From an uncultured Pseudokineococcus sp. (GTDB taxonomy: Bacteria > Actinomycetota > Actinomycetes > Actinomycetales > Quadrisphaeraceae): a stretch of DNA of 64,000 nucleotides. The position numbers and the translations under genes were made by a program. Shown in pieces: positions 1 to 64,000 of the stretch (positions within the stretch are counted from its first letter, which is position 1; every line of letters starts with the position of its first letter). The notes beneath the pieces were generated by a model that searched no databases, was not told the DNA's origin, and saw nothing but the letters and a program-made list of their open reading frames with translations. The stretch covers positions 1 through 64,000 of the forward strand of contig NZ_CANMAA010000015.1 in the NCBI RefSeq assembly GCF_947495735.1, written 5' to 3'.

Positions 1-72
1 GCCACACCCCACCCGGAGGTTCTCCTTCGTTCAACCCGCCACGCCTGCTACCAACGTCCTGGCCGGATACAT

Positions 73-84
73 CTAGCATGCTGG
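73..84. promoter_or_regulatory. Near-palindrome upstream of the alpha-glucuronidase gene
   Basis: CTAGCATGCTGG is a 12-bp palindrome with one mismatched pair, lying about 215 bp before the first gene. It could be an operator for a regulator outside the window. The rest of 1-297 shows no credible gene: the open frames there lack actinobacterial codon bias or are antisense to the next gene. Confidence 0.25.
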
Positions 85-297
85 TGCGGCAGTGCTCGGC
101 GGGGGCTCGGAGGAGGACCTGGCGGTGGATCCCGGCGTCTGCCGGTCCCGGCCCACCACCGCGCCGCCGAGGGCCCGCTCGAGCGGCAGGGCCTCCGGGT
201 CGCCCGGCTCCTGCGCGGGCGACGCGGCCGTGGCGGCATCGGGCGAGCACCGCACCCCCCGCGACGACCGGCGCGACCGACTCGACAGAGGTGGCTC

Positions 298-2367
298 ATG
301 ACGACGACCCCCCACGCAGCCTGGCTCCCCGACCGGGTCCTCGCCCCCCTCGGGCGCGGGACCGCGGCCCTGCTGGCTCCCGACCTCGACGCCGGACCCG
401 TCCTCGACGCCGTCGCGGCGGAGCTCGAGCGCGCGACCACCGCGCACGGCGGGCGGCTGACGACCCGGGTCGGGGCCCACGAGGTCCCCGACGTGGTGCT
501 GGCGACCCCGGCCGGCCTCGCCGAACTCCGGCACCTGGCGGCTGCTCGGCGGGCCGGCGGGCCCGGGACGGCCGACCTGTCCGAGGAGGGCTGCCGCGTC
601 GTGGCGGCCGAGGGCACGACCGTCGTGGTGGCTCGCACGGCGACCGGGCTCCTGCGCGGGCTCTTCGCCGTCGTCCGCGCCGGAGCGCGCCGGACCGACC
701 CCGCCGGGACGGTGACCGCGCGCGACGAGGTGCTCGAGCCCGCCTCCCCCCTCCGGGTGCTGGACCACTGGGACAACCTCGTCGAGCACCCGGTCATGGG
801 CCTCGTCGAGAGGGGGTACGCGGGTGCGTCGCTCTTCTGGGCCGACGGTCGGGTGCGCGAGGACCTGTCCCGGGTGGTGGAGTACGCGCGCCTGCTGGCC
901 TCGACCGGGGTGAACGCCGTCGGGCTCAACAACGTCAACGTCCACGCGGTCGAGGCGCGGCTCCTCACCGACGGCCTCGAGGACGTGGCCCGCCTCGCCG
1001 ACGTCTTCCGGCCGTACGGCATCCGCGTCCTGCTCTCGGTCTCCTTCGCCGCGCCGATGGGCGTGGGCGGCCTGACGACCTCCGACCCGCTCGACGAGGG
1101 CGTCCGGCGCTGGTGGGCGGACCGCGCCGCGCAGGTGTGGGCGCGCATCCCCGACTTCGGCGGCTTCGTGGTCAAGGCCGACTCCGAGGGGCAGCCGGGT
1201 CCCTTCGCCTACGGGCGCACCCACGCCGACGGCGCGAACGCGCTCGCCCGCGCCGTGGCCCCGCACGGCGGCACGGTCTTCTGGCGCGCCTTCGTCTACG
1301 ACCACCACCAGGACTGGCGCGACCGCTCGACCGACCGCGCCCGCGCCGCCCACGACCACTTCTCGCCGCTGGACGGGGAGTTCGACGACCACGTCGTCCT
1401 GCAGGTGAAGTTCGGCCCGATGGACTTCCAGGTGCGGGAGCCCGTCTCGCCCGTCATCGCCGCCATGCCCCGCACCCGGCTCGCCGTCGAGCTGCAGGTC
1501 ACCCAGGAGTACTCGGGTCAGCAGCAGCACGTCTGCTACCTCGGCGAGCAGTGGTCGGAGGTCCTGGGCTGGCGCCCGTGGGGCGAGGAGGGCGCGACCG
1601 TGGCCGACGTCGTCGCGGGGCGCGGGCCGGGCGGGCGCGACGCGGGCCTCGTCGCCGTGTCCAACGTCGGCCGCGACGAGTTCTGGACGGGCCACCCGCT
1701 GGCCCAGGCGAACCTGTACGCCTTCGGCCGGCTCGCCTCGGACCCCGGTCTGGACCCGCTCGAGCTGCTCGACGAGTGGGTCGGCCTCACGTTCGGGGAC
1801 GACCCGGGGACCGCCGCAGCCCTGCACGAGCTGATGGACGGGTCGTGGCGCACGTACGAGGACTGCACGGCCCCCCTGGGGGTCGGCTTCATGGTCCGCC
1901 CCGGGCACCACTACGGCCCCGACGTCGACGGCTACGAGTACACCCCCTGGGGCACCTACCACTTCGCCGACCGCGACGGCATCGGCGTCGACCGCGCGCG
2001 GGCCACGGGCACGGGCTTCACGGGCCAGTACCCGCCGCCGTGGCGGGACGTCTACGAGTCCCTGGCGGACTGCCCCGACGAGCTGCTGCTGTTCTTCCAC
2101 CACGTGCCGTACGAGCACGTGCTCCGCGACGGCACGACCGTCGTCCAGCACGTGTACGACACCCACTTCCGGGGCGCCGAGCGGGTCGAGCAGATGGTGC
2201 GCACCTGGGAGGGCCTGCGTGGGCGGGTCGAGCCGGACCTGCACGCCCGGGTCACCGAGCGCCTGGCCGAGCAGCTGCGCTCGGCCCGCGAGTGGCGGGA
2301 TCAGCTGAACACCTACTTCTTCCGGAAGTCAGGGGTCGCCGACGCCCACGGGCGCACGATCCACTGA
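298..2367 (+). CDS. GH67 alpha-glucuronidase
   Basis: Predicted to remove (4-O-methyl-)glucuronic acid from the non-reducing end of short aldouronic acids from glucuronoxylan. The 689-residue length and the motif LDHWDNL followed by VERGYAGASLFW are typical of GH67. Candidate catalytic residues are E297 in DSEGQPGP (acid), D376 in GPMDFQ and E404 in TQEY; the D-E spacing of 28 matches the characterised family members as I recall them. No signal peptide is visible, so it should act inside the cell on imported oligosaccharides. The start has an AGAGGTGG ribosome site. It converges on the DUF624 gene and the importer operon that may supply its substrate. Confidence 0.93.
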   Translation: MTTTPHAAWLPDRVLAPLGRGTAALLAPDLDAGPVLDAVAAELERATTAHGGRLTTRVGAHEVPDVVLATPAGLAELRHLAAARRAGGPGTADLSEEGCRVVAAEGTTVVVARTATGLLRGLFAVVRAGARRTDPAGTVTARDEVLEPASPLRVLDHWDNLVEHPVMGLVERGYAGASLFWADGRVREDLSRVVEYARLLASTGVNAVGLNNVNVHAVEARLLTDGLEDVARLADVFRPYGIRVLLSVSFAAPMGVGGLTTSDPLDEGVRRWWADRAAQVWARIPDFGGFVVKADSEGQPGPFAYGRTHADGANALARAVAPHGGTVFWRAFVYDHHQDWRDRSTDRARAAHDHFSPLDGEFDDHVVLQVKFGPMDFQVREPVSPVIAAMPRTRLAVELQVTQEYSGQQQHVCYLGEQWSEVLGWRPWGEEGATVADVVAGRGPGGRDAGLVAVSNVGRDEFWTGHPLAQANLYAFGRLASDPGLDPLELLDEWVGLTFGDDPGTAAALHELMDGSWRTYEDCTAPLGVGFMVRPGHHYGPDVDGYEYTPWGTYHFADRDGIGVDRARATGTGFTGQYPPPWRDVYESLADCPDELLLFFHHVPYEHVLRDGTTVVQHVYDTHFRGAERVEQMVRTWEGLRGRVEPDLHARVTERLAEQLRSAREWRDQLNTYFFRKSGVADAHGRTIH

Positions 2368-2379
2368 CCTCGGCCCCTC

Positions 2380-2443
2380 CCGGCGCCCCTCCCCGTCCGT
2401 CCTGCCCTCCTCCGCCCGCGCGGGGAGGCGGACGGGGCGCCGG
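2380..2443. terminator. Bidirectional terminator-like hairpin
   Basis: CCGGCGCCCC at 2380-2389 pairs with GGGGCGCCGG at 2434-2443, with a further inner GTCCG/CGGAC pairing. It sits between convergent genes ending at 2367 and 2444. Confidence 0.6.
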
Positions 2444-3124
2444 TCACGACGCCGCGGTCTGCTCCACGAACTCGTCGCGGACCTGCTGCACCACGGGGGC
2501 CTCGCCCCGCGCCAGCAGGAAGGTCAGGACCGAGGCCAGCAGCACGACGACGGCGTCGAAGGTCACGTACGTGATGCCCCCCGTGAGCACGAGCAGCGAC
2601 AGCAGGCTCAGGGTCGCGCGCGGTCGGGTGCCGAGCGTCAGCACGGAGAGGCGGGCGGCATCCCGCCACCGGAAGGTGAAGGTCGCGGTGATCGAGAGCA
2701 TCCGGACCGCCCAGAGCGTGACCGCGGCGCCCACCAGCAGCTGAGCCACGAGGAGCGCGCCGCCGCCGGGCACGCTCTCGCGGTTCGCGACGGAGACGCC
2801 CAGCGCGGTGAGGACCACGAGCGCCGGGACCCACGCCCGCAGCGCGTCGAGGACGTCCAGGCGGTAGCCGCGCAGGAACCTCCGGGACGGCTCGTCGTCG
2901 GGGTCGGCGAGGAAGCCCCTCCACGCGTGCAGCGCCGCGGCCACCGCGGGGCCGACGGGCACCGCGCACAGGGCGTACAGCGGGAGGTTGCTCGCCACGG
3001 GCGCCAGCAGCAGCGCCACCACGAGACCCGGGGCGGTCGTGAGCACGAGCATCACCTCGACGACGAGGAACCAGTGCACGACGCCCGTCACCCGCGAGAG
3101 CGGGCCCTCGCCGAGAGGCGGCAC
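2444..3124 (-). CDS. DUF624 / YesL-family membrane protein
   Basis: A 226-residue protein with about five hydrophobic segments, including FLVVEVMLVLTTAPGLVVALLL near the N-terminus. The layout matches the DUF624 (YesL) family, small membrane proteins commonly encoded in carbohydrate ABC importer operons; their role is unknown. It lies downstream of the binding-protein gene on the same strand, separated by 266 bp and a strong hairpin, so it may be transcribed at a lower level by read-through. The family call comes from size, hydrophobic pattern and context. Confidence 0.7.
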   Translation of the reverse strand: MPPLGEGPLSRVTGVVHWFLVVEVMLVLTTAPGLVVALLLAPVASNLPLYALCAVPVGPAVAAALHAWRGFLADPDDEPSRRFLRGYRLDVLDALRAWVPALVVLTALGVSVANRESVPGGGALLVAQLLVGAAVTLWAVRMLSITATFTFRWRDAARLSVLTLGTRPRATLSLLSLLVLTGGITYVTFDAVVVLLASVLTFLLARGEAPVVQQVRDEFVEQTAAS

Positions 3125-3343
3125 GGCTCAGCCCGCCTCGCGGACGACGGCACCCACGGGCGGGTCGACGACGACCGCCGGCGGGACGTCCTCGCCTCGC
3201 ACGAGCGGCGGTCGCCGGGCGGGGCCGGCCCGCCCGCGGCAGACGGACGGCGTGGGGCGAGGGCCCATCGGGTCGGCCACCTCTCGTGCTGGTCGGCGCG
3301 GGGGTCCCGGGACGGCGGACGAGCCGCTGGGCCCGGCGTGCGG

Positions 3344-3384
3344 CGCGGCGGCCCGACCCCCGGGGTGAGGGCCGGGCCGCCGCG
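3344..3384. terminator. Terminator of the importer operon
   Basis: A perfect 12-bp stem (CGCGGCGGCCCG with CGGGCCGCCGCG) just past the stop codon of the minus-strand binding-protein gene. It probably ends or attenuates the transcript before the DUF624 gene. Confidence 0.7.
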
Positions 3385-3390
3385 GGTGGA

Positions 3391-5028
3391 TCAGCCGTTC
3401 GCCTCGGCGTAGCGCTGCTGGGCGCCGTTGACGATCTCCATGTAGGCGTCGAGGTTGGACGCCTCGAGCTCGGCGACGAAGGCGTCGTAGTCGGCGATGT
3501 CGCGCTGGCCGAGGATGAACTGCAGCGTGGCCTGGCGCGTCAGGTCGGTGAGCGCGGTCTGGTACAGCGAGAACTGCTCGCGCTCGATCTCGTCGAGCGG
3601 GTACGGCGGCGGCACGGCCACCGGCTCCTTCGCCCGCATCTCCTCCTGCCACTCGACCTCCTCCTCGTAGAGGTTCGAGAGGACGAGCTCGCGCGTCGAG
3701 CCGGAGGCGAACATGTACACGCCGTTGAAGAACCCGTAGTCGGCCTGCATGTTCGTCGGCGCGTCCGGGTTGAGGCCCGTGAACGAGACGTCCTCGGCGG
3801 GCGCCCGCTCGTCACCCGTCATGGCGTAGGTCTCGCCCTCGACGCCCCACTTGGCGAACTCCAGGCCCTCGTCCGAGTAGTAGAGCCAGTCGATGAACTG
3901 CATCATCGCGACGAAGTCGTCGTTCTCCACCGCACTGGAGGAGATCATGAGGCCGTTCTCCAGCCGCGTCCCTCCCACGACCTCACCGGCCGGTCCCGCG
4001 GGGAGGATGGTCTTCGAGAGGGAGAAGGCGTCCGCCCCCAGGGAGGCCTCCAGGGCGGTGCGGGCCGTGAGGATCTCCTGCGAGTTGGTGCTCACGGCGT
4101 ACGACCGCTCGTTGGCCAGCTTCGACAGCGCGTCCTCGTCGGACTGCGTGAAGCTCTCCGGGTCCATCAGCCCGTCCTCGACCAGCCCCCGGAAGTACTC
4201 GACCATCGACCGGTACTCGTCGGTGGTGGGGGCGAAGACGAACTCACCGGCCTCCTCGTCCCAGACCACGCCGTCGATGAAGCCCCACCCGCCGATGGTG
4301 CCGAAGGCGGGCGCCGCGTAGTTGAGCAGGGCCTCGCCCTCCCACCGGTCGGAGAACGGGTAGGAGTCCGGGTCGGCGTCCTTCATCGCCTGCAGGACCC
4401 CGCGGAGCTCCTCCCACGACGTCGGCTCCTCCAGGCCCAGCTCCTCCAGGACGTCCGTGCGGATGCCGACGGTGTAGTCGGGTCGCACGTCCTGCAGCAG
4501 CCCCGGCAGGAGGTAGAACTTGCCGTCCTCCTGGCGGAGGGAGTCGAGCTCCTCCTCCAGCTCCCACTCCTCGACCTTGGCCTGGAAGTTGGGCATGAGG
4601 TCGACGTAGTCGCTCACCGGCAGGATGGCCCCGGAGGAGACGTACGGCGCCTCCTGCCCCGGGTAGGTGACGGGGATGAAGTCGGGCGCGTCGCCGGCCC
4701 CGATGACCAGGCTGCGGCGCTGGTCCCAGTCGCTCAGGGGTGCGAGCGTCGTCTCCAGGGTGACGTTCTGCTCCTCTGCGATCCGCTGGTAGAAGAGCCA
4801 CTCCGGGTCGTTCGGGTAGTTGGGGTGGTCGCGGTACAGCAGGGAGAAGGAGACGGGCTCCGTCGCCTGGAAGGTGTCCCCGACGCCGTAGTCCTCCATG
4901 GCCCCCACGGACTGCTCCTCGACGACCTCCTCCACCGCCTCGCTCTCGTCGCCGGAGCACGCGGTGAGGCCGAGCACGAGTCCCATGGCTGCGATCAGTG
5001 CCGTCGACCGCTTCGTTGCGAACGTCAT
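3391..5028 (-). CDS. Extracellular sugar-binding lipoprotein (LplA-like)
   Basis: Solute-binding component of a CUT1 ABC importer, 545 residues, the large size seen in LplA-type proteins. The N-terminus is a lipoprotein signal: KR, a hydrophobic stretch and the lipobox LTAC with the acylated cysteine at residue 24, so it is anchored outside the membrane. It is the third gene of the minus-strand order permease, permease, binding protein; this order and the long protein fit importers of oligosaccharides from complex polysaccharides. The start has GAGAGGG about 5 nt upstream. The adjacent GH67 and xylan-type operators suggest aldouronic acids or xylo-oligosaccharides as ligand; that is inference. 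Confidence 0.88.
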   Translation of the reverse strand: MTFATKRSTALIAAMGLVLGLTACSGDESEAVEEVVEEQSVGAMEDYGVGDTFQATEPVSFSLLYRDHPNYPNDPEWLFYQRIAEEQNVTLETTLAPLSDWDQRRSLVIGAGDAPDFIPVTYPGQEAPYVSSGAILPVSDYVDLMPNFQAKVEEWELEEELDSLRQEDGKFYLLPGLLQDVRPDYTVGIRTDVLEELGLEEPTSWEELRGVLQAMKDADPDSYPFSDRWEGEALLNYAAPAFGTIGGWGFIDGVVWDEEAGEFVFAPTTDEYRSMVEYFRGLVEDGLMDPESFTQSDEDALSKLANERSYAVSTNSQEILTARTALEASLGADAFSLSKTILPAGPAGEVVGGTRLENGLMISSSAVENDDFVAMMQFIDWLYYSDEGLEFAKWGVEGETYAMTGDERAPAEDVSFTGLNPDAPTNMQADYGFFNGVYMFASGSTRELVLSNLYEEEVEWQEEMRAKEPVAVPPPYPLDEIEREQFSLYQTALTDLTRQATLQFILGQRDIADYDAFVAELEASNLDAYMEIVNGAQQRYAEANG

Positions 5029-5059
5029 CGTTTCCCTCTCGAGGTTCGTCAGGAGTTCG

Positions 5060-5092
5060 GGGAGGAGCAGGCGGGAGTTCGTCTCTCCTCCC
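5060..5092. other. Intercistronic stem-loop between permease and binding protein
   Basis: GGGAGGAG pairs with CTCCTCCC across a 17-nt loop in the 88-bp gap. Such loops often stabilise or separate the binding-protein part of importer transcripts. Nothing else is seen in the gap. Confidence 0.35.
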
Positions 5093-5116
5093 GGCCAGCG
5101 ACGGGAGGACGGGGGC

Positions 5117-6049
5117 TCAGCCCTTAACCGAGCCGAGCATCACGCCGGAGACGAAGTACTTCTGGATGAAGGGGTAGAGGCTCACGATGGGCAGCAGCGT
5201 GAGGACCATCGTCACCGCCTGGATGTTGGCGGCCACCTGCGCGGCGTCGTCCGCACTGCTCCCCATGGACGTCGCCGTGGTGGCTCCCGCGATCATGTTC
5301 CGCAGGTAGACGGTGACGGGGTAGAGCTCGGCGCGGTCGAGGTACAGGAAGGCCGTGAACCAGGAGTTCCAGAACGTCACCGCGTAGAACAGCACCATCG
5401 TCGCGATCACCGCCTTGCTCAGCGGCAGCACGATGCGGAAGAAGATCCCGTACGTGGTGAGCCCGTCGATCGAGGCGGCCTCCTCGAGCTCTTCGGGGAG
5501 GTTCTCGAAGAAGGCCTTCATCACGAGCAGGTTGAACACGCTGATGGCGTTGGGCAGCACGATCGCCCACATGGTGTTCGTCATGCCCAGCTCGTTGATC
5601 AGGACGTAGTTGGGGATGAGTCCGCCGTTGAAGAACATGGTGAAGACGGCGATGCCGATAAGGACCGGCCGCCCCTTCAGGTGCTTCTTCGAGATGGCGT
5701 AGGCGAACGACGTCGTCAGCACCATGGCGATCGCCGTCGCGACCACCGTGTACACGACGGTGTTCCGGTAGTTCAACCAGAACATCGAGTCGCTCATGAC
5801 CACGCGGTAGGTCTCGATGTTGAACCCGCGGGGCACCAGGTTGACCTGCCCCGAGGTGATGGCGCCCTCGGAGGAGAAGGACTGGGCGATGATGTTGACG
5901 AAGGGGTACAGCACCACCGCCACGACGAGCAGCAGGATGGTGACGTTGACGACCCGGAAGGCCCGGTAGCCGCGGGTGTCCTTGAGCGTCCGCGGCGCGG
6001 GCACCTGGGCCAGGCGCCGGGTGGCGCGATCGGGGTCGGCGAGGGTCAC
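5117..6049 (-). CDS. CUT1 ABC permease (LplC-like)
   Basis: Inner-membrane subunit of the sugar importer, 310 residues from a GTG start. Six hydrophobic segments are visible, with the permease EAA-type loop at EELEEAASIDGLTTYGIFFRIVLPLS, which contacts the ATPase. The C-terminus ends GSVKG, typical of the LplC class. The start was set at the GTG that overlaps the upstream permease stop (GTGA), so the two are translationally coupled; the open frame continues upstream but that part is antisense-like shadow. No ATPase gene is present in the operon. Confidence 0.9.
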   Translation of the reverse strand: MTLADPDRATRRLAQVPAPRTLKDTRGYRAFRVVNVTILLLVVAVVLYPFVNIIAQSFSSEGAITSGQVNLVPRGFNIETYRVVMSDSMFWLNYRNTVVYTVVATAIAMVLTTSFAYAISKKHLKGRPVLIGIAVFTMFFNGGLIPNYVLINELGMTNTMWAIVLPNAISVFNLLVMKAFFENLPEELEEAASIDGLTTYGIFFRIVLPLSKAVIATMVLFYAVTFWNSWFTAFLYLDRAELYPVTVYLRNMIAGATTATSMGSSADDAAQVAANIQAVTMVLTLLPIVSLYPFIQKYFVSGVMLGSVKG

Positions 6050-7092
6050 CACAGACTCGTCCCAGCTGCTCGTCGCGAGATGGCGTTGGCGGACAGGATC
6101 AGGGTCAGCCCGATGATCGCCTCGAAGAGGCCGATCGCCGCGGCGTAGGAGAAGTTGCTCGACAGGATCCCCACCCGGTACAGGTACGTGGAGATCACGT
6201 CCGCGGTCGGGTAGAGCAGCGGGTTGTACAGGAGCAGGATCTTCTCGAAGCCGACCGCCATGAACGTGCCGATGTTCAGGATGAGCAGCGTGATCATGGT
6301 GGGTCGGATGCCGGGCAGGGTGACGTGCCAGGTCTGCTTCCACCGGTTCGCGCCGTCGATGCGCGCGGCCTCGTAGAGGTTCTCGTCCACCTGCGTCAGC
6401 GCGGCGAGGTAGAGGATGGTGCCCCACCCGACCGTCTGCCAGACCTCCGAGGTGATGTAGACGGTGCGGAACCACTCCGCCTGCTGCATGAAGGGGATCG
6501 AGTCCCCGCCGACGAGCTGGACCAGCTGGTTGATCGTCCCCTGGGTCGAGGTCAGCTGCAGCACCATCCCCGCCACGATGACGATCGACATGAAGTGCGG
6601 CAGGTAGGACACCGTCTGCACGAAGCGCTTGAACTTGCGCGACCTCAGCTCGTTGAGGAGCAGAGCCAGGACGATGGGCATCGGGAAGGCGATGAGCAGG
6701 GTGAGCGTGCCGAGGACCAGGGTGTTCCGGAAGACGTTCCAGAAGAGCGGGTCGTTGATGAAGAGCTCGACGTAGCGCAGGCCCACCCACTCGTCACCGA
6801 AGATGCTGCCGCCCGGCCGGAACCGGCGGAACGCGATGACGTTTCCGAGCATGGGCAGGTACCGGAAGACCAGGAAGAACGCCAGCGGGAGCACCACGAG
6901 CGAGTACAGGCGCCAGTCCCGCCGCAGGGCCTGGCGCCAGGTCGTCGTCGACGGGCGCAGCACCGGGGTCTGCTCCTGCAGGGCCACGGCCGCCAGGGAC
7001 GAGGCCCCGCCGCTCGCGGACCCGGTGGTCCCCGGGGTCGAGCCCGCTGAGGACGTGCCGCTCATGCGGTCGTCACCGAGCACCGCCGCCAC
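6046..7092 (-). CDS. CUT1 ABC permease (LplB-like)
   Basis: First gene of the importer operon, 348 residues or 339 if translation starts at the ATG at 7065. A Ser/Gly/Ala-rich tail of about 50 residues precedes the first membrane segment (SLVVLPLAFFLVFRYLP). The EAA loop reads YEAARIDGANRWKQTWHVTLPG. It forms the membrane channel with the downstream permease, with which it overlaps by 4 bp. Transcription probably starts in the 295-bp gap shared with the divergent LacI gene, where a CGAAA-CC-TTTCG site lies about 80-110 bp upstream. Neither start has a strong ribosome site. Confidence 0.9.
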   Translation of the reverse strand: MAAVLGDDRMSGTSSAGSTPGTTGSASGGASSLAAVALQEQTPVLRPSTTTWRQALRRDWRLYSLVVLPLAFFLVFRYLPMLGNVIAFRRFRPGGSIFGDEWVGLRYVELFINDPLFWNVFRNTLVLGTLTLLIAFPMPIVLALLLNELRSRKFKRFVQTVSYLPHFMSIVIVAGMVLQLTSTQGTINQLVQLVGGDSIPFMQQAEWFRTVYITSEVWQTVGWGTILYLAALTQVDENLYEAARIDGANRWKQTWHVTLPGIRPTMITLLILNIGTFMAVGFEKILLLYNPLLYPTADVISTYLYRVGILSSNFSYAAAIGLFEAIIGLTLILSANAISRRAAGTSLW

Positions 7093-7170
7093 GGCCGACC
7101 CCGCCGCCGCTCAGGCGTCGTCGTACTGCCCTGTCGTCGCACAACGTCTCCAACCCACGTCAGTGTGTGT

Positions 7171-7182
7171 CGAAACCTTTCG
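7171..7182. promoter_or_regulatory. LacI-type operator, importer side
   Basis: CGAAACCTTTCG: inverted CGAAA arms with a 2-bp centre, in the divergent promoter region. It has the same half-sites as the second site at 7355 but one more central base. Similar CGAA-N-TTCG sites are known for xylan/xyloside regulators of Streptomyces. Confidence 0.6.
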
Positions 7183-7354
7183 ATCGGTAGATCGATAGCC
7201 AGACCGTAGACGCGGCCTCCACTCTCGGTCAACGGGCGACCTCGGACTGTGACCTCCGCGCGGGAACGAAGGACGTGCACCGCAGTCACGAGACCTCGAT
7301 CCGCGAGGCCGCGTCCGCTCCGGGACGATCGAGTCCACCGAGTGCTAGTTTCCC

Positions 7355-7365
7355 CGAAACTTTCG
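7355..7365. promoter_or_regulatory. LacI-type operator, regulator side
   Basis: CGAAACTTTCG is an 11-bp odd palindrome. It follows a TAGTTT hexamer (7346-7351) by 3 bp and precedes the LacI start codon by 22 bp, so a bound repressor would cover the transcription start: autoregulation is likely. Confidence 0.7.
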
Positions 7366-7387
7366 AGATCGAGCCCCGGGACCGTGG

Positions 7388-8410
7388 ATGACGACGGACA
7401 GCGCGCGACCCACTCTCTCCACCGTCGCCGCGGAGGTCGGCGTGTCGGTGGCGACGGTGTCCAAGGTGCTCAACGGCAGGTCGGACGTCGCCTCCGGCAC
7501 GCGCACCCGCGTCGAGGAGACCATCGAGCGCCTCCGCTACCAGCGGCGGCCGGCCCGGCCTGCGACCGGACCCCAGCTGCTCCAGCTCGTGTTCCACGAG
7601 CACTCGTCCTGGGGCCAGGAGATCCTCCGCGGGGTCGAGGCGGTCGCCTGCCAGGAGCGCGTGTCGGTCGTCCTCTCCCAGCTCGGCGGCGTGCACCGCC
7701 CCCCGCAGGAGCGGCTCGACGACACGCTCGCGCTGCGCCCGCTGGGCGTGGTCTTCGTGCTCTCCGAGGTGAGCCCGACGCAGCGCCGCCAGCTGGCCGC
7801 CCGCTCCATCCCCTTCGTCGTCGTCGACACGGCGGGCGAGCCGCCACCGGACGTGCCGACCGTGGGGTCCACCAACTGGAGCGGCGCCCTCGCCGCGACC
7901 CGCCACCTCCTCGCCCTGGGGCACCGGCGCATCGCGGTCGTCACCGGGCCGACCGACGTCCTGTGCAGCCGTGCCCGTCTCGACGGCTGCCGCACGGCGC
8001 TGGCCGAGGCCGGCGTCGAGCTGGACCCCTCGCTCGTGCGCTACGGCAACTTCCACGTCGAGGGCGGCTACGCCCACGGCCGCGAGCTGCTGTCGCGCCC
8101 GGACCGCCCCAGCGCCGTCTTCGCCGGCAGCGACTTCCAGGCCCTCGGGGTGCTCCGGGCGGCCCGGGAGCTGGGTCTGCGCGTGCCCGAGGACCTCTCG
8201 CTGGTCGGCTACGACGACCTGCCGGTGGCCCGCTGGATCGGGCCGGCGCTCACCACCGTCCGCCAGCCCCTGCAGGAGATGGCCAGCACGGCGACGCGGA
8301 TGGTGCTCGAGCTGGCCCGGGGCGCCTCGCTGGCGGCTCCGCGCATCGACCTGGCCACCGAGCTCGTCGTGCGGGAGAGCACGGCGCCGCCCGGCGGGGA
8401 CCGGGCGTGA
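7388..8410 (+). CDS. LacI-family regulator of the xylan-type locus
   Basis: A 340-residue LacI/GalR regulator. The N-terminal helix-turn-helix is plain (LSTVAAEVGVSVATVSKVLNG, residues about 10-30), followed by the hinge and a periplasmic-binding-protein-like sensor domain ending in the usual GYDDLPVARWIGPALTTVRQP stretch. It probably represses the divergent importer operon, itself and the coupled esterase gene, and is released by a xylan-derived sugar. Two CGAAA/TTTCG operators flank its promoter region. The next gene starts inside its stop codon (GTGA), so the esterase is co-transcribed. Confidence 0.92.
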   Translation: MTTDSARPTLSTVAAEVGVSVATVSKVLNGRSDVASGTRTRVEETIERLRYQRRPARPATGPQLLQLVFHEHSSWGQEILRGVEAVACQERVSVVLSQLGGVHRPPQERLDDTLALRPLGVVFVLSEVSPTQRRQLAARSIPFVVVDTAGEPPPDVPTVGSTNWSGALAATRHLLALGHRRIAVVTGPTDVLCSRARLDGCRTALAEAGVELDPSLVRYGNFHVEGGYAHGRELLSRPDRPSAVFAGSDFQALGVLRAARELGLRVPEDLSLVGYDDLPVARWIGPALTTVRQPLQEMASTATRMVLELARGASLAAPRIDLATELVVRESTAPPGGDRA

Positions 8411-9594
8411 ACGACGACGCCCGCTGGGTGCACACCTGGGCGTGCATGCCGCAGCGGGCCGAGGCCGCGGACCTGCCCCCGGCGCCCGAGGGCGGCCGCG
8501 GCCCGAGCGGGTCGGGCACGACCCTCCGGCAGACCGTCCGCACCTCGGTGGGGGGTCGCCGCCTGCGCGTCCGGCTGTCGAACGCCTTCGGGGACGCCCC
8601 GCTGGCGGTCTCGCGCGCCGTCCTCGCCCGACCCGAGGGCGGGCGCTCGGGCGCCCGCGCCGTCGTGCCCGGGACCTCGGTGCCCCTGACCTTCGGCGGT
8701 CGCGCCTCGACCCGCGTGCCGGTCGGTGCGCTCGTGGTCTCCGACCCGGTCGAGCTCGCCGTCGCCCCGCGGTCGGCGCTCACCCTCTCGACCCACCTGT
8801 CGGACGAGGGCGTCCTGTGGGGCCGCACCACCCACCCGGGCTCGCGGACGACGTCGCACGTGCTCGCCGGCGACCACGCGGAGGCGCGCGACCTGGCGGG
8901 CGCCGCGCCGGTCGAGCACTGGTACGTCCTCACCGGCCTGGAGGTCGTCCCCGACCGCCCCGCTCGCGCCGTCGTCGTCCTCGGCGACTCGCTGAGCGAC
9001 GGCAGGGGGTCGACCACCGACGGGGACGACCGGTGGCCGGACCAGCTGGCCGAGCGCCTGCGGGCGGCGGGGCGGACCGACGTCGCGGTGGTGAACCAGG
9101 CGGGCGGCGGCAACCGCGTCCTCGCCGACGGGGTGGGGCCGAGCGCCCTCGCCCGCCTCGACCGCGACGTCCTGGCTCTCAGCGGTGCGGCGTGGCTGCT
9201 CGTGCTCGAGGGGATCAACGACCTCGGCACCGCCGCCGCCACGGCCTCGGCCCAGCGGGACGTCGCGGAGGACCTCGTGCGCGCGCTCGACCAGGTCGTC
9301 CTGCGCGCCCGGGCCCGTGGCCTGCGCGCGCTCGGCGCCACCCTGCTCCCGTTCGGCGGCAGCGCCGACTACGACGACCCGGCGGGGCACCGCGAGCGCA
9401 GCCGGCAGCGGGTCAACCACTGGATCCGCACGAGCGGCCGCTTCGACGCGGTGCTCGACCTGGACCGCGCGGCGCGCGACCCCGCCCGGCCGGACAGGCT
9501 CCTGGCCGCCCACGACGTCGGCGACCACCTGCACCTGGGGCCCGCCGGCCACGCCGCCCTGGCCGCGGCCGTGCCGCTCGACGTCTTCCGGTAG
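8407..9594 (+). CDS. SGNH/GDSL hydrolase, acetylxylan-esterase-like (XynE-like)
   Basis: A 395-residue SGNH hydrolase without a signal peptide. The N-terminal beta domain starts WVHTWACMPQ and contains TLRQTVRTSVGGRRLRVRLSN. SGNH block I is VVVLGDSLSDG (nucleophile Ser in GDS), block III GIND, and block V DVGDHLHLGPAGHA with the catalytic Asp/His pair. This layout resembles the XynE-like subgroup, so removal of acetyl groups from xylo-oligosaccharides in the cytoplasm is plausible. The GTG start overlaps the LacI stop, indicating co-expression with the xylan regulator. Substrate is inferred from context. Confidence 0.82.
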   Translation: MNDDARWVHTWACMPQRAEAADLPPAPEGGRGPSGSGTTLRQTVRTSVGGRRLRVRLSNAFGDAPLAVSRAVLARPEGGRSGARAVVPGTSVPLTFGGRASTRVPVGALVVSDPVELAVAPRSALTLSTHLSDEGVLWGRTTHPGSRTTSHVLAGDHAEARDLAGAAPVEHWYVLTGLEVVPDRPARAVVVLGDSLSDGRGSTTDGDDRWPDQLAERLRAAGRTDVAVVNQAGGGNRVLADGVGPSALARLDRDVLALSGAAWLLVLEGINDLGTAAATASAQRDVAEDLVRALDQVVLRARARGLRALGATLLPFGGSADYDDPAGHRERSRQRVNHWIRTSGRFDAVLDLDRAARDPARPDRLLAAHDVGDHLHLGPAGHAALAAAVPLDVFR

Positions 9595-9918
9595 GCACCC
9601 CGACGGGGCGGCTCAGGACGCAGCGGTCCGCTGCTCGTGCACCGCGCGCAGGATCCGGTTCCGCGTCTGCGCGCGCGGACGTCGCGGGAGACCGCGCCTG
9701 GAGGGGGCGGTGCTCGCTCGAGGTGCAGCCCCGAGGGCGCAGCGGTTCCCTCCTCGACCACGTCAGCGGCGGGCGGCCCCCGCCCCTCGGGACGCCGGCT
9801 GCGAGCGGACCTCGGCGCACCGGCGCACCGGCGACCTCCGCGCCTCGACGACCACGACGTCCTGCGCCCGGTGGCGAGGCGACCGTCGGCGTCGTCCGGG
9901 GGCACGACCTCCCGGCCG
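9595..9918. other. 324-bp convergent gap without a recognisable gene
   Basis: Lies between the esterase (+) and the GH35-like gene (-). Short open frames occur on both strands but none has a start signal or a recognisable protein pattern. A short direct repeat of GCACCGGC is present near 9816-9835. No strong terminator stem was found. Confidence 0.5.
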
Positions 9919-11583
9919 TCACCGGTAGCGGTAGAGCCTGACGCGCTGGAGCGACACCCGCCCCGGCTCCAGGCGGAGGTGCCGCCCCTGGTGGGTCTCG
10001 TCGCCGTTGAGCCAGCGCCGGTGGGTCCACACCCCGTCGTCGTAGCGTCCCTCCTCGCAGCTGAGCACGCCCACGTGCTCCGAGCCGGGCCGCACGGGGG
10101 AGAAGGTCACGGTCACCCCGATGCCGCCGAGGACGAGGTCGTCAGGGCCGGTCCGGATGACGACCGCACCTGCGGGCAGCCGCCGGGTGTCGGTCGACCG
10201 GTCGCCCACCTCGTTGATCACCCCGTCCGCCAGGCTCGGCGCCGCCTCCCGCTCGTAGGAGGCCTCGAGCACGACCTCTCCGAGACGCACCCGGTGGGGC
10301 GTGCGCTGGTCGTCGGTCGGCGGCAGCAGCCCGGTCATCGAGCCGTCACCCGCGTGCGCCGTCATCAGCGGGGTCAGCTGGCGGACGACGTCGTTGGCGG
10401 CCGCGAGCAGCGTCGCGGCGTCCCCCTCGATCGACTCGATGCCGAAGGGCGAGAAGCCGATCGCCGAGTGGGCGCCGTAGGCGTAGAGCGCGTTGGCGGC
10501 CGCGTCCGTGCTGCGGAGCGCCTCCGGCACGAACAGCGGGTCGCCCGTGCGCGCGTACCTGCCCGCCCACTCGGCGAAGTTCGGGAAGTAGATGTCGGGC
10601 GCGATGAAATCGAGCGCGGGCGCCCCGGCCCGCCAGACATCGACGAGGTGCGGCAGGGGACCGGCGCTCGGGTACTGGCCGGGGAGCGCCCCCGGGCGGA
10701 TGAGCGCTGCGTTCGCGTACATCGGAAGGTCGAGCTGGGCCTTGCCGGCCTCCACCACGGCCTGGACGTAGCGGGCGAAGTGCCACGCCATGAAGATCTC
10801 GTCCGTGGAGGGCCCCTCGCCGAGGACCTCGACCCAGCTCCCACCGCGACGCGAGACCTCGGGCTCCCACACGTCGGCCAGCTCCGGCGCCAGCCCTCCG
10901 CGGTGGTCCTCCACGTACCCGACGAGCTCCGCGGGGACCGGTCCGTCGAAGGCGGTCTCCGCCTCCGCGGAGTGGTCACGAGCCTCGGGGATCATGCCGA
11001 TCTCGTTCTCCACCTGCACGAGCACCACGGTGCGCCGCTCGTCCGACTCGCGCAGGTGGCCCATGAGCGCGGCGAACGCCCGCGCGTCGGCGTCGCGGTT
11101 GGCCGCGCTGAACGGGGTGAGGATCTCCAGCGCCTGGCCGCTCGAGGTCCGGCACCGCGGGAAGCGCTCGACGTCCGACTTCACCCATCCCGGCGCGTAG
11201 CAGGACATGCTGTTCTTCCAGGTCCCGAACCACAGCAGCACCAGCCTCATGCCGTGCGCCGCCGCGTCCTCGACGAGCTCGTCGACGGTGCTCCAGTCGA
11301 ACTGCCCCTCCACCGGCTCCACGACGTCCCAGCACACCGGCGCCACGAGGGTGTTGAGCCCGAGGGACCGCAGCTTGTCCCAGTGCTCCGCGAGGTGCGT
11401 GCGCTCAGCGCTCGAGTTGCCCAGCTCGCCGCCGCGGACGAGGAAGGGCGCGCCGTCCACGACCAGCTGCGTCGCGCTGCCGGACCGTCTCAAGCTGGGC
11501 AACGGCCACGGCGACGAGGCGTCGCCGGCGCCCGCTCCTGCTGCCGTCTCCGGTGTGGAGGTCACGCGCCGCGAGTCTGGCAC
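9919..11583 (-). CDS. GH35-like beta-galactosidase with DUF5597-type C-terminus
   Basis: A 554-residue glycosidase. The TIM barrel shows the GH35/GH42-like features WDVVEP, acid/base E194 in VQVENEIG and candidate nucleophile E354 in LFVPEAL. The C-terminal beta domain (about residues 420-554) fits the DUF5597 type that accompanies this enzyme class. No secretion signal is seen, so it should cleave beta-galactosyl (or a related) linkage from imported oligosaccharides. It ends facing the esterase and starts at GTG; a second in-frame GTG lies 18 bp further in. It is transcribed alone, about 110 bp from the chemoreceptor gene upstream. Confidence 0.82.
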   Translation of the reverse strand: MPDSRRVTSTPETAAGAGAGDASSPWPLPSLRRSGSATQLVVDGAPFLVRGGELGNSSAERTHLAEHWDKLRSLGLNTLVAPVCWDVVEPVEGQFDWSTVDELVEDAAAHGMRLVLLWFGTWKNSMSCYAPGWVKSDVERFPRCRTSSGQALEILTPFSAANRDADARAFAALMGHLRESDERRTVVLVQVENEIGMIPEARDHSAEAETAFDGPVPAELVGYVEDHRGGLAPELADVWEPEVSRRGGSWVEVLGEGPSTDEIFMAWHFARYVQAVVEAGKAQLDLPMYANAALIRPGALPGQYPSAGPLPHLVDVWRAGAPALDFIAPDIYFPNFAEWAGRYARTGDPLFVPEALRSTDAAANALYAYGAHSAIGFSPFGIESIEGDAATLLAAANDVVRQLTPLMTAHAGDGSMTGLLPPTDDQRTPHRVRLGEVVLEASYEREAAPSLADGVINEVGDRSTDTRRLPAGAVVIRTGPDDLVLGGIGVTVTFSPVRPGSEHVGVLSCEEGRYDDGVWTHRRWLNGDETHQGRHLRLEPGRVSLQRVRLYRYR

Positions 11584-11662
11584 GCGGTGGGCACGGTCTC
11601 ACCGAGGACGCACGGGGCTCGAGGTGGGCGGGGGCGAGGTGCGCGAGGCTCGACGGGGCGGA

Positions 11663-11692
11663 GGGGCCGCGCTGCTCTTCCGCCGCGGCCCC
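11663..11692. terminator. Hairpin at the chemoreceptor 3' end
   Basis: GGGGCCGCG pairs with CGCGGCCCC over a 12-nt loop, directly abutting the minus-strand stop codon at 11692. Confidence 0.55.
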
Positions 11693-13035
11693 TACGCGAC
11701 CGCGGCGACCTCGCCCAGCTGGCGGGCCATGGTCGCGGCGTCCTCGGAGGCACCCGTGATGGCCCCCTGCACCTGGGTGGACGACGCGCTCTGCTCCTCG
11801 ACGGCCGCGGCGATCGTCACCTGGGCGTCGAGGACGCCGCGGACGACCTCCTGGATGGCCCCGAGCGAGGCGCCGGCGGCCCGGACGTCGTCGCGGACCG
11901 CGTCGACGACCCTGCTGATGTCGTCGGTGGCGCGCGCCGTCTCGGCGGCGAGCTCCTTGACCTCTCCGGCGACGACGGCGAAGCCCCGGCCGGCCGTCCC
12001 GGCGCGGGCCGCCTCGATGGTCGCGTTGAGCGCGAGCAGGTTGGTCTGCTGGGCGATGGCGCTGATGCTGCTCGCCATCGCGTCGATGCGCCCCATGGTC
12101 TCCGCCAGGCGGTCCACGGTCGCGGCCCCCTGCGCGGACTCCGTCTCGGCCCGCTGGGCGGTGGCGGTGGCCGAGCTCGCGGCGACCGAGATGTCGTTGA
12201 TCGCGGTGCGCAGCCCGTCCATCACCGCGGAGGCGACCGAGACGTTCTGGCTGAGCCGGGTGCCCGCCTCGTCCAGGCGCGCGAGCCGCTCCCCGAGGGC
12301 CGCCGCCCGCTCCTCGCGCTGGCGCAGCGCCGCCGCCGCGTCGTCGGCGGCGGCCGAACGTGCCCCGGCCAGCTCCCCCTGGGCCGTGGCGACGGCGCAG
12401 GCCCGGGCGCGGGCGGTGTCCGCCTCGGCGCGGCGCGCGGCGTCCGCCGCCTCGGTGAAGCGCCAGCCGTAGGCGAGGAAGAAGCCCTCGGCGAGGAGGA
12501 AGACGGCGTGGAGGCCGGCGAAGCGGACCGGGTGCTCGACCGCCGCCGGGGTGGAGAAGACGATGCTCGGCATCAGCAGCCCCATCACCGCGTGGTGGAC
12601 GGCGACGAAGCCGACCGCGGCGAGGAACGGCACCCACTGCTGGTAGAGCGCCACGGCCGGCAGCAGGACGTAGAACCAGATGTGCAGGTCCGTCAGGCCG
12701 CCGCCGACGTGCACGAGGACACCGGCACCGACCATCAGGCCGAGCCCGACGGCCCCGGCGCGCAGGGACTGGGAGCGCATCGTCCGAGCCAGCACGGCCA
12801 GCACGGCCATCGCCGCGACCTGGCCCCACAGCAGGAGGCCCGGCGAGACGGGGCCGTGGTCCGCGTGCCCGTCGCCCCGCAGGTGCAGCACGCCGAGCAC
12901 GGAGAGGACGGGCAGGTGCAGCAGCAGCAGCCCCCACAGCAGCTGGTGGCGGGCGGCGAACTGCTCCTCGTCGAGCTGGCCGCCGCGCGGCAGCCAGGAC
13001 AGCCCGGTTCCGGGGGTCGGCGCGTCGGTGGTCAT
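11692..13035 (-). CDS. Methyl-accepting chemotaxis-type protein, membrane-bound
   Basis: A 447-residue receptor. The N-terminal half has about six membrane segments (residues roughly 30-190) and no obvious periplasmic sensor domain; no HAMP domain is recognisable. From about residue 200 a long Ala-rich coiled coil leads to the conserved MCP signalling tip ([21 protein letters not shown] followed by [18 protein letters not shown]). It should signal to a CheA/CheW complex, but no other chemotaxis or flagellar gene occurs in the window, so it is an orphan receptor here. It lies within a carbohydrate-use zone, though no link is proved. Confidence 0.88.
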
Positions 13036-13081
13036 ACGCCGGTGTCGGCACCTCCGGCCCGGGGGCTGAGCCGCGCCCCCG

Positions 13082-13108
13082 CCGTCCGGGCGACGACCCC
13101 CCGGACGG
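13082..13108. terminator. Hairpin after the cupin gene
   Basis: CCGTCCGGG pairs with CCCGGACGG over a 9-nt loop, 20 bp past the minus-strand cupin stop. Confidence 0.5.
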
Positions 13109-13127
13109 GCGAGGCCGCGGGCCTCCG

Positions 13128-13478
13128 TCAGCCGCCGGCGGGCTCGTCGCGGTCGTGCACCTGCGCGGGCGGGGAGGTGGCCTCGACCGCGGTGAAGGCC
13201 TCGAGGATCCGGTAGGAGTGCACGGCGCCCTTCGGCACCACCCAGGAGTCGCCGGCCGCCAGGGAGACGACCTGGCCCTCGCTGCGCAGCTCGGCCCGGC
13301 CGGAGATCACGTAGCCGACCGTCTCGTAGTCACGGGCGACGTCGGGCTCGGGGTCTCCGGCCGGCTGCTCGCGCCACATCCGCATGCTCGTGCTCGCGCC
13401 GCTGGCGAGGTGCACCTGCCCCATCGCGCCGCGGGGGGAGTGCTCGCTGTCCACCTTGATGATCGTCGTGTCGCCCAT
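13128..13478 (-). CDS. Small cupin-domain protein
   Basis: A 116-residue single-cupin protein. It shows the beta-barrel pattern with [20 protein letters not shown] and [17 protein letters not shown], the two cupin motifs in shortened form; the expected first-motif histidines are partly absent (YETVGYV in place of HxH), while the second-motif His is present. Metal binding is therefore uncertain. It could be a sugar or small-molecule binding protein or a stress protein. It is followed by a hairpin and preceded by a gene-poor stretch, so it is probably monocistronic. Confidence 0.72.
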
Positions 13479-13616
13479 GCGTCGACGCTAGGCCAGGTCG
13501 GCCGCCGCGGCCCGCCCGCACGCTCCCCCGCGCAGGGCTGCCGGAGGAGCACTGCGCCTCGGCGAGGCCGGCTGGAGCGGACGCCGCGGCCCTGACCCAG
13601 CTGATCGCGGACAGGC

Positions 13617-13742
13617 ATGCGCCGCTTCTCCAGCCGCGACGGCCACGGCAACCGGCTCGAGGTGCTGCAGCCGGTCGGGCTGGTCGACGTCGCCGGCGCC
13701 GACGTCGTCGATCTCGGCTGCGCCGGCGACGGTCCGCCGTGA
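13617..13742 (+). pseudogene. Remnant of a VOC/glyoxalase-type protein
   Basis: A 41-codon frame whose first residues (MRRFSSRDGHGNRLEVLQP) match the usual C-terminal end of VOC-superfamily proteins, in which an RxF...DPxGNRLEVLxP pattern closes the domain. Upstream in the same frame are stop codons, so the rest of the domain is gone. It is followed at once by a perfect 44-bp palindrome. The stretch 13479-13616 shows nothing else. Confidence 0.35.
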
Positions 13743-13743
13743 C

Positions 13744-13787
13744 CTGGTCGACGGAGGTGACCGTGCACGGTCACCTCCGTCGACCAG
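13744..13787. terminator. Perfect 44-bp palindrome
   Basis: Two 22-base arms without any loop sequence, beginning CTGGTCGACGG and ending CCGTCGACCAG. It lies 14 bp past the minus-strand acetyltransferase stop and may act as a terminator in both directions. The perfection of the arms is unusual for a simple terminator. Confidence 0.6.
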
Positions 13788-13801
13788 CTCCTCAGGAGGG
13801 G

Positions 13802-14599
13802 TCAGGCACCACGCCGCCACAGGTACGGCGTGGTCGTGGTGACCTCCACGAGGCCGGCTCGCTGGAGGATCGGCCGTGAGAACGGGGTGCAGTCGCTGTG
13901 CACCAGCGTCTTCCCCCGGCGGAGGGCGGACCGGGCGCGCGCCGCGGTCAGCGCGCGGTAGACGCCGCGGCGGCGCCACTCCGGGCGCGTCGCGCCGCCC
14001 CAGACGCCGGCCACGTCGCTGCCCGCCACCGGCTCCAGCCGCCCGGCGCTGACGACGAGCCCCGCCGCCTCGGCGACCCAGAGCTCCATCCCGTCGCCGG
14101 TGGCGAGCCGGCGCACGAGGGCGTCGGCCCCCTCCCTGCTGACGGGGTCGCCGAAGACCTCGTCCTGCATCGCGCTCATCGCGCGGACGTCGACCTCGGA
14201 GGTCACCCGGCGCAGCGAGACCCCCTCCGGCAGCGGCAGGTCGACCGCGAGGGCCTGCGCCTCGCCCATCATCACGACCTCCTGCTCGTCCGGGACGAAC
14301 CCGTGCGCGACGAGCGCCTCGTGCAGCCCTGGCGCGGCGTCGTGCCCGCGGGTCTTCCACTCGACGCGCGCGACCTCCGGGTCGGCCCGGTAGTGCTCCA
14401 GCGCCTCGGCCACCCAGCGCCGGATCGCGGCGGCGTCCGCTCCCCCGAGGTCGGCGTAGGTGACGAAGCCGCGCCCGCCCGCGAACGTCACCAGGCGCAG
14501 CGGGCCGAGCCGGGTGACCGAGGTCGCGCCGGGGGTCTCGGCGTCGGTGCGCAGCTGGCCGTCGTAGATCGCCAGCAGGCGGGCGGGGTCGGGGGGCAC
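13802..14599 (-). CDS. GNAT-family N-acetyltransferase
   Basis: A 265-residue protein from a GTG start. The N-terminal half is divergent, and the C-terminal half (from about residue 135) is a GNAT domain: the acetyl-CoA loop is recognisable in GATRPEWRRRGVYRALTAARARSALRRG, followed by PILQRAGLVEVTTTTPYLW. It probably transfers an acetyl group to an unknown small molecule. The start was chosen because the sequence upstream of it has no typical composition; the ribosome site is weak. It lies downstream of, and on the same strand as, a RibD-like reductase. Confidence 0.78.
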   Translation of the reverse strand: MPPDPARLLAIYDGQLRTDAETPGATSVTRLGPLRLVTFAGGRGFVTYADLGGADAAAIRRWVAEALEHYRADPEVARVEWKTRGHDAAPGLHEALVAHGFVPDEQEVVMMGEAQALAVDLPLPEGVSLRRVTSEVDVRAMSAMQDEVFGDPVSREGADALVRRLATGDGMELWVAEAAGLVVSAGRLEPVAGSDVAGVWGGATRPEWRRRGVYRALTAARARSALRRGKTLVHSDCTPFSRPILQRAGLVEVTTTTPYLWRRGA

Positions 14600-14694
14600 G
14601 GCGGCGACCCTGCGCGAGGAGGCGGCCGACGGCAAGGGAGTTCGCCGCCGCGGGGCCGCGGCACCGGGCCGGGCCCCACGAGCACCGCCGCGCG

Positions 14695-15264
14695 TCAGGA
14701 CCCGGGCTGGTCGGCCGGCGCGTAGACCAGGCGCAGGACGCCGGTCGGCAGGGCCTGCGAGCTTCGCAGCGCGAGGGGGAGCACCGAGCCGGCCTCCTCG
14801 AAGAGCCGCACGCCCCTGCGCGCCGCGACCGGGTGCACGAGGAGCCGCAGCTCGTCGAGCAGCCCCGCCTCGAGCAGCTGGCGCACGACCGAGACGGAGC
14901 CGGCCACGAGGACCTTCCCGACGCCCGGGTCGGCCCTCAGGGCCCGGACCGCCTCGACGACGTCCGGCACGGCCTCGGCGTTGCGCCAGCCCAGCTCGCC
15001 GACGCCGCGCGTGGCGACGAGCTTGCGGACGTCGCCCAGCTGCGCGGCGAAACCCGCGTCCTCCTCGCCGGCCGCCTCTCGCTCGGGCCAGGCCCCCGCG
15101 AAGCTGTCGTACGTCACGCGACCGAGGACGAGGACGTCCACGCCGTCGTAGTCCTCGCTGACCGCGGCGCCCATGGCGTCGTCGAAGTACGGGACGTGCC
15201 ACGCCGGGTCGATCTCCACGACGCCGTCGAGCGCCGAGAACAGGGTCGAGACGATCGTCGCCAC
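14695..15264 (-). CDS. Dihydrofolate-reductase-like (RibD C-terminal) protein
   Basis: A 189-residue member of the DHFR/RibD-C reductase fold: VATIVSTLFSALDGVVEIDPAWHVPYF, then DVLVLGRVTYDSFAGAWP and VLVAGSVSVVRQLLEAGLLDELRLLVHPV. Such stand-alone proteins presumably bind NADPH; the substrate is unknown. The start was placed at the GTG preceded by AAGGAGG with a 5-nt gap, a near-perfect ribosome site; an open frame extends 26 codons further but lacks one. About 95 bp separates it from the acetyltransferase gene downstream. Confidence 0.85.
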   Translation of the reverse strand: MATIVSTLFSALDGVVEIDPAWHVPYFDDAMGAAVSEDYDGVDVLVLGRVTYDSFAGAWPEREAAGEEDAGFAAQLGDVRKLVATRGVGELGWRNAEAVPDVVEAVRALRADPGVGKVLVAGSVSVVRQLLEAGLLDELRLLVHPVAARRGVRLFEEAGSVLPLALRSSQALPTGVLRLVYAPADQPGS

Positions 15265-15401
15265 CAGAGCCTCCTTGGTCGTCGCGGCCGCCGGGTGCGG
15301 ACGCTCGTGACGGAGCAGACCGCGCCGGTCGACGCAGGTCATCGGGCACGACCCGTTCCACCTGCGCCTCGTCGTCGCAGCTCTCCCAGGACGGCGTCCG
15401 G

Positions 15402-15539
15402 ATGGAGGCTGACACGCAGACGACCTCTGCGACAGGGATGGTCGTGCCCGTGGACTTCGACCTGGACGACGCGACGCGCGACGACGACTGGGTGGTGGTG
15501 GCCGACGACCTCGCAGCGCCGGCCGACGAGGTCGGCTGA
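15402..15539 (+). CDS. Possible small acidic protein
   Basis: A 45-codon frame, ATG to TGA, giving a very acidic peptide (many Asp, few basic residues; DLDDATRDDDWVVVADDL in its middle). No clear ribosome site and no family recognised. It lies in the 362-bp gap between the divergent RibD-like and glutaminase genes. It may be chance or a remnant; nothing else was seen in the gap except a TACGGT hexamer near 15579 that could be the glutaminase promoter. Confidence 0.2.
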   Translation: MEADTQTTSATGMVVPVDFDLDDATRDDDWVVVADDLAAPADEVG

Positions 15540-15626
15540 CCGCTCGGCGCCTCGCGCCGGCACCTCCGGGCCCGCGTTACGGTGCCGCGCACGGGATCCG
15601 CCCGCGCCCACCCCGAGGAGAGCCGC

Positions 15627-16862
15627 GTGCGCACACCCGTCCAGGACTACCTGCGCGAGGTGACCGACTCCCTCGTCGGCATCCACGACGGCGAGGTGGC
15701 CGACTACATCCCCGCCCTCGCCACCGCGGACCCGGACGTCCTCGCCCTGGCGCTGACCACCATCACGGGGCGCACCTACTCCGTGGGCGACGCCGACCGC
15801 GAGTTCTCCCTGCAGTCGATCTCCAAGCCGTTCGCCTACGCGGTGGCCCTGCTCGACCACGGCTTCGAGGCCGTCGACCGCGTCGTCGGCGTCGAGCCCT
15901 CGGGCGAGGCGTTCGACGAGCTGTCCCTGGAGAAGGGCTCGCACCGCCCGCGGAACCCGATGATCAACGCGGGCGCCCTCGCGGTGCACAGCCTGCTGGA
16001 CCCGGACAACGGCGGTCGCGTCGAGCGCCTGCTGGACGTGTTCTCCGCCCTCGCGGGTCGGCCCCTGCGCGTCGACGCCGAGGTGCACGTCAGCGAGATG
16101 GCCACGGCCGACCGCAACCTGGCGCTGGCCCACATGCTCCGCAGCTACGGGCTCGTGACCGCGGACGTCCACGACGTCGTCGACGGCTACGTCCAGCAGT
16201 GCGCCGTGATGGTCACCGCCCGCGACGTCGCCGTGATGGGCGCCACGCTGGCCGGGGGCGGGGTCCAGCCGGTCACCGGTGAGCGCGTGCTGCCCGCGCG
16301 GGTGGCCCGCCAGACCCTCTCGGTGATGCTCGCAGCCGGCATGTACAACGGCGCCGGCAGCTGGATCACCGGCGTGGGCATTCCCGCGAAGAGCGGCGTG
16401 TCCGGAGGGCTGCTCGGCGCGCTCCCCGGCCAGGCCGGCGTCTGCGTGTTCTCGCCGCGGCTGGACGCCCACGGCAGCAGCGTCCGCGGGGTGCTGGCCT
16501 TCCAGCGCCTGTCCTCGGACCTGGGCCTGCACCTCATGGACGCCGAGCGCCTCGGCGAGACGGTGCTGCGCGAGCGCCGGGAGGACGGCGACGAGGTGGT
16601 CTACGCGCTGCAGGGCGTCGTGGAGTTCACGGGCGCCGAGCACCTGCTGCACGAGCTCGCGCAGGAGGAGGGGTGGACCTGCGTCGTCCTCGACCTGACG
16701 CACGTCGACCGGGTCACGCGCGTCGGCCGGCGGATGGTGCTCGAGGGCCTGCGCCGGCTCCGCCTCGACGGGCGCCGGGTCGCCGTGGTCGACGCCGGAC
16801 GCGTGCTGCCGGACGCGGACCCGGGCGACGGCGAGGTCGTCGAGGACCGCGCCCAGCTCTGA
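15627..16862 (+). CDS. glsA: Glutaminase fused to a STAS domain
   Basis: Hydrolyses glutamine to glutamate and ammonia. Residues 1 to about 310 form a serine-dependent glutaminase of the beta-lactamase fold: the Ser64-x-x-Lys67 dyad is in FSLQSISKPFAYAVALLDHG, and RNPMINAGALAV and the AKSGVSGGLL loop are conserved. The last 95 residues or so form a STAS-type domain (VEFTGAEHLLHEL...CVVLDLTHVDRV), a fusion seen in other actinobacterial glutaminases and perhaps regulatory. The GTG start has GAGGAG 6 nt upstream. It is transcribed away from the RibD-like gene and is probably monocistronic. Confidence 0.9.
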   Translation: MRTPVQDYLREVTDSLVGIHDGEVADYIPALATADPDVLALALTTITGRTYSVGDADREFSLQSISKPFAYAVALLDHGFEAVDRVVGVEPSGEAFDELSLEKGSHRPRNPMINAGALAVHSLLDPDNGGRVERLLDVFSALAGRPLRVDAEVHVSEMATADRNLALAHMLRSYGLVTADVHDVVDGYVQQCAVMVTARDVAVMGATLAGGGVQPVTGERVLPARVARQTLSVMLAAGMYNGAGSWITGVGIPAKSGVSGGLLGALPGQAGVCVFSPRLDAHGSSVRGVLAFQRLSSDLGLHLMDAERLGETVLRERREDGDEVVYALQGVVEFTGAEHLLHELAQEEGWTCVVLDLTHVDRVTRVGRRMVLEGLRRLRLDGRRVAVVDAGRVLPDADPGDGEVVEDRAQL

Positions 16863-16956
16863 TGGGCGGCCTGCAGCCCTGGTCGGGCGGCCACGCCTCA
16901 CGCCGGGGGCGCCGTCTCGGCGAGCCCGTCGCACGCCGCGGCAGTCGCTGACCGAG

Positions 16957-17718
16957 CTACAGGCGACGCAGCCACGCGGTGGCCGCGGGGTCGGCGAGGA
17001 TCCGGCGACCGCTGAGCGGCTGCACCTCTCGCGCGTCGCCGTCCGGGAACAGCGCTCGGAAGCTCGCGATCCCCGCGGCCGAGACCGTCTGCGAGCCGAC
17101 CACGAACCACTGGACGCCCTCGGTGTACGGCGCCGTCGTCAGCGACCCCGCGTACCGCACGGCGGCGATCCGCCGGGGCATCATGGCCCTCAGGTCGACG
17201 TGCTCGACCGGCACCGGGTCCGCGCACTCGTCGGGCAGCACCGCGAGCAGCCGGTCCGCCTCTCCCTGCTCCCCCTCGACCAGGAGCACGGCGACCACGA
17301 GCAGCCGCCCGTCCTCGCTGGCGTGCACGAGGTGCTGCTCCAGAGGGGTGTGGCGACCGTCGACCGTGTGCTCCGACGGCGTGTGGAAGTGGGTCTGCAG
17401 CAGGTCGTAGCGCGTGCCGTCCACGACGACGTGCCCCGCGCCGGGCTGCACGCCCGCCTGCTGGGTCTCCTCCACGCCGCGCGTCGCGCACCCGCCGGGC
17501 TCGCCGGCGTCCTGGCTGATGTAGGCGAGGCTGACGACGGCGTCCCGGTCGTAGTGCACCTCGAGCGGCGGCAGCGCCCGCCGTCGGCTCACGTCGGTGC
17601 GGCGGAGGTCGACCGGGCTCTGCTGCGGCGGGTCGGCGGCGACGGCGGGCGCGGCGGTCGCCGCCCCCGCCGCCAGGACGAGGGGGACGGACAGGACGGA
17701 GCGGCGAGACGGGTCCAT
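16957..17718 (-). CDS. Secreted alpha-class carbonic anhydrase
   Basis: Interconverts CO2 and bicarbonate. The alpha-class signature is clear: QSPVDL near the start, zinc ligands in LLQTHFHTPSEHTVDGRH (two His of HFH) with the third in the following EQHLVH, and SLTTAPYTEGVQWFV near the substrate pocket. The N-terminus has SRRSVLSVPLVLAAGAATA, a Tat-like signal ending near AVA-AD, so the enzyme should be exported. At 253 residues it is full length. A TACGTT hexamer on the minus strand (17785-17790), within an unusually A+T-rich patch, is a candidate promoter about 65 bp upstream. Confidence 0.92.
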   Translation of the reverse strand: MDPSRRSVLSVPLVLAAGAATAAPAVAADPPQQSPVDLRRTDVSRRRALPPLEVHYDRDAVVSLAYISQDAGEPGGCATRGVEETQQAGVQPGAGHVVVDGTRYDLLQTHFHTPSEHTVDGRHTPLEQHLVHASEDGRLLVVAVLLVEGEQGEADRLLAVLPDECADPVPVEHVDLRAMMPRRIAAVRYAGSLTTAPYTEGVQWFVVGSQTVSAAGIASFRALFPDGDAREVQPLSGRRILADPAATAWLRRL

Positions 17719-17887
17719 CGTCGACGCGGCTCCTCGGGTCGTGGGGTGGGGGCGTGGCGACCGGCGGCGACCACCTCGATGACAACGTATGCACCGTTAT
17801 GCCGGTTCCGCCCGGCGGTAGGCGACCCCGGGCCGGGCCGCGGTCGTGCGGGGACGGCTGGCTCGTCCTCGCACGACCGCCGTCAGG

Positions 17888-18586
17888 TCACCAGCCCAGC
17901 GGACCGTGGCGGTCGGAGTACGTGCCCGTGGGGCCGTCGGCGCCGATCGTCGCCATCCGGACGATGACCTCGGCCCCCTCCTCCACGGTCTGGGGGCCGC
18001 TGTTCCCGTTGAACTCGGTGGCCGTGTAGCCGGGGTCGACGACGTTGATCCGCAGCTCCGGCAGCGCGGCGGCCCACTGGCTGGTGAGCATGTTCACCGC
18101 CGCCTTGGACGAGGTGTAGGCGGGTGCCTGGAAGGAGCTCTCGACCCGGCCGGGCTCGGAGGTCACCGCGTGGGAGCCCAGCCCGCTGGAGACGTTGACC
18201 ACCACGCCCGACGCCGAGCGCTGCAGCAGCGGCAGGAAGGCGTGGAAGACGCGGACGGGACCGAGGACGTTCACCGCGTAGACCTCCTCGACGTCGGCCG
18301 CGGTGATCTCGGACACGGGCTTGCTGGCCCCCGAGACGCCGGCGTTGTTGACGAGCACGTCCAGCGACCCGCCGGTCGCGACGGCGACCTGCTCGGCGGC
18401 CGCGGCGACGCTCGCGTCGTCCGTGACGTCGAGCTGGACGAAGCGCGCGCCGAGCGCGTCGGCGGCCTCCCGCCCCCGCTGGGGGTCGCGGGCGCCGACC
18501 CACACGTCGTGGCCGAGCTCGCGCAGCTGGCGCGCGCTCTCGCGGCCCAGTCCCTTGTTGGCTCCGGTGATGAGGATGGATGTCAT
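17888..18586 (-). CDS. Short-chain dehydrogenase/reductase
   Basis: A 232-residue classical SDR: cofactor loop TGANKGLG at the N-terminus, NNAG in strand 4, and the catalytic Ser in VSSGLG with YTSSK as the Tyr-x-x-x-Lys. It probably uses NADP(H). The gene is divergent from an MmyB-type regulator 109 bp away, an arrangement in which the regulator usually controls the reductase. The palindrome at 18652-18682 lies in the shared promoter region. The substrate is unknown. It resembles the SDR at 33410 in both sequence (TGANKGxG) and pairing with a divergent regulator. Confidence 0.88.
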   Translation of the reverse strand: MTSILITGANKGLGRESARQLRELGHDVWVGARDPQRGREAADALGARFVQLDVTDDASVAAAAEQVAVATGGSLDVLVNNAGVSGASKPVSEITAADVEEVYAVNVLGPVRVFHAFLPLLQRSASGVVVNVSSGLGSHAVTSEPGRVESSFQAPAYTSSKAAVNMLTSQWAAALPELRINVVDPGYTATEFNGNSGPQTVEEGAEVIVRMATIGADGPTGTYSDRHGPLGW

Positions 18587-18651
18587 GGCGCCCACGCTGC
18601 GCCCTGCGGGACGGGCGCACAACGGGTCGGTCGGGGGTACCACCGCCGGTC

Positions 18652-18682
18652 CCACCCGCGCGGGGTCCGGCTGCGCGGGTGG
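18652..18682. promoter_or_regulatory. Inverted repeat in the SDR / MmyB-type regulator promoter
   Basis: CCACCCGCGC (18652-18661) and GCGCGGGTGG (18673-18682) are perfect 10-bp arms. They abut a CAGCAT hexamer 7 nt before the regulator's GTG, so binding would block its promoter; a likely autoregulatory operator. Confidence 0.5.
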
Positions 18683-18695
18683 CAGCATCACCGGC

Positions 18696-19523
18696 GTGCC
18701 CGACGACCTCGCCGCCTGCCTGCGCGCCTGGCGCCAGCGGGCCGACCCGGCGCTGGCCGGGGTGGCGCCGGGCGCGTCGCGGCGCACCCGCGGGCTGCGG
18801 CGCGAGGAGGTCGCGGCGCGGGCGGGGATCTCGGTCAACTACCTGGTGCGCCTGGAGCAGGGCCGCGCGCAGTCGCCGTCGGCCTCCGTCGTCACCGCCC
18901 TCGCCCGGGCGCTCGACCTCACGGGCGACGAGACCGAGCACCTGCACCGCCTCACCGGCCTGGCCGCGCCGACGGCACGGCGCGCGAGCCGCGAGGTCAC
19001 CCCGGCGCTGCAGCGCCTGGTCGAGCGCTTCGCCGACACCCCCCTGATCGTCGTCGACGCCGCCTGGACGATCGTGGCCGGCAACGCCCTGTCCGCCGTC
19101 TTCCTGGGCGACGACCCGGTCGGCGAGAACGCCGCGTGCCGCCAGTTCCTCGGACCGCCGCTGGTGGACCGCGCGCCCGAGGACGACGAGGCCTTCGAGC
19201 GCGACCTCGTCGGCGAGCTGCACCGCCAGGCCGTCCGCCATCCCGACGACGAGGCGGTGCGCGAGGTCGTCGCGCAGCTGCGGGCGCGGTCCGAGCGCTT
19301 CGCCGCGCTCTGGGACGAGCGCCCGGCGGGCATCCACGCCTCCTCGCGCAAGACCTTCACCCACGCCCGCGTGGGACGGGTCACCGTCGACTGCGACGTC
19401 CTCGAGGCCCGCGGCACCGACCTGCGCGTCGTCGTCTGGACCGCTGCCCCCGGGACCCCGGACGCGGAGGCCATGGCCCAGCTGCGGGGCCTCGCGGAGC
19501 AGGACGCCGCCGCGCTCGCGTGA
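18696..19523 (+). CDS. XRE-family regulator with MmyB-like ligand domain
   Basis: A 275-residue DNA-binding regulator. The N-terminal helix-turn-helix reads RRTRGLRREEVAARAGISVNYLVRLEQGR, the standard opening of this large actinobacterial family; residues about 110-275 form the MmyB-like PAS-type domain (PLIVVDAAWTIVAGN...). The GTG start lacks a ribosome site but has a CAGCAT hexamer 7 nt upstream, consistent with leaderless transcription. It probably controls the divergent SDR gene and itself. A second member of the same family, also divergent from an oxidoreductase, lies at 56046-56906. Confidence 0.9.
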   Translation: MPDDLAACLRAWRQRADPALAGVAPGASRRTRGLRREEVAARAGISVNYLVRLEQGRAQSPSASVVTALARALDLTGDETEHLHRLTGLAAPTARRASREVTPALQRLVERFADTPLIVVDAAWTIVAGNALSAVFLGDDPVGENAACRQFLGPPLVDRAPEDDEAFERDLVGELHRQAVRHPDDEAVREVVAQLRARSERFAALWDERPAGIHASSRKTFTHARVGRVTVDCDVLEARGTDLRVVVWTAAPGTPDAEAMAQLRGLAEQDAAALA

Positions 19524-19536
19524 GCGCGGGCCTGCC

Positions 19537-19548
19537 TACGCTCCCCCG
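19537..19548 (+). promoter_or_regulatory. Leaderless promoter of the flavoprotein gene
   Basis: TACGCT at 19537-19542 followed by 6 nt and the GTG start. No ribosome site is present, so transcription probably begins at the start codon. Confidence 0.5.
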
Positions 19549-20724
19549 GTGCCTCCCGAGGACGCCGTCGCGGCCGAGCAGCCCGCCCCCGAGGCCACGG
19601 CGGGCAGCGGCCGCTCGGCGACGGTGGTCGTCATCGGCGGCGGCCAGGCCGGTCTGTCCGCGGCGTCCCACCTGCAGCGCCGCGGCTTCGCCAGCGCGCT
19701 GGGCGACGACGGCGGACCAGCGGGCCCCGGCGCGCGGACCTACGTCGTCCTCGACGCCGACCGCGCTCCCGGCGGTGCGTGGCAGCACCGCTGGGAGTCG
19801 CTGCGGATGGCGACGGTCAACGGCATCTTCGACCTCCCCGGCGCCCCGCTCCCGCCCGTGGACCCCGACGAGCCCAGCCGCACGGCGGTGCCGCGGTACT
19901 TCGCCGCCTACGAGCGCGACCGCGCGCTCCCGGTGCTGCGGCCGGTGCGGGTCCTGCGCGTCGAGCGCGCCGACGACGACCCGGACGGCGACCTGCTCGT
20001 GGAGACCGACGCCGGGACCTGGCGAGCCGGCTTCGTGGTCAACGCCACCGGCACGTGGACCAACCCGCTGATCCCCGCCCACCCGGGGGCCGAGACCTTC
20101 CGCGGGCGGCAGCTGCACACCAGCGAGTACGTCACCGCCGAAGAGCTGCGCGGGCGCCGCGTCGCAGTCGTGGGCGGCGGCATCTCGGCGGTGCAGCTGC
20201 TCGAGGAGGTCTCCCGCGTCGCCTGGACCGCCTGGTACACCCGGCGCGAGCCCGACTTCCGGGACGAGCCCTTCGAGCCGGAGACCAGCGGGCGCGAGGT
20301 CGTCGCGCAGGTCACCGCGGACGCCGAGGCGGGCCGGGCGCCGCGCAGCGTCGTCTCCTACACCGGCCTCGGCTGGTCGCCCTACGCCGTGGCGGCGCGC
20401 GAGCGCGGCGCCCTCGACCGGCGTCCGATGTTCACCGCGCTGGAGCCCACCGGCGTCCGCGAGGCGGACGGGAGTCTCACCACCGTCGACGTCGTCCTGT
20501 GGGCCACAGGCTTCCGCCCCGCCCTGGCGCACCTGGCGCCGCTGCACCTGCGCAGCGAGCTCGGCGGCGTCGAGGTCCGCGGGACGCAGGTGCTCCGCGA
20601 GCCGCGCGTGCACCTCGTCGGGTACGGCCCGTCGCAGTCGACCGTCGGGGCCAACCGGGCCGGGCGGGAGGCCGTCGCGACGATCGCGGCGGACCTGCGG
20701 CGGCGACGCACGGCGTCCGCCTGA
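19549..20724 (+). CDS. FMO-like FAD/NAD(P)-binding oxidoreductase
   Basis: A 391-residue flavoprotein. The FAD Rossmann motif VVVIGGGQAGLSAASHL is at about residues 26-42, an NATGTWTNP motif follows the FAD domain, and a second Rossmann GGGIS binds NAD(P)H. The order and the late ATGFRP stretch place it with flavin-containing monooxygenases or related proteins; no substrate can be named. Residues 44-62 form an insertion rich in Gly and Ala. Only 25 bp follow the MmyB-type regulator gene, but a leaderless promoter (TACGCT) sits in that gap, so it can be transcribed independently. Confidence 0.82.
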   Translation: MPPEDAVAAEQPAPEATAGSGRSATVVVIGGGQAGLSAASHLQRRGFASALGDDGGPAGPGARTYVVLDADRAPGGAWQHRWESLRMATVNGIFDLPGAPLPPVDPDEPSRTAVPRYFAAYERDRALPVLRPVRVLRVERADDDPDGDLLVETDAGTWRAGFVVNATGTWTNPLIPAHPGAETFRGRQLHTSEYVTAEELRGRRVAVVGGGISAVQLLEEVSRVAWTAWYTRREPDFRDEPFEPETSGREVVAQVTADAEAGRAPRSVVSYTGLGWSPYAVAARERGALDRRPMFTALEPTGVREADGSLTTVDVVLWATGFRPALAHLAPLHLRSELGGVEVRGTQVLREPRVHLVGYGPSQSTVGANRAGREAVATIAADLRRRRTASA

Positions 20725-20736
20725 GCCGTCACGCAG

Positions 20737-20782
20737 GGTGGCAGCCCCTCGTCGCGCTCTGGCACGACGAGAGGCTGCCACC
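20737..20782. terminator. Terminator hairpin, copy A of a recurrent type
   Basis: An 18-bp stem with one mismatch, starting GGTGGCAGCCCCTCGTCG and closing CGACGAGAGGCTGCCACC, between convergent genes. Its inner part resembles the hairpins at 28489-28544 and 54824-54875. Confidence 0.75.
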
Positions 20783-20812
20783 TCGTGGATCAGCTCGGCC
20801 CGACCTGCCGCG

Positions 20813-21595
20813 TCAGTGCATGTGCTTGCCGCCGTCGACGTTGAGCGAGACGCCGTTGACGAAGCCGGCGCCGTCCGACAGGAGGAAGGCGGTCACCTCG
20901 GCGACGTCGACGGGCTGCCCCACCCTGCCGACGGGGATGCCGGACGCCATGGCGCTCTTGCGGTCCTCGCTCAGCGGCCCGCCCATGATGTCCGTGTCGA
21001 GCGGTCCGGGCAGCAGCGCGTTGACCGTGATGCCCATCGGCCCGAGCTCGCGCGCCGCACCGCGCACCAGGCCGAGCACCGCCGCCTTGGCCGCGGCGTA
21101 GGCCGTCTTCGAGAACGTCCCGCCCCCGTCGAGAGCGGTGATGGAGGACACCATGACCACCCGCCCGCCGCCCCGGGCGACCATCCGCGGCGCGACCTGC
21201 TGGAGCAGGAGGAAGGACCCGGTGGCGTTGACGGCCATCACCCGGTCCCACTCGGCCAGGCCGACCTCGAGCAGCGGTGTGGGCGAGGCGATGCCGGCGA
21301 GGTTGACCAGCCCCGCCACCGGTGCCAGCTCCTCGTCCGCGCGGGCGAGGGCGGCCGCCAGGGCGTCCGGGGAGGTGATGTCGACCGCGGCGGCGAGCAC
21401 CCGCCGCCCGTCCTCGGCGACGGGGTCGGCCAGCGCGTCCGCGCACGCCTGCGCCCCGTCGCCGTCGTGGTCGAGCAGGAGCAGGTCCCACCCGTCGTCG
21501 GCGAGCCGGCGCGCCACGACGCGTCCGACGCCGCGCGGCGCCGCGACGCCGGTCACCACGGCCGTGCGGCGCGAGGCCCTGGACGGGGCGCTCAT
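20813..21595 (-). CDS. Short-chain dehydrogenase in the GH39/importer operon
   Basis: A 260-residue classical SDR: TGVAAPRGVG cofactor loop, NLAGI, catalytic Ser in VSSITALDG and YAAAK as Tyr-x-x-x-Lys, ending in the VNGVSLNVDGG pattern of FabG-like enzymes. It is the last gene of the operon headed by the GntR regulator and its start overlaps the binding-protein stop (ATGA). It probably oxidises or reduces a sugar or sugar acid released from the imported glycan. A strong terminator follows 30 bp downstream. Confidence 0.88.
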   Translation of the reverse strand: MSAPSRASRRTAVVTGVAAPRGVGRVVARRLADDGWDLLLLDHDGDGAQACADALADPVAEDGRRVLAAAVDITSPDALAAALARADEELAPVAGLVNLAGIASPTPLLEVGLAEWDRVMAVNATGSFLLLQQVAPRMVARGGGRVVMVSSITALDGGGTFSKTAYAAAKAAVLGLVRGAARELGPMGITVNALLPGPLDTDIMGGPLSEDRKSAMASGIPVGRVGQPVDVAEVTAFLLSDGAGFVNGVSLNVDGGKHMH

Positions 21596-23040
21596 GTCGC
21601 GTAGGTGTAGTCGGTGCCCGGGGTCCAGTCCGGGAAGGCGTAGTCGTCGAGGGAGACCTCGGCGCCCTCCGCCGTCGCGGACTCCAGCGCCTGCTCCCGC
21701 ACGGCGCGGTAGTCGCCGCTGAGCTTCACCAGCGCGCCCCGCAGGTCGGTGATGTCGCCGCCGAGGTACCCCTGGACGATGTCCCCGAGGTCCGGGCTGA
21801 CCGGTGTCGTCGCCGCGTCCACGCGGGCGATCTCCGGGTTGGCCACGACGGCCTGGGGCATCCGCTTGACGGTCTCGGCGAACCAGCCCGCCAGCGTCGC
21901 GTAGGGGGGCACGACGTCGGCGTCCTGGACGACGGACAAGTCGAGGGGCGGCTGGTCCATCCCCGACGCGAGCCCCTGCTGGTACTCGGGGGTCGTCATC
22001 GACTCGATGATCGCGACGGCTGCCTCCGCGTCGGCCGTGGTCGCGGCGACGAAGAACTGCGCCGCCGGGGCGCCGCGGTAGGTCGTGACCTGCCCCCCGC
22101 CCTCGGGGACGAGGATGGGCCCGACCCCGATCTTCTCCTCGAAGCCGGCCGCCACGTTGCGCACCCCGCCCGCGCACCACGGCCCGTCGGGGAAGTAGGC
22201 CGCGGCGCCGGCGCCCCACCGGCTGCGGGCGTCGGCGACGGTGAGACCGCCGCTGCCCGGGAGGATCAGGCCCGAGTCGTTCAGCTCCTTCCAGAACTCG
22301 ATCGCGTTGACGTACGTGTCGTCCTCGAACCGGTACTCGCCCGTGCGGTACTCGAGCCCCTCGAAGCCCGGGAAGCCGGCGGCCTGGGCGTAGTCGTTGA
22401 TCTGCTCGCCCATCCGGTCGACCCCGCCCAGCGCCAGGATCATCGGCGACCCCCCGTCCTGGTTCCGACCGACGCGCTCGAGCGCGTCCCGGAACTGGTC
22501 GTACGTGCGCGGCGGGTCGTCCGGGTCGAGGTCGGCCGCCGTCACCATGTCGACGTTGAACCACGACGCGGCGGCGTACTGCTGCCACGTGAACAGGGGC
22601 AGCCCGTAGATGACGCCGTCCAGCGAGGTGATGCCCTCGGTGAAGGACCCCTCGGGCAGCCGGGCGAGCGCCTCCTCGCTCAGCGGCAGCTCGTGCAGCC
22701 ACCCCCCGGCGACCAGGGCGGCCAGCGGCAGGCCCAGCACGTTGGAGTAGACGTCGGGCAGCTGGTCGCTCTGCTTCGCGAGCTGCAGCGCCTCGGTGGA
22801 GCGGCTGACGTCGTTGTAGGTGTAGGACACGGGGACGCCGAGCGCCTGGGACTGCTGCTGCGCCCAGTCGGCGTGGAAGTCCTGGAGGGCGCTGAAGTGG
22901 TCCTGCCAGCGCAGCTGCCCGGCGCCCCCGGAGGGCCCGCCCGGGCCCCCTGAGCCGCTGGAGCTGCAGGACGTGAGCAGGGCGGCTCCGAGCGCCGCTC
23001 CTGTGCCGAGCAGGAAGGACCGTCGGTCCACTGTGGTCAT
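21592..23040 (-). CDS. Sugar-binding lipoprotein of the GH39 operon
   Basis: CUT1-type solute-binding protein, 482 residues. The N-terminus (DRRSFLLGTGAALGAALLTSC) combines a twin-arginine pattern with a lipobox, acylated Cys at residue 25, so it may be exported folded by Tat and lipid-anchored. Linker residues 26-39 are Ser/Gly-rich, then the binding domain begins. It lies between the two permeases and the SDR. With a GH39 enzyme in the same operon, a xylo-oligosaccharide ligand is the best guess. It is not closely similar by eye to the other two binding proteins in the window. Confidence 0.9.
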   Translation of the reverse strand: MTTVDRRSFLLGTGAALGAALLTSCSSSGSGGPGGPSGGAGQLRWQDHFSALQDFHADWAQQQSQALGVPVSYTYNDVSRSTEALQLAKQSDQLPDVYSNVLGLPLAALVAGGWLHELPLSEEALARLPEGSFTEGITSLDGVIYGLPLFTWQQYAAASWFNVDMVTAADLDPDDPPRTYDQFRDALERVGRNQDGGSPMILALGGVDRMGEQINDYAQAAGFPGFEGLEYRTGEYRFEDDTYVNAIEFWKELNDSGLILPGSGGLTVADARSRWGAGAAAYFPDGPWCAGGVRNVAAGFEEKIGVGPILVPEGGGQVTTYRGAPAAQFFVAATTADAEAAVAIIESMTTPEYQQGLASGMDQPPLDLSVVQDADVVPPYATLAGWFAETVKRMPQAVVANPEIARVDAATTPVSPDLGDIVQGYLGGDITDLRGALVKLSGDYRAVREQALESATAEGAEVSLDDYAFPDWTPGTDYTYAT

Positions 23041-23110
23041 GACATCTCCTCGTCGAGTCGTCAGTGCGGTGGTGGGGCCGTCCGAGGGCTGCGGAGCCCT
23101 CGGCGGCGGG

Positions 23111-23998
23111 TCAGGACTTCACGGCGCCGGCGATGCCGTCGACGAAGTAGCGCTGCAGGAAGAGGAAGAGCGCGACGATGGGCACGATCGAGATGACGCC
23201 CGCGGCCGCCATGCCCGACCAGTCGGTGGCGTTCTCGCCCACGAAGGCCTGCATGCCGACCGACAGGGTCCTCAGCTCGGGGCGGCTGAAGGAGAAGACC
23301 AGGGGCAGGAAGAAGGCGTTCCAGGTGAACAGGAACGTCAGTAGCGCCACGGTCGCCGTCACCGGCATCGAGAGCGGCAGCATGATCTTGAAGAAGACCC
23401 GGAGGAATCCCGCGCCGTCCACGACGGCGGCCTCCTCCAGCTCCTTGGGCAGCTGCCGGAAGTAGCCCGCGTAGATGAGGATCGAGGCCACGTTGGCGCT
23501 GCCGCTGAGCGCGAGGGTCATGCCCGCCAGGGAGTTCAGCAGACCGAGCTCCAGGGAGAGCTTGACGATGGGGATGATCGTGTACCCGGTCGGGACGAAG
23601 AGCGTGGCGACCAGGACCCCCATCACGAGCCGCGACCCGCGGAAGCGGTAGCGCCCGAGGACGTACCCGCACAGCGCGCACCGGACGACGACGATGACGA
23701 CGGTCGCGACCGTCACCACGACGGTGTTGAGCATGTACACGCCGAACCCGGCGTCTCCCCACGCCCGCGAGTAGTTCTCCCACACGGGCGTCTCGGGGAC
23801 GAGCGACAGCCCCGCCCCGAAGATCTCCACCGAGCTCTTCAGCGACGCCGAGACCATCCAGATGAAGGGGTAGACCCACAGCAGGCCCCCCACGGCCAGG
23901 GCGAGGACGGCGAGCCACCACGGCGCGCGCGCCACCACCCGCTGCGCCCGCCGCCGCGCCGGGCTGACGCTCCTCGCCGGACGTGCCGGGGCGCTCAT
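23111..23998 (-). CDS. CUT1 ABC permease, second subunit of the GH39 operon
   Basis: A 295-residue MalG/LacG-like permease. A basic N-terminal tail precedes the first membrane segment (WLAVLALAVGGLLWVYPFIWM). The EAA loop reads PKELEEAAVVDGAGFLRVFFKIMLPLS, and the C-terminus ends FVDGIAGAVKS as in most such permeases. The start overlaps the upstream permease stop (ATGA). It forms the channel with the gene at 23995; the ATPase must come from elsewhere in the genome. Confidence 0.92.
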   Translation of the reverse strand: MSAPARPARSVSPARRRAQRVVARAPWWLAVLALAVGGLLWVYPFIWMVSASLKSSVEIFGAGLSLVPETPVWENYSRAWGDAGFGVYMLNTVVVTVATVVIVVVRCALCGYVLGRYRFRGSRLVMGVLVATLFVPTGYTIIPIVKLSLELGLLNSLAGMTLALSGSANVASILIYAGYFRQLPKELEEAAVVDGAGFLRVFFKIMLPLSMPVTATVALLTFLFTWNAFFLPLVFSFSRPELRTLSVGMQAFVGENATDWSGMAAAGVISIVPIVALFLFLQRYFVDGIAGAVKS

Positions 23999-24972
23999 CG
24001 CAGCGCCGCCCGCTTGCGCCGCCCGACGACGAGCCCCCAGGCCTGCAGCGCGGCGACCACGAGGACCACGAGGCCGAAGAGCACGGCGGCCGCCGAGGCG
24101 AATCCCAGCTGCGGCACCGTCGCGGCGAAGGCGTACCGGTAGATGTAGATCTCGATGACCTCGGTGCTGAAGAACGGGCCGCCGCCCGTCATCGTCTGCA
24201 TCAGGTCGAACGCCCGGAAGCAGTCCTCGACGGTGAGCACGGAGATGATGAGCAGGAAGGGGAACAGCATGGGGAGCGTGATGTGCCGCAGGTTCTGGAG
24301 GGCGTTCGCCCCGTCGATCTTGGCGGCCTCGCTGACCTCCTCGGGGATGGTCTGCAGCGCCGCGAGCCAGTAGATCATCGTGATGCCGAAGAACTTCCAG
24401 GTGTAGATGCCCGCCGCCGTGTAGAGCGCGGTGTCCGAGGAGCCGAGGAAGTCGATCCCCTCGGAGACGCCGAAGAACCGCAGGGCCGAGTTCACCGGCC
24501 CCGCGCCCGGGTCGAAGATGAACTGCATGACCACGCCGACGATCGCCGTCGTGGTCACCACCGGGAGGAAGTAGACGGTCCGGAACAGGCCGCGCAGCGG
24601 CAGCCGCGGGGAGTTCAGGACGATCGCCAGCACGAGGCTGAGCAGCACCCGCGCCGGCGCCACGACCAGCATGAAGACGAGGGTGATGCGCAGAGAGGAC
24701 CAGAAGCCCGGGTCCGCGATCACCGCGCGGTAGTTCGAGAGGCCGACGAAGCGCCCCTCGGACGTGAAGCCGTTCCACTCCTCGAGCGAGTACCAGTAGC
24801 TCGCGGCGATCGGCCACAGCGTGTACATGCCGTAGAGCACGACGGTCGGCAGGAGGAAGACCCAGATCCACGCCGTCTGGCTGCGGGGCGCCCGCCGGCG
24901 GGGGTTCTCCGGCGGGGTGGGACCTGGTGGTGGGGCGTCGAGCGTCGGCGCTGGAGCGGTGCTGCTCGTCAT
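23995..24972 (-). CDS. CUT1 ABC permease, first subunit of the GH39 operon
   Basis: A 325-residue MalF/LacF-like permease. A Pro-rich cytoplasmic tail (about 30 residues) comes before the first membrane segment WIWVFLLPTVVLYGMY. The EAA loop is EEVSEAAKIDGANALQNLRHITLPML. It lies 25 bp after the aldo/keto reductase gene and overlaps the next permease by 4 bp, so the operon is continuous. Confidence 0.92.
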   Translation of the reverse strand: MTSSTAPAPTLDAPPPGPTPPENPRRRAPRSQTAWIWVFLLPTVVLYGMYTLWPIAASYWYSLEEWNGFTSEGRFVGLSNYRAVIADPGFWSSLRITLVFMLVVAPARVLLSLVLAIVLNSPRLPLRGLFRTVYFLPVVTTTAIVGVVMQFIFDPGAGPVNSALRFFGVSEGIDFLGSSDTALYTAAGIYTWKFFGITMIYWLAALQTIPEEVSEAAKIDGANALQNLRHITLPMLFPFLLIISVLTVEDCFRAFDLMQTMTGGGPFFSTEVIEIYIYRYAFAATVPQLGFASAAAVLFGLVVLVVAALQAWGLVVGRRKRAALR

Positions 24973-24997
24973 CGAGAGCCTCCCCTGGCGGTTTCTC

Positions 24998-25846
24998 TCA
25001 GCGGATCTGGCTGAGGTCGAAGGTGGCGGGGTCCCCGCCGATGCGGTGGCCGGAGTCCAGGCGCGTCACCGCGTCGACCTCGGCCGGTGTCAGCTCGAGC
25101 CGCAGGGAGGCGAGGTTCTCCTCCAGGCGGTGCCGGCTCGAGGTCTTGGGGATCGCGACGTGCCCTCGCTGCCGGTGCCAGGCGAGGACCACCTGCGCCG
25201 GCGTGGCGTCGTGCGCCCGCGCCGCGTCGGTGACGGGGGCGAGGTCGAGGTCGACGCCCTGCCCCAGCGGTGAGTAGGCCTGCACCACGGTGCCGAGCGC
25301 CCGGGTCGCCCCGACGACGGCCTCCTGCTGGAAGGTCGGGTGCAGCTCCACCTGGTTGACCGCCGGCGCGGGCAGGCCGGCCGCGGCGAGGTCCGCCAGG
25401 TGCTCGGGCATGAAGTTGGAGACCCCGACGGCGCGGACGGCGCCCTCGTCCTCCATCTCCGCGAGCTCGGCCCAGGTCTCGACGTAGAGGCCGGCCGAGG
25501 GGTTGGGCCAGTGGACGAGGTAGAGGTCGAGGCGCTCGAGCCCCAGCCGCTCCAGCGTGTCGGCGTGCGCCCGGCGCGTGGACCCGCGCCCCTGGTCGCC
25601 GTTGCGCAGCTTGCTCGTGACGAAGACCTCGTCGCGGGGCAGCCCGCTGGCCCGCAGCGCCGCCCCCACGCCGACCTCGTTGACGTAGGCAGCGGCCGTG
25701 TCGATGTGCCGGTAGCCCACCTCGAGCGCCTCCTCGACCACGCGCTGCACCTGGTCCGGCGCGATCTTGAAGACGCCGAGGCCGAGCTGCGGGACGGCGA
25801 CGCCGCCGGTCGTCAGGACGACCGGTGAGGCGGGCGCGGCGCTCAC
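24998..25846 (-). CDS. Aldo/keto reductase
   Basis: A 282-residue NADPH-dependent reductase of the AKR superfamily. The catalytic tetrad is visible: D49 and Y54 in HIDTAAAYVNE, K79 in VTSKLRN and H112 in LVHWPNP; IPKTSSRHRLEEN near the end binds the cofactor phosphate. It resembles the 2,5-diketogluconate / xylose reductase group. It is placed between the GH39 gene (GTGA overlap) and the permeases, which suggests reduction of a sugar or uronic acid from the imported glycan. The GTG start is set by that overlap; a longer open frame exists only because the reading frame stays open through the GH39 gene. Confidence 0.9.
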   Translation of the reverse strand: MSAAPASPVVLTTGGVAVPQLGLGVFKIAPDQVQRVVEEALEVGYRHIDTAAAYVNEVGVGAALRASGLPRDEVFVTSKLRNGDQGRGSTRRAHADTLERLGLERLDLYLVHWPNPSAGLYVETWAELAEMEDEGAVRAVGVSNFMPEHLADLAAAGLPAPAVNQVELHPTFQQEAVVGATRALGTVVQAYSPLGQGVDLDLAPVTDAARAHDATPAQVVLAWHRQRGHVAIPKTSSRHRLEENLASLRLELTPAEVDAVTRLDSGHRIGGDPATFDLSQIR

Positions 25847-27579
25847 ACCCGCTCCAGCACGAGGAGGGAGACCGACGGGAGCGGCAGCTCGACGTGCAGC
25901 GAGGCGCTGCCCTGCTGGACCTCCACGTCGCGGGGCGGCTCGAGCTCCTCGAGCCCCTGGCGCGCCGTGATCTGCGCGAGCTCCTCCGGCGACGGGTCCT
26001 GCGGGCTCCCCAGCGCGCGCCAGGCGGTGTGGGCGTTGCTGTGGTCGGCGTCGACGCGGTGGTGGCTGACGGTCCAGGTCCCCTCGGGCAGACCGCGGAC
26101 CACGACGTCGACGGGCGTCGCCCGGTCGTCGCGCTGGTGCTGGTCGTCCGTGTGGCGCCAGACGAGGACGGACACGCGGCGGGGGTCGGCGCCGTCGGAG
26201 GAGGCGAGGGCGTCGACCTCCTCGGGCATCGAGCGCCCGTCGCCCGCGTCGAGCAGCTCCGAGGGGCTGGCGGCGTCGCTGGTGGCCGCGACCCGCCGGT
26301 CCCCCAGCCGCGCCATCAGGCGGTAGGCGTTGAGCAGGGGCTTCTCGACGCCGCCCGCGGTGAGGAAGGCCCGCGTGCCCTCGAAGTAGCGCTCCCCCTC
26401 GAAGTAGAAGCTCCACGAGGTCGCCTGGGTGACCTTGACGGCCTCCGTGTCGTCGAGGTCCAGCAGCTTCTTGAAGAGCTTGACCTGGAAGACGGGGTAG
26501 TACTCGGTGTTCTGGAAGGCGAAGTTGGCGTTGTCGTAGGCGCTGTAGTGCGCGGGCACCCCCGCGTCGCACTCGTCGACGATCGCCGGCAGGTCGCGGT
26601 AGGCGTCGAACTCGCCGACGACCCGCAGCATCCGCCGGACCTCGAAGAGCATCTTGTGCGACGACGGGCTCTGCAGCTCCGGGGCCGGGCCGCCGGTCGG
26701 CCCGTAGACCCGCCAGGGCGTGAAGGCGCTGCCCTTGGTGTGGAACGAGACGAAGTCCAGGGGCGTCGATCGGGTCGAGGTGTGCTCGAGGAAGGTGCGC
26801 AGGAAGTCGACGCCGCCGCCCGTCACCGCCGGGCCGCCGACCTGCGCGTCCGGGAGGACGCTGCGCACGGCTGCCGCCGTCACGTCGTACAGCTCGCAGA
26901 ACTGCTCGACGGTGCCCTTCCAGTAGAAGATGTCGGGCTCGTTCCACAGCTCCCACAGCCAGGTGCGCACCTCGTCGGCGCCGTAGCGCTCGACGCAGTG
27001 GCGCGCGTGGGCGGCGACGAGCTCGCCCCACTCGCCGAAGTCCCGCGGGGGGTAGGCCCAGGCGCCCGCCTCGTAGCTGCTGTAGACCGTCGGGCTCGGC
27101 ACCACCTGCAGCTCGTCCGCCTCGGGCGGGAGCATGTCGCGCGGGGTGAAGGCCAGCTCGACGAGCACGTGGTGGCCCGCGCCGACGATGGCGTCGTAGA
27201 CCTGGTCGGCGACGGAGAAGTCGTAGACGGCCGAGCCGTCCTCGGCGCGGTGGTAGACGTTCCCGTTCCCCCAGTGCGGCAGGCCGAACCCCGTCCCGGA
27301 GCAGAAGACGTAGTGGGGGCGCACGTGGAACGCCTGCGTCTGCCCGGGCACCAGCTCGGCGAAGCTGCGCAGCAGCCGCTTGCCGGTGGGCGTGTACGTC
27401 CAGTTGATCTCGTCGTAGCCGATGGACGCCCAGATCGGTCGCATCTCGCCGCGGTCCGCGGCGGCGTCCACCTCGACGGCGGCGGAGCGCACGTGCGGCG
27501 CGCTCGGGTCGGAGGGGGCGGAGCGGGGGAAGTGGTTCGTGTCGGTGCTCAGGCCGGGGTTGTGCGTCGCCGTCGTCAT
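25843..27579 (-). CDS. GH39 beta-xylosidase-like glycosidase
   Basis: A 578-residue GH39 enzyme. The TIM barrel begins near residue 50 (IGYDEINWTYTPTGKRLL), with acid/base E214 in WELWNEPDIFYWKG and nucleophile E336 in AIVDECD. A beta-sandwich follows from about residue 430. No signal peptide is present, so it should release xylose (or a related sugar) from imported xylo-oligosaccharides in the cytoplasm. It is the first enzyme gene after the GntR regulator (20 bp gap) and overlaps the reductase gene, tying hydrolysis, uptake and oxidoreduction together in one transcript. Confidence 0.9.
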   Translation of the reverse strand: MTTATHNPGLSTDTNHFPRSAPSDPSAPHVRSAAVEVDAAADRGEMRPIWASIGYDEINWTYTPTGKRLLRSFAELVPGQTQAFHVRPHYVFCSGTGFGLPHWGNGNVYHRAEDGSAVYDFSVADQVYDAIVGAGHHVLVELAFTPRDMLPPEADELQVVPSPTVYSSYEAGAWAYPPRDFGEWGELVAAHARHCVERYGADEVRTWLWELWNEPDIFYWKGTVEQFCELYDVTAAAVRSVLPDAQVGGPAVTGGGVDFLRTFLEHTSTRSTPLDFVSFHTKGSAFTPWRVYGPTGGPAPELQSPSSHKMLFEVRRMLRVVGEFDAYRDLPAIVDECDAGVPAHYSAYDNANFAFQNTEYYPVFQVKLFKKLLDLDDTEAVKVTQATSWSFYFEGERYFEGTRAFLTAGGVEKPLLNAYRLMARLGDRRVAATSDAASPSELLDAGDGRSMPEEVDALASSDGADPRRVSVLVWRHTDDQHQRDDRATPVDVVVRGLPEGTWTVSHHRVDADHSNAHTAWRALGSPQDPSPEELAQITARQGLEELEPPRDVEVQQGSASLHVELPLPSVSLLVLERV

Positions 27580-27599
27580 GGGGCGTCATCGCCTCTCGC

Positions 27600-28328
27600 T
27601 CAGGTGCTGGACGGTGGGTGGGTGGTGTAGGAGGCCAGCGCCCGGTCGCGGGCGTCGGTCAGGTGCGCCGCCATCGCCGCCCGGGCGCGGGCGGGGTCGC
27701 GGGAGCGGAGGCCCTCGAGGACCCGGGTGTGCTCCGCCACGCAGTGGTCCGCGTCCGTGACGCCGCGCATCCCGCCGAAGAGGCGGAAGCGCTGGATCTG
27801 CCCGCCGATGGCCGTGTAGGCCGCGACGAGGAACTCGTTGCCCGTCGCCTCGGCGACGATGCGGTGGAAGCGCTCGTCCGCCTGCCAGTAGGCGCGGAAG
27901 TCGTGGAAGGACGGGCCGAGCGGTGCCGTGGCCAGGTCGTGGACCGCCCCCTCCAGGCGAGCCGTGATCTGGTCGTCGAGCCGCGTGGCGGCGAGCTCGG
28001 CCAGGGACGGCTCGAGGAGCAGCCGCGCCTGCATGAGGTGGTCGAGCTCGTCCGGCGTCGTCATGGGGGCGACCCGGTACCCCTTGAGCGCCGTCCGCCG
28101 CACGAGCCCGGTCGACTCCAGCCGGGCCAGCGCCTCCCGCACCGGGGTGGAGGAGACCTGGAACTCACGGGCCAGGGCGTCGATGCCGATGACGTCCCCC
28201 GCACCCAGCTCCCCGTCGATGAGCAGGTCCAGCACGGCGTCGTAGATGTGGTCCGCGAGGACCTGCCGGCTGGCGATCGACACGCGCGGTGCCTTGTTCG
28301 CATCCATGGGGCCAGATGCTCCCTGCAC
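27600..28328 (-). CDS. GntR-family (FCD/FadR-type) regulator, head of the operon
   Basis: A 242-residue regulator. The winged helix (residues about 20-90) contains GIDALAREFQVSSTPVREALARLESTGLVRR; the rest is an all-helical FCD-type effector domain (DLDHLMQARLLLEPSLAELAA...) whose members often bind sugar acids through a metal. The GTG start at 28328 has GGAGG 7 nt upstream; an ATG 7 codons later is possible. It is the first gene of the seven-gene operon to 20813. The palindrome GATCGTGCACGATC directly next to a TAGCGT hexamer 30 bp upstream indicates autoregulation. Confidence 0.9.
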   Translation of the reverse strand: MQGASGPMDANKAPRVSIASRQVLADHIYDAVLDLLIDGELGAGDVIGIDALAREFQVSSTPVREALARLESTGLVRRTALKGYRVAPMTTPDELDHLMQARLLLEPSLAELAATRLDDQITARLEGAVHDLATAPLGPSFHDFRAYWQADERFHRIVAEATGNEFLVAAYTAIGGQIQRFRLFGGMRGVTDADHCVAEHTRVLEGLRSRDPARARAAMAAHLTDARDRALASYTTHPPSST

Positions 28329-28359
28329 CGCGTCACCTCCTCGCCGTCGAGTGATCAGG

Positions 28360-28379
28360 ACGCTAGATCGTGCACGATC
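28360..28379 (-). promoter_or_regulatory. GntR operator and promoter hexamer
   Basis: On the minus strand, the 14-bp palindrome GATCGTGCACGATC (28366-28379) runs straight into TAGCGT (28360-28365), about 30 nt before the GTG start. The position would block RNA polymerase when bound. Confidence 0.65.
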
Positions 28380-28488
28380 GATCCGTCAAGGATGCAGGAC
28401 GGAGAAGGGCGCGAGGCAGCGATCTCCCGTCGACGACGGGCGTGACGCGGCTCCCGCAGGGTCGCGCTCCTGGTCGAGGACGGCGCAA

Positions 28489-28544
28489 CGGCAGACGGCC
28501 GCCCCTCGTCCTGCTCTCGCACGACGAGGGGCGGCCATCTGCCG
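28489..28544. terminator. Terminator hairpin, copy B of the recurrent type
   Basis: A 22-bp stem with one mismatch (28489-28510 and 28523-28544). It lies 24 bp beyond the minus-strand flavoprotein stop. Inner part CCTCGTCCTGCTC...GACGAGG resembles the hairpins at 20737 and 54824. Confidence 0.7.
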
Positions 28545-28567
28545 CTGGGCGAGCCCTTGGCCCGGGG

Positions 28568-29815
28568 TCAGACCTTCCCGCGCAGGAGGAGGCGGTAGTA
28601 GACGACCGGGAGGACGTAGCGGTCGAGCAGCCAGGTCGTGCGCCGGGGCTTGAAACGGCTCACGAGCGGCAGGTGGCGCGGCCGCGGCCCGGAGCGGTCG
28701 GCCTCGACGAGCACGAGCCGGCGGTGGCTGGTGGTGACCGGCATCACCGTGAAGCCGTCGTACCGGCGCAGCTTCCTGCCCTTGCGCGCAGCGATGATGT
28801 TGCGCGCGAGGACGTCGACCTGCTTGCGCAGCCCCCCGCCGGAGGAGCTCGTCTGCAGGGCGGCGACGTCCCCGATCGACCAGACGTCGTCGTGCCGGCG
28901 CGAGCGCAGCGTCTCGGGGTCGATGTCGACCTGCCCGCCGCGCTCCCCCGTGCCGAGCCCGCTGGCGGTCACCCACTCCGGCGCGCGGTAGTGCGGGACG
29001 ACGTGGGCGTGCGCCAGGTCGTCCAGGCGCACCGTGCCCGCCGGCGTCGTGAGGTCGACCGCGCGCAGGACGGGGTCGACGCGGGCGACGCGGGCCTCGC
29101 GCAGCACGCGCACCCCGTAGGACGCGATGACCCGCTCGAGCCGGGCGTCGGCCTTCGGCACGCCGAGGACGTGCTCCCCGGGGATGGCGAGGACGACGTC
29201 GAGGTCGTCGAGGACCCCGCTGCGGCGCCAGGAGTCGCACGCCATCAGCAGGGGCTTGAGGGCGGTGGCCGCGCAGGGCGCCGGCTCCGGGGGCACCGTG
29301 AACAGGACGGTCCCCTCGCGCACGCCGCTCAGCGCCTGCCACACCAGCGGCGCCGCGCTGGGCACGTACGTCGAGGACGCCCAGCCGGCGGTGTAGGCGT
29401 CCTGCAGCCCCGGGGTCGCGTCCCAGTCCTCGTGCATGCCGGGGCAGACGACGAGGGTCCCGTAGGAGAAGCGGCGACCGCGCCGGGTGGTGACGGTGGA
29501 GGCGACCGGGTCGACGGCCTCGACGGCGTCCTGCACCCAGCGGCACCCCTCGGGGATGACGCGGCGCATGGGCCGCTCGAGCTCGCGCATGGTCGCCTCG
29601 CCCCCGCCGACGTAGTTCATCAGCGGCCGGTAGCGGTGCACGGGCGAGGGCTCCACGAGGGCGACGTCACGGGCGCCGTCGCGGATCAGCCTGGCGGCGA
29701 GGGAGATCCCCGCGTTCCCGCCCCCGATGACGAGGACCTCGGCGTGGTCGGTCAGGACGTCCTGCGGGGAGAGGGGCACCTCTCGACCATCGCCGCGCGG
29801 GCCGGGGACCGCCAC
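28568..29815 (-). CDS. Sulfide:quinone-oxidoreductase-like flavoprotein lacking one redox cysteine
   Basis: A 415-residue FAD protein with the Rossmann motif VLVIGGGNAGISLAARL at residues 27-43 and the SQR pattern PAPCAATALKPLLMACDSW, where C181 matches the first conserved redox cysteine. In SQR enzymes the second lies in YDGYTSCP; here the matching stretch is YDGFTVMP (residues 352-359), with M358 in place of Cys. The disulfide mechanism is therefore unlikely and the protein may oxidise another substrate or act as a general quinone reductase. GTG starts at 29815 and 29779 are both possible. It follows the PCD-VOC gene by 38 bp and a terminator ends the pair. Confidence 0.8.
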   Translation of the reverse strand: MAVPGPRGDGREVPLSPQDVLTDHAEVLVIGGGNAGISLAARLIRDGARDVALVEPSPVHRYRPLMNYVGGGEATMRELERPMRRVIPEGCRWVQDAVEAVDPVASTVTTRRGRRFSYGTLVVCPGMHEDWDATPGLQDAYTAGWASSTYVPSAAPLVWQALSGVREGTVLFTVPPEPAPCAATALKPLLMACDSWRRSGVLDDLDVVLAIPGEHVLGVPKADARLERVIASYGVRVLREARVARVDPVLRAVDLTTPAGTVRLDDLAHAHVVPHYRAPEWVTASGLGTGERGGQVDIDPETLRSRRHDDVWSIGDVAALQTSSSGGGLRKQVDVLARNIIAARKGRKLRRYDGFTVMPVTTSHRRLVLVEADRSGPRPRHLPLVSRFKPRRTTWLLDRYVLPVVYYRLLLRGKV

Positions 29816-29853
29816 CCGGCCGGGTGTCAGCGGTCGGGGTCAGCGGCCGGGGC

Positions 29854-30501
29854 TCACCGGTCGAGGGCCGTGCACACGCAGGCCCGGTTGCCCTCGGGGT
29901 CCTCGACGACGACGAAGGAGGGCCGGTGGCTCTCGTCGACGACCCGCGCGCCCGCCGCCACCGCCGCGTCGAGTCGCTCCTGCGCGACGTCGTGCGGCAC
30001 CCAGACGTCGAGGTGGAACCGCTGGCGGGGCGTCGCGTGCGCCTCGGTGCCCTGGAACCACAGCAGCGGCAGCCGACCTCGGCGGTCGGCGACGTCGTTC
30101 CCGTCCAGCGCGCCCGCGTCGCCGGTCATCAGAGCCGCCCAGACCGGGCCGACGGCGGCGAGGTCGGCGGTGTCCAGCGCCACCTCGAGCTGGGCCAGCA
30201 GCTCGGGGCGGGCGAGCAGGCCCTGCTCCGCCGCGAGGTCGCTGACGCGCCGCGCCAGCCGCAGGTCGCGGCGGGTCACGCGGCCGACGTCGTGGCTCAC
30301 GAGCGCGAGGTCGACGTAGCCGGGGCGCAGGTCGACGTCGGGGTGGTGGTCGAGCTCCTCGGCGGCCGCGACGACGCCGCTCACCAGCGCCAGGCCGGCC
30401 GGCATCCCACCGGTGGCGAAGCGCGCGTGCAGCCCCGAGGCCAGCAGGCGCCAGTCGTCGAGCCCGGCGTCGGCCACGTCCTGGACGGTGAGGCGGGTCA
30501 T
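29854..30501 (-). CDS. Pterin-4a-carbinolamine dehydratase / VOC fusion
   Basis: A 215-residue two-domain protein. Residues 1-95 carry the PCD signature (ELDHHPDVDLRPGYVDLALVSHD, with the His pair and the later His), the enzyme that recycles oxidised tetrahydropterin. Residues about 105-215 form a VOC/glyoxalase-like domain (FHLDVWVPHDVAQERLDAAVAAGARVVDE ending DPEGNRACVCTAL). The fusion is known in actinobacteria; the VOC part may bind a ligand or metal. No pterin-dependent hydroxylase gene is nearby. Likely co-transcribed with the downstream flavoprotein gene. Confidence 0.85.
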   Translation of the reverse strand: MTRLTVQDVADAGLDDWRLLASGLHARFATGGMPAGLALVSGVVAAAEELDHHPDVDLRPGYVDLALVSHDVGRVTRRDLRLARRVSDLAAEQGLLARPELLAQLEVALDTADLAAVGPVWAALMTGDAGALDGNDVADRRGRLPLLWFQGTEAHATPRQRFHLDVWVPHDVAQERLDAAVAAGARVVDESHRPSFVVVEDPEGNRACVCTALDR

Positions 30502-30584
30502 CGCGCGAGCATGCCCGGGTCGGCGCCCGCGGTCACCCCTGCTGCACGTGCGGTCGTCGGCGGGAGCTCGGCCCCACCGCCACC

Positions 30585-31190
30585 TCAGGCCGCCAGCCCC
30601 GCGGCGACGGCGGCGAGCAGGCGGTCGACGGCCGCCCCCCGCGCCCGCTCGTCGAGACCGGCGAGCGGCCCGACCAGCAGCTCGGCGAGGCCGTGCACGC
30701 CCGCCCAGGCGACGGTGTCGGCGCCGTCACGTCCGCGTCGACCCAGGCCGCCCGCGGCGTCCATCTCGTCGAGGCGCTCCTGCAGCATCGCCCACGGGTC
30801 CGGGCCTCCGACGCAGCCGGGCGGACCCTCCGGCGTCTCGCCGAAGGCGACGCGGAACAGCCCGGGCTCGGCGACCGCGTACTCGACGTAGGCGCGCCCC
30901 ACCGCGCGCAGCCGCGCCCTCGCCAGGGCCAGCGGGTCGTCCTGCGCCGCGACGGAGGACAGCCCCTCGGCCATCGCCGCGCCCATGGCTCCCCGGGCGT
31001 GCTCGGCGACCGTGGCGAGCAGGTCGGCGTGCCCGGCGAAGTGCCGGTAGGCGGCGTTCGGGCTCACGCCCACCTCGCGCGCCACCTCGCGCACGGCGAG
31101 CGCACCGGGACCGCCGGAGCGGACCGCCGCCGTCGCCGCCGCGACGAGCGCGTTGCGCAGGTCGCCGTGGTGGTAGCTCGCGCGCGCCAC
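30585..31190 (-). CDS. TetR-family regulator of the DUF4188 gene
   Basis: A 201-residue TetR regulator: helix-turn-helix ALAVREVAREVGVSPNAAYRHFAGHADLL at residues about 31-60, then a WHG/TetR_C-type ligand domain (VEYAVAEPGLFRVAFGE; VHGLAELLVGPL). The GTG start has AGGAGGG close upstream. It is divergent from the DUF4188 gene, and two 17-bp palindromes (31255-31271 and 31283-31299) lie between them, flanking the likely promoter. Probably a repressor of both genes, sensing an unknown small molecule. Confidence 0.9.
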   Translation of the reverse strand: MARASYHHGDLRNALVAAATAAVRSGGPGALAVREVAREVGVSPNAAYRHFAGHADLLATVAEHARGAMGAAMAEGLSSVAAQDDPLALARARLRAVGRAYVEYAVAEPGLFRVAFGETPEGPPGCVGGPDPWAMLQERLDEMDAAGGLGRRGRDGADTVAWAGVHGLAELLVGPLAGLDERARGAAVDRLLAAVAAGLAA

Positions 31191-31254
31191 GGACCCTCCT
31201 CCTCGAGGCCGCCCCGGACGTGCGGCCCCTGCCGGCGGAGCCCTGGAACGCGGG

Positions 31255-31299
31255 TGTGGACGGCGTCCACATGCTACGGCTATGTTCACGCCGTCCACA
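31255..31299. promoter_or_regulatory. Tandem TetR operators
   Basis: Site 1, TGTGGACGGCGTCCACA, is a 17-bp odd palindrome (8+1+8, perfect arms). Site 2, TGTTCACGCCGTCCACA, is the same with four non-pairing positions. They are 28 bp apart start to start, and a TATGTT hexamer (31281-31286) lies at their junction, pointing to the plus-strand gene. Confidence 0.75.
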
Positions 31300-31339
31300 T
31301 GAGGCGCCGGGCGTGACCCGGGCACGGAGGGGAGCCGAG

Positions 31340-31831
31340 ATGGCCAGCACCACGGTCCAGCCGGGACGACGCACCGCCGACCTCGAGGGCCAGGACCTCG
31401 TCGTCTTCGTCATCGGCATGCGCATCAACCGGCTCCGCGACGTCCGAGCCTGGATGCCGGTCTTCGGCGCGATGCCGCGGATGCTCCGCGAGCTCGGCCG
31501 GCAGCCCGAGCGCGGGCTCCTGCACGCCCGCACCTACTGGTCGGGGCGCACCTTCATGGTGCTGCAGTACTGGCGCACCTGGGAGCAGCTGCAGGCCTAC
31601 GCCGCCGCCTCCGACGCCGAGCACCTGCCCGCCTGGCGCGCCTTCAACCGGGCGGCCCGGCGCGGGTCGACGGCGGCCGGCATCTTCCACGAGAGCTACC
31701 TCGTGGGGCCCGGCACCGCGGAGTCGGTCTACGTCGCCATGCCGGAGCACGGCCTCGCCGCCGCGACCCGCTCGGTCCCGGTGCCGCTGCGGGGCGACCG
31801 CGCCGCCGACCGGATGCGCGGCAGCGCCTGA
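31340..31831 (+). CDS. DUF4188-family protein
   Basis: A 163-residue protein with the DUF4188 pattern: VVFVIGMRINRLRDVRAWMPV, a helical MLRELGRQPERGLLHARTYW and the conserved GRTFMVLQYWRTWEQLQAYA, then HLPAWRAFNRA. Family members look like dimeric alpha-beta-barrel (monooxygenase-like) proteins; no activity is established. The ATG has a purine-rich site (GGAGGGGAGCC). It is controlled by the divergent TetR regulator through the tandem operators and followed by a hairpin, so it forms a one-gene unit. Confidence 0.82.
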   Translation: MASTTVQPGRRTADLEGQDLVVFVIGMRINRLRDVRAWMPVFGAMPRMLRELGRQPERGLLHARTYWSGRTFMVLQYWRTWEQLQAYAAASDAEHLPAWRAFNRAARRGSTAAGIFHESYLVGPGTAESVYVAMPEHGLAAATRSVPVPLRGDRAADRMRGSA

Positions 31832-31855
31832 CGCCTCGCCCTGGCTCGAGCTGCT

Positions 31856-31912
31856 CGAGAGCGACGAAGCGCAGGTCGTCCGCGTCGGCTGACCCGCGGT
31901 TCGTCGCTCTCG
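31856..31912. terminator. Bidirectional terminator-like stem
   Basis: CGAGAGCGACGAA pairs exactly with TTCGTCGCTCTCG around a 31-nt loop, between convergent genes (stops at 31831 and 31923). Confidence 0.65.
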
Positions 31913-31922
31913 CCGCGCCTGC

Positions 31923-32399
31923 TCAGGCCTCCTGCGCCGGCCCCGCCCGCAGCGCGGCGGCGAGCTGGTGCAGCGTGCCGACGAGGTCCGTCTGCTGCGC
32001 GTCGCTCAGGCCGGCGGCGTCCGTGACGCGTCGCGGGACGTCGCCGACCTCGTCGCCGAGACGACGCCCCTCCGCCGTGAGGTCGACGATGACCGCCCTC
32101 TCGTCCTCACCGGACCGCCGCCGGGTGATCCAGCCCCGCCCCTCCATGCGCTTGAGCAGCGGCGAGACGGTGTTGGAGGAGAGCCCGAGCCGCCGGGCGA
32201 CCACGGTCACCGGCGCCGCGCCGTCCTGGCGGAGCACGGACAGGACCGTGTACTGCGGGTAGGTCAGCCCCGAGTCCCCCAGCAGCACGCGGTAGGTGGC
32301 GTCCATGGCGTGCGACGCCTGGTAGAGCGCGAGGCACAGCCGCTGGTCGACGGGCAGGTCGGACTCGGCGGCGCTCACCCGTCGAGTGTAGGAGTCCAC
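31923..32399 (-). CDS. MarR-family regulator with OhrR-type cysteine
   Basis: A 158-residue MarR regulator. The N-terminal stretch RLCLALYQASHAM matches the OhrR signature, with reactive Cys22; the winged helix follows (APVTVVARRLGLSSNTVSPLLKRMEGRGWITRRRSGEDERAV). OhrR proteins are inactivated when organic hydroperoxides oxidise this Cys. It probably represses the divergent alpha/beta hydrolase gene and itself through the inverted repeat at 32408-32434. The start may be the GTG at 32399 or the GTG at 32378, giving 151 residues. Confidence 0.88.
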   Translation of the reverse strand: MDSYTRRVSAAESDLPVDQRLCLALYQASHAMDATYRVLLGDSGLTYPQYTVLSVLRQDGAAPVTVVARRLGLSSNTVSPLLKRMEGRGWITRRRSGEDERAVIVDLTAEGRRLGDEVGDVPRRVTDAAGLSDAQQTDLVGTLHQLAAALRAGPAQEA

Positions 32400-32407
32400 C
32401 CGATCGC

Positions 32408-32439
32408 ATCGTGCGCGACTGAGTCGTACGCGATATGGT
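32408..32439. promoter_or_regulatory. MarR operator and promoter hexamer
   Basis: ATCGTGCGCGAC and GTCGTACGCGAT (9 of 12 positions pair) flank a TGA spacer at 32408-32434, and overlap TATGGT (32434-32439), a TANNNT hexamer reading towards the hydrolase gene. Confidence 0.6.
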
Positions 32440-32497
32440 CGGGCCGTCAGAGGGGTCGGCCAGCGAGCCGGCCGGTCGAGCGAGAGGACCAGGAACG

Positions 32498-33334
32498 ATG
32501 ACCGAGGTCACCGCCCACAGCGGGCTGTTCAAGGACACGAACCTGCACGTCGAGGACACCGGCGGCACGGGCCGCCCCGTCGTGCTGATCCACGGCTGGC
32601 CCCTGTCCGGTGAGGCGTGGTCCGAGCAGGTCCCGGCCCTGCGGGCCGCCGGCTACCGCGTCGTCACCTACGACCGCCGCGGCTTCGGCCGCAGCGACAA
32701 GACCCGCAAGGGCTACGACTACGACACGCTGGCCGACGACCTGGCCGCGCTGCTCGACCAGCTCGAGCTGACCGACGTCACCCTCGTCGGGTTCTCCATG
32801 GGCGGCGGCGAGGTGGCCCGCTACGTCGCGCGCCACGGCCAGGACCGCCTGCGCAGCGTCGTCTTCGCCGGCGCCGTCCCGCCGTTCATGGCGAAGTCCG
32901 GCGACAACCCCGACGGTCCGCTGGACGACGAGACCGCGCAGCAGATGGAGAGCGGCCTCAAGAGCGACCGCTCGGCCTTCTTCGACCAGTTCACGACGCA
33001 GTTCTTCTCCGTCGGGGACGACCTGAAGGTCACCGAGGCGCAGCGCCAGGACGCGATCGCCCTGTGCGAGCAGTCCGACCAGAAGGCGGCCCTCGCGGCC
33101 ATGGAGTCCTTCGGCACCACCGACTTCCGCGGCGACCTGCCGTCCGTCACCGTCCCGACGCTGGTCATCCACGGCGCGGGCGACGGCGTCGTGCCGTTCG
33201 AGGGCTCCGGTGCCCGCACCCACGCGGCGATCCCGGGCAGCGAGCTGCACGTGGTCGACGACGCCCCCCACGGCTTCAACGTCAGCCACGCGGCGGAGTT
33301 CAACTCCCGGCTCCTGGAGTTCCTGGCTCGCTGA
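32498..33334 (+). CDS. Alpha/beta hydrolase of the non-haem chloroperoxidase type
   Basis: A 278-residue alpha/beta hydrolase. The oxyanion motif VVLIHGWPLSGEAW, nucleophile elbow GFSMGG, Asp in VIHGAGDGVVP and catalytic His in DAPHGFN form a complete triad. The pattern is that of cofactor-free chloroperoxidase/esterase enzymes, which can hydrolyse esters and form peracids. Pairing with a peroxide-sensing type MarR regulator fits a role in peracid or hydroperoxide stress, or ester detoxification; this is inference. No signal peptide. The ATG was chosen because the earlier frame lies in the operator region. Confidence 0.9.
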   Translation: MTEVTAHSGLFKDTNLHVEDTGGTGRPVVLIHGWPLSGEAWSEQVPALRAAGYRVVTYDRRGFGRSDKTRKGYDYDTLADDLAALLDQLELTDVTLVGFSMGGGEVARYVARHGQDRLRSVVFAGAVPPFMAKSGDNPDGPLDDETAQQMESGLKSDRSAFFDQFTTQFFSVGDDLKVTEAQRQDAIALCEQSDQKAALAAMESFGTTDFRGDLPSVTVPTLVIHGAGDGVVPFEGSGARTHAAIPGSELHVVDDAPHGFNVSHAAEFNSRLLEFLAR

Positions 33335-33351
33335 GCCACTCCCCCGCCACG

Positions 33352-33400
33352 GGGCCGGGCCGGGTGCGACGCCGCCGGGCGTCCGCACCGGGCCCGGCCC
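33352..33400. terminator. Bidirectional terminator
   Basis: A 17-bp G+C stem with one mismatch (33352-33368 with 33384-33400) between convergent genes ending at 33334 and 33410. Confidence 0.75.
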
Positions 33401-33409
33401 TCGCGCGTC

Positions 33410-34141
33410 TCACCAGGGCACGACGCCGGCGTCCTCGAAGAAGCCCCCCGTGGGGCCGCCGTCGGGCAGCGTGGCCAGGCGGATCGGCGTCGCCGCACCC
33501 TCCTGGACGCTGCGCACGCCGCGGAAGCCGTTGAGGTCGGTGGCGACGAAGCCCGGGCACGCGGCGTTCACGAGGATCCCCGTGCCCTCGAGCTCGCGGA
33601 CGTACTGGAGCATCACGGCGTTGAGGAACGTCTTGGACGGCGAGTAGGCGACCGCCACCGGCCCGGTGCTCGTCGCGCCGCCGGGGCCGGACTGCCGGGC
33701 CAGGGACCCGACGCCGCTGGAGACGTTGACGACCCGGGGCGACGGCGCGCGGCGCAGCAGCGGCAGCATCGCGTTCGTCACCCGGATCACCCCGAGCACG
33801 TTGGTCTCCAGGACGGTGCGGAGGACGTCGAGGTCGGCGGTGCTCGGCTGCTGCTGCGGCCCGCCGGTGATGCCGGCGTTGTTGACCAGGGCGTCCAGGC
33901 GCCCCTCCTGCCGCTCGACCAGCTCCGCGGCGGCCCGGACGCTCGCGTCGTCGGTCACGTCCAGCGGGACGCCGAAGGCGTCGACGCCGGACGCCCGCAG
34001 GCGCTCCACCGCCGCCTCGCGCCGCCCGTCGTCGCGCGCGCCCACTCCCACGCGGTGGCCCAGCGCGCCGAGGCCCGCCGCGATCTCGTAGCCGATGCCC
34101 TTGTTCGCCCCGGTGACCAGGGCCGTCGTCTTCTCGCTCAT
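33410..34141 (-). CDS. Short-chain dehydrogenase paired with a LysR regulator
   Basis: A 243-residue SDR: TGANKGIG cofactor loop, NNAG, catalytic Ser in VSSGVGSL, YSPSK as Tyr-x-x-x-Lys. It is close in type to carbonyl-reductase-like SDRs and to the protein at 17888. The gene is divergent from a LysR regulator; ATACC-GCAGG-GGTAT at 34200-34214 lies in the 104-bp shared region and fits the LysR T-N11-A rule, so induction by the LysR protein is likely. Substrate unknown. Confidence 0.9.
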   Translation of the reverse strand: MSEKTTALVTGANKGIGYEIAAGLGALGHRVGVGARDDGRREAAVERLRASGVDAFGVPLDVTDDASVRAAAELVERQEGRLDALVNNAGITGGPQQQPSTADLDVLRTVLETNVLGVIRVTNAMLPLLRRAPSPRVVNVSSGVGSLARQSGPGGATSTGPVAVAYSPSKTFLNAVMLQYVRELEGTGILVNAACPGFVATDLNGFRGVRSVQEGAATPIRLATLPDGGPTGGFFEDAGVVPW

Positions 34142-34199
34142 GACGTCGAGCCTGCGCGCCGGGCCCTCGCCCCGTCCAAGACCGCTCGGGTCACCGGCG

Positions 34200-34214
34200 A
34201 TACCGCAGGGGTAT
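34200..34214. promoter_or_regulatory. LysR box (T-N11-A)
   Basis: ATACCGCAGGGGTAT is a 15-bp interrupted palindrome with ATACC/GGTAT arms, located midway between the divergent SDR and LysR starts. Confidence 0.7.
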
Positions 34215-34233
34215 GGGTCCCGTCCCCGAGGCG

Positions 34234-34245
34234 TAGCGTCGCGCC
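34234..34245 (+). promoter_or_regulatory. Leaderless promoter of the LysR gene
   Basis: TAGCGT at 34234-34239 with a 6-nt gap to the GTG start; no ribosome site. Confidence 0.5.
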
Positions 34246-35091
34246 GTGGAGTCACGGGAGCTGCGGTACTTCGTCGCCGTCGCCGAGGAGCTGCACTTCG
34301 GCCGGGCGGCCGAGCGCCTCGGCATGGCCCAGCCGCCGCTCTCGCGCGCCGTCGCCCAGCTCGAGCGGCGCCTCGGCACCGCGCTGCTCGAGCGCAGCAG
34401 CCGGTCGGTGTCCCTGACCGACGCCGGCGCCGTGCTGCTGCGCGAGGGGCGCACCGCGCTGGACGCCCTGGAGGCCGCGGAGCACCGCACCCGCCGGGCA
34501 GCGCCTGCGGACGCGCCCCCCGGGATCGCCCTGGCCACCAAGGCCGGGGCCTCCGACGAGCTGCTGGCGAAGCTGCTGGACGCCTACGCCGCCGATCCCC
34601 GGGCGGTGCCCGTCGACGTCGTGCTCTGCGGCCCGGGGCAGCAGGGGCGCCTGCTGCGCACCGGACGGGTCGACGTCGCCCTGCTGCACCCCCCGATCGA
34701 CGACGTCGAGGGCCTCGACGTCGAGGAGCTGCGCACCGAGGGGCAGGTCGTGCTCCTGCCCGCCGGCCACCCGCTGAGCACCCGCGGCGAGCTGCGGCTG
34801 GCCGACGTGGCCGACCTCCCGGGCCTGCCCGCGCCCCGCTGGCCGAGCCCCGACGGCGCCTACGCCGACGGCCCCGGGCCAGAGGTCCACGACCACGCGC
34901 AGCTCCTGCAGCTGGTCTCCCTGGGGCGGACGTCGGTGGTCGTGCCCGACGTCGTCCGCGCCCAGCTGCGCGGGGGCGTCGTCGCCGTCCCGGTGACGGA
35001 CGCACCGCAGGTCACGACCGTCATCGCCTGGCCCCCGCGCAGCCGCTCGCTGGACGTCGCGCGGCTCGTGGAGACCGCGCTGCGCCTCTGA
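34246..35091 (+). CDS. LysR-family transcriptional regulator
   Basis: A 281-residue LysR regulator. The winged helix spans residues 1-60 (ELRYFVAVAEELHFGRAAERLGMAQPPLSRAVAQLERRLG), followed by a somewhat short effector domain (GRVDVALLHPPIDD...). Short effector domains of this kind are frequent in actinobacteria. It is expected to activate the divergent SDR gene and to repress itself at the T-N11-A site. Translation probably starts on a leaderless transcript. Its TGA stop codon is the first part of a 15-bp tandem repeat. Confidence 0.9.
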   Translation: MESRELRYFVAVAEELHFGRAAERLGMAQPPLSRAVAQLERRLGTALLERSSRSVSLTDAGAVLLREGRTALDALEAAEHRTRRAAPADAPPGIALATKAGASDELLAKLLDAYAADPRAVPVDVVLCGPGQQGRLLRTGRVDVALLHPPIDDVEGLDVEELRTEGQVVLLPAGHPLSTRGELRLADVADLPGLPAPRWPSPDGAYADGPGPEVHDHAQLLQLVSLGRTSVVVPDVVRAQLRGGVVAVPVTDAPQVTTVIAWPPRSRSLDVARLVETALRL

Positions 35092-35178
35092 CGTCGCAGG
35101 CCCTGACGTCGCAGGCCCTGACCTCGTGGTCCCTGCCGTCACGGGCGCTCACGTCGCGGGCCCTGCCGACGCGGGCTC
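35089..35178 (+). repeat. Six-copy degenerate 15-bp tandem repeat
   Basis: Units of 15 bp based on TGACGTCGCAGGCCC; the first two are identical and the next four drift (for example TGCCGTCACGGGCGC). The repeat begins at the LysR stop codon and fills most of the gap to the convergent GH2 gene. No gene or terminator stem is otherwise seen in 35092-35209. Confidence 0.8.
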
Positions 35179-35209
35179 GGCCGTCGAGGCGCGCCGTCGG
35201 CCCCCGGCG

Positions 35210-37123
<1,914 letters not shown>

Positions 37124-37131
37124 GGCGGCGA

Positions 37132-37149
37132 CTTTATAGCGCTCGAAAG
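37132..37149. promoter_or_regulatory. LacI-type operator, copy 1 (GH2 side)
   Basis: CTTTATAGCGCTCGAAAG: arms CTTT/AAAG and core AGCGCT in a hyphenated 18-bp palindrome. It overlaps the GH2 promoter hexamer and lies 35 bp before the divergent LacI start. A near-identical copy is at 43935-43952. Confidence 0.8.
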
Positions 37150-37171
37150 GTCGCGGCCCAGGGCGCGCGGA

Positions 37172-37183
37172 TAGCCTCCGGCG
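37172..37183 (+). promoter_or_regulatory. Leaderless promoter of the second LacI gene
   Basis: TAGCCT at 37172-37177 followed by 6 nt and the ATG. Confidence 0.5.
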
Positions 37184-38197
37184 ATGGGCAGGGTCACGTT
37201 GCGGGACGTCGCGGAGCACGCGGGCGTGTCGATGATGACCGTCTCCAACGTGGTGAACGGCTACCAGCACGTCAGCCCCGCCATGCGCGAGCGCGTGCAG
37301 GCGGCCATCACCGAGCTCGGGTACCGGCCGGACGCGCGCGGGCGGAGCCTGGCCACCGGGCGGTCGGGCATGGTGGCCTTCGCCTTCCCCGACCTGCGCC
37401 GTCCCTACTTCGCGGAGCTGGCGCACGTCCTCGCGCGGGCGTGCTCCCGGCGCGGCCTGCGCCTGCTGCTGGAGGAGACCGACGGCACCGGCGAGGGCGA
37501 GCGCGCCGTCCTGCGCGACCGGGACGCCGGCCTCGTCGACGGAGCGGTGATCCACCCGGCCGCGCTGACCGCCGCCGAGCTCGACGAGGTGCGGCGCGAC
37601 ACGCCCGTCGTCTTCCTCGGGGAGGACCCCCAGCCCCCGCGCGCCGACCAGGTGGCCATCGACAACGTCGGGGCCGCCCGGGACGCGGTCGCGCACCTGG
37701 TGGCCTCGGGACGTCGTCGCCTCGCCTTCCTGGGGCACGAGACCGGCCCGGCGTCGCGGACGTCGCAGCTCCGCCTCGACGGCTACCGCGAGGGCCTCGT
37801 GCTCGCCGGGCTGGAGCCCGACCCGGCGCTGCTCGTCGCCCGGGCGGAGGGTGACGCGCGCGGCGCGGAGGCCGCGCTCCACGCCGCCCTGGACGCCGGG
37901 CTGCAGCTCGACGGGCTCCTGTGCCGCGACGACCTGGCGGCCGTGGGGGCCCTGCGGGCGCTGCGCCTGCGCGGGCTCGACGTGCCCGGCGACGTCGCCG
38001 TCGTCGGCTGGGACGCCATCGACCTCTCCGAGAGCCTCGCGCCGAGCCTGACCTCCGTGGCCCCGGACACCACCGCGCTGGCCGAGCGGGCGCTCGACCT
38101 GCTGCTCGAGCGGGTGGGCGGCCTGGACGCGCCGGGCCGCCACGTCACCGTCGGCCACCGCCTGCGGATCGGCGAGAGCGCGCCGCGGACCGCCTGA
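37184..38197 (+). CDS. LacI-family regulator of the GH2/GH31/importer regulon
   Basis: A 337-residue LacI regulator: helix-turn-helix VTLRDVAEHAGVSMMTVSNVVNG at residues 4-26, a hinge YRPDARGRSLATGRSG and a sensor domain (MVAFAFPDLRRPYFAELAHVLARA ... VVGWDAIDLSESLAPSLTSV). It should repress the divergent GH2 gene, itself and, through the second operator copy, the importer-GH31 operon 6 kb away. The inducer is probably a released sugar. Its stop codon lies in the loop of a bidirectional terminator shared with the convergent GH31 gene. Confidence 0.92.
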   Translation: MGRVTLRDVAEHAGVSMMTVSNVVNGYQHVSPAMRERVQAAITELGYRPDARGRSLATGRSGMVAFAFPDLRRPYFAELAHVLARACSRRGLRLLLEETDGTGEGERAVLRDRDAGLVDGAVIHPAALTAAELDEVRRDTPVVFLGEDPQPPRADQVAIDNVGAARDAVAHLVASGRRRLAFLGHETGPASRTSQLRLDGYREGLVLAGLEPDPALLVARAEGDARGAEAALHAALDAGLQLDGLLCRDDLAAVGALRALRLRGLDVPGDVAVVGWDAIDLSESLAPSLTSVAPDTTALAERALDLLLERVGGLDAPGRHVTVGHRLRIGESAPRTA

Positions 38198-38209
38198 GGT
38201 CCGCGGCGC
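38180..38209. terminator. Bidirectional terminator with a stop codon in its loop
   Basis: GCGCCGCGGACC and GGTCCGCGGCGC are perfect 12-bp arms around GCCTGA, whose TGA ends the LacI gene. It lies 12 bp before the end of the convergent GH31 gene. Confidence 0.75.
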
Positions 38210-38220
38210 CTACGGGCGGG

Positions 38221-40698
38221 TCAGCCGTCGGCCTCCTCGATCGTCGCGAGCAGCTCGACGACGGCGGCGCGCACGGCCGGCCCGAGGTCGACGGCGTCCA
38301 GCTCGGCCACCTGCTCGGCCACCGACCGGTCGCTGCTCACCACCTCCCAGGCGGCGAGCTTGGCGGGGTTGCCGGCCTGCGCCGCGGTGAGCACCTCGCG
38401 CACCTGCTCGCGCCGGTCGGCGCCGAGCCGCGGCGGCCCACCGGTCAGCACCACCACCGCCCCGCTGGTCGCCGCCGCCCGGAACGTCACCGAGAAGCGG
38501 CCGCGCCCCGACGTCACCGGCACCTCCCGGCCGTCGACGGTCACGGGCGCCGTCGGGCGCCGCCCGAGGAACGTCGCCGTCCACGTCCGCTCCGCCGGCA
38601 CCGCGCCGGCGTCGCCGTCCACCGCCCCGATGCGCAGCTCGGCGCGCTCGCGGTCCCACACCAGCGCCGTCGTCGCCGTCCCGGCCGGGGCGTCCGACGC
38701 CGTGCCCGCCGGCGCCGTGGCGGCCGGGCCGTCGGCGGCGTCCTCGACCAGGGCGAAGGACCCGGAGGCCGCCGGCGCGACGACCACCTCCAGCGCCTCG
38801 GGGTTGCGCGTGGCGTCGAGCGCGTCGACCAGCGCCGGCCCGTCGGGCGCGGCGACCTCGTCGACGGCGCCGCCGGCGGCCGGGGTGCCCGCCAGGGGCA
38901 GCACTCCCCCGGCGCGCAGCAGCACGGGCACCGAGCCCAGCGGCCGGTGCAGCTCGAGCGTGCGGTCGCCCGCGTAGACCGAGCCGGTCACCAGGTCGGT
39001 CCACGTCCCCGGCGGCAGCCAGGCCCGCACGCTGCCGTGCCGCGACGACGGGTCGCGCGGCGTCGTGATCGGCGCCACCAGCAGCTCGCTGCCGAAGAGG
39101 CACTCGTTGGGCACCGAGTACGCCTCGTCGCGCCGCGGGTGCTCGTGGTGCACCGGGCGCACCAGCGGCGTCCCGGCGGCCGCCCGGTGGTTCATGGTGT
39201 GCAGGTAGGGCACCAGCCGGTGCCGGAGCCTCAGCGCGGCGCCCATCGCCTCGCGGTGCTCGGCCGGGAACTCCCAGGGCTCCTTGCGGATGAAGGGGTT
39301 GTTCGCCGAGTGCAGGCGCAGCACCGGCGAGAAGACGCCCAGCTGCAGCCAGCGGGTGGCCAGCTCGTCGTCCCGGACGCCGCGCGTGTGGCCGCCGACG
39401 TCGTGGCTCCACCAGCAGTAGCCGATGTTCGCGGCGGTCGCGGTGAACTCGGGCTGGAAGTCGAGGGAGGCCCAGGTCACCACGGTGTCGCCGGAGAAGC
39501 CGACGGCGTACCGGTGGCTGCCGGGCCCGGCGTAGCGGGAGAACGTCATGCCGTGCTCGAGCTGGCCGCCGCCGCGGGAGGCGTCGAGGTGGTGGAAGTG
39601 GTTCAGCAGCCACAGCGGGTCGACGCCGGGCAGGTCGGTGGCGCCGCCCTGCTGCCAGTCGATCCACCAGAAGTCGACGCCCTGCGCCTCCAGCGGGTGG
39701 TGCAGCTCGCGGAAGTAGGCCTCCAGGAAGGTGCGGTCGGTCGGGTCGAAGCCGATCGGCTCCTCCGTCTCGGGGTCCACGCCCATCGCCCGCGCGACCG
39801 CAGGGTAGGCGTCCTCGAACGCCCGCACGCCGTCCGCGGGGTGCAGGTTCAGCGTCGCCCGCAGGCCCCGCCGGTGCAGGGAGGCCAGGAAGGACGCCGG
39901 GTCGCCGAAGAGCTCCGGCTCCCAGGAGTAGCCCGTCCACCCCGAGCCGAAGCGCTCGGGCACCGAGCCGACCCGGTGCCAGTCCATGTCGACGACGGCC
40001 ACCGAGAACGGCAGCCCCTCGTCGCGGAACCGGTCGACGAGCTCGAGGTAGGAGCTGTCGCTGTAGGGGTGGTAGCGGCTCCACCAGTTGCCCAGGGCCC
40101 AGCGCGGCAGCAGGGAGGGCGGCCCGGACACGGCGTAGAGCGCTCGGACGGCCTCGGCGCCGTCGCGGCCGTAGGCGAAGACGTACAGGTCCCGGCGCCC
40201 CGGCTCCCGGGTGGCCACCCAGCCGTCGTCGTCGAAGAGGAAGGACGGCGAGTCGTCGACGACGGCGACGCCGGTGCGCGAGACGACGCCGCTCTCCAGC
40301 TCGGTGCGCCCGTCGACGTCGTCGAGCGTGCGCGCGGTGCCGCCGAGGTCGCGCGGGGCGTCGCCGTAGCGCCAGCGCCCCGGGGCGTCGCGCCCGCGCA
40401 GCTCCACGGAGAGGCCGTGGGAGGAGAACGGCTGGCCGTCGTAGCGCAGCCGCATCCGGGCGGTGGTGACGACGACGCCCTCACCCCGCCGCTCGACGAC
40501 GTGCTCGGGCACGGGCTGCTCGCGGCGCACCGCGAAGGTGGACGCGCGGTCCTCGAAGCCGCCGTCGTCGGACCACTCCAGGCGCAGGAGGCCGTCGTCC
40601 AGCAGGGTCGCGCGCCAGTGCTCGCCGGTGACCACGGCGCGGGCGTCGGCGCGCGGCGCGGAGCCGGGCAGCGGGCGGACCAGGGGCAGCTCGCTCAT
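38221..40698 (-). CDS. GH31 alpha-glycosidase
   Basis: An 825-residue GH31 enzyme acting on alpha-linked glucose or xylose. Nucleophile D347 lies in WWIDWQQG and acid D404 in FSGDTVVTW; an N-terminal beta domain (to about residue 190) and two C-terminal beta domains are as expected, and the C-terminal 60 residues form an extra helical tail. The long catalytic-domain stretch RWALGNWWSRYHPYSD is typical. No signal peptide, so it processes imported oligosaccharides. It is the last gene of the importer operon, 1 bp after the permease stop. Alpha-glucosidase or alpha-xylosidase activity cannot be told apart by eye. Confidence 0.92.
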   Translation of the reverse strand: MSELPLVRPLPGSAPRADARAVVTGEHWRATLLDDGLLRLEWSDDGGFEDRASTFAVRREQPVPEHVVERRGEGVVVTTARMRLRYDGQPFSSHGLSVELRGRDAPGRWRYGDAPRDLGGTARTLDDVDGRTELESGVVSRTGVAVVDDSPSFLFDDDGWVATREPGRRDLYVFAYGRDGAEAVRALYAVSGPPSLLPRWALGNWWSRYHPYSDSSYLELVDRFRDEGLPFSVAVVDMDWHRVGSVPERFGSGWTGYSWEPELFGDPASFLASLHRRGLRATLNLHPADGVRAFEDAYPAVARAMGVDPETEEPIGFDPTDRTFLEAYFRELHHPLEAQGVDFWWIDWQQGGATDLPGVDPLWLLNHFHHLDASRGGGQLEHGMTFSRYAGPGSHRYAVGFSGDTVVTWASLDFQPEFTATAANIGYCWWSHDVGGHTRGVRDDELATRWLQLGVFSPVLRLHSANNPFIRKEPWEFPAEHREAMGAALRLRHRLVPYLHTMNHRAAAGTPLVRPVHHEHPRRDEAYSVPNECLFGSELLVAPITTPRDPSSRHGSVRAWLPPGTWTDLVTGSVYAGDRTLELHRPLGSVPVLLRAGGVLPLAGTPAAGGAVDEVAAPDGPALVDALDATRNPEALEVVVAPAASGSFALVEDAADGPAATAPAGTASDAPAGTATTALVWDRERAELRIGAVDGDAGAVPAERTWTATFLGRRPTAPVTVDGREVPVTSGRGRFSVTFRAAATSGAVVVLTGGPPRLGADRREQVREVLTAAQAGNPAKLAAWEVVSSDRSVAEQVAELDAVDLGPAVRAAVVELLATIEEADG

Positions 40699-40699
40699 G

Positions 40700-41599
40700 T
40701 CAGCTCTTCACCGCTCCCTGCGTGATGCCGCTGATCACCCATCGCTGGGCGACGAGGTAGACGACCACCGTCGGGAGCATCGCCATGGCGTAGGAGGCGA
40801 AGGCGACGTTGTAGTCGGTGCCGAACTGGCTCTGGAAGATGTTCTGGACGACCGGGAGCGTCTGCTGCGCCGGGTCGGAGGTGATGAGGGACGGCAGCAT
40901 GAAGTCGTTCCAGCTGGCGAGGAAGGCGAAGATGCCCACGGTCGCGTTCATGGGCGCCAGGATCGGCAGCACGATCTTCGTGAACACCTGCACGGTGCTC
41001 GCGCCGTCGATGCGCGCGCCCTCCTCCAGCTCGATCGGCACCGAGCGCAGGTAGGCCGTGTAGAGCAGCGTCGCGAAGGACAGCTGGAACATCGCGTGCA
41101 GGATGCCCACCCCGACCGGTCCGTCGAGCCCGAGCGCCGCGGTGAGCTGGATCTGCGGCAGCGCGGTGACCGGGAACGGGATGAACAGGGCCGCCAGCAG
41201 GTAGTACAGCGACCACCGGAACGCACGCTTCGACCAGTTGCGCGAGATGGCGTACGCCGCAGCCGAGCTCAGCAGCAGCGTGAGCGCGACGGTGATGGCC
41301 GCCACGAGCACGGAGACGGCGAGGGCGACGGGGAAGTCCGTCACCTGCCAGGCCTGCGCGAAGCTGGCCGGGTTGAACGGGGCGGGCAGCGCGAAGGCGT
41401 TGCCGTCCACGGACTGCTCGCTGGTCTTGAACGCCATGGACACGGTGACGTACAGGGGCGCCAGCACCGTCAGCGAGGCCAGCGCGAGCAGCAGCGTCAG
41501 CGACCAGCTGGGCCGGTGCAGGCGGGACGGCCGGGACGGACCCGGCGCGTCCACGGGGTCCGCGGCCGCGGTGGTCCTCGGTGCCTGGAGAGCTGTCAC
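40700..41599 (-). CDS. CUT1 ABC permease, second subunit (GH31 operon)
   Basis: A 299-residue MalG-like permease. The first membrane segment is SLTLLLALASLTVLAPLYVTV after a Pro-rich tail; the EAA loop is PIELEEGARIDGASTVQVFTKIVLPIL, and the protein ends ITQGAVKS. The GTG start overlaps the upstream permease stop (GTGA), and the GH31 gene starts 1 bp past its stop. ATP hydrolysis must be supplied by a subunit encoded elsewhere. Confidence 0.92.
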   Translation of the reverse strand: MTALQAPRTTAAADPVDAPGPSRPSRLHRPSWSLTLLLALASLTVLAPLYVTVSMAFKTSEQSVDGNAFALPAPFNPASFAQAWQVTDFPVALAVSVLVAAITVALTLLLSSAAAYAISRNWSKRAFRWSLYYLLAALFIPFPVTALPQIQLTAALGLDGPVGVGILHAMFQLSFATLLYTAYLRSVPIELEEGARIDGASTVQVFTKIVLPILAPMNATVGIFAFLASWNDFMLPSLITSDPAQQTLPVVQNIFQSQFGTDYNVAFASYAMAMLPTVVVYLVAQRWVISGITQGAVKS

Positions 41600-42549
41600 A
41601 GCCGGATCGCCCTTCCTCTGGTGAGCAGGAGCTGCACGACGGAGATCAGCACCGTGACGACGAAGAACACGGTCGCGTTGCCCATCTGGTAGGCGAAGTC
41701 GCCGCCGGTGAAGCCCGAGAAGATGGTCATGGCGACGCTGCGGGTCTCGGTGCCCGGGCCGCCGTTCGTGAGCCCGACGATGACGTCGTAGGCGCCGAGG
41801 TAGCCCTTGACGCCGAGCACGGTGTTGATGAGCACGAAGCCCGCGATGAGCGGCAGCGTGATGGAGCGGAACTGGCGCCAAGTCGACGCGCCGTCGATGG
41901 AGCTGGCCTCGTAGACGTCCGCGGGGACGGCGCTGAGGCCTGCCGTGTAGACGAGCATCGCGCCCGGGATCGTCTGCCACGCCGAGACCACCACGATCGA
42001 CAGCCACGCGAGGTCGGGGTTGCCCAGGATGCTCTGCTCCAGCGGCGCGAAGCCGACCGCCGCCGCGGCCGCGGGCAGCGTGTTGGAGAACAGGTAGCTG
42101 AACACGTAGGCCACCACGATGCCGGAGAGCACGAGCGGCAGGACGAAGATCGTGCGCAGCCCGGTCGCGAAGCGGATCCGGCTGGTCAGGGCGATGGCCA
42201 GCGCCAGGGCGACCACCTGCGCGAGGACCACCGTGACGACGGCGAAGCCCAGGGTGAAGGCGTAGGAGCCGCGGACCTCGGGGTCGGCGAGCAGGGCCTG
42301 GTAGTTGCTGAGCCCCAGGAACGACCACGTGCCGAAGCCGGCGTAGTCGGTGAAGCTGTAGAAGATGCCGACCACCGCCGGCGCGACCACGAAGAGCGTG
42401 AAGGCCGCCAGGGCGGGGACGAGGAACACGTAGTAGGCGAGGTCGACGCGTCGGCTGCCGGCGCGTCGTCGCTGGTCGGACGCCGCGAGCGGCGTCCGCT
42501 GCGCGTCGGCGACGCCGGGGGCTGCGGCCAGGGGGAGCTGGGAGGTCAT
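41596..42549 (-). CDS. CUT1 ABC permease, first subunit (GH31 operon)
   Basis: A 317-residue MalF-like permease with six hydrophobic segments, starting YYVFLVPALAAFTLFVVAP; EAA loop PADVYEASSIDGASTWRQFRSITLPLI. It follows the binding-protein gene by 67 bp and overlaps the second permease. Expression is expected to be under the same 18-bp operator as the rest of the operon. Confidence 0.92.
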   Translation of the reverse strand: MTSQLPLAAAPGVADAQRTPLAASDQRRRAGSRRVDLAYYVFLVPALAAFTLFVVAPAVVGIFYSFTDYAGFGTWSFLGLSNYQALLADPEVRGSYAFTLGFAVVTVVLAQVVALALAIALTSRIRFATGLRTIFVLPLVLSGIVVAYVFSYLFSNTLPAAAAAVGFAPLEQSILGNPDLAWLSIVVVSAWQTIPGAMLVYTAGLSAVPADVYEASSIDGASTWRQFRSITLPLIAGFVLINTVLGVKGYLGAYDVIVGLTNGGPGTETRSVAMTIFSGFTGGDFAYQMGNATVFFVVTVLISVVQLLLTRGRAIRL

Positions 42550-42616
42550 GGGACCGCCTCGGGTCGGGGTGGGGTCGGGTCGCCGTCGGGGGGCGAGGAG
42601 GACGGGCGGGCGGCGC

Positions 42617-43906
42617 TCAGACGAGGCCGCCGCGCACGGCGAGGCGGCGCCAGTCGGCGTCGAGCTGGCGCAGCATCGCGGTGAAGTCCCCGCTGCTCAT
42701 GGCCGCCTGGACGTAGTTGCCGAGCGGGATCGACGCCGGCACGAAGGTGCCAGCGCCCTGGTAGAAGGCGGCGTCGTCGACGTACTGCTGGAGCCCCGCC
42801 AGGCGCGGGTCCTCCTGCGCGGGGCCGTCGGTGGTGGTCGGGTAGGCGAGGTTGTCGAGGTTGTAGGCGTTGATGACCTCGGGCTGCATGAGGAACTCGA
42901 CCAGCTGCCGGGCGGCCTCGGGCTGCGGCGTCTCGGTGGGCACCCACAGCCCCAGGTCGATGTTCACCCGCACCTGCGTGTCGGCCGGGTCCTCGGTGAG
43001 CGGCAGGGGGAAGGTGCCCACCGGCAGGTCCGGGTCGACCAGGGCGATCTGCCCCAGCGCCCACGGGCCCTGCAGGTACATCGCCGCCTGCCCCGTGCCG
43101 AAGGCGAGGTTGCCGTCGGCGTAGTTGCGGACGGCGTGGTCGGGGTTGAAGAAGGACGACACCACGCGGGCGCGCTCCATCGGCTCGGCGAGGCCCTCCT
43201 CGAAGGACACCCCCGCGCCGAGGCCGACGTCCTCGCCGGCCTCCTTCATGCGGGCGAAGAACTCGCCGGTGTCGACGAGGCTGCCGACGGAGTAGTCGAA
43301 GAGTCCCTGCCAGAGCGTCCACGCGTCGCGGTCCGTCGCGTAGATCGGCGTCACCCCGTCGCGCTGCAGCGCGGTGCAGACGTCGGTGAACTCGGTCCAG
43401 GTGGTCGGCACCGGGAGCCCGCGCTCGTCGAAGATCTGCTGGTTGTAGATGACGCCCGCCGCCGTCAGGGAGTACGGCAGGACGCTGGTGCGCCCGGGGT
43501 AGGTGGCGTACTGGTCGGTGAGGTCGGAGATGTCCGTCCGGATGCGGCCCGCCGACGGCAGGTCGGACAGGTCGCTGAGCACCCCGCGCCGCAGGTAGCG
43601 GGCCAGCTCCAGGTTGTTGTTGAAGCAGCCGACGTCGCCCGGGTCGCCGCGGACGAACTGGGGAGCGATCGACACCGTCGAGTCGAGCACCGCGGTGGTG
43701 CCGGGCGTCTGCGCCTCGAAGCGGCGCAGGAGGTCGTCGAAGTAGTCGATGACCTCGGTCTTCTGCATGTAGAAGCGCAGCTCGGCGCCGCCCGCACCGC
43801 TGCCGGCGGTGCCGCAGCCGCTGGCCCCGAGGCCCACCGCCGCCGCCGCACCGGCCAGGAAAGCTCTGCGCGACGGCGTCATCGCCGTCGTCGTCGATCG
43901 CCCCAC
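42617..43906 (-). CDS. Sugar-binding lipoprotein of the GH31 operon
   Basis: A 429-residue CUT1 binding protein. SRRAFLAGAAAAVGLGASGC is a Tat-like lipoprotein signal with the acylated Cys at residue 31. The rest has the two-lobe pattern of family-1 binding proteins (LRFYMQKTEVIDYFDDLLRRFEAQ...). The GTG start has AAGGAGG 4 nt upstream; an ATG 8 codons later is possible. It is the first gene of the operon and the site CTTTATAGCGCTCCAAGA lies 29 bp upstream, overlapping its TATAAA hexamer, so the LacI regulator at 37184 very probably controls it. Confidence 0.92.
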   Translation of the reverse strand: MGRSTTTAMTPSRRAFLAGAAAAVGLGASGCGTAGSGAGGAELRFYMQKTEVIDYFDDLLRRFEAQTPGTTAVLDSTVSIAPQFVRGDPGDVGCFNNNLELARYLRRGVLSDLSDLPSAGRIRTDISDLTDQYATYPGRTSVLPYSLTAAGVIYNQQIFDERGLPVPTTWTEFTDVCTALQRDGVTPIYATDRDAWTLWQGLFDYSVGSLVDTGEFFARMKEAGEDVGLGAGVSFEEGLAEPMERARVVSSFFNPDHAVRNYADGNLAFGTGQAAMYLQGPWALGQIALVDPDLPVGTFPLPLTEDPADTQVRVNIDLGLWVPTETPQPEAARQLVEFLMQPEVINAYNLDNLAYPTTTDGPAQEDPRLAGLQQYVDDAAFYQGAGTFVPASIPLGNYVQAAMSSGDFTAMLRQLDADWRRLAVRGGLV

Positions 43907-43934
43907 GTCGCCTCCTTCGGCTCGCTGGCCGAGA

Positions 43935-43952
43935 CTTTATAGCGCTCCAAGA
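43935..43952. promoter_or_regulatory. LacI-type operator, copy 2 (importer side)
   Basis: CTTTATAGCGCTCCAAGA differs from copy 1 (37132) at only 3 of 18 positions, all at the far end. It overlaps the minus-strand TATAAA hexamer of the importer-GH31 operon. No gene is seen in 43953-44158. Confidence 0.78.
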
Positions 43953-44158
43953 CGATGTCAACGGTGTCGCGACGCGGCCCGCGGCGAGCGACCCCCCGTC
44001 CGGAGACGGCGTTCCCCGCGACGTCGAGGGCACTGGCCGCCCTCTCACGCGGCGGCACGGCGGTGGCAGCACGGGCGGTCCGCAGGGCTCAGCGGAAGCG
44101 GCGGCTCGATCTCCGCGTACCCCGGACACAGCCCTTCCCCGGTCGGCACCCTGGCGCG

Positions 44159-45475
44159 GTGGACCGACCGCGCCGCGCCGCGCTCCTCGCCGCCCTGGCC
44201 GTGCTGGGCGTCGGTGGCGCCTCGTCCGCGCTCCCCGCCGTGACCGGCGCGGGCACGGCCGACCAGGCCGCCGTGCCCGCGCAGCTGCCCGGGTACAGCT
44301 ACCGGACGGGCCAGCTGGGTGCCGCGCCCCCGGACCGCGTCCTGGCCGTCTACCAGCAGGGCTTCGGCGTCGAGCTCCTGGACTTCCCGCAGGCCCTCGT
44401 CGTCGGCGCCGACGGCGCCAGCGCCCGGCGCCTGCGCACCGCGATGTCGCGCGGCGCTCCGGACTCCCAGGGCGACGCGGCGCCGATGTCGGTCTCCCCC
44501 GACGGCGCCGCCGTGGCGGTCGGCGACTGGGACGCCGGCGCCCCGTCGGGGGAGCTGGTGGTCGCCGCACCCGAGGACGCCGACATGGCGCTGGTGGACG
44601 CCGCCACGGGTGACGTGCGCACGGTCGACCTGCCCGACGCCACCGCCGTGCTGCCGCTGGCGTGGTCGCCGGACTCCCAGCGCCTGGCCTACGTCTCCCC
44701 CACCGGAGAGGTGGGCCCCTACGGCCGGTCCGGGCGCCCGGGGCACCTGCTCGTGCTCGACGTCGGCACCGGAGCGGCCGTGCCGGTCGCCGGGGTCGAC
44801 GACGCCGTCTCGGCCGCCTTCTCCCCCGACGGCCTGCTGGCCGTCCAGCGCGCCGGCGGTGCGATCGAGGTCCGCGGGCCCGACGGCGGGCTGCTGCGCA
44901 CCGTGACGCCGCCGCGCCCCGAGGGCGTGCTCACCTCGGGTGCGGGCTGGTCCCCGGACGGTCGGCTGCTGGCCCTGCAGGGCGAGGCGGCCGTCTCCTT
45001 CCTCGCGGCCTCCGGCGACCCGGCGGCCGCGGTGCCCGCGCCGGTGGCCGCCGACGGCCTGCTCGCCTGGCGCTCCGCCGACGAGGTGCTCCTGGAGGAT
45101 GTGGGAGCCAGCAGCACCGCGACGTCGGTCGACTTCACCGTCTCGCACGCCGACCTCAGCACCGGTGCGGTGCAGCCGTTCACACGGGTCCCCACGGGGA
45201 GCGGGAACTACGCGGTCCACGACTTCCAGATGGCGACCGGGCTGGCGCAGCACGCCGAGCAGGTCTCGGGGTCACCACGGGCGGACCGGGGATGGCCGTC
45301 CCCGCTGGTGCGCGCGGGAGCCTGGCTGCTGGCCGCCGGCGCCGCCGCGCTGGTGGCGGGACGCCTCTCCCGGCGGCGGGCCCGGAGCCGCGCCATCGGC
45401 CTCGCAGCCGCCGAGCCGCTCCCCGCCGGCGGGTCGCCCGCCCGCGAGCAGGAGGCCGCCGCCGGCTCGCGGTGA
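44159..45475 (+). CDS. Membrane-anchored beta-propeller protein
   Basis: A 438-residue protein from a GTG start, chosen because the signal sequence follows directly (RPRRAALLAALAVLGVGGASSALPA). The body contains repeated WD40/TolB-like blades (SVSPDGAAVAVGDW; AWSPDSQRLAYVSP; AFSPDGLLAVQ; GWSPDGRLLALQG), and a single membrane segment near residue 395 (LLAAGAAALVAGRL) is followed by an Arg-rich cytoplasmic tail. The propeller is thus outside the membrane. The function is unknown; propellers of this kind bind proteins or ligands. No operon partner is evident. An open frame runs further upstream but without signal-like sequence. Confidence 0.72.
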   Translation: MDRPRRAALLAALAVLGVGGASSALPAVTGAGTADQAAVPAQLPGYSYRTGQLGAAPPDRVLAVYQQGFGVELLDFPQALVVGADGASARRLRTAMSRGAPDSQGDAAPMSVSPDGAAVAVGDWDAGAPSGELVVAAPEDADMALVDAATGDVRTVDLPDATAVLPLAWSPDSQRLAYVSPTGEVGPYGRSGRPGHLLVLDVGTGAAVPVAGVDDAVSAAFSPDGLLAVQRAGGAIEVRGPDGGLLRTVTPPRPEGVLTSGAGWSPDGRLLALQGEAAVSFLAASGDPAAAVPAPVAADGLLAWRSADEVLLEDVGASSTATSVDFTVSHADLSTGAVQPFTRVPTGSGNYAVHDFQMATGLAQHAEQVSGSPRADRGWPSPLVRAGAWLLAAGAAALVAGRLSRRRARSRAIGLAAAEPLPAGGSPAREQEAAAGSR

Positions 45476-45513
45476 TCGGGCGCTCCAGCTCCGGGCCCTG
45501 GGCGGCGGGCGCT

Positions 45514-45590
45514 CGGCGTGCGGCGTGCGGCGTGCGGCGTGCGGCGTGCGGCGTGCGGCGTGCGGCGTGCGGCGTGCGGCGTGCGGCGTG
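45514..45590 (+). repeat. Eleven perfect copies of a 7-bp tandem repeat
   Basis: CGGCGTG repeated eleven times without a mismatch (77 bp), 38 bp after the propeller gene stop and 115 bp before the DUF1801 gene. Seven is not a multiple of three, so a change in copy number would shift any frame through it. Nothing else is seen in 45476-45705. Confidence 0.95.
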
Positions 45591-45705
45591 GCAGGACCCT
45601 CACCCGTGCGCGTGCCGGGCACCTCGTGGACGCCGCCCATGGACCTGGGGTGCGGGTGGGCCCCATCATCGGCGCGGACGGCGGACCGCTGCGGAGGGGG
45701 AGCAC

Positions 45706-46158
45706 ATGGCTGGGCAGAGCGGAACTGACGGCTTCAGCGACGACGAGCGCGCGGCGGTGAAGCAGCGCGCCGAGGAGCTGCGGTCCACGAAGGGGCTGAA
45801 GGGCGCGGCGAGGCTCGCCAAGGAGCTCGAGGCGTGCCTGGAGGCCGTCGACGCGCTCGAGGGCGTCGACCGGCGCGTCGCGACGGAGCTGCACCGCGTC
45901 GTCACCGAGGAGGCGCCCCACCTGGCGCCGAAGACCTGGTACGGCTTCCCGTCGTACGCCCGCGACGGCGAGGTCGTCGTCTTCTACCAACCCGCGGCGA
46001 AGTTCGGCACCCGCTACGGCAGCGTCGGCTTCAACGAGTCCGCGGCGCTCGACGACGGCCCGATGTGGCCGACGTCCTTCGCCGTCGTCGACGTTGACGA
46101 CGCCGTCCGGGAGCGGCTGCGGGAGCTGGTCCGCCGCGCCGCCCCGGCCCCGGGCTGA
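45706..46158 (+). CDS. DUF1801-family protein
   Basis: A 150-residue protein. The first 40 residues are charged and helical (FSDDERAAVKQRAEELRSTK); the DUF1801 core follows with LAPKTWYGFPSYARDGEVVVFYQPAAKFGTRYGSVGFNESAALDDGPMWPTSF, in which W-x-G-F-P-x-Y is typical. Family members are small YdhG/frataxin-like fold proteins; function here unknown. The ATG has GGAGGGGG 5 nt upstream. A frame is open for hundreds of codons upstream, running through the 7-bp repeat, but the ribosome site fixes the start here. Confidence 0.82.
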   Translation: MAGQSGTDGFSDDERAAVKQRAEELRSTKGLKGAARLAKELEACLEAVDALEGVDRRVATELHRVVTEEAPHLAPKTWYGFPSYARDGEVVVFYQPAAKFGTRYGSVGFNESAALDDGPMWPTSFAVVDVDDAVRERLRELVRRAAPAPG

Positions 46159-46225
46159 CCGAGCGCGGACAGCTCGCCCGCGACTGGGACGTGCCGCGCG
46201 GTCGGCGCGGTGGTTGGCTGCGCAG

Positions 46226-47143
46226 ATGCGCATCCTCTTCACCGGCGGCAGCGGCAAGGCCGGTCACCACGTGGCCCCGTACCTGGCCTCCCAGGGCCAC
46301 CAGGTCACCAACGCCGACCTGACCCCGCTGGGCCACCCCGACGTCACCGACCTGCGGGTCGACCTGACCGACGCGGGCCAGGTCTACTCCGCGATGGCCG
46401 GCATGCCCACGATGGCCGACCTCGACGACCCCGACCTCGACCTGACCCGCGGGTCCGCGTACGACGCGGTCGTCCACTTCGCCGCGGTCCCCGCCATCCT
46501 GCTCGCCCCCGACGCCACGACCTTCGAGACCAACATCTCGGCGCACTACCACGTGCTCGAGGCCGCGACCCGGCTCGGCATCCGCAAGGTGGTCTTCGCC
46601 TCCTCGGAGACGACCTACGGCGTCTGCTTCGCCCAGGGCGAGCGCAAGCCGCTCTACGTGCCCGTCGACGAGGAGCACCCGGTGGTGCCGGAGGACTCCT
46701 ACGCGATGTCGAAGGTGGCGGGCGAGGTGGTCTCGCGCTCCTTCGCCGCCCGCACCGGCGCGGACGTCTACGGCCTGCGCATCAACAACGTCATCGAGCC
46801 CCACGAGTACGCCGAGAAGTTCCCGGCCTTCCTCGAGGACCCGGCGCTGCGGCGGCGCAACATCTTCGCCTACATCGACACCCGCGACCTGGGCCAGATG
46901 GTGCTGCGCTGCCTGGAGACCGACGGGCTCGGCTTCGAGATGTTCAACGTCGCCAACGCCGACATGTCGGTCGCCGCGACCACCTCCGAGGTCATCGAGC
47001 GCTTCTACGAGGGCGTCGAGGTCCGCCGCGAGATGGGCCGCGACGAGACCTTCTACTCGATCGACAAGGCGCGCCGGCTGCTCGGCTACGAGCCGCAGCA
47101 CTCATGGCGCGACGAGCTGGACGACCCCCGCAGCGGGGCATGA
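46226..47143 (+). CDS. NAD-dependent epimerase/dehydratase
   Basis: A 305-residue extended SDR. NAD-binding loop TGGSGKAGHHVAPYL at the N-terminus, FASSETTYG with the catalytic Ser/Thr and YAMSK as Tyr-x-x-x-Lys. It resembles sugar-nucleotide epimerases and uronate dehydrogenases. Because the window is rich in glucuronoxylan genes, a role in uronate or sugar metabolism is possible but unproved. No ribosome site is seen; a TTGGCT hexamer 6 nt before the ATG suggests a leaderless transcript. The DUF2255 gene follows 16 bp after its stop. Confidence 0.85.
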   Translation: MRILFTGGSGKAGHHVAPYLASQGHQVTNADLTPLGHPDVTDLRVDLTDAGQVYSAMAGMPTMADLDDPDLDLTRGSAYDAVVHFAAVPAILLAPDATTFETNISAHYHVLEAATRLGIRKVVFASSETTYGVCFAQGERKPLYVPVDEEHPVVPEDSYAMSKVAGEVVSRSFAARTGADVYGLRINNVIEPHEYAEKFPAFLEDPALRRRNIFAYIDTRDLGQMVLRCLETDGLGFEMFNVANADMSVAATTSEVIERFYEGVEVRREMGRDETFYSIDKARRLLGYEPQHSWRDELDDPRSGA

Positions 47144-47159
47144 GCGTCGTCGGTCCTCG

Positions 47160-47669
47160 GTGACGGAGGGGTCGTCGCCCGGCCAGGACCCGGAGGGGCA
47201 GCCGGTCGAGGGCGCCGGCCGGCCGGCAGCCCTGCCGTGGGCGCCCGAGCAGCTCGAGCGCCTCGACGTCGCGCGCGAGCTGCGGATCGCCGTGCCGCGC
47301 GGCGACGAGGAGCCGGCCCCGGGGACGCCGGTCTGGGTCGTCCGCGTGGGTGACGAGGTGTTCGTCCGGAGCTGGCACCGCCGGAGCACCGGCTGGTTCG
47401 GTCGTGCCGTCGCGCGGGGCCGCGCCCGCGTCCACGTGCCGGGCGTGGAGGCGGACGTCGTCGTCGTCGACCTCACCGCCTCGCCTGCGCCCGGCGGCGG
47501 AGCGTCGCCGCCGCTCGAGGAGCTGCTCGACGACGTCGACGCCGCCTACCGCGCCAAGTACGGGGCGGGCGGCGGCACAGCGGGCATGGTCACGGAGGAG
47601 GCCCGCGCGACGACCCTGCGCCTGGACCGCTTGCCGGTGCGTCGGGAGGCCACCCGACCGGACGCCTGA
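47160..47669 (+). CDS. DUF2255-family protein
   Basis: A 169-residue protein. An acidic/Pro-rich N-terminal stretch (to about residue 30) is followed by the DUF2255 pattern: WAPEQLERLDVARELRIAV, TPVWVVRVGDEVFVRSWHRRSTGWFGRAV, DVDAAYRAKYG and TTLRLD near the end. The family has a flavin-reductase-like beta-barrel look and no established function. The GTG start is close to the epimerase stop (16 bp), so the two are probably co-transcribed. Confidence 0.8.
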   Translation: MTEGSSPGQDPEGQPVEGAGRPAALPWAPEQLERLDVARELRIAVPRGDEEPAPGTPVWVVRVGDEVFVRSWHRRSTGWFGRAVARGRARVHVPGVEADVVVVDLTASPAPGGGASPPLEELLDDVDAAYRAKYGAGGGTAGMVTEEARATTLRLDRLPVRREATRPDA

Positions 47670-47782
47670 CCGGCTCCGGCATCGCCGCCCGCGGCGACGC
47701 CCCCCGCCGGACGCGGCCGTGCCGCCGGGGACTGCGGTCGCCAGGGACGCCGGTGGACTCGGATCGGGACCGTCCGGTCGAC

Positions 47783-48613
47783 TCAGCCCTGCTGCTCCGC
47801 GGTGCACCACCAGGTGGTCCGCCCTCCGACCCGCCCGGTGGCCATGTCGGCCCCGCAGCGCGGGCACCGACCAGCCTTGACGCGGTGGCTGATCACCTCA
47901 CCGGTGTGCACACCGCCGTGGCGGACGGCGGCCTCCGTCGCGGTGCGCAGGGACCGGTGCAGAGCGGTCAGCTCGTCGGCGGACAGCTCACCGGCAGGTC
48001 GGTGCGGGTCCTGCCGCGCCTGCCACAGCGTCTCGTCGGCGAGCAGGTTGCCGACCCCGGCCAGCACCGACTGGTCGAGCAGGCGCGCCTTGAGCGGCGC
48101 CGTCCCGCGGCCGACCCGGGCGCGGAAGTCCGCGACGCCGATCTCGGCGGCGTCCGGACCGAGGGCCTCGAGGTCGGGGTCGAGGCGGACCCGGCCGAGC
48201 CGCCGCTTGTCGAACAGCCGTAGCGATCCGCCATCCTCGAAGACGAGGGTGAAGCGGTACCACTCGGCCTTGGCCACCGCAGCGTCGGTGCCGTCGACGC
48301 CCCGGACCGGGTCGCCGCCGTGGACGGTCCCGCCCTCGGCGGTGCGCACGATGATCCGCCCGCTCATGCCGAGGTGGAGGCCCAGCCGCGGGCCGGCGTC
48401 CTCGCCGTCCTCCTGGCTGGTGTCGCACCACATCGTCTTGCCGCGGCGGTGCGCGGCCGTCAGCCGCCGTCCGACGAGGGCCGCGCGGATCTCGCCCGGC
48501 GCGTGGGGGCGGCACACCCAGTCGTCGGCGTCGTCGACGTCGACGATCGTCCGGCCGAGGCCCGCCTCCTCGATCGTGGAGCGGGCCAGCTCGACCTCGG
48601 GCAGCTCGGGCAC
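47783..48613 (-). CDS. Fpg/Nei-family DNA glycosylase with altered zinc finger
   Basis: Removes oxidised bases and cuts the abasic site. PELPEVE at the N-terminus gives the catalytic Pro and Glu after Met removal; HRRGKTMW is the conserved Lys loop; the helix-two-turn-helix reads LLDQSVLAGVGNLLADETLW. The C-terminal finger is CPRC-x16-C but the fourth ligand is replaced: WWCTAEQQG has Glu where Cys is expected. DNA binding may be weaker or the finger may be metal-free. 276 residues is the normal length. The GTG start is 6 nt after a TAGCCT hexamer on the minus strand, a leaderless pattern. Confidence 0.88.
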   Translation of the reverse strand: MPELPEVELARSTIEEAGLGRTIVDVDDADDWVCRPHAPGEIRAALVGRRLTAAHRRGKTMWCDTSQEDGEDAGPRLGLHLGMSGRIIVRTAEGGTVHGGDPVRGVDGTDAAVAKAEWYRFTLVFEDGGSLRLFDKRRLGRVRLDPDLEALGPDAAEIGVADFRARVGRGTAPLKARLLDQSVLAGVGNLLADETLWQARQDPHRPAGELSADELTALHRSLRTATEAAVRHGGVHTGEVISHRVKAGRCPRCGADMATGRVGGRTTWWCTAEQQG

Positions 48614-48625
48614 CGGCTCAGGCTA
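48614..48625 (-). promoter_or_regulatory. Leaderless promoter of the glycosylase gene
   Basis: Minus-strand TAGCCT (48620-48625) with a 6-nt gap to the GTG start. Confidence 0.5.
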
Positions 48626-48675
48626 GGCGGGCGCCGGACGCGCACGGCGCCCGCCCGACGCGACGCGAGCGCCGG

Positions 48676-49323
48676 TCAGCCCGGCGCGACGACGGGCACG
48701 TCGTAGGGGCGATCCGCGACCCCGGTGCCGTAAGGGCGGAGCTCGGCGAGCAGGTCGTCGTCGCCGACCAGCGGCGCGGCGCGCGATCGCCAGCCGCGCA
48801 GTCGCTGCCTCGGCCCGCCCGCGCCGAAGAGCACGACGGCGCGGGCCCGCGCCGTCGGATCGTGGCGGACGGTGGCGACCAGACCGGGGTGGCCCGCAGC
48901 GCGCAGCGCCCGGGCCCACCGCTGCGGCAGCGCGTACCCGTCCCCCGCGGCGAGGTCCGCGGTGACGCCGAAGGGACGGGCGCCGGCGGCGGCGAGGTCC
49001 GCGAGCCCGAGAGCCGGCCCCGTGCGCTGGGCGGTCACCATCCGCCGGCGCTCGACGTCCGAGCGCTCGACCAGCCCGGTCCCCCGGAAGACCTCGAGCC
49101 ACGCCCCGGCGCGGCGGTCGCTGAGGTAGCAGGAGCCCTCCGGCGCCGGCAGGTCGAAGCGCCCCGCGCCGACGGCGCCCGCCGCCGCGCCGGAGAAGAA
49201 GAACGGCTCGCGCGGTCGTCCGTCCTCGTCGCGGGCCCGCACGACGCGGTGGACGACGTCACCGGTGGCGAGCGCGTGGAGCGGGAAGCCCGTGAGCGAG
49301 GCCGGCGGCGGGGTCGCCGGCAT
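48676..49323 (-). CDS. RES-domain protein (toxin-like)
   Basis: A 215-residue RES-domain protein. The RES signature residues are recognisable: HRVVRARDEDGRPREPFFFSG at the start (Arg), RFDLPAPEGSCYLSDRRAGAWLEVFR (the Tyr and Glu motif), and the downstream Ser/Asn region. RES toxins such as MbcT degrade or ADP-ribosylate NAD-dependent targets and starve the cell of NAD. It starts 1 bp inside the stop of the Xre-like partner (TGATG), the usual antitoxin-first order. The longer size and extra C-terminal third (from about residue 120) are unlike the small toxins. Activity is inferred from the family. Confidence 0.75.
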   Translation of the reverse strand: MPATPPPASLTGFPLHALATGDVVHRVVRARDEDGRPREPFFFSGAAAGAVGAGRFDLPAPEGSCYLSDRRAGAWLEVFRGTGLVERSDVERRRMVTAQRTGPALGLADLAAAGARPFGVTADLAAGDGYALPQRWARALRAAGHPGLVATVRHDPTARARAVVLFGAGGPRQRLRGWRSRAAPLVGDDDLLAELRPYGTGVADRPYDVPVVAPG

Positions 49324-49892
49324 CAGGCCGCCAGCGCCCGCGCCCAGTCGCGAGCCGCGGGGACGACGACGTCCGCGGCGCCCTCGCGCAGCAGCTGCAC
49401 CGGCGGCGCACCGCCCAGGTCGGCCTGCGGGGAGACCAGCCAGGACGCGAGCGTCCACCGCGACACCAGGTGCTCCGGCACCTCGCGCAGCACGGCGTCC
49501 AGCCCCGTCAGCGGCGAGCCGCCGGCGAACTGGAAGGTCGGGTACACGACGCGGCCGGAGCCCGTCGTCAGCGCCAGCAGGCCGCGCCGCTTGCTCACCG
49601 CCTGCTTGGACACGGGCCGCCCCGACCGCGACAGCAGCTGCCGCACGCCGTCGACGTCGTAGAACCCGCCGAGGTGGTCGGTCCACCGCTGCGAGGCGTC
49701 GAGCACGTGGTCGACCGCGCCGCGGGCCGCCGCACCGGCGTCGACCCGTGACAGCGCGGCGCCGTCGGGGTCGCGCAGGACCAGCTCGCGCAGCAGCTCC
49801 TCGACGAAGGACCGCTGCGCCCCCGTGGCGCGCGCCAGCGCCTCGAGCGTCGCCCGCGGCAGCCCGCCCGGTGTCGTGGCCGCGTCCGTCAT
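49323..49892 (-). CDS. Xre/MbcA/ParS-like antitoxin
   Basis: A 189-residue partner of the RES protein. Residues about 60-125 carry a helix-turn-helix (FYDVDGVRQLLSRSGRPVSKQAVSKRRG), and the C-terminal part has the DUF2384/MbcA-like pattern LASWLVSPQADLGGAPPVQLLREGAADVVVPAARDWA, which in such antitoxins plugs the toxin's NAD pocket. The start has GGGAGGG just upstream. Translational overlap with the toxin-like gene is 1 bp. It probably binds its own promoter in the 208-bp gap to the divergent MFS gene. Confidence 0.78.
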   Translation of the reverse strand: MTDAATTPGGLPRATLEALARATGAQRSFVEELLRELVLRDPDGAALSRVDAGAAARGAVDHVLDASQRWTDHLGGFYDVDGVRQLLSRSGRPVSKQAVSKRRGLLALTTGSGRVVYPTFQFAGGSPLTGLDAVLREVPEHLVSRWTLASWLVSPQADLGGAPPVQLLREGAADVVVPAARDWARALAA

Positions 49893-50100
49893 GAGCCCTC
49901 CCGGTCTCCCCCGCCGACCCCAGCGTGCGCTCATGGCGTCAACCTCGTCAACCGCGCGGTCGAGTGCGGATCGGACCGAGACCCGGCCTCGCCCTCGGCA
50001 CCCACGCGGCTGGTGGGGTGACGGGTCGTCGAGCGCGGACTGCACCACGCGTCCGGTCACGGCACCCTCGCGCTCACGCGCGGCGTGGAAGGGTCCACCC

Positions 50101-51372
50101 ATGCCACGGGGGGCGCAGCGCGAGGACGTCGGCCAGCGTCGTGAGGGCGCCGCGATGCGGGCCGCCGCGCTGGTCGGCGGCCCGACGGACCTGCTCGAGT
50201 TCGTCCTGCCCCTGTGGGCGGGGGCCGTCCTGGGCGCCAGCGCCCTCCAGGTCGGGGCGCTCGTCGCGCTCGAGATGGCGGTGTCCCTCCTCGTGCGCCC
50301 GGTCGCCGGGGTCCTGGCCGACAGCCGGGAGCGACGTCTCGTGGCCGCCGCCGGCGCGGGGCTGCTCGCCGTGTCGTGCGCCGGGTACGCGACGGCGACG
50401 CTCGTGGGCTCCCTCGGCGTCGCCTACGCCGCCGCGGTGGTCGGGGGCGTCGGCGGGGCGCTGCTGTGGGTCAGCCTGCGCGCCGTCGTCGGGGAGCGCC
50501 TCGCCGAGGACTCCTCCGTCTACGCGCGCCTGTTCTCCCGCGAGGAGACCGGATCGTGGGTCGCCTTCGTCGCCGGGCTCGCGCTCGTCTACCCGGCCCT
50601 GGGCTACCCCGGGCTGCTGTGGTCCTGCGCGGGCGCCTGCGCCGTCGGGACCATGGCGCTGCTGCGCGCCCCCGCGCGGCCGCCCCACCCCGACGCCCGG
50701 AGGTCCCCGGACCCCTCGGGCCTGCGCCGCCTGGGACGCCGGCTGCGGCCGATGCTGGCCGCCGTCGCGCTGCGCAGCGCCGCCGGAGCGGCGATCGGGT
50801 ACCTGCTCCTGCTGCACCTGCAGCGCGACCTCGAGCTCGACCTGGGCGCCATCGCGCTCGTCTACCTGCCCGGGTCGGTCGTCGCGAGCGTGATGGCGCC
50901 GCGGCTGCACCGGTCCGTGCTGCGCCACGGCCGCCAGCGGGTGCTCCTGCTCGCGCTGGTCGCCAGCAGCGCCCTGGCCGTCGGGCTGTCCACCGCGCCC
51001 GGCGCCGCCGTCATCGCCGTCCTGTGGGGCCTCAGCGCCCTGGCCCTCGCGGCCGTCGCGCCGATCCAGCAGGCCGTCGTCGCCAAGGCCTCCGGAGAGG
51101 CGGGCGGCCGCGGGCTGGGGCTCTACGAGTCCGCCGCCCTCGCCGGTGGCGCGGTCGGCGCCCTGACCGCCGGCGCCCTGTTCCAGACCAGCTCCTGGCA
51201 GGTCGCCTGCCTCGTCGCCGCGGCGGTGATGCTCGCCAGCGCGGTGCTCGTGCCCCGGTCGGTGCGGGCCCTCGGCGTCGTCGACGTCCCGGTCAGCCCC
51301 GAGGTGGCGCCGATCGCCGGCCCGAGCGTCGTTCCCGGTGCGCCGCGCGCAGCGGACGGCGGGGACGCCTGA
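50101..51372 (+). CDS. MFS transporter
   Basis: A 423-residue major facilitator with about 12 membrane segments in two halves separated by a basic loop (residues about 200-220, rich in Pro/Arg). Conserved charged motifs occur after segments 2 and 8 (DSRERRLVAAAGAG). It is expected to export or import a small molecule; no substrate is evident. The ATG is preceded by GAAGGG. It diverges from the RES/antitoxin pair across 208 bp, in which no gene was seen. Confidence 0.85.
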   Translation: MPRGAQREDVGQRREGAAMRAAALVGGPTDLLEFVLPLWAGAVLGASALQVGALVALEMAVSLLVRPVAGVLADSRERRLVAAAGAGLLAVSCAGYATATLVGSLGVAYAAAVVGGVGGALLWVSLRAVVGERLAEDSSVYARLFSREETGSWVAFVAGLALVYPALGYPGLLWSCAGACAVGTMALLRAPARPPHPDARRSPDPSGLRRLGRRLRPMLAAVALRSAAGAAIGYLLLLHLQRDLELDLGAIALVYLPGSVVASVMAPRLHRSVLRHGRQRVLLLALVASSALAVGLSTAPGAAVIAVLWGLSALALAAVAPIQQAVVAKASGEAGGRGLGLYESAALAGGAVGALTAGALFQTSSWQVACLVAAAVMLASAVLVPRSVRALGVVDVPVSPEVAPIAGPSVVPGAPRAADGGDA

Positions 51373-51523
51373 GCGATATCCGCCGCAGGTCCACCGCGTC
51401 TCCACGACGAGCCAGAGCCGCCGGAGTGGTCGTGTCGGCGATCGTGGCGCTCCTCGTCGAAGCCGCCCGCGGCGGCCACCGCTCCCGGCACACTCCCCGG
51501 ACAGACCGATGGACGGAGGCGTG

Positions 51524-52213
51524 ATGGTGACCACCGCGGTGCAGCCGCAGGAACAAGGACCCGCCCCGACGGCTCGGCCGTGGCGGCGTCGCCTCGTGGT
51601 CGCCGGTGTCGCCGCAGCCGCTCTCGTCGCCACCAGCGGCGCGGTGGTGCTGAGCCAGGACGAGGTGACGGCCACCGACGGCATGTCCATGGTCGTCGTC
51701 CGCGACGACCCGCCCGCCGACCTCGGCGACTTCGACGACGACGACCTCGACGACGGCTCGGTCACCGAGATCACCGGCACCTACGGGACGGAGTACCGCG
51801 TCGCCGCCCAGGACGGCCGGTACCTCGACCTGATCGTCTCGGTCCGCAGCGAGGGCCTGCTGCCCCTCCGGGTCATCGACGTCGTCCCAGCGCTGGCGTC
51901 GGAGGAGTCCCTCCACGTCCTCGAGGACGTGGAGGTCTCCGTGCCGGTCGACACGTCGCAGACCACCTGGCGGTCCGTGGGCCAGGGCGTGGTGCTCGAG
52001 CCCGGCTGGTCGATGCCGGTCCGGATGACCGGCCGCTTCGCCACCGCCTGCGGGAGCGCGACGCCACCCGTCGACGCGGGTGGGGCCATCGGCACCGACC
52101 GGCTCCTGGAGCTGGACTACACGGTGCTCGGCCTCAGACGCCAGGCCAGCCCGACGACGTCGTGGACAGTCATGTTCGAGGGCCCGCTGGGCTGCCCGGC
52201 ACCGACGTCCTGA
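51524..52213 (+). CDS. Uncharacterised single-pass membrane protein
   Basis: A 229-residue protein: an Arg/Pro-rich cytoplasmic tail, one membrane segment (VVAGVAAAALVATSGAVVL, residues 26-45), then an Asp-rich linker (DFDDDDLDDG) and a beta-rich outer domain with Cys pairs near the end (ATACGSATPP and GPLGCPAP) that could form a disulfide. No family was recognised. ATG at 51524 has GGAGG upstream. It is followed closely by a lipoprotein and a small membrane protein, all unknown, and may share their role at the cell surface. Confidence 0.6.
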   Translation: MVTTAVQPQEQGPAPTARPWRRRLVVAGVAAAALVATSGAVVLSQDEVTATDGMSMVVVRDDPPADLGDFDDDDLDDGSVTEITGTYGTEYRVAAQDGRYLDLIVSVRSEGLLPLRVIDVVPALASEESLHVLEDVEVSVPVDTSQTTWRSVGQGVVLEPGWSMPVRMTGRFATACGSATPPVDAGGAIGTDRLLELDYTVLGLRRQASPTTSWTVMFEGPLGCPAPTS

Positions 52214-52328
52214 CAGCACCTCGGCTCGGCGGGACTCCGAGCCCGTCCGACGCCACCGCGAGCCCCCTGCGTCGCCGGCCCCCGTTCGATCTTCCCGATC
52301 CGGAGTCCAGAGGTGATCTGATGCTCGG

Positions 52329-52676
52329 GTGCGTCCGATCATGGGAGTCGCTGCTGCAGCACTCGCCGTCCTCGGCGTCGTCGGCTGCAGCGACACCCCG
52401 CCGCAGCCCGACGCCGCGGACATGACGGTCACCGTCTGCCTGCCCGGGGATCCCGACAGCCCGCAGGCCGGCGTCCGGTCGGTGGAGGTCCGCCGTGGCA
52501 GCCAGGTCCTCGGCAGCGGCACCGGCTCGGCCGGGACCATCTTCGACTTCTTCGTCCCCGCCGGGGACGTCGAGGTCTACCTCGACGAGGAGTTCCTCTT
52601 CTCGGGGTCCGCGGATCCAGGCTCGGCCGTCGCCCGCCCCTGCCCGTCGTCCGCACCGTCGCCGACGCCGACCTGA
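52329..52676 (+). CDS. Small uncharacterised lipoprotein
   Basis: A 115-residue protein whose N-terminus (IMGVAAAALAVLGVVGCSD) is a lipoprotein signal with acylated Cys20. The mature part is a short beta-rich domain (TVTVCLPGDPDS...GDVEVYLDEEFLFSG) ending in a Pro/Ser/Thr tail. No family was recognised. GTG at 52329 or ATG at 52341 may start it. It lies between two other unknown envelope-protein genes on the same strand. Confidence 0.55.
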   Translation: MRPIMGVAAAALAVLGVVGCSDTPPQPDAADMTVTVCLPGDPDSPQAGVRSVEVRRGSQVLGSGTGSAGTIFDFFVPAGDVEVYLDEEFLFSGSADPGSAVARPCPSSAPSPTPT

Positions 52677-52784
52677 CCCGCGCCCACACCGAGCCGTCCC
52701 TCCGGCGAGCCGACCACGACGAGCACGGCACCCAGAAACCAGCCCCGCCCGTGCAGGGCGTCCCCGGGCCGAGAGGAGCAGACC

Positions 52785-53075
52785 GTGTCCATCCTCATCA
52801 GCCTGCTCGGCGTCAGCCTCGGCTGCGCCTACACCGCAGTCGTCCACCGGCGCACCACGCGGGCGGACCCACGCCGCTGGTTGCTGCTGGTGCCGGTCTG
52901 GGTCGTCTACGTCCTCCTGCTCCTGACCGCCGTGGACATGAGCGACCCGCTCCCCCGAGGCGTGCAGGCCTTCACGATCGCCACGGTCTTGTCGACGGTG
53001 GTCGACCTGCTCGGAGGGCTAGGACAGCGGCGCTCGCCCACGCCGGACGGTGACCGCGTCGCCCGCCACGACTGA
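52785..53075 (+). CDS. Small membrane protein
   Basis: A 96-residue protein with two to three hydrophobic stretches (ILISLLGVSLGCAYTAVV; WLLLVPVWVVYVLLLLTAV; VQAFTIATVLSTVVDLLGG) and a basic C-terminal tail. The GTG start has GAGAGGAG 6 nt upstream. No family was recognised. It is the last of three consecutive unknown envelope genes and is followed by a nested hairpin. Confidence 0.55.
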   Translation: MSILISLLGVSLGCAYTAVVHRRTTRADPRRWLLLVPVWVVYVLLLLTAVDMSDPLPRGVQAFTIATVLSTVVDLLGGLGQRRSPTPDGDRVARHD

Positions 53076-53178
53076 TCCAGGCACATGCTCGGCCGGTCGC
53101 ACCCGTGCGCCTGACCTGCCTCCTGCACCGGTGCTGGAGTGAGCGAGGGCGAGGTCGTCACCCTCGCAGCCCCGCGAC

Positions 53179-53242
53179 GGTGGCGCCTCGGCTCAGCCGT
53201 CAGGTGGCGCTGCCACCTCACGAGCGCAGCCGGGGCGCCGCC
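53179..53242. terminator. Nested double hairpin
   Basis: Outer arms GGTGGCGCCTCGGCT (53179-53193) and AGCCGGGGCGCCGCC (53228-53242) pair with two mismatches and enclose an inner AGGTGGC/GCCACCT stem (53202-53218). No gene is seen in 53076-53296. Confidence 0.55.
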
Positions 53243-53296
53243 GGTGGATCTCCGCGCGGGCCCCTGAGCGGCGCCCCTCGGCCGACGTCCGGCGCC

Positions 53297-53309
53297 TACG
53301 GTGGCGGCC
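53297..53309 (+). promoter_or_regulatory. Leaderless promoter of the SDR gene
   Basis: TACGGT (53297-53302) with a 7-nt gap to the GTG at 53310. Confidence 0.5.
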
Positions 53310-54032
53310 GTGACGGACCGCAGGCGCGTGTGGGTGACCGGGGGCGGCTCTGGCGTCGGGGCCGCCGTGGCGCTCGACCTGGCCGGAGCCGGCCACGACG
53401 TCGTCGTCTCCGGGCGGCGCGCGGAGCGCCTCGACGAGGTCGTCACCGCGGCCAAGGGTCTCGCGGGCTCCGTGCGGGCGCTGACGCTCGACGTCGCCGA
53501 CCCGGCCGCGGTCGCCGCGGCCGGGCAGGAGCTGGCGGCGTCCGGCGGCGTGGACGTGCTCGTCGCCGCAGCCGGGCTCAACGTGGTGCGCCGGCACTGG
53601 GACGACCTCGACCTTCCCGGCCTCGACGCCGTCGTGGCCACCGACCTCACCGCGGTGGCGCACTGCATCGCCGCCGTCCTGCCCGGCATGCGCGGGCGCC
53701 GCGACGGGCAGGTCGTCGTCGTCTCCTCCCGCGCCGCGGTGCGCCGCTCCCCCGGCGCGGGCGCCGCCTACAGCGCGGCGAAGGCCGGCACGGGGCAGCT
53801 GGTCACGAGCCTCAACGACGACCTGCACGCCGAGGGCGTGCGCGCGACGCACCTGTGCCCCGGCGACATCGCCACCGACTTCATCGACGCCCGCCCGCAG
53901 GTGCCCGACGCCGACGCCCGCGCCGTGATGCTCACCCCGGCCGACGTCGCCCGCGCCATCGGCTTCGTCGTCGCGAGCCCGCCGTCGGTCCGCGTCGACG
54001 AGCTCGTGCTCTCGCCCAGCGCCACCGCCTGA
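53310..54032 (+). CDS. Short-chain dehydrogenase
   Basis: A 240-residue SDR: TGGGSGVG cofactor loop, AAAG in strand 4, VVVSSRAAVRR with catalytic Ser, and YSAAK as Tyr-x-x-x-Lys. It differs from the other SDRs in the window in lacking the NNAG motif (AAAGLN instead). The start was chosen at the second GTG (53310) because TACGGT sits 7 nt before it; a GTG 9 bp earlier is also in frame. It stands alone, after the three unknown envelope genes. Confidence 0.85.
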   Translation: MTDRRRVWVTGGGSGVGAAVALDLAGAGHDVVVSGRRAERLDEVVTAAKGLAGSVRALTLDVADPAAVAAAGQELAASGGVDVLVAAAGLNVVRRHWDDLDLPGLDAVVATDLTAVAHCIAAVLPGMRGRRDGQVVVVSSRAAVRRSPGAGAAYSAAKAGTGQLVTSLNDDLHAEGVRATHLCPGDIATDFIDARPQVPDADARAVMLTPADVARAIGFVVASPPSVRVDELVLSPSATA

Positions 54033-54113
54033 CGGCGTGTCGGGAGGGGGTCTGGCCCCCTCTATCGTCGACGACATGGCCACCAGCCGAACGCATCACC
54101 GTCCGACGCCGTC

Positions 54114-54701
54114 GTGAGCACCACACCCGGCACCTACCGGATCACCGACGGCTCCGCCGTCCCGTTCCCCGACGCCGTCGACGCCTGGGCCCGCGCCGCA
54201 CCCAAGGTCCTCACGGACCGCGCCCGCACCTACGGCGCGACCATCGGCTACGGCGACCTCGCGCGCGCCCTGTTCGCCCGCTCGGGGATCGCCACCCGCT
54301 CCCTGCTGCAGAACTGGATCGGCGACGTCCTCGCCCGCGTCGCCGACATCTGCGCGGACCCCGCCAACGACTACCCCCCGCTGGACGCCCTGGTCATCCG
54401 CGAGGCCGACGGCAGCGTCGGCGGCGGCTACGCGGACGCCGTCGCCCGCACCACCGGCACCCGCCCCGCCGACCCCGAGCAGCACGCCGCCGAGGCACGC
54501 CTCGCGTGCTACCGGGCCCTGGCCCGCGACCTGCCCGCCGACGGCGGCCACGCCGTCCCCGCCGCCACCACCACCACCAAGGCTCCGGCCCGACGGCGCG
54601 CTGCTCCGGCGCCCGCGGCGCCGCCCCCTCCGCCCCCGCCGCTGTGCCCCACCTGCTACATGCAGCTGCCCAGCAGCGGGCAGTGCGACAACTGCGACTG
54701 A
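54114..54701 (+). CDS. Unknown protein with C-terminal CxxC...CxxC zinc ribbon
   Basis: A 195-residue protein. The N-terminal domain (residues about 20-150) is conserved-looking and helical: AWARAAPKVLTDRARTYGATIGYGDLARALFARSGI, NWIGDVLARVADIC, then PPLDALVIREADGSVGGGY and HAAEARLACYRALARDLP. A Pro/Ala linker leads to CPTCYMQLPSSGQCDNC, a small zinc ribbon. Similar domain pairs occur in other actinobacteria and may be nucleic-acid-binding or nuclease-like, but I cannot name the family. GTG start. A frameshifted second copy lies at 57062-57421. Confidence 0.6.
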   Translation: MSTTPGTYRITDGSAVPFPDAVDAWARAAPKVLTDRARTYGATIGYGDLARALFARSGIATRSLLQNWIGDVLARVADICADPANDYPPLDALVIREADGSVGGGYADAVARTTGTRPADPEQHAAEARLACYRALARDLPADGGHAVPAATTTTKAPARRRAAPAPAAPPPPPPPLCPTCYMQLPSSGQCDNCD

Positions 54702-54823
54702 TCCCCCCGGAGACCGTTCACAGCGAGCGGCGCTGGACCACCACCACCCTGCGGGGCGCCTCCTGGTGCGCGGCGATCGACGCCGTCGACGTCCTCGCCC
54801 TGCAGGGCCGGTAGCGCGGGGGC

Positions 54824-54875
54824 GGAGGTGGCAGCTCCTCGTCGCGCTCCACCGCGTCGAGAGGCGGCCACCTCC
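54824..54875. terminator. Terminator hairpin, copy C of the recurrent type
   Basis: A 23-bp stem with four mismatches (54824-54846 with 54853-54875) between convergent genes; left arm starts GGAGGTGGCAGCTCCTCGTC, sharing GTGGCAGC-N-CCTCGTCGCGCTC with copy A. Confidence 0.65.
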
Positions 54876-54912
54876 CGTGGCCGCCGGGCCGCGGCGAGAT
54901 GCCGCCGGGGGC

Positions 54913-55857
54913 TCACCCCGGCAGGACGACGACCTTGCCCGCGATCCGTCCCGCGGCGCCCTCGGCGTGCAGGGCCGGCAGGTCGGCGAGCGGGATGCGC
55001 CGGGTCACCTCGACCTGGAGGGCGCCGGCGTCGACGAGGCGCACGAGCTCCGCGAGACGGTCCCGGTCGGGCAGCACGAAGACCGTCGACGCCGTGACGC
55101 CGCGGGCCGCGTCGTCCGGCGTCGCCATGAACGCGGTCGTGCTGACGACCCGGCCGCCGTCACGGACGAGGGCCACCAGCGCGGCGAAGCGCTCCGGCTC
55201 CACGGGGGCGAGGTTGAGCAGGACGTCGACCGGCTCGTCCACCGCGACGAGGAGGTCCGTCGTCGTGCGGTCGACCACCTCGTCCGCGCCGGCGGCCACG
55301 ACGGCGTCGCGGCTGCGCGGGCTGGCGGTGGCGACGACGTGCACGCCGGCCCGCTTCGCCAGCGCGACGGCGTACTTGCCGACGACGCCCCCGGCGCCGT
55401 TGATGAGCACGCGCTGCCCGGAGACCAGCTCGCCGTCGTCGAAGAGCGCCTGCCACGCCGTCAGCGCCACCGAGGGCAGGGCGGCCGCGTCGGGCAGCGG
55501 GATGCTCGTGGGAGCCGCGACGAGCGCGTCCACCGGGGCGACGACGTGCTCGGCGGCCCCTCCGTCGCGCTCCATCGGCAGGAAGCCGACGACGGCGTCC
55601 CCCACCTGCCAGCCGCTCTCGCCGCCGCCGTCGGCGGGGCCGACGGCGGCGACCGTCCCGGACACGTCGTAGCCGGGCACGTGCGGCAGCTCGACGGGGA
55701 TGGGGAGGAAGCCGCCGCGCATGCCGTTGTCGGCGGCGTTGTACGCCGACGCCGACACCTTCACCAGGACCTGGCCGGGGCCGGGGACCGGCGTCTCGAC
55801 CTCCTCGGCCTGGAGGACCTCGGGCCCGCCGGTCTCGTGGAAGCGCATCGCCTTCAT
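54913..55857 (-). CDS. Zinc-type alcohol dehydrogenase / quinone-oxidoreductase family
   Basis: A 314-residue medium-chain reductase of the quinone-oxidoreductase group: MKAMRFHETGGPEVLQ, the substrate domain with DNGMRGG, GYDVSGTVAAVG, and the NAD(P) loop LINGAGGVVGKYAVALAKRAG. The catalytic-zinc ligands of classical alcohol dehydrogenases are absent, as in zeta-crystallin-like enzymes, so it probably reduces quinones or enones with NADPH. It is divergent from an MmyB-type regulator across 188 bp holding a direct repeat of CCCACCCTC sites, and so is likely controlled by it. Confidence 0.88.
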   Translation of the reverse strand: MKAMRFHETGGPEVLQAEEVETPVPGPGQVLVKVSASAYNAADNGMRGGFLPIPVELPHVPGYDVSGTVAAVGPADGGGESGWQVGDAVVGFLPMERDGGAAEHVVAPVDALVAAPTSIPLPDAAALPSVALTAWQALFDDGELVSGQRVLINGAGGVVGKYAVALAKRAGVHVVATASPRSRDAVVAAGADEVVDRTTTDLLVAVDEPVDVLLNLAPVEPERFAALVALVRDGGRVVSTTAFMATPDDAARGVTASTVFVLPDRDRLAELVRLVDAGALQVEVTRRIPLADLPALHAEGAAGRIAGKVVVLPG

Positions 55858-55910
55858 CGCTGTGCCTGCTCTCGTCGTGGGGTGGCGTGCCGACGGCTCG
55901 TCGGCGTGCA

Positions 55911-55979
55911 CCCACCCTCGCCGGGTGCGACGCCCCGTACCTGGGCCAGGCAGGCCCACCCTCACCGGGCGCGGACGCC
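55911..55979. repeat. Imperfect direct repeat in the regulator promoter region
   Basis: CCCACCCTCGCCGGGTGCG at 55911 and CCCACCCTCACCGGGCGCG at 55955 (44 bp apart, about four helix turns) lie between the divergent oxidoreductase and MmyB-type regulator. They are candidate tandem operators. Confidence 0.45.
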
Positions 55980-56045
55980 GCCCCGTCCGGGCGACGACGG
56001 CCGCGGCCCTTCCCGCCCGCGCGGACGCCGGTGCACACTCCCGGC

Positions 56046-56906
56046 GTGACCGGACGGGACTTCGGCGCCGCGGTGCGCCGGCTGCGGGAGGCCGCGGATC
56101 CCGTGGCCGCAGGGGTGCCACTCGGGGTCGGCAGCCGCCGGGTCCGGGGCCTGCGCCGCGAGGAGCTCGGGGAGCTCGCCGGGATGTCGGCGGACTACGT
56201 CCGGCGGCTGGAGCAGGGCCGCAGCCACCCGTCCGCCGCCGTCGTCGACGCGCTGGCCCGGGCGCTGCGCGCGGGCCGGGCGGACTACGAGCGCCTCTGC
56301 GCGCTGGCCGGGTACGCCGCCGTGGACGGCCGGGTGCCCTCCACCCTCGGCCCGGGCGCGACCCGGCTGCTCGAGCGGTTCTCCGACACCCCGATGTTCG
56401 TCGCCGACGCCGCGATGAACCTCCTCGCGGTGACAGGCCCCTTCCTCGCCCTCGACCACTGGGAGCGCACCGGGGACCGCTGGGAGTGGAACATCGCCTG
56501 GCGCCAGTTCTGCGCCCCCTTCGCGACCTTCCAGCAGTCCGCGGCCGACGCGACGGACCACGAGGCGATCCTCGCCGCCAGGCTCAAGGACGCGACGCTG
56601 CGCTACCCGACCGATCCGGCCCTCGCCACCCTGGTCGACGACATCCGCTCCCGCAGCAGGCTCTTCGACGGCCTCTGGCGCGAGCCGCGCCCCGTGGCGG
56701 CCTACGAGAGCGCCGCGACGTTCCTCCGCTCGGACGGCGAGCCCGTCACGCTCGTCGGCAACCTCCTCGCCATCCCCGGCGACGACCTGGCCGCGCTCGT
56801 GCTGACCGCCGCGCCGGGCTCGCGGGACGAGGTCCGGCTCGCCGAGGTGGTCGCCGCGGCCGGCGGGCCGGCGGTCGTCAGGATGGACCCGCCGCAGCTC
56901 GGCTGA
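56046..56906 (+). CDS. XRE-family regulator with MmyB-like domain
   Basis: A 286-residue regulator: the helix-turn-helix stretch GSRRVRGLRREELGELAGMSADYVRRLEQGR at residues about 28-58 followed by an MmyB-like PAS-type domain (SDTPMFVADAAMNLLAVTGPFLAL). Same family and architecture as 18696-19523, and likewise divergent from an oxidoreductase. GTG start with a weak CACACT hexamer 6 nt upstream. It probably represses or activates the quinone-oxidoreductase-like gene and itself through the direct repeat upstream. Confidence 0.9.
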   Translation: MTGRDFGAAVRRLREAADPVAAGVPLGVGSRRVRGLRREELGELAGMSADYVRRLEQGRSHPSAAVVDALARALRAGRADYERLCALAGYAAVDGRVPSTLGPGATRLLERFSDTPMFVADAAMNLLAVTGPFLALDHWERTGDRWEWNIAWRQFCAPFATFQQSAADATDHEAILAARLKDATLRYPTDPALATLVDDIRSRSRLFDGLWREPRPVAAYESAATFLRSDGEPVTLVGNLLAIPGDDLAALVLTAAPGSRDEVRLAEVVAAAGGPAVVRMDPPQLG

Positions 56907-57061
56907 CCCGTCGTCGGGCTGAGCCGGGCGTTGTCGTCACGAGCGGGTCTCCCTCCCTCGGCGACTCGACGACAGCCTCCCCGAGCGGCTCGCCGTGGCG
57001 GGCGTCCTGGTGTCGGCCGGTGGGTGCTCCTCGCCGCGGCTCACGGCGCTGAGAGAGCTGC

Positions 57062-57421
57062 GACGCCCTCGACGCCTGGGCACGCGCCGCGCCCAAGATC
57101 CTCACCGACCGCGCCCGCACCTACGGCGCGACCATCGGCTACGGCTACGGCGACCTCGCCCGCGCCCTGTCCGCCCGCTCCGGGATCGCCACCCGCTCCC
57201 CGCTGCACACCTGGATCGGCGACGTCCTCGCCCGCGTCGCCGACACCTGCGCCGACCCCGCGGGCGGCCACCCCCGCTGGACGCCCTGGTCATCCGCGAG
57301 GCCGACGGCACCGTCGACGGCGGCTACGCCGACGCCGTCTCCCGCACCACCGGCACCGCCGCTGTGCCCGACCTGCTGCACGCAGCTGCCCGGCAACGAG
57401 CAGTGCGACCACTGCGACTGA
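57062..57421 (+). pseudogene. Frameshifted, internally deleted copy of the zinc-ribbon protein gene
   Basis: Matches 54171-54701: the same AWARAAPKILTDRARTYGATIGYG start, then an extra GYG (6-bp insertion) and a one-base loss in a C run (five against six C) that shifts the frame after CADPAGGHP. About 170 bp around the linker is deleted, and the copy ends with the same CTQLPGNEQCDHCD in another frame. No start codon precedes it. A pseudogene from a duplication, now degrading. Confidence 0.75.
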
Positions 57422-57518
57422 CCCAGCCCGCAGGTACCCGGGCCCCCGGGGCGTCCCCGCGGCTAGCCTCGGCCGCGGGGACGCTGGCGCCCCCTCCCCC
57501 GAGCTGTTGGAGGCCGCC

Positions 57519-57926
57519 GTGGCCGGACACCGCATCTTCGGCACGCCGTTCGCGAGCATCTACCCGCACTACGTCGCCAAGGTCGAGCGCAAGGGGCGCC
57601 GCCGCGAGGACGTCGACACGGTGGTCTGCTGGCTCACCGGCTACGACGCCGCCGGGCTCGAGCGGGCCCTGACCTCCGAGGTGGACCTCGAGACCTTCTT
57701 CGCGCAGGCGCCGGCGATGACGCCGCACGCCGCCGAGATCACCGGCCTCGTCTGCGGCGTGCGGGTCGAGGAGGTCGAGGACCCCCTCATGCAGAAGATC
57801 CGCTGGATGGACAAGCTCGTGGACGAGGTCGCCCGCGGCAAGCGGATGAGCTCGGTCCTGCGGGGCAGCGCCCCGGACGCGCTCGCGGCCACCGGCGACG
57901 TGGCGCCGCCTGCGAGCGCCTCGTGA
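57519..57926 (+). CDS. DUF2200-family protein
   Basis: A 135-residue protein with the DUF2200 pattern: GHRIFGTPFASIYPHYVAKVERKGR, VVCWLTGYDAAGLERAL, FFAQAPAMTPHAAEITGLVCGVRVEEVEDPLMQKIRWMDKLVDEVARGKRM. It is small and probably cytoplasmic; no function is established for the family. The GTG start has GGAGG 6 nt upstream. It follows the zinc-ribbon pseudogene by about 100 bp. Confidence 0.85.
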   Translation: MAGHRIFGTPFASIYPHYVAKVERKGRRREDVDTVVCWLTGYDAAGLERALTSEVDLETFFAQAPAMTPHAAEITGLVCGVRVEEVEDPLMQKIRWMDKLVDEVARGKRMSSVLRGSAPDALAATGDVAPPASAS

Positions 57927-58164
57927 GGTCGCCCGGCCCGTCGGCGTCGCTCGCAGACCTCGCCGGCGCGGCCGTGGCCGGGGTGGCCATCACGGCCCTC
58001 ACCTGACGTCGTCCCTGGCCCGCTGCCCCGCGGGCACCGTCGCGGCCGTCACGTCGTCCGGCTGGACGACACGTGCGCCGGCACCAGCGGCGTCTACCGC
58101 CTCGACACGGCGGACGACCTGGCCTGGCTGTCCCACAGCCGACGGAGCGTCGCCGCACCCCCGG
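57927..58164. other. 238-bp gap with a possible gene fragment
   Basis: No complete gene. One frame reads RLDDTCAGTSGVYRLDTADDLAWLSHS (58055-58140 region), which looks like the tail of a lost protein, but it has no start or family match. No clear terminator stem. Confidence 0.4.
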
Positions 58165-58800
58165 TCAGCCGCCCGACGCCGGCGCGCCGCCGGCCAGCAG
58201 GGCGAGGAGGTGCTCGACGGGCGCCGCCATGTCCATCTCGTCGTCGTACAGCCACTGCACCTGCAGGCCGTCGAGCAGGGCGACCATCACGGTGGCGAGC
58301 GTCGCCGGGTCGGCCCCGGGCGGCAGCTCGCCCGCAGCGCCCAGCTCGTCGAAGGCGACCTGCATGTGGCCCCTGATCGTCCGGAACCGCTGCACGAAGT
58401 AGTCGTGGGACGTGTGCCCGGGGTCCGTGGCCTCGGTGGACAGGCGGCTGTAGAGCTGGACCAGGCCGGGGACAGAGGCGTTGTGCCGGAGGAGCCGGGC
58501 GACCCCGGCCGCCATGTCGTCCATGCTCGTCAGGGGCGGCGGGTCGCCGCGGCCGTCCTCACCGGGACCTGACGCCTTCGCGGCGTGGTCCGCCTCGTCG
58601 CGACGCTGCAGGACCTCCGAGAGGAGGGCCTCCTTCGAGCCGAAGTGGTGCAAGAGCCCATTCTGGCTGATCCCGGCCTCGTCGGCGATCTGCTTGACCG
58701 TCGCCCTGCTGTAGCCGTCACGGGCGACGACGGCGAGCGCCGTCTCGAGGATCTGGGCGCGTCGGGCGACTCCCCTGGCGTACTGCCCCCGTGCGGCCAT
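58165..58800 (-). CDS. TetR-family regulator divergent from GH3
   Basis: A 211-residue TetR regulator: helix-turn-helix (YSRATVKQIADEAGISQNGLLHHFGSKEALLSEVL) at residues about 30-65; the rest is a BetI-like C-terminal domain. It probably controls the divergent GH3 gene. GTACG-C-CGTAC at 58894-58904 overlaps the GH3 promoter and is a likely operator. TetR rather than LacI control is unusual for a glycosidase gene in this window. Confidence 0.88.
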   Translation of the reverse strand: MAARGQYARGVARRAQILETALAVVARDGYSRATVKQIADEAGISQNGLLHHFGSKEALLSEVLQRRDEADHAAKASGPGEDGRGDPPPLTSMDDMAAGVARLLRHNASVPGLVQLYSRLSTEATDPGHTSHDYFVQRFRTIRGHMQVAFDELGAAGELPPGADPATLATVMVALLDGLQVQWLYDDEMDMAAPVEHLLALLAGGAPASGG

Positions 58801-58832
58801 GCGGCGCAGGCTAACGACGCCGGACGCATGAG

Positions 58833-58876
58833 CCGCGCAGCGCCGGTGGACGGGCCGCGCAGCGCCGGTGGACGGG
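58833..58876 (+). repeat. 22-bp perfect direct repeat
   Basis: Two adjacent identical copies of a 22-bp unit beginning CCGCGCAGCGCCGG and ending GGACGGG, directly upstream of the GH3 promoter. It may be a replication slippage or a regulator site. Confidence 0.85.
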
Positions 58877-58878
58877 CG

Positions 58879-58907
58879 TTGACCCCCAAAGCCGTACGCC
58901 GTACCGT
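58879..58907 (+). promoter_or_regulatory. Sigma-70-type promoter of GH3 with overlapping palindrome
   Basis: TTGACC (58879-58884), a 17-bp spacer and TACCGT (58902-58907). The palindrome GTACG-C-CGTAC (58894-58904) overlaps the second hexamer and is a candidate operator for the divergent TetR regulator. Confidence 0.65.
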
Positions 58908-59016
58908 CTTCGCAGGCCTGGCAGAGCAGCGCACCGCAGCGCCGCCCGCTCCGGCCCGATCACCCCCACCGGTCCACGGACACGCCGACGTGCCGTCCCG
59001 ACGAGAGAAGTCCTCA

Positions 59017-61887
59017 GTGACACCACGTCCTCCCCGGGCATCCCGTGCCCTCGCCGTCACGACCGCCGCGGTCGCCCTCGCCGCGGGCCTGCAGGCACCG
59101 GCCTCGGCCGCACCCTCCGACGACGGCCTGGCGGTGGCGCGCGCCATCGCCGACGAGGGCGTCGTCCTGCTGGAGAACGAGCAGCAGCCCCTGCCGCTGG
59201 CCCACGACGCGCAGGTCGCCGTCTTCGGGTCCACCCAGGTCGCGCCCTTCCTGGGCGGGGGCGGCTCCGGCGGCACGGTGGGCGCGCCGGGCGTCGGGCT
59301 GCTGGAGGCGATGCGTGACGAGGGCTTCCAGCTCGACGAGGACCTCGCCTCCCGCTACACCACCTGGTGGGAGGAGGGCGTCGACGGCGGCACCCCCGGC
59401 AAGGACCAGGACTACCGGCCGGTCACGGACACCGGTGGGGCCTTCGGCGAGTACGGCATCAACTCGGTGGCCCGGGCGGAGATGCCCCTCTCGCGTGACG
59501 TCGCCGCCGAGGCCGCCGCGTCGGCCGACACCGCCGTCGTGATCATCGGGCGCAACGGCAGCGAGGTGTGGGACCCGCGCGTCGACGACCTCGAGCTGTA
59601 CCCCGCCGAGCGGGAGATGGTCGACACCGTGGCGACCGCGTTCGACGACGTCGTGGTGCTGTTCAACACCGGCGTCGCGATGGAGATGGGCTTCCTCGAC
59701 GAGTACCCGTCCATCACAGCGGCCGCGATCATCTGGGCGCCCGGGCAGATCGGGATGCGCTCGGTCGCGGACGTGCTGTCGGGCGACGTCAACCCCTCGG
59801 GCAAGCTCCCGCACACCATCGCCTACGACACCGGGGACCACCCCTCGACGGCGAACTTCGGCGACTACGTCAAGCCGGAGAGCCAGCCGGGCCTGGACGA
59901 GTACTACGTCCAGTACGAGGAGGGCGTGTACGTCGGGTACCGCTACTTCGAGACCTTCGACGTGCCGGTGCAGTTCCCCTTCGGCCACGGCCTGTCCTAC
60001 ACGTCCTTCTCCCGCGAGGTGCTCGACGTCGACCGCACCGACGAGGACCTCTCGGTGGCGACCCGGGTGACCAACACCGGCGACGTGGCCGGCAAGGAGG
60101 TCGTCCAGGTGTACGTCTCCGCGCCCGACGGGGAGCTGGAGCACCCGACCGCCGAGCTGCGCGGCTTCGGCAAGACGGACCTGCTCGCGCCCGGGCAGTC
60201 GCAGGTCGTCACCACGACGGTGGACACCTACGGCCTGGCCTCGTGGAGCGAGGAGCGCGGCGCCTACCTGCTGGACGCCGGCACCTACACCGTGCGGGTC
60301 GGCGAGTCGGTGCGCGAGGCCGACGCTGCGGGCAGCTTCACGCTCGACGCGCCCGTCGTCATCGACGAGGACCCGACCACCGGCACCGCCCTGCAGTCGC
60401 GCTTCGCCGACGCCGCCGCGAGGCTGACCGTCCTGTCGAAGGACGACCCCGCGGGCACGACGCCCACTCCCCCGGCGACGGGCACCAGGACGGACTTCCG
60501 CGTCACGCCGCTGGGCCGCGGCATCAACGGCCAGGGCTCCGGCAACCCCGAGGGGTTCCTCAACGCCCCCGGGGCCATGCCGGCCCTGACCGGCGGCGAC
60601 CGCATCGCCCTCGCACCGGGGCAGGAGCCCGCCGAGATCCAGCTCGCGGACGTCTACGCCGACCCGACGCTCATGGACGCCTTCCTGGCCCAGCTCACCG
60701 ACCCCGAGCTGGTCGCGCTGCACCTGCAGGGCGGCTTCAAGACGCTGGGCGTCGAGCGCCTCGGGATCCCGCGGACGCTCGCCCAGGACGGCCCAGCCCA
60801 GGTGAAGGCCCCGCCCGGCAGCGGCGGGTCCAACGGGACCGCCTTCCCGGTCGCCTCGATGCTCGCCGCCACGTGGAGCACCGAGCTCGCGCACCGGTAC
60901 GGCGCCGCCGCTGGCGCCGAGGCCACGGCGCTCGGCCTCGACGCCTGGTACGCCCCGGGGGCGAACCTGCACCGCAACCCGCAGGGCGGGCGCAACTTCG
61001 AGTACTACTCGGAGGACCCCCTGCTGAGCGCCGGGATGATGGCGGACGTCGTCGTCGGGGCCGGGGAGCAGGGCGTCACGGCCGTCGTCAAGCACTTCGC
61101 GCTGAACGAGCAGGAGACCAACCGCCTGGGCGTCGAGACCTACGTCTCGGAGCGGGCGCTGCGCGAGCTGTACCTCAAGCCGTTCGAGTACGGCGTCAAG
61201 GCCGGCGCCCTCGGGATGATGGCGGCGTTCCCCCGCATCGGGGAGACGTGGGTCGGCGCGAGCTCGCCGCTGATGCAGGGCGTGGTCCGCGACGAGTGGG
61301 GCTTCGACGGGTTCGTCGTCTCCGACATCGCGATCGGCGCGTACATGAACACCGTCAGCGCCTCGGCCGCCGGCACGGACCTCATGCTCTCGGTCCGTCC
61401 GACGTACGACTCCCGCGGCCTGGCCGACTTCTCCCGGGCGCTGACGGAGGACCCCGAGGCGACGCGCGCCGCGCTCGAGGCGAACGCGGAGAACGTCCTG
61501 ACGTTCGTCATGACGACGCCGTCGTTCTCGACGGTGCTCGGCACCACCGAGAACCAGCAGCGCCCGCTCGACCGCGGCGCGCTGCCGTACGCCTCGACCA
61601 CCGTGCTGGGCGCGGACATCGACGGTCTGGTCGACCTCCGGGAGGCCTTCGCGGCCTACCAGGCCGAGGGCGCCGTCACGGATCCCCTCGCTCGTCAGGT
61701 CGAGCGGCAGCTCGCCACCGCGGAGCGGCTCGTCGCCCAGGGCCGTGAGGACCAGGCGGTCGCACGGCTCGAGATCGTCGCCCGTGCGCTCGCCAACCCG
61801 CCCGGGCGGAGCACGCTGACCGACGAGGCCGCCGGCCGGCTCGGCACCGGCACGACGCGCGTGATCGAGGAGCTGCGCACGGCGTGA
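59017..61887 (+). CDS. Secreted GH3 beta-glycosidase with permuted domain order
   Basis: A 956-residue GH3 enzyme. A signal peptide (RASRALAVTTAAVALAAGLQAPASA) is followed by the alpha/beta sandwich domain normally found at the C-terminal side (EGVVLLENEQQPLPL, residues about 40-330) and a fibronectin-like domain (about 345-440). The TIM-barrel domain comes last (about 545-900), with KHFALNEQETNR and nucleophile D770 in VVSDIAIGAY. This order is inverse to common GH3 enzymes. It should cleave beta-glucosides or xylosides outside the cell. GTG start with AGAGAAG upstream; the C-terminus is a short helical region. Confidence 0.9.
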   Translation: MTPRPPRASRALAVTTAAVALAAGLQAPASAAPSDDGLAVARAIADEGVVLLENEQQPLPLAHDAQVAVFGSTQVAPFLGGGGSGGTVGAPGVGLLEAMRDEGFQLDEDLASRYTTWWEEGVDGGTPGKDQDYRPVTDTGGAFGEYGINSVARAEMPLSRDVAAEAAASADTAVVIIGRNGSEVWDPRVDDLELYPAEREMVDTVATAFDDVVVLFNTGVAMEMGFLDEYPSITAAAIIWAPGQIGMRSVADVLSGDVNPSGKLPHTIAYDTGDHPSTANFGDYVKPESQPGLDEYYVQYEEGVYVGYRYFETFDVPVQFPFGHGLSYTSFSREVLDVDRTDEDLSVATRVTNTGDVAGKEVVQVYVSAPDGELEHPTAELRGFGKTDLLAPGQSQVVTTTVDTYGLASWSEERGAYLLDAGTYTVRVGESVREADAAGSFTLDAPVVIDEDPTTGTALQSRFADAAARLTVLSKDDPAGTTPTPPATGTRTDFRVTPLGRGINGQGSGNPEGFLNAPGAMPALTGGDRIALAPGQEPAEIQLADVYADPTLMDAFLAQLTDPELVALHLQGGFKTLGVERLGIPRTLAQDGPAQVKAPPGSGGSNGTAFPVASMLAATWSTELAHRYGAAAGAEATALGLDAWYAPGANLHRNPQGGRNFEYYSEDPLLSAGMMADVVVGAGEQGVTAVVKHFALNEQETNRLGVETYVSERALRELYLKPFEYGVKAGALGMMAAFPRIGETWVGASSPLMQGVVRDEWGFDGFVVSDIAIGAYMNTVSASAAGTDLMLSVRPTYDSRGLADFSRALTEDPEATRAALEANAENVLTFVMTTPSFSTVLGTTENQQRPLDRGALPYASTTVLGADIDGLVDLREAFAAYQAEGAVTDPLARQVERQLATAERLVAQGREDQAVARLEIVARALANPPGRSTLTDEAAGRLGTGTTRVIEELRTA

Positions 61888-61895
61888 GGTAGCCA

Positions 61896-61941
61896 GGCAC
61901 GACAGAGGGGCGGGTGCTGGCACCCGCCCCTCTGCCGTGCC
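61896..61941. terminator. Strong terminator after GH3
   Basis: GGCACG-A-CAGAGGGGCGGGTGC pairs with GCACCCGCCCCTCTG-C-CGTGCC; only one mismatch and a 2-nt loop, 9 bp beyond the GH3 stop. Confidence 0.85.
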
Positions 61942-62132
61942 CTCCCGGAGGGCGGGCTCTGAGCGCCGCGGGCGCGACCTCGAGTCGTCGGGGGATCCGT
62001 GATGCACGCCCCTCGCCTCGGAGCCCTCCTGAGAGCAACCCGTCGGCCGTGCACGAGGTAGGCCACCCCCGCCCACGCAGGGGAGCCGCCGAGCTCTCCG
62101 TGCACATGCATCTCGGTGATCGGCTGGCTCAC
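61942..62132 (-). pseudogene. Short remnant downstream of the HipB-like gene
   Basis: A frame starting GTG, overlapping the HipB-like stop as GTGA. The first residues (SQPITEMHVHGELGG...AGVAYLVHGRR) could be the start of a HipA-like kinase, but after about 30 residues the protein becomes basic and unlike any kinase, and the frame runs into the GH3 terminator. A truncated or frameshifted partner is the simplest reading. Confidence 0.35.
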
Positions 62133-62431
62133 CGTCGCACCCGCTTCGGCAGCGACGCCGCGGCGCGCGCTCGGCCGAGGTCGGTCTGCCAGGGGTCGAG
62201 GGCCTCGACGAGGCGGTCCAGCGCACCGAGGGCGCGGGCGACGCCGAGGACGGTCTCCATGCTGACGCCGACCTCGCCGTGCTCGAGCCGACGCAGGGTG
62301 TCGCGGGAGATGCCTGCCCGCTCGGCGACCTGCTGGGCCGTGAGGTCCTGCAGCTTGCGCCAGGCGGCGAGCTGAGCACCGATGTCCTCGCCGGCGCGGC
62401 GCACGCGTGCGGGGGTCGTCTTGACGGGCAT
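62129..62431 (-). CDS. HipB-like XRE-family antitoxin
   Basis: A 100-residue helix-turn-helix protein: QLAAWRKLQDLTAQQVAERAGISRDTLRRLEHGEVGVSMETVLGVARALGAL, the HipB-type pattern. The ATG has AAGGGAG 6 nt upstream. Normally a HipA kinase gene follows with a short overlap; here the overlapping frame is only a remnant, so this is probably an orphan antitoxin. The inverted repeat at 62454-62484 lies just upstream and is a likely operator. Confidence 0.8.
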   Translation of the reverse strand: MPVKTTPARVRRAGEDIGAQLAAWRKLQDLTAQQVAERAGISRDTLRRLEHGEVGVSMETVLGVARALGALDRLVEALDPWQTDLGRARAAASLPKRVRR

Positions 62432-62453
62432 CCGGGCTCCCTTACGGCTGACA

Positions 62454-62484
62454 GATCAGTCATTGTCGTTAGCGACGACTGATC
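62454..62484. promoter_or_regulatory. Inverted repeat upstream of the HipB-like gene
   Basis: GATCAGTC (62454-62461) and GACTGATC (62477-62484) enclose a smaller GTCG-TTAG-CGAC palindrome. It lies 23 bp before the HipB-like start; a candidate autoregulatory operator. Confidence 0.6.
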
Positions 62485-62632
62485 CGCCAGGCTCTGACGT
62501 CGCGAGCAGGCTGCGCCGGCCCGAGGGTTAGCCCAACCTCGGTCCCCTCCGACCCCCGTCGTACCCCGATGCAGCCAGCACCTGCGGTGGGGTCACAGCT
62601 TCCGCGGTCAAGCTCCCCGATTCACGCTGACA

Positions 62633-62672
62633 CACACTGTGCACTGGCGTGAAGGACGAGTACCGTGCTCGC
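62633..62672 (+). promoter_or_regulatory. Leaderless promoter of the second RES module
   Basis: TACCGT at 62661-62666 with a 6-nt gap to the ATG at 62673. CACA-C-TGTG at 62633-62641 is a small palindrome near the -35 position and may be an operator. Confidence 0.5.
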
Positions 62673-63347
62673 ATGACAGCGACCGCGGGGCGCGAGGTCA
62701 CAGCGGCGGACGCCCGCGAGCTGCAGGACGTGCTCACTGATGCGGGCACGAGCCTGTCGGTGGGCGACCTCGCCGCGGGGCTGCGGTCGCTGCTGCGGGG
62801 CCCGTCCGCGCGAGCCGAGGTGCCGCTGACGGCGGCTGAGCACGTGTACCTGCGCCAGCACTCGGGCCTGCCGGAGACGGGCGGTCCGGACCGCGCCCAG
62901 GCCGCGCTCGACGCCGGCGGTGAGGCGGTGGCGCGGCTCGTGGCCTCCAGCCTGTCGGCGGCGGAGGTCGCCCGTGCGGCAGGCGTGGACGACTCGACGG
63001 TCCGGCACTGGGTGCGCCGGGGCGAGGTCGTCTCCATCCCCGCGGCGCGAGGGCGCCGGTTCCCGGCCTTCCAGCTCGGCCCGGACGGGCGCCCCGTACC
63101 CGGGCTGCGGGAGGTGCTGGCCGCGCTGGTGGACGGCTTGCACCCGCTGTCGGTCGAGCGATTCCTGACGTCGCCGGACACCGACCTGGTCATCGACGAC
63201 GAGCAGGTCAGCCCGCGGGAGTGGCTGCTGCAGGGCGGCGCGGTCGCCGAGGTCGTCGCCGTGGCCCGGGCTGTGGGCGTGCAGGCAGGCACGCGTCCGG
63301 AAGACAGCGCCGCCGGCGGCCCCGCCGGGTTGGTCGACCGCGGGTGA
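62673..63347 (+). CDS. Xre/MbcA-like antitoxin of the second RES module
   Basis: A 224-residue protein. An N-terminal domain of about 90 residues has no recognised family; the middle has a helix-turn-helix (LSAAEVARAAGVDDSTVRHWVRRGEVVSI) and the C-terminal part the antitoxin-like pattern PLSVERFLTSPDTDLVIDDEQVSPREWLLQGGAVAEVVAVARAVG. The ATG at 62673 was preferred to a GTG at 62649 because of the TACCGT hexamer 6 nt upstream. It overlaps the RES gene by 4 bp (GTGA). The same arrangement occurs at 48676-49892. Confidence 0.75.
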   Translation: MTATAGREVTAADARELQDVLTDAGTSLSVGDLAAGLRSLLRGPSARAEVPLTAAEHVYLRQHSGLPETGGPDRAQAALDAGGEAVARLVASSLSAAEVARAAGVDDSTVRHWVRRGEVVSIPAARGRRFPAFQLGPDGRPVPGLREVLAALVDGLHPLSVERFLTSPDTDLVIDDEQVSPREWLLQGGAVAEVVAVARAVGVQAGTRPEDSAAGGPAGLVDRG

Positions 63348-63979
63348 CCCACCTGCCCGACCCGCCGTCGCCGGCGGTTCTGCGTCAACGGGGGTTCACG
63401 GCGGTGACGCTGCCAGCGGGGACGCCGCTGTGGCGGGTGCACCTCGCCCAGGGGCCGTACGCGCTGCCGTGGGACACGGCGCGCCGCTTCGGTCCGCTGG
63501 AGCGCTTCGACCCGCACCCGCCACCGCCCGGACCCCACCCCGAGGTCGGCGTGCTCTACACGGCCACGACCCTGGTGACCTGCCTGGCGGAGGTGTTCCA
63601 GGCCACCCGCGTCATCGACCGGGTGCACCTGCGGCCGACAGCGACATCATGGCGGACGACCCGCGACCTCATGCTGATCGACCTGCAGGGGCAGGCCGCG
63701 CTGCGCCTCGGCGCCGCAGAGTCGATCAACGGGACGGCCCGCCGCTCCCGGACCCAGGCGTGGGCGCGCGCTCTGGTCGCCGCCTTCCCGACCGTGGACG
63801 GCTTCCGGCACCGCTCGGCGATGGACGGCGGCGACTGCGTGTGCCTCGTCGTCGGGCCGCACGCGGACGGGACCACCGCGCTGCCCGAGAACCCGGAGTT
63901 CTCCCGGCCGCTCGACGAGGTGGCCATGGGCGACGTCGCGGCCGAGGCCGCCGGGCTCCTCGGGTACGACGTCGTCTGA
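63344..63979 (+). CDS. RES-domain protein (toxin-like), second module
   Basis: A 211-residue RES protein. PLWRVHLAQGPYALPWDTARRFGPLERFDP is the first RES motif (Arg), VLYTATTLVTCLAEVFQ the Tyr/Glu motif, and the Ser-containing region lies near RTQAWARALVAAFPTVDGFRHRSAMDGGDCVCL. NAD-degrading toxicity is known for RES toxins; activity here is inferred. GTG start coupled to the antitoxin-like gene by GTGA. The last 21 bases of the window hold nothing. Confidence 0.8.
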   Translation: MTHLPDPPSPAVLRQRGFTAVTLPAGTPLWRVHLAQGPYALPWDTARRFGPLERFDPHPPPPGPHPEVGVLYTATTLVTCLAEVFQATRVIDRVHLRPTATSWRTTRDLMLIDLQGQAALRLGAAESINGTARRSRTQAWARALVAAFPTVDGFRHRSAMDGGDCVCLVVGPHADGTTALPENPEFSRPLDEVAMGDVAAEAAGLLGYDVV

Positions 63980-64000
63980 CACGAGCGCGCACGACACGTC

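What the first reader, a model, noticed from the sequence alone, without database searches (positions are those of the whole stretch)
54114..57421. Unknown zinc-ribbon gene and its decaying duplicate
The 195-residue protein has a conserved-looking helical domain and a CxxC...CxxC ribbon but no family I can name. A second copy 2.9 kb downstream has near-identical stretches, a 6-bp insertion, a one-base loss in a C run and a 170-bp deletion. Between them lie an oxidoreductase and its regulator, so the duplication may have come with insertion of that pair.
Basis: partly seen in the sequence, partly recalled or inferred. Interest (0 to 1): 0.6.

Follow-up and report, generated by a model that had tools for sequence, protein, structure and literature searches.

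The report
AGT-like domain gene with zinc tail
A small, patchily distributed actinobacterial gene appears to encode a distant, non-catalytic cousin of the DNA-binding half of DNA-repair alkyltransferases joined to a short zinc-binding tail, and the genome also carries two dead copies of it nearby; it matters because relatives of the same protein are fused to parts of restriction enzymes.

Summary
An intact 195-codon gene (A, 54114-54701) and a damaged copy (B, 57053-57421) are 92% identical over 352 aligned bases. No Pfam, NCBIfam, PHROGs or PADLOC model matches the 195-aa protein. The suggestion that the oxidoreductase/regulator pair was inserted is contradicted: in two congeners the gene already lies downstream of that pair, so B sits at the ancestral place and A is the copy in a new place. 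B has no ordinary start codon, but its one-base loss and ~176-bp deletion cancel, so the zinc tail is back in frame. The "helical domain" folds confidently (pLDDT 96.5). Its best structural matches are the C-terminal DNA-binding domain of O6-alkylguanine-DNA alkyltransferases (AGT) and alkyltransferase-like proteins (ATL), Z up to 6.3; a profile comparison agrees (87%). The PCHRV/PWHRV motif is absent, so it is not an AGT or ATL. Relatives occur in roughly 6% of sampled Actinomycetes, on plasmids, and fused to the ScoMcrA head domain or a GIY-YIG nuclease; the CPTCF-LP-TG-CD-C tail is a shared C-terminal module. Best reading: a non-catalytic DNA-reader protein, probably defence-related. Function is inferred, not shown.

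The parts
54063..54068 (+). TATCGT, -10-like element 7 nt before the ancestral ATG (leaderless-type start)
   Evidence: sequence; CTATCGTCG..ATGG..AGCC conserved with G001 and G003
54076..54117 (+). ancestral ATG, now out of frame: 13-codon upstream frame whose TGA overlaps the GTG of gene A
   Evidence: direct reading of sequence
54114..54701 (+). copy A: intact 195-aa protein, alkyltransferase-like domain + linker + zinc ribbon
54159..54563 (+). residues 16-150: domain resembling the AGT/ATL C-terminal DNA-binding domain
54645..54698 (+). residues 178-195: C-terminal CxxC-x9-CxxC ribbon
54913..55860 (-). zinc-dependent-type quinone/alcohol oxidoreductase (PF08240, PF13602); ancestral neighbour
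56046..56906 (+). XRE/MmyB-type regulator (HTH_31 + MLTR_LBD); ancestral neighbour
57053..57421 (+). copy B: pseudogene at the ancestral place; no start codon, +6, -1, ~-176 bp, frame restored at the ribbon

Best explanation
Gene A encodes a stand-alone DNA-reader protein. Residues 16-150 adopt the fold of the C-terminal DNA-binding domain of O6-alkylguanine-DNA alkyltransferases and ATL proteins but lack the alkyl-accepting motif. A flexible Ala/Pro-rich linker connects it to a C-terminal four-cysteine zinc ribbon that also ends several unrelated actinobacterial proteins. The likely working is that the domain binds DNA non-catalytically and recognises damaged, flipped or modified bases, while the ribbon strengthens DNA binding or recruits a partner. 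In some relatives a DNA-degrading part is fused (GIY-YIG nuclease) or a modification-dependent restriction-enzyme module is attached (ScoMcrA head domain). The gene family turns over quickly: here one copy is intact and two are dead. Shown: the sequence anatomy, gene order, fusions, absence of the catalytic motif. Supported by prediction: the fold. Inferred: DNA binding, modified-base reading, zinc binding, any defence role.
For: Structure model of the domain alone pLDDT 96.5, pTM 0.89; the top eight VIA-align rows are all AGT/ATL chains (human AGT 1eh7 Z 6.3, 84 aligned, 3.0 A; 1t38 Z 6.0; M. tuberculosis OGT Z 5.7; S. pombe Atl1 Z 4.9), spanning model 3-134, with the winged-helix DNA-binding domain of Rok tied with Atl1 at 4.9 and other unrelated rows from 4.3 down; the same family tops the list for the whole protein. 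Profile-profile comparison with 13 actinobacterial AGTs: 87% probability, score 36 against at most 20 in 40 column-shuffled controls, reversed control 0.08%. An ITYxELA motif lines up with the VSYxELA of AGTs. Fusions in relatives: ScoMcrA head domain (5zmm, E 3.8e-15; PADLOC mREase_IV); DUF7669+DUF6884+GIY-YIG_2 nuclease in one frame, DUF6884 matching a phage-defence candidate model in PADLOC. Patchy distribution, ~19 of 297 Actinomycetes genomes with near-full-length copies, and three plasmids, one beside a DNA adenine methylase.
Against: Z under 8 is in the range where chance similarity of small helical domains occurs; Foldseek itself gives no E below 0.001. The profile match covers only the first ~45 columns. 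No arginine finger at the start of the recognition helix and no Asn hinge are evident (reading of the alignment). No conserved neighbours in 29 loci, so no operon ties it to restriction or repair. The fusions concern relatives at ~40-50% identity, not this protein.
Confidence: 0.5

Rival explanations
1. The domain is a generic winged-helix/HTH (Rok- or TetR-like) and the protein is an ordinary small transcription regulator; the resemblance to AGT is only the shared HTH.
For: Rok DNA-binding domain Z 4.9 and Foldseek probability 0.38-0.47; several TetR chains at Z 3-4.4.
Against: AGT/ATL rows outnumber and mostly outrank the rest, cover the whole domain, and have independent profile support; no conserved target gene next door.
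Confidence: 0.25
2. The domain is a protein-protein adaptor: the near-invariant E-x-H-A-A-x-x-R-L-x-C-Y helix (R129, C132 invariant) is the working surface, and the ribbon docks to a cellular partner.
For: The most conserved stretch lies after the HTH, outside the AGT catalytic region; the same ribbon is appended to unrelated proteins.
Against: Fusions are to DNA-acting modules.
Confidence: 0.2
3. B and C are not dead but expressed, B as a short HTH-plus-ribbon protein.
For: B's frame is open and restored at the ribbon; intact short proteins with the N-terminal half and ribbon exist in G151 and G192.
Against: No ATG/GTG/TTG in B's frame and no conserved 5' end; B's lineage changes fall 4/7/2 on codon positions 1/2/3 against 2/3/6 for A, a small sample; C has lost its start and has a stop at the conserved W68.
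Confidence: 0.05

Closest known systems
O6-alkylguanine-DNA alkyltransferase (AGT/MGMT/Ogt, PF01035)
   Same: predicted fold of the C-terminal DNA-binding domain; (I/V)(T/S)Y-x-ELA element
   Different: no PCHRV active-site motif, no catalytic cysteine, a longer segment before the recognition helix, an extra conserved HAAxxRLxCY helix, C-terminal ribbon
Alkyltransferase-like proteins (ATL; S. pombe Atl1, E. coli/Vibrio Atl)
   Same: non-catalytic version of the same fold, about 100 residues
   Different: no PWHRV motif, no clear arginine finger, far below family-level sequence similarity
ScoMcrA and other modification-dependent type IV restriction enzymes
   Same: relatives of this protein carry the ScoMcrA N-terminal head domain
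   Different: no SBD, SRA or HNH domain; the window protein lacks the head domain
wH-GIY-YIG fusion endonucleases reading N6-methyladenine (PMC11037411)
   Same: a small winged-helix-type reader fused to a GIY-YIG nuclease, as in two relatives here
   Different: different reader domain; the window protein has no nuclease

Membership tests
AGT/MGMT (PF01035) | PCHR(V/I)(V/I) with nucleophilic cysteine (PMC10779285) | tested here: not met
   corresponding segment reads P-x-L-x-A/S-L-V/C-V; no invariant Cys there; no PF01035 match
AGT/MGMT (PF01035) | fold of the C-terminal DNA-binding domain | tested here: inconclusive
   top structural rows all AGT/ATL, Z to 6.3 over 84 residues at 3.0 A, supported by profile comparison; favourable, but the Z is moderate and the model is a prediction
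ATL proteins | PWHRV (Trp in place of Cys) | tested here: not met
   absent in all 23 aligned members
ATL proteins | HTH with arginine finger and tyrosine | tested here: inconclusive
   Tyr of ITY present in 16 of 23; an arginine at position 60 or 62 is common just before the recognition helix, but equivalence to R128 was not established
Type IV modification-dependent restriction enzymes (ScoMcrA type) | nuclease domain plus modified-base reader | tested here: not met
   window protein has no nuclease domain
Zinc ribbon | two CxxC pairs binding zinc | tested here: inconclusive
   four cysteines conserved; zinc binding itself not testable here

The most novel reading that the evidence does not exclude
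An undescribed family of non-catalytic, alkyltransferase-fold base readers, combined by shuffling with ScoMcrA head domains, GIY-YIG nucleases and a common C-terminal zinc tag, forming a distributed actinobacterial modified-DNA defence toolkit in which the tag recruits a shared partner.
Probability: 0.25. Interest if true: 0.7.

Novelty: new variant of a known kind. Interest (0 to 1): 0.45.

Why it matters
If right, the alkyltransferase fold, so far known as a damage sensor, has a second life as a reader module shuffled among restriction-like proteins in Actinobacteria, and a short C-terminal zinc tail marks members of that set. Both ideas can be tested with one small protein.

Tried and rejected
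Named family for the protein: Pfam, NCBIfam, PHROGs, PADLOC and PDB sequence searches gave nothing significant. Phage origin: no match in phage records or viral contigs. Conserved operon partner: all-against-all comparison of neighbours from 29 loci found none. Insertion of the oxidoreductase/regulator pair: contradicted by congeners. Enzymatic alkyl transfer: active-site motif absent. An early scan of the regulator used a wrong frame (56048) and missed its domains; corrected. The first alignment A1 held three rows on the wrong strand and was not used; A4 held one row out of frame and was replaced by A5. The papers searched held nothing on this family.

Full report
Observation. The 195-codon frame at 54114-54701 and the damaged copy downstream are real. 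The copies align at offsets 2891, 2897 (after a 6-bp tandem duplication of GGCTAC), 2896 (after loss of one C from a run of six) and 2720 (after a deletion of about 176 bp); 323 of 352 aligned bases agree, far beyond chance. Because -1 and -176 add up to a multiple of three, copy B is an open frame of 122 codons (57053-57421) in which about 29 codons in the middle are out of frame and the four ribbon cysteines are intact, but it holds no ATG, GTG or TTG and lacks the first 56 bases of the gene.

Third copy. Searching the whole genome revealed copy C at contig position 72052-72579, outside the window. It is 86% identical to A and clearly dead: start lost, 39 bp missing across the ITYGDLA helix, a stop codon at the highly conserved W68, and a frameshift before the ribbon.

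History. Three congeners have one intact copy each, 67-77% identical. In G001 and G003 the order is oxidoreductase, MmyB-type regulator, AsnC regulator, DUF2000 protein, zinc-ribbon gene. In the window, B follows the same regulator directly, and no DUF2000 homologue was found in the genome (that search carried no positive control). B is therefore most simply read as the copy at the ancestral place, truncated, and A as the copy that moved, taking along a start region (CTATCGTCG..ATGG) shared with the congeners. This contradicts the idea that the pair was inserted. A block duplication followed by deletions would give the same layout and is not excluded. In G002 the gene lies in another neighbourhood, so relocation is common. 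Lineage-specific changes fall mainly on codon positions 1 and 2 in B (4/7/2) and on position 3 in A (2/3/6); the numbers are small but fit loss of constraint in B.

Copy A's own start. The conserved ATG at 54076 is out of frame in A through a one-base loss; it reads 13 codons and stops at a TGA overlapping the GTG at 54114. Gene A must begin at that GTG, perhaps by reinitiation. The lost N-terminal stretch is a variable Ala/Pro-rich tail in congeners, so this need not inactivate the protein.

Family. No library names the protein, nor does Pfam name any of 27 aligned members. A profile search of 297 Actinomycetes genomes found about 19 with near-full-length copies plus several broken or partial ones (G257 and G259 are split between frames). 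Three plasmids carry one, one next to a DNA adenine methylase. No phage record matched. Twenty-nine loci share no conserved neighbours.

Architectures. (i) domain + ribbon, as here; (ii) ScoMcrA head domain + domain + ribbon (L012, L027, L034, L035; the head domain of L012 was matched to 5zmm at E 3.8e-15, the others by eye); (iii) DUF7669 + DUF6884 + GIY-YIG_2 nuclease + domain + ribbon in a single frame in G163, with the GIY-YIG/domain junction also seen in G259, where no start codon lies at the junction, so it is a true fusion; (iv) domain alone in distant relatives (L056, L058, L099, L100); (v) ribbon on other N-terminal parts, including the ScoMcrA head alone (L016-L018, L059; L018 matched to 5zmm at E 4.6e-11) and unassigned domains (L055, L057, L060). 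The ribbon consensus CPTCFxQLPxTGxCDxC lies at the very C-terminus.

Fold. The resemblance of ITYxELA...DGxVGxGY to the alkyltransferase DNA-binding domain was noticed in the sequence before the structural search. The full-length model (pLDDT 91.3) and a domain-only model (pLDDT 96.5, pTM 0.89) both place AGT/ATL chains on top when Foldseek's candidates are realigned: human AGT Z 6.3 over 84 residues at 3.0 A. Foldseek itself gives no significant hit, and Z values of this size can arise by chance in helical domains. Independent support comes from a profile comparison with 13 AGT sequences: 87% probability, score 36, against a maximum of 20 in 40 shuffled controls, over the first part of the domain. 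The active-site motif that defines AGTs (PCHRV) and ATLs (PWHRV; PMC10779285) is absent from all members. So the protein may work like an ATL, but it is not a member of AGT or ATL by the tested features.

Mechanism. Most likely a DNA-binding reader without catalysis, whose zinc tail adds DNA or partner contacts. The fusions to a GIY-YIG nuclease and to the ScoMcrA head parallel the known winged-helix readers of N6-methyladenine fused to GIY-YIG and other nucleases (PMC11037411). This parallel is an inference; no binding or defence activity was or could be tested here.

Noticed in passing
54063-54117: Leaderless-type start region of copy A (TATCGT 7 nt before ATG 54076) with the ATG knocked out of frame; its 13-codon frame ends in a TGA overlapping the GTG start of the gene.
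   Followed up: partly
contig C15:72046-72582 (L020:8046-8582): Third, dead copy of the gene just downstream of a gene starting MPELVFPLDSSKPF (formamidase/acetamidase-like by eye, not tested).
   Followed up: yes
L106 and L110 (G151, G192): Intact short relatives that keep the first half of the domain and the ribbon but lack the second half, the same layout that damaged copy B happens to have.
   Followed up: no
L105, L111, L118 (G190, G101, G147): The same C-terminal CPTCF-LP-TG-CD-C ribbon on unrelated N-terminal domains with no Pfam match; a shared C-terminal zinc tag in Actinomycetes that seems unnamed.
   Followed up: partly
57519-57926: DUF2200 gene immediately downstream of copy B (E 5e-49).
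   Followed up: no
G198 and G236: Two divergent intact paralogues of the gene in one genome, so multiple copies are not peculiar to the window's genome.
   Followed up: no
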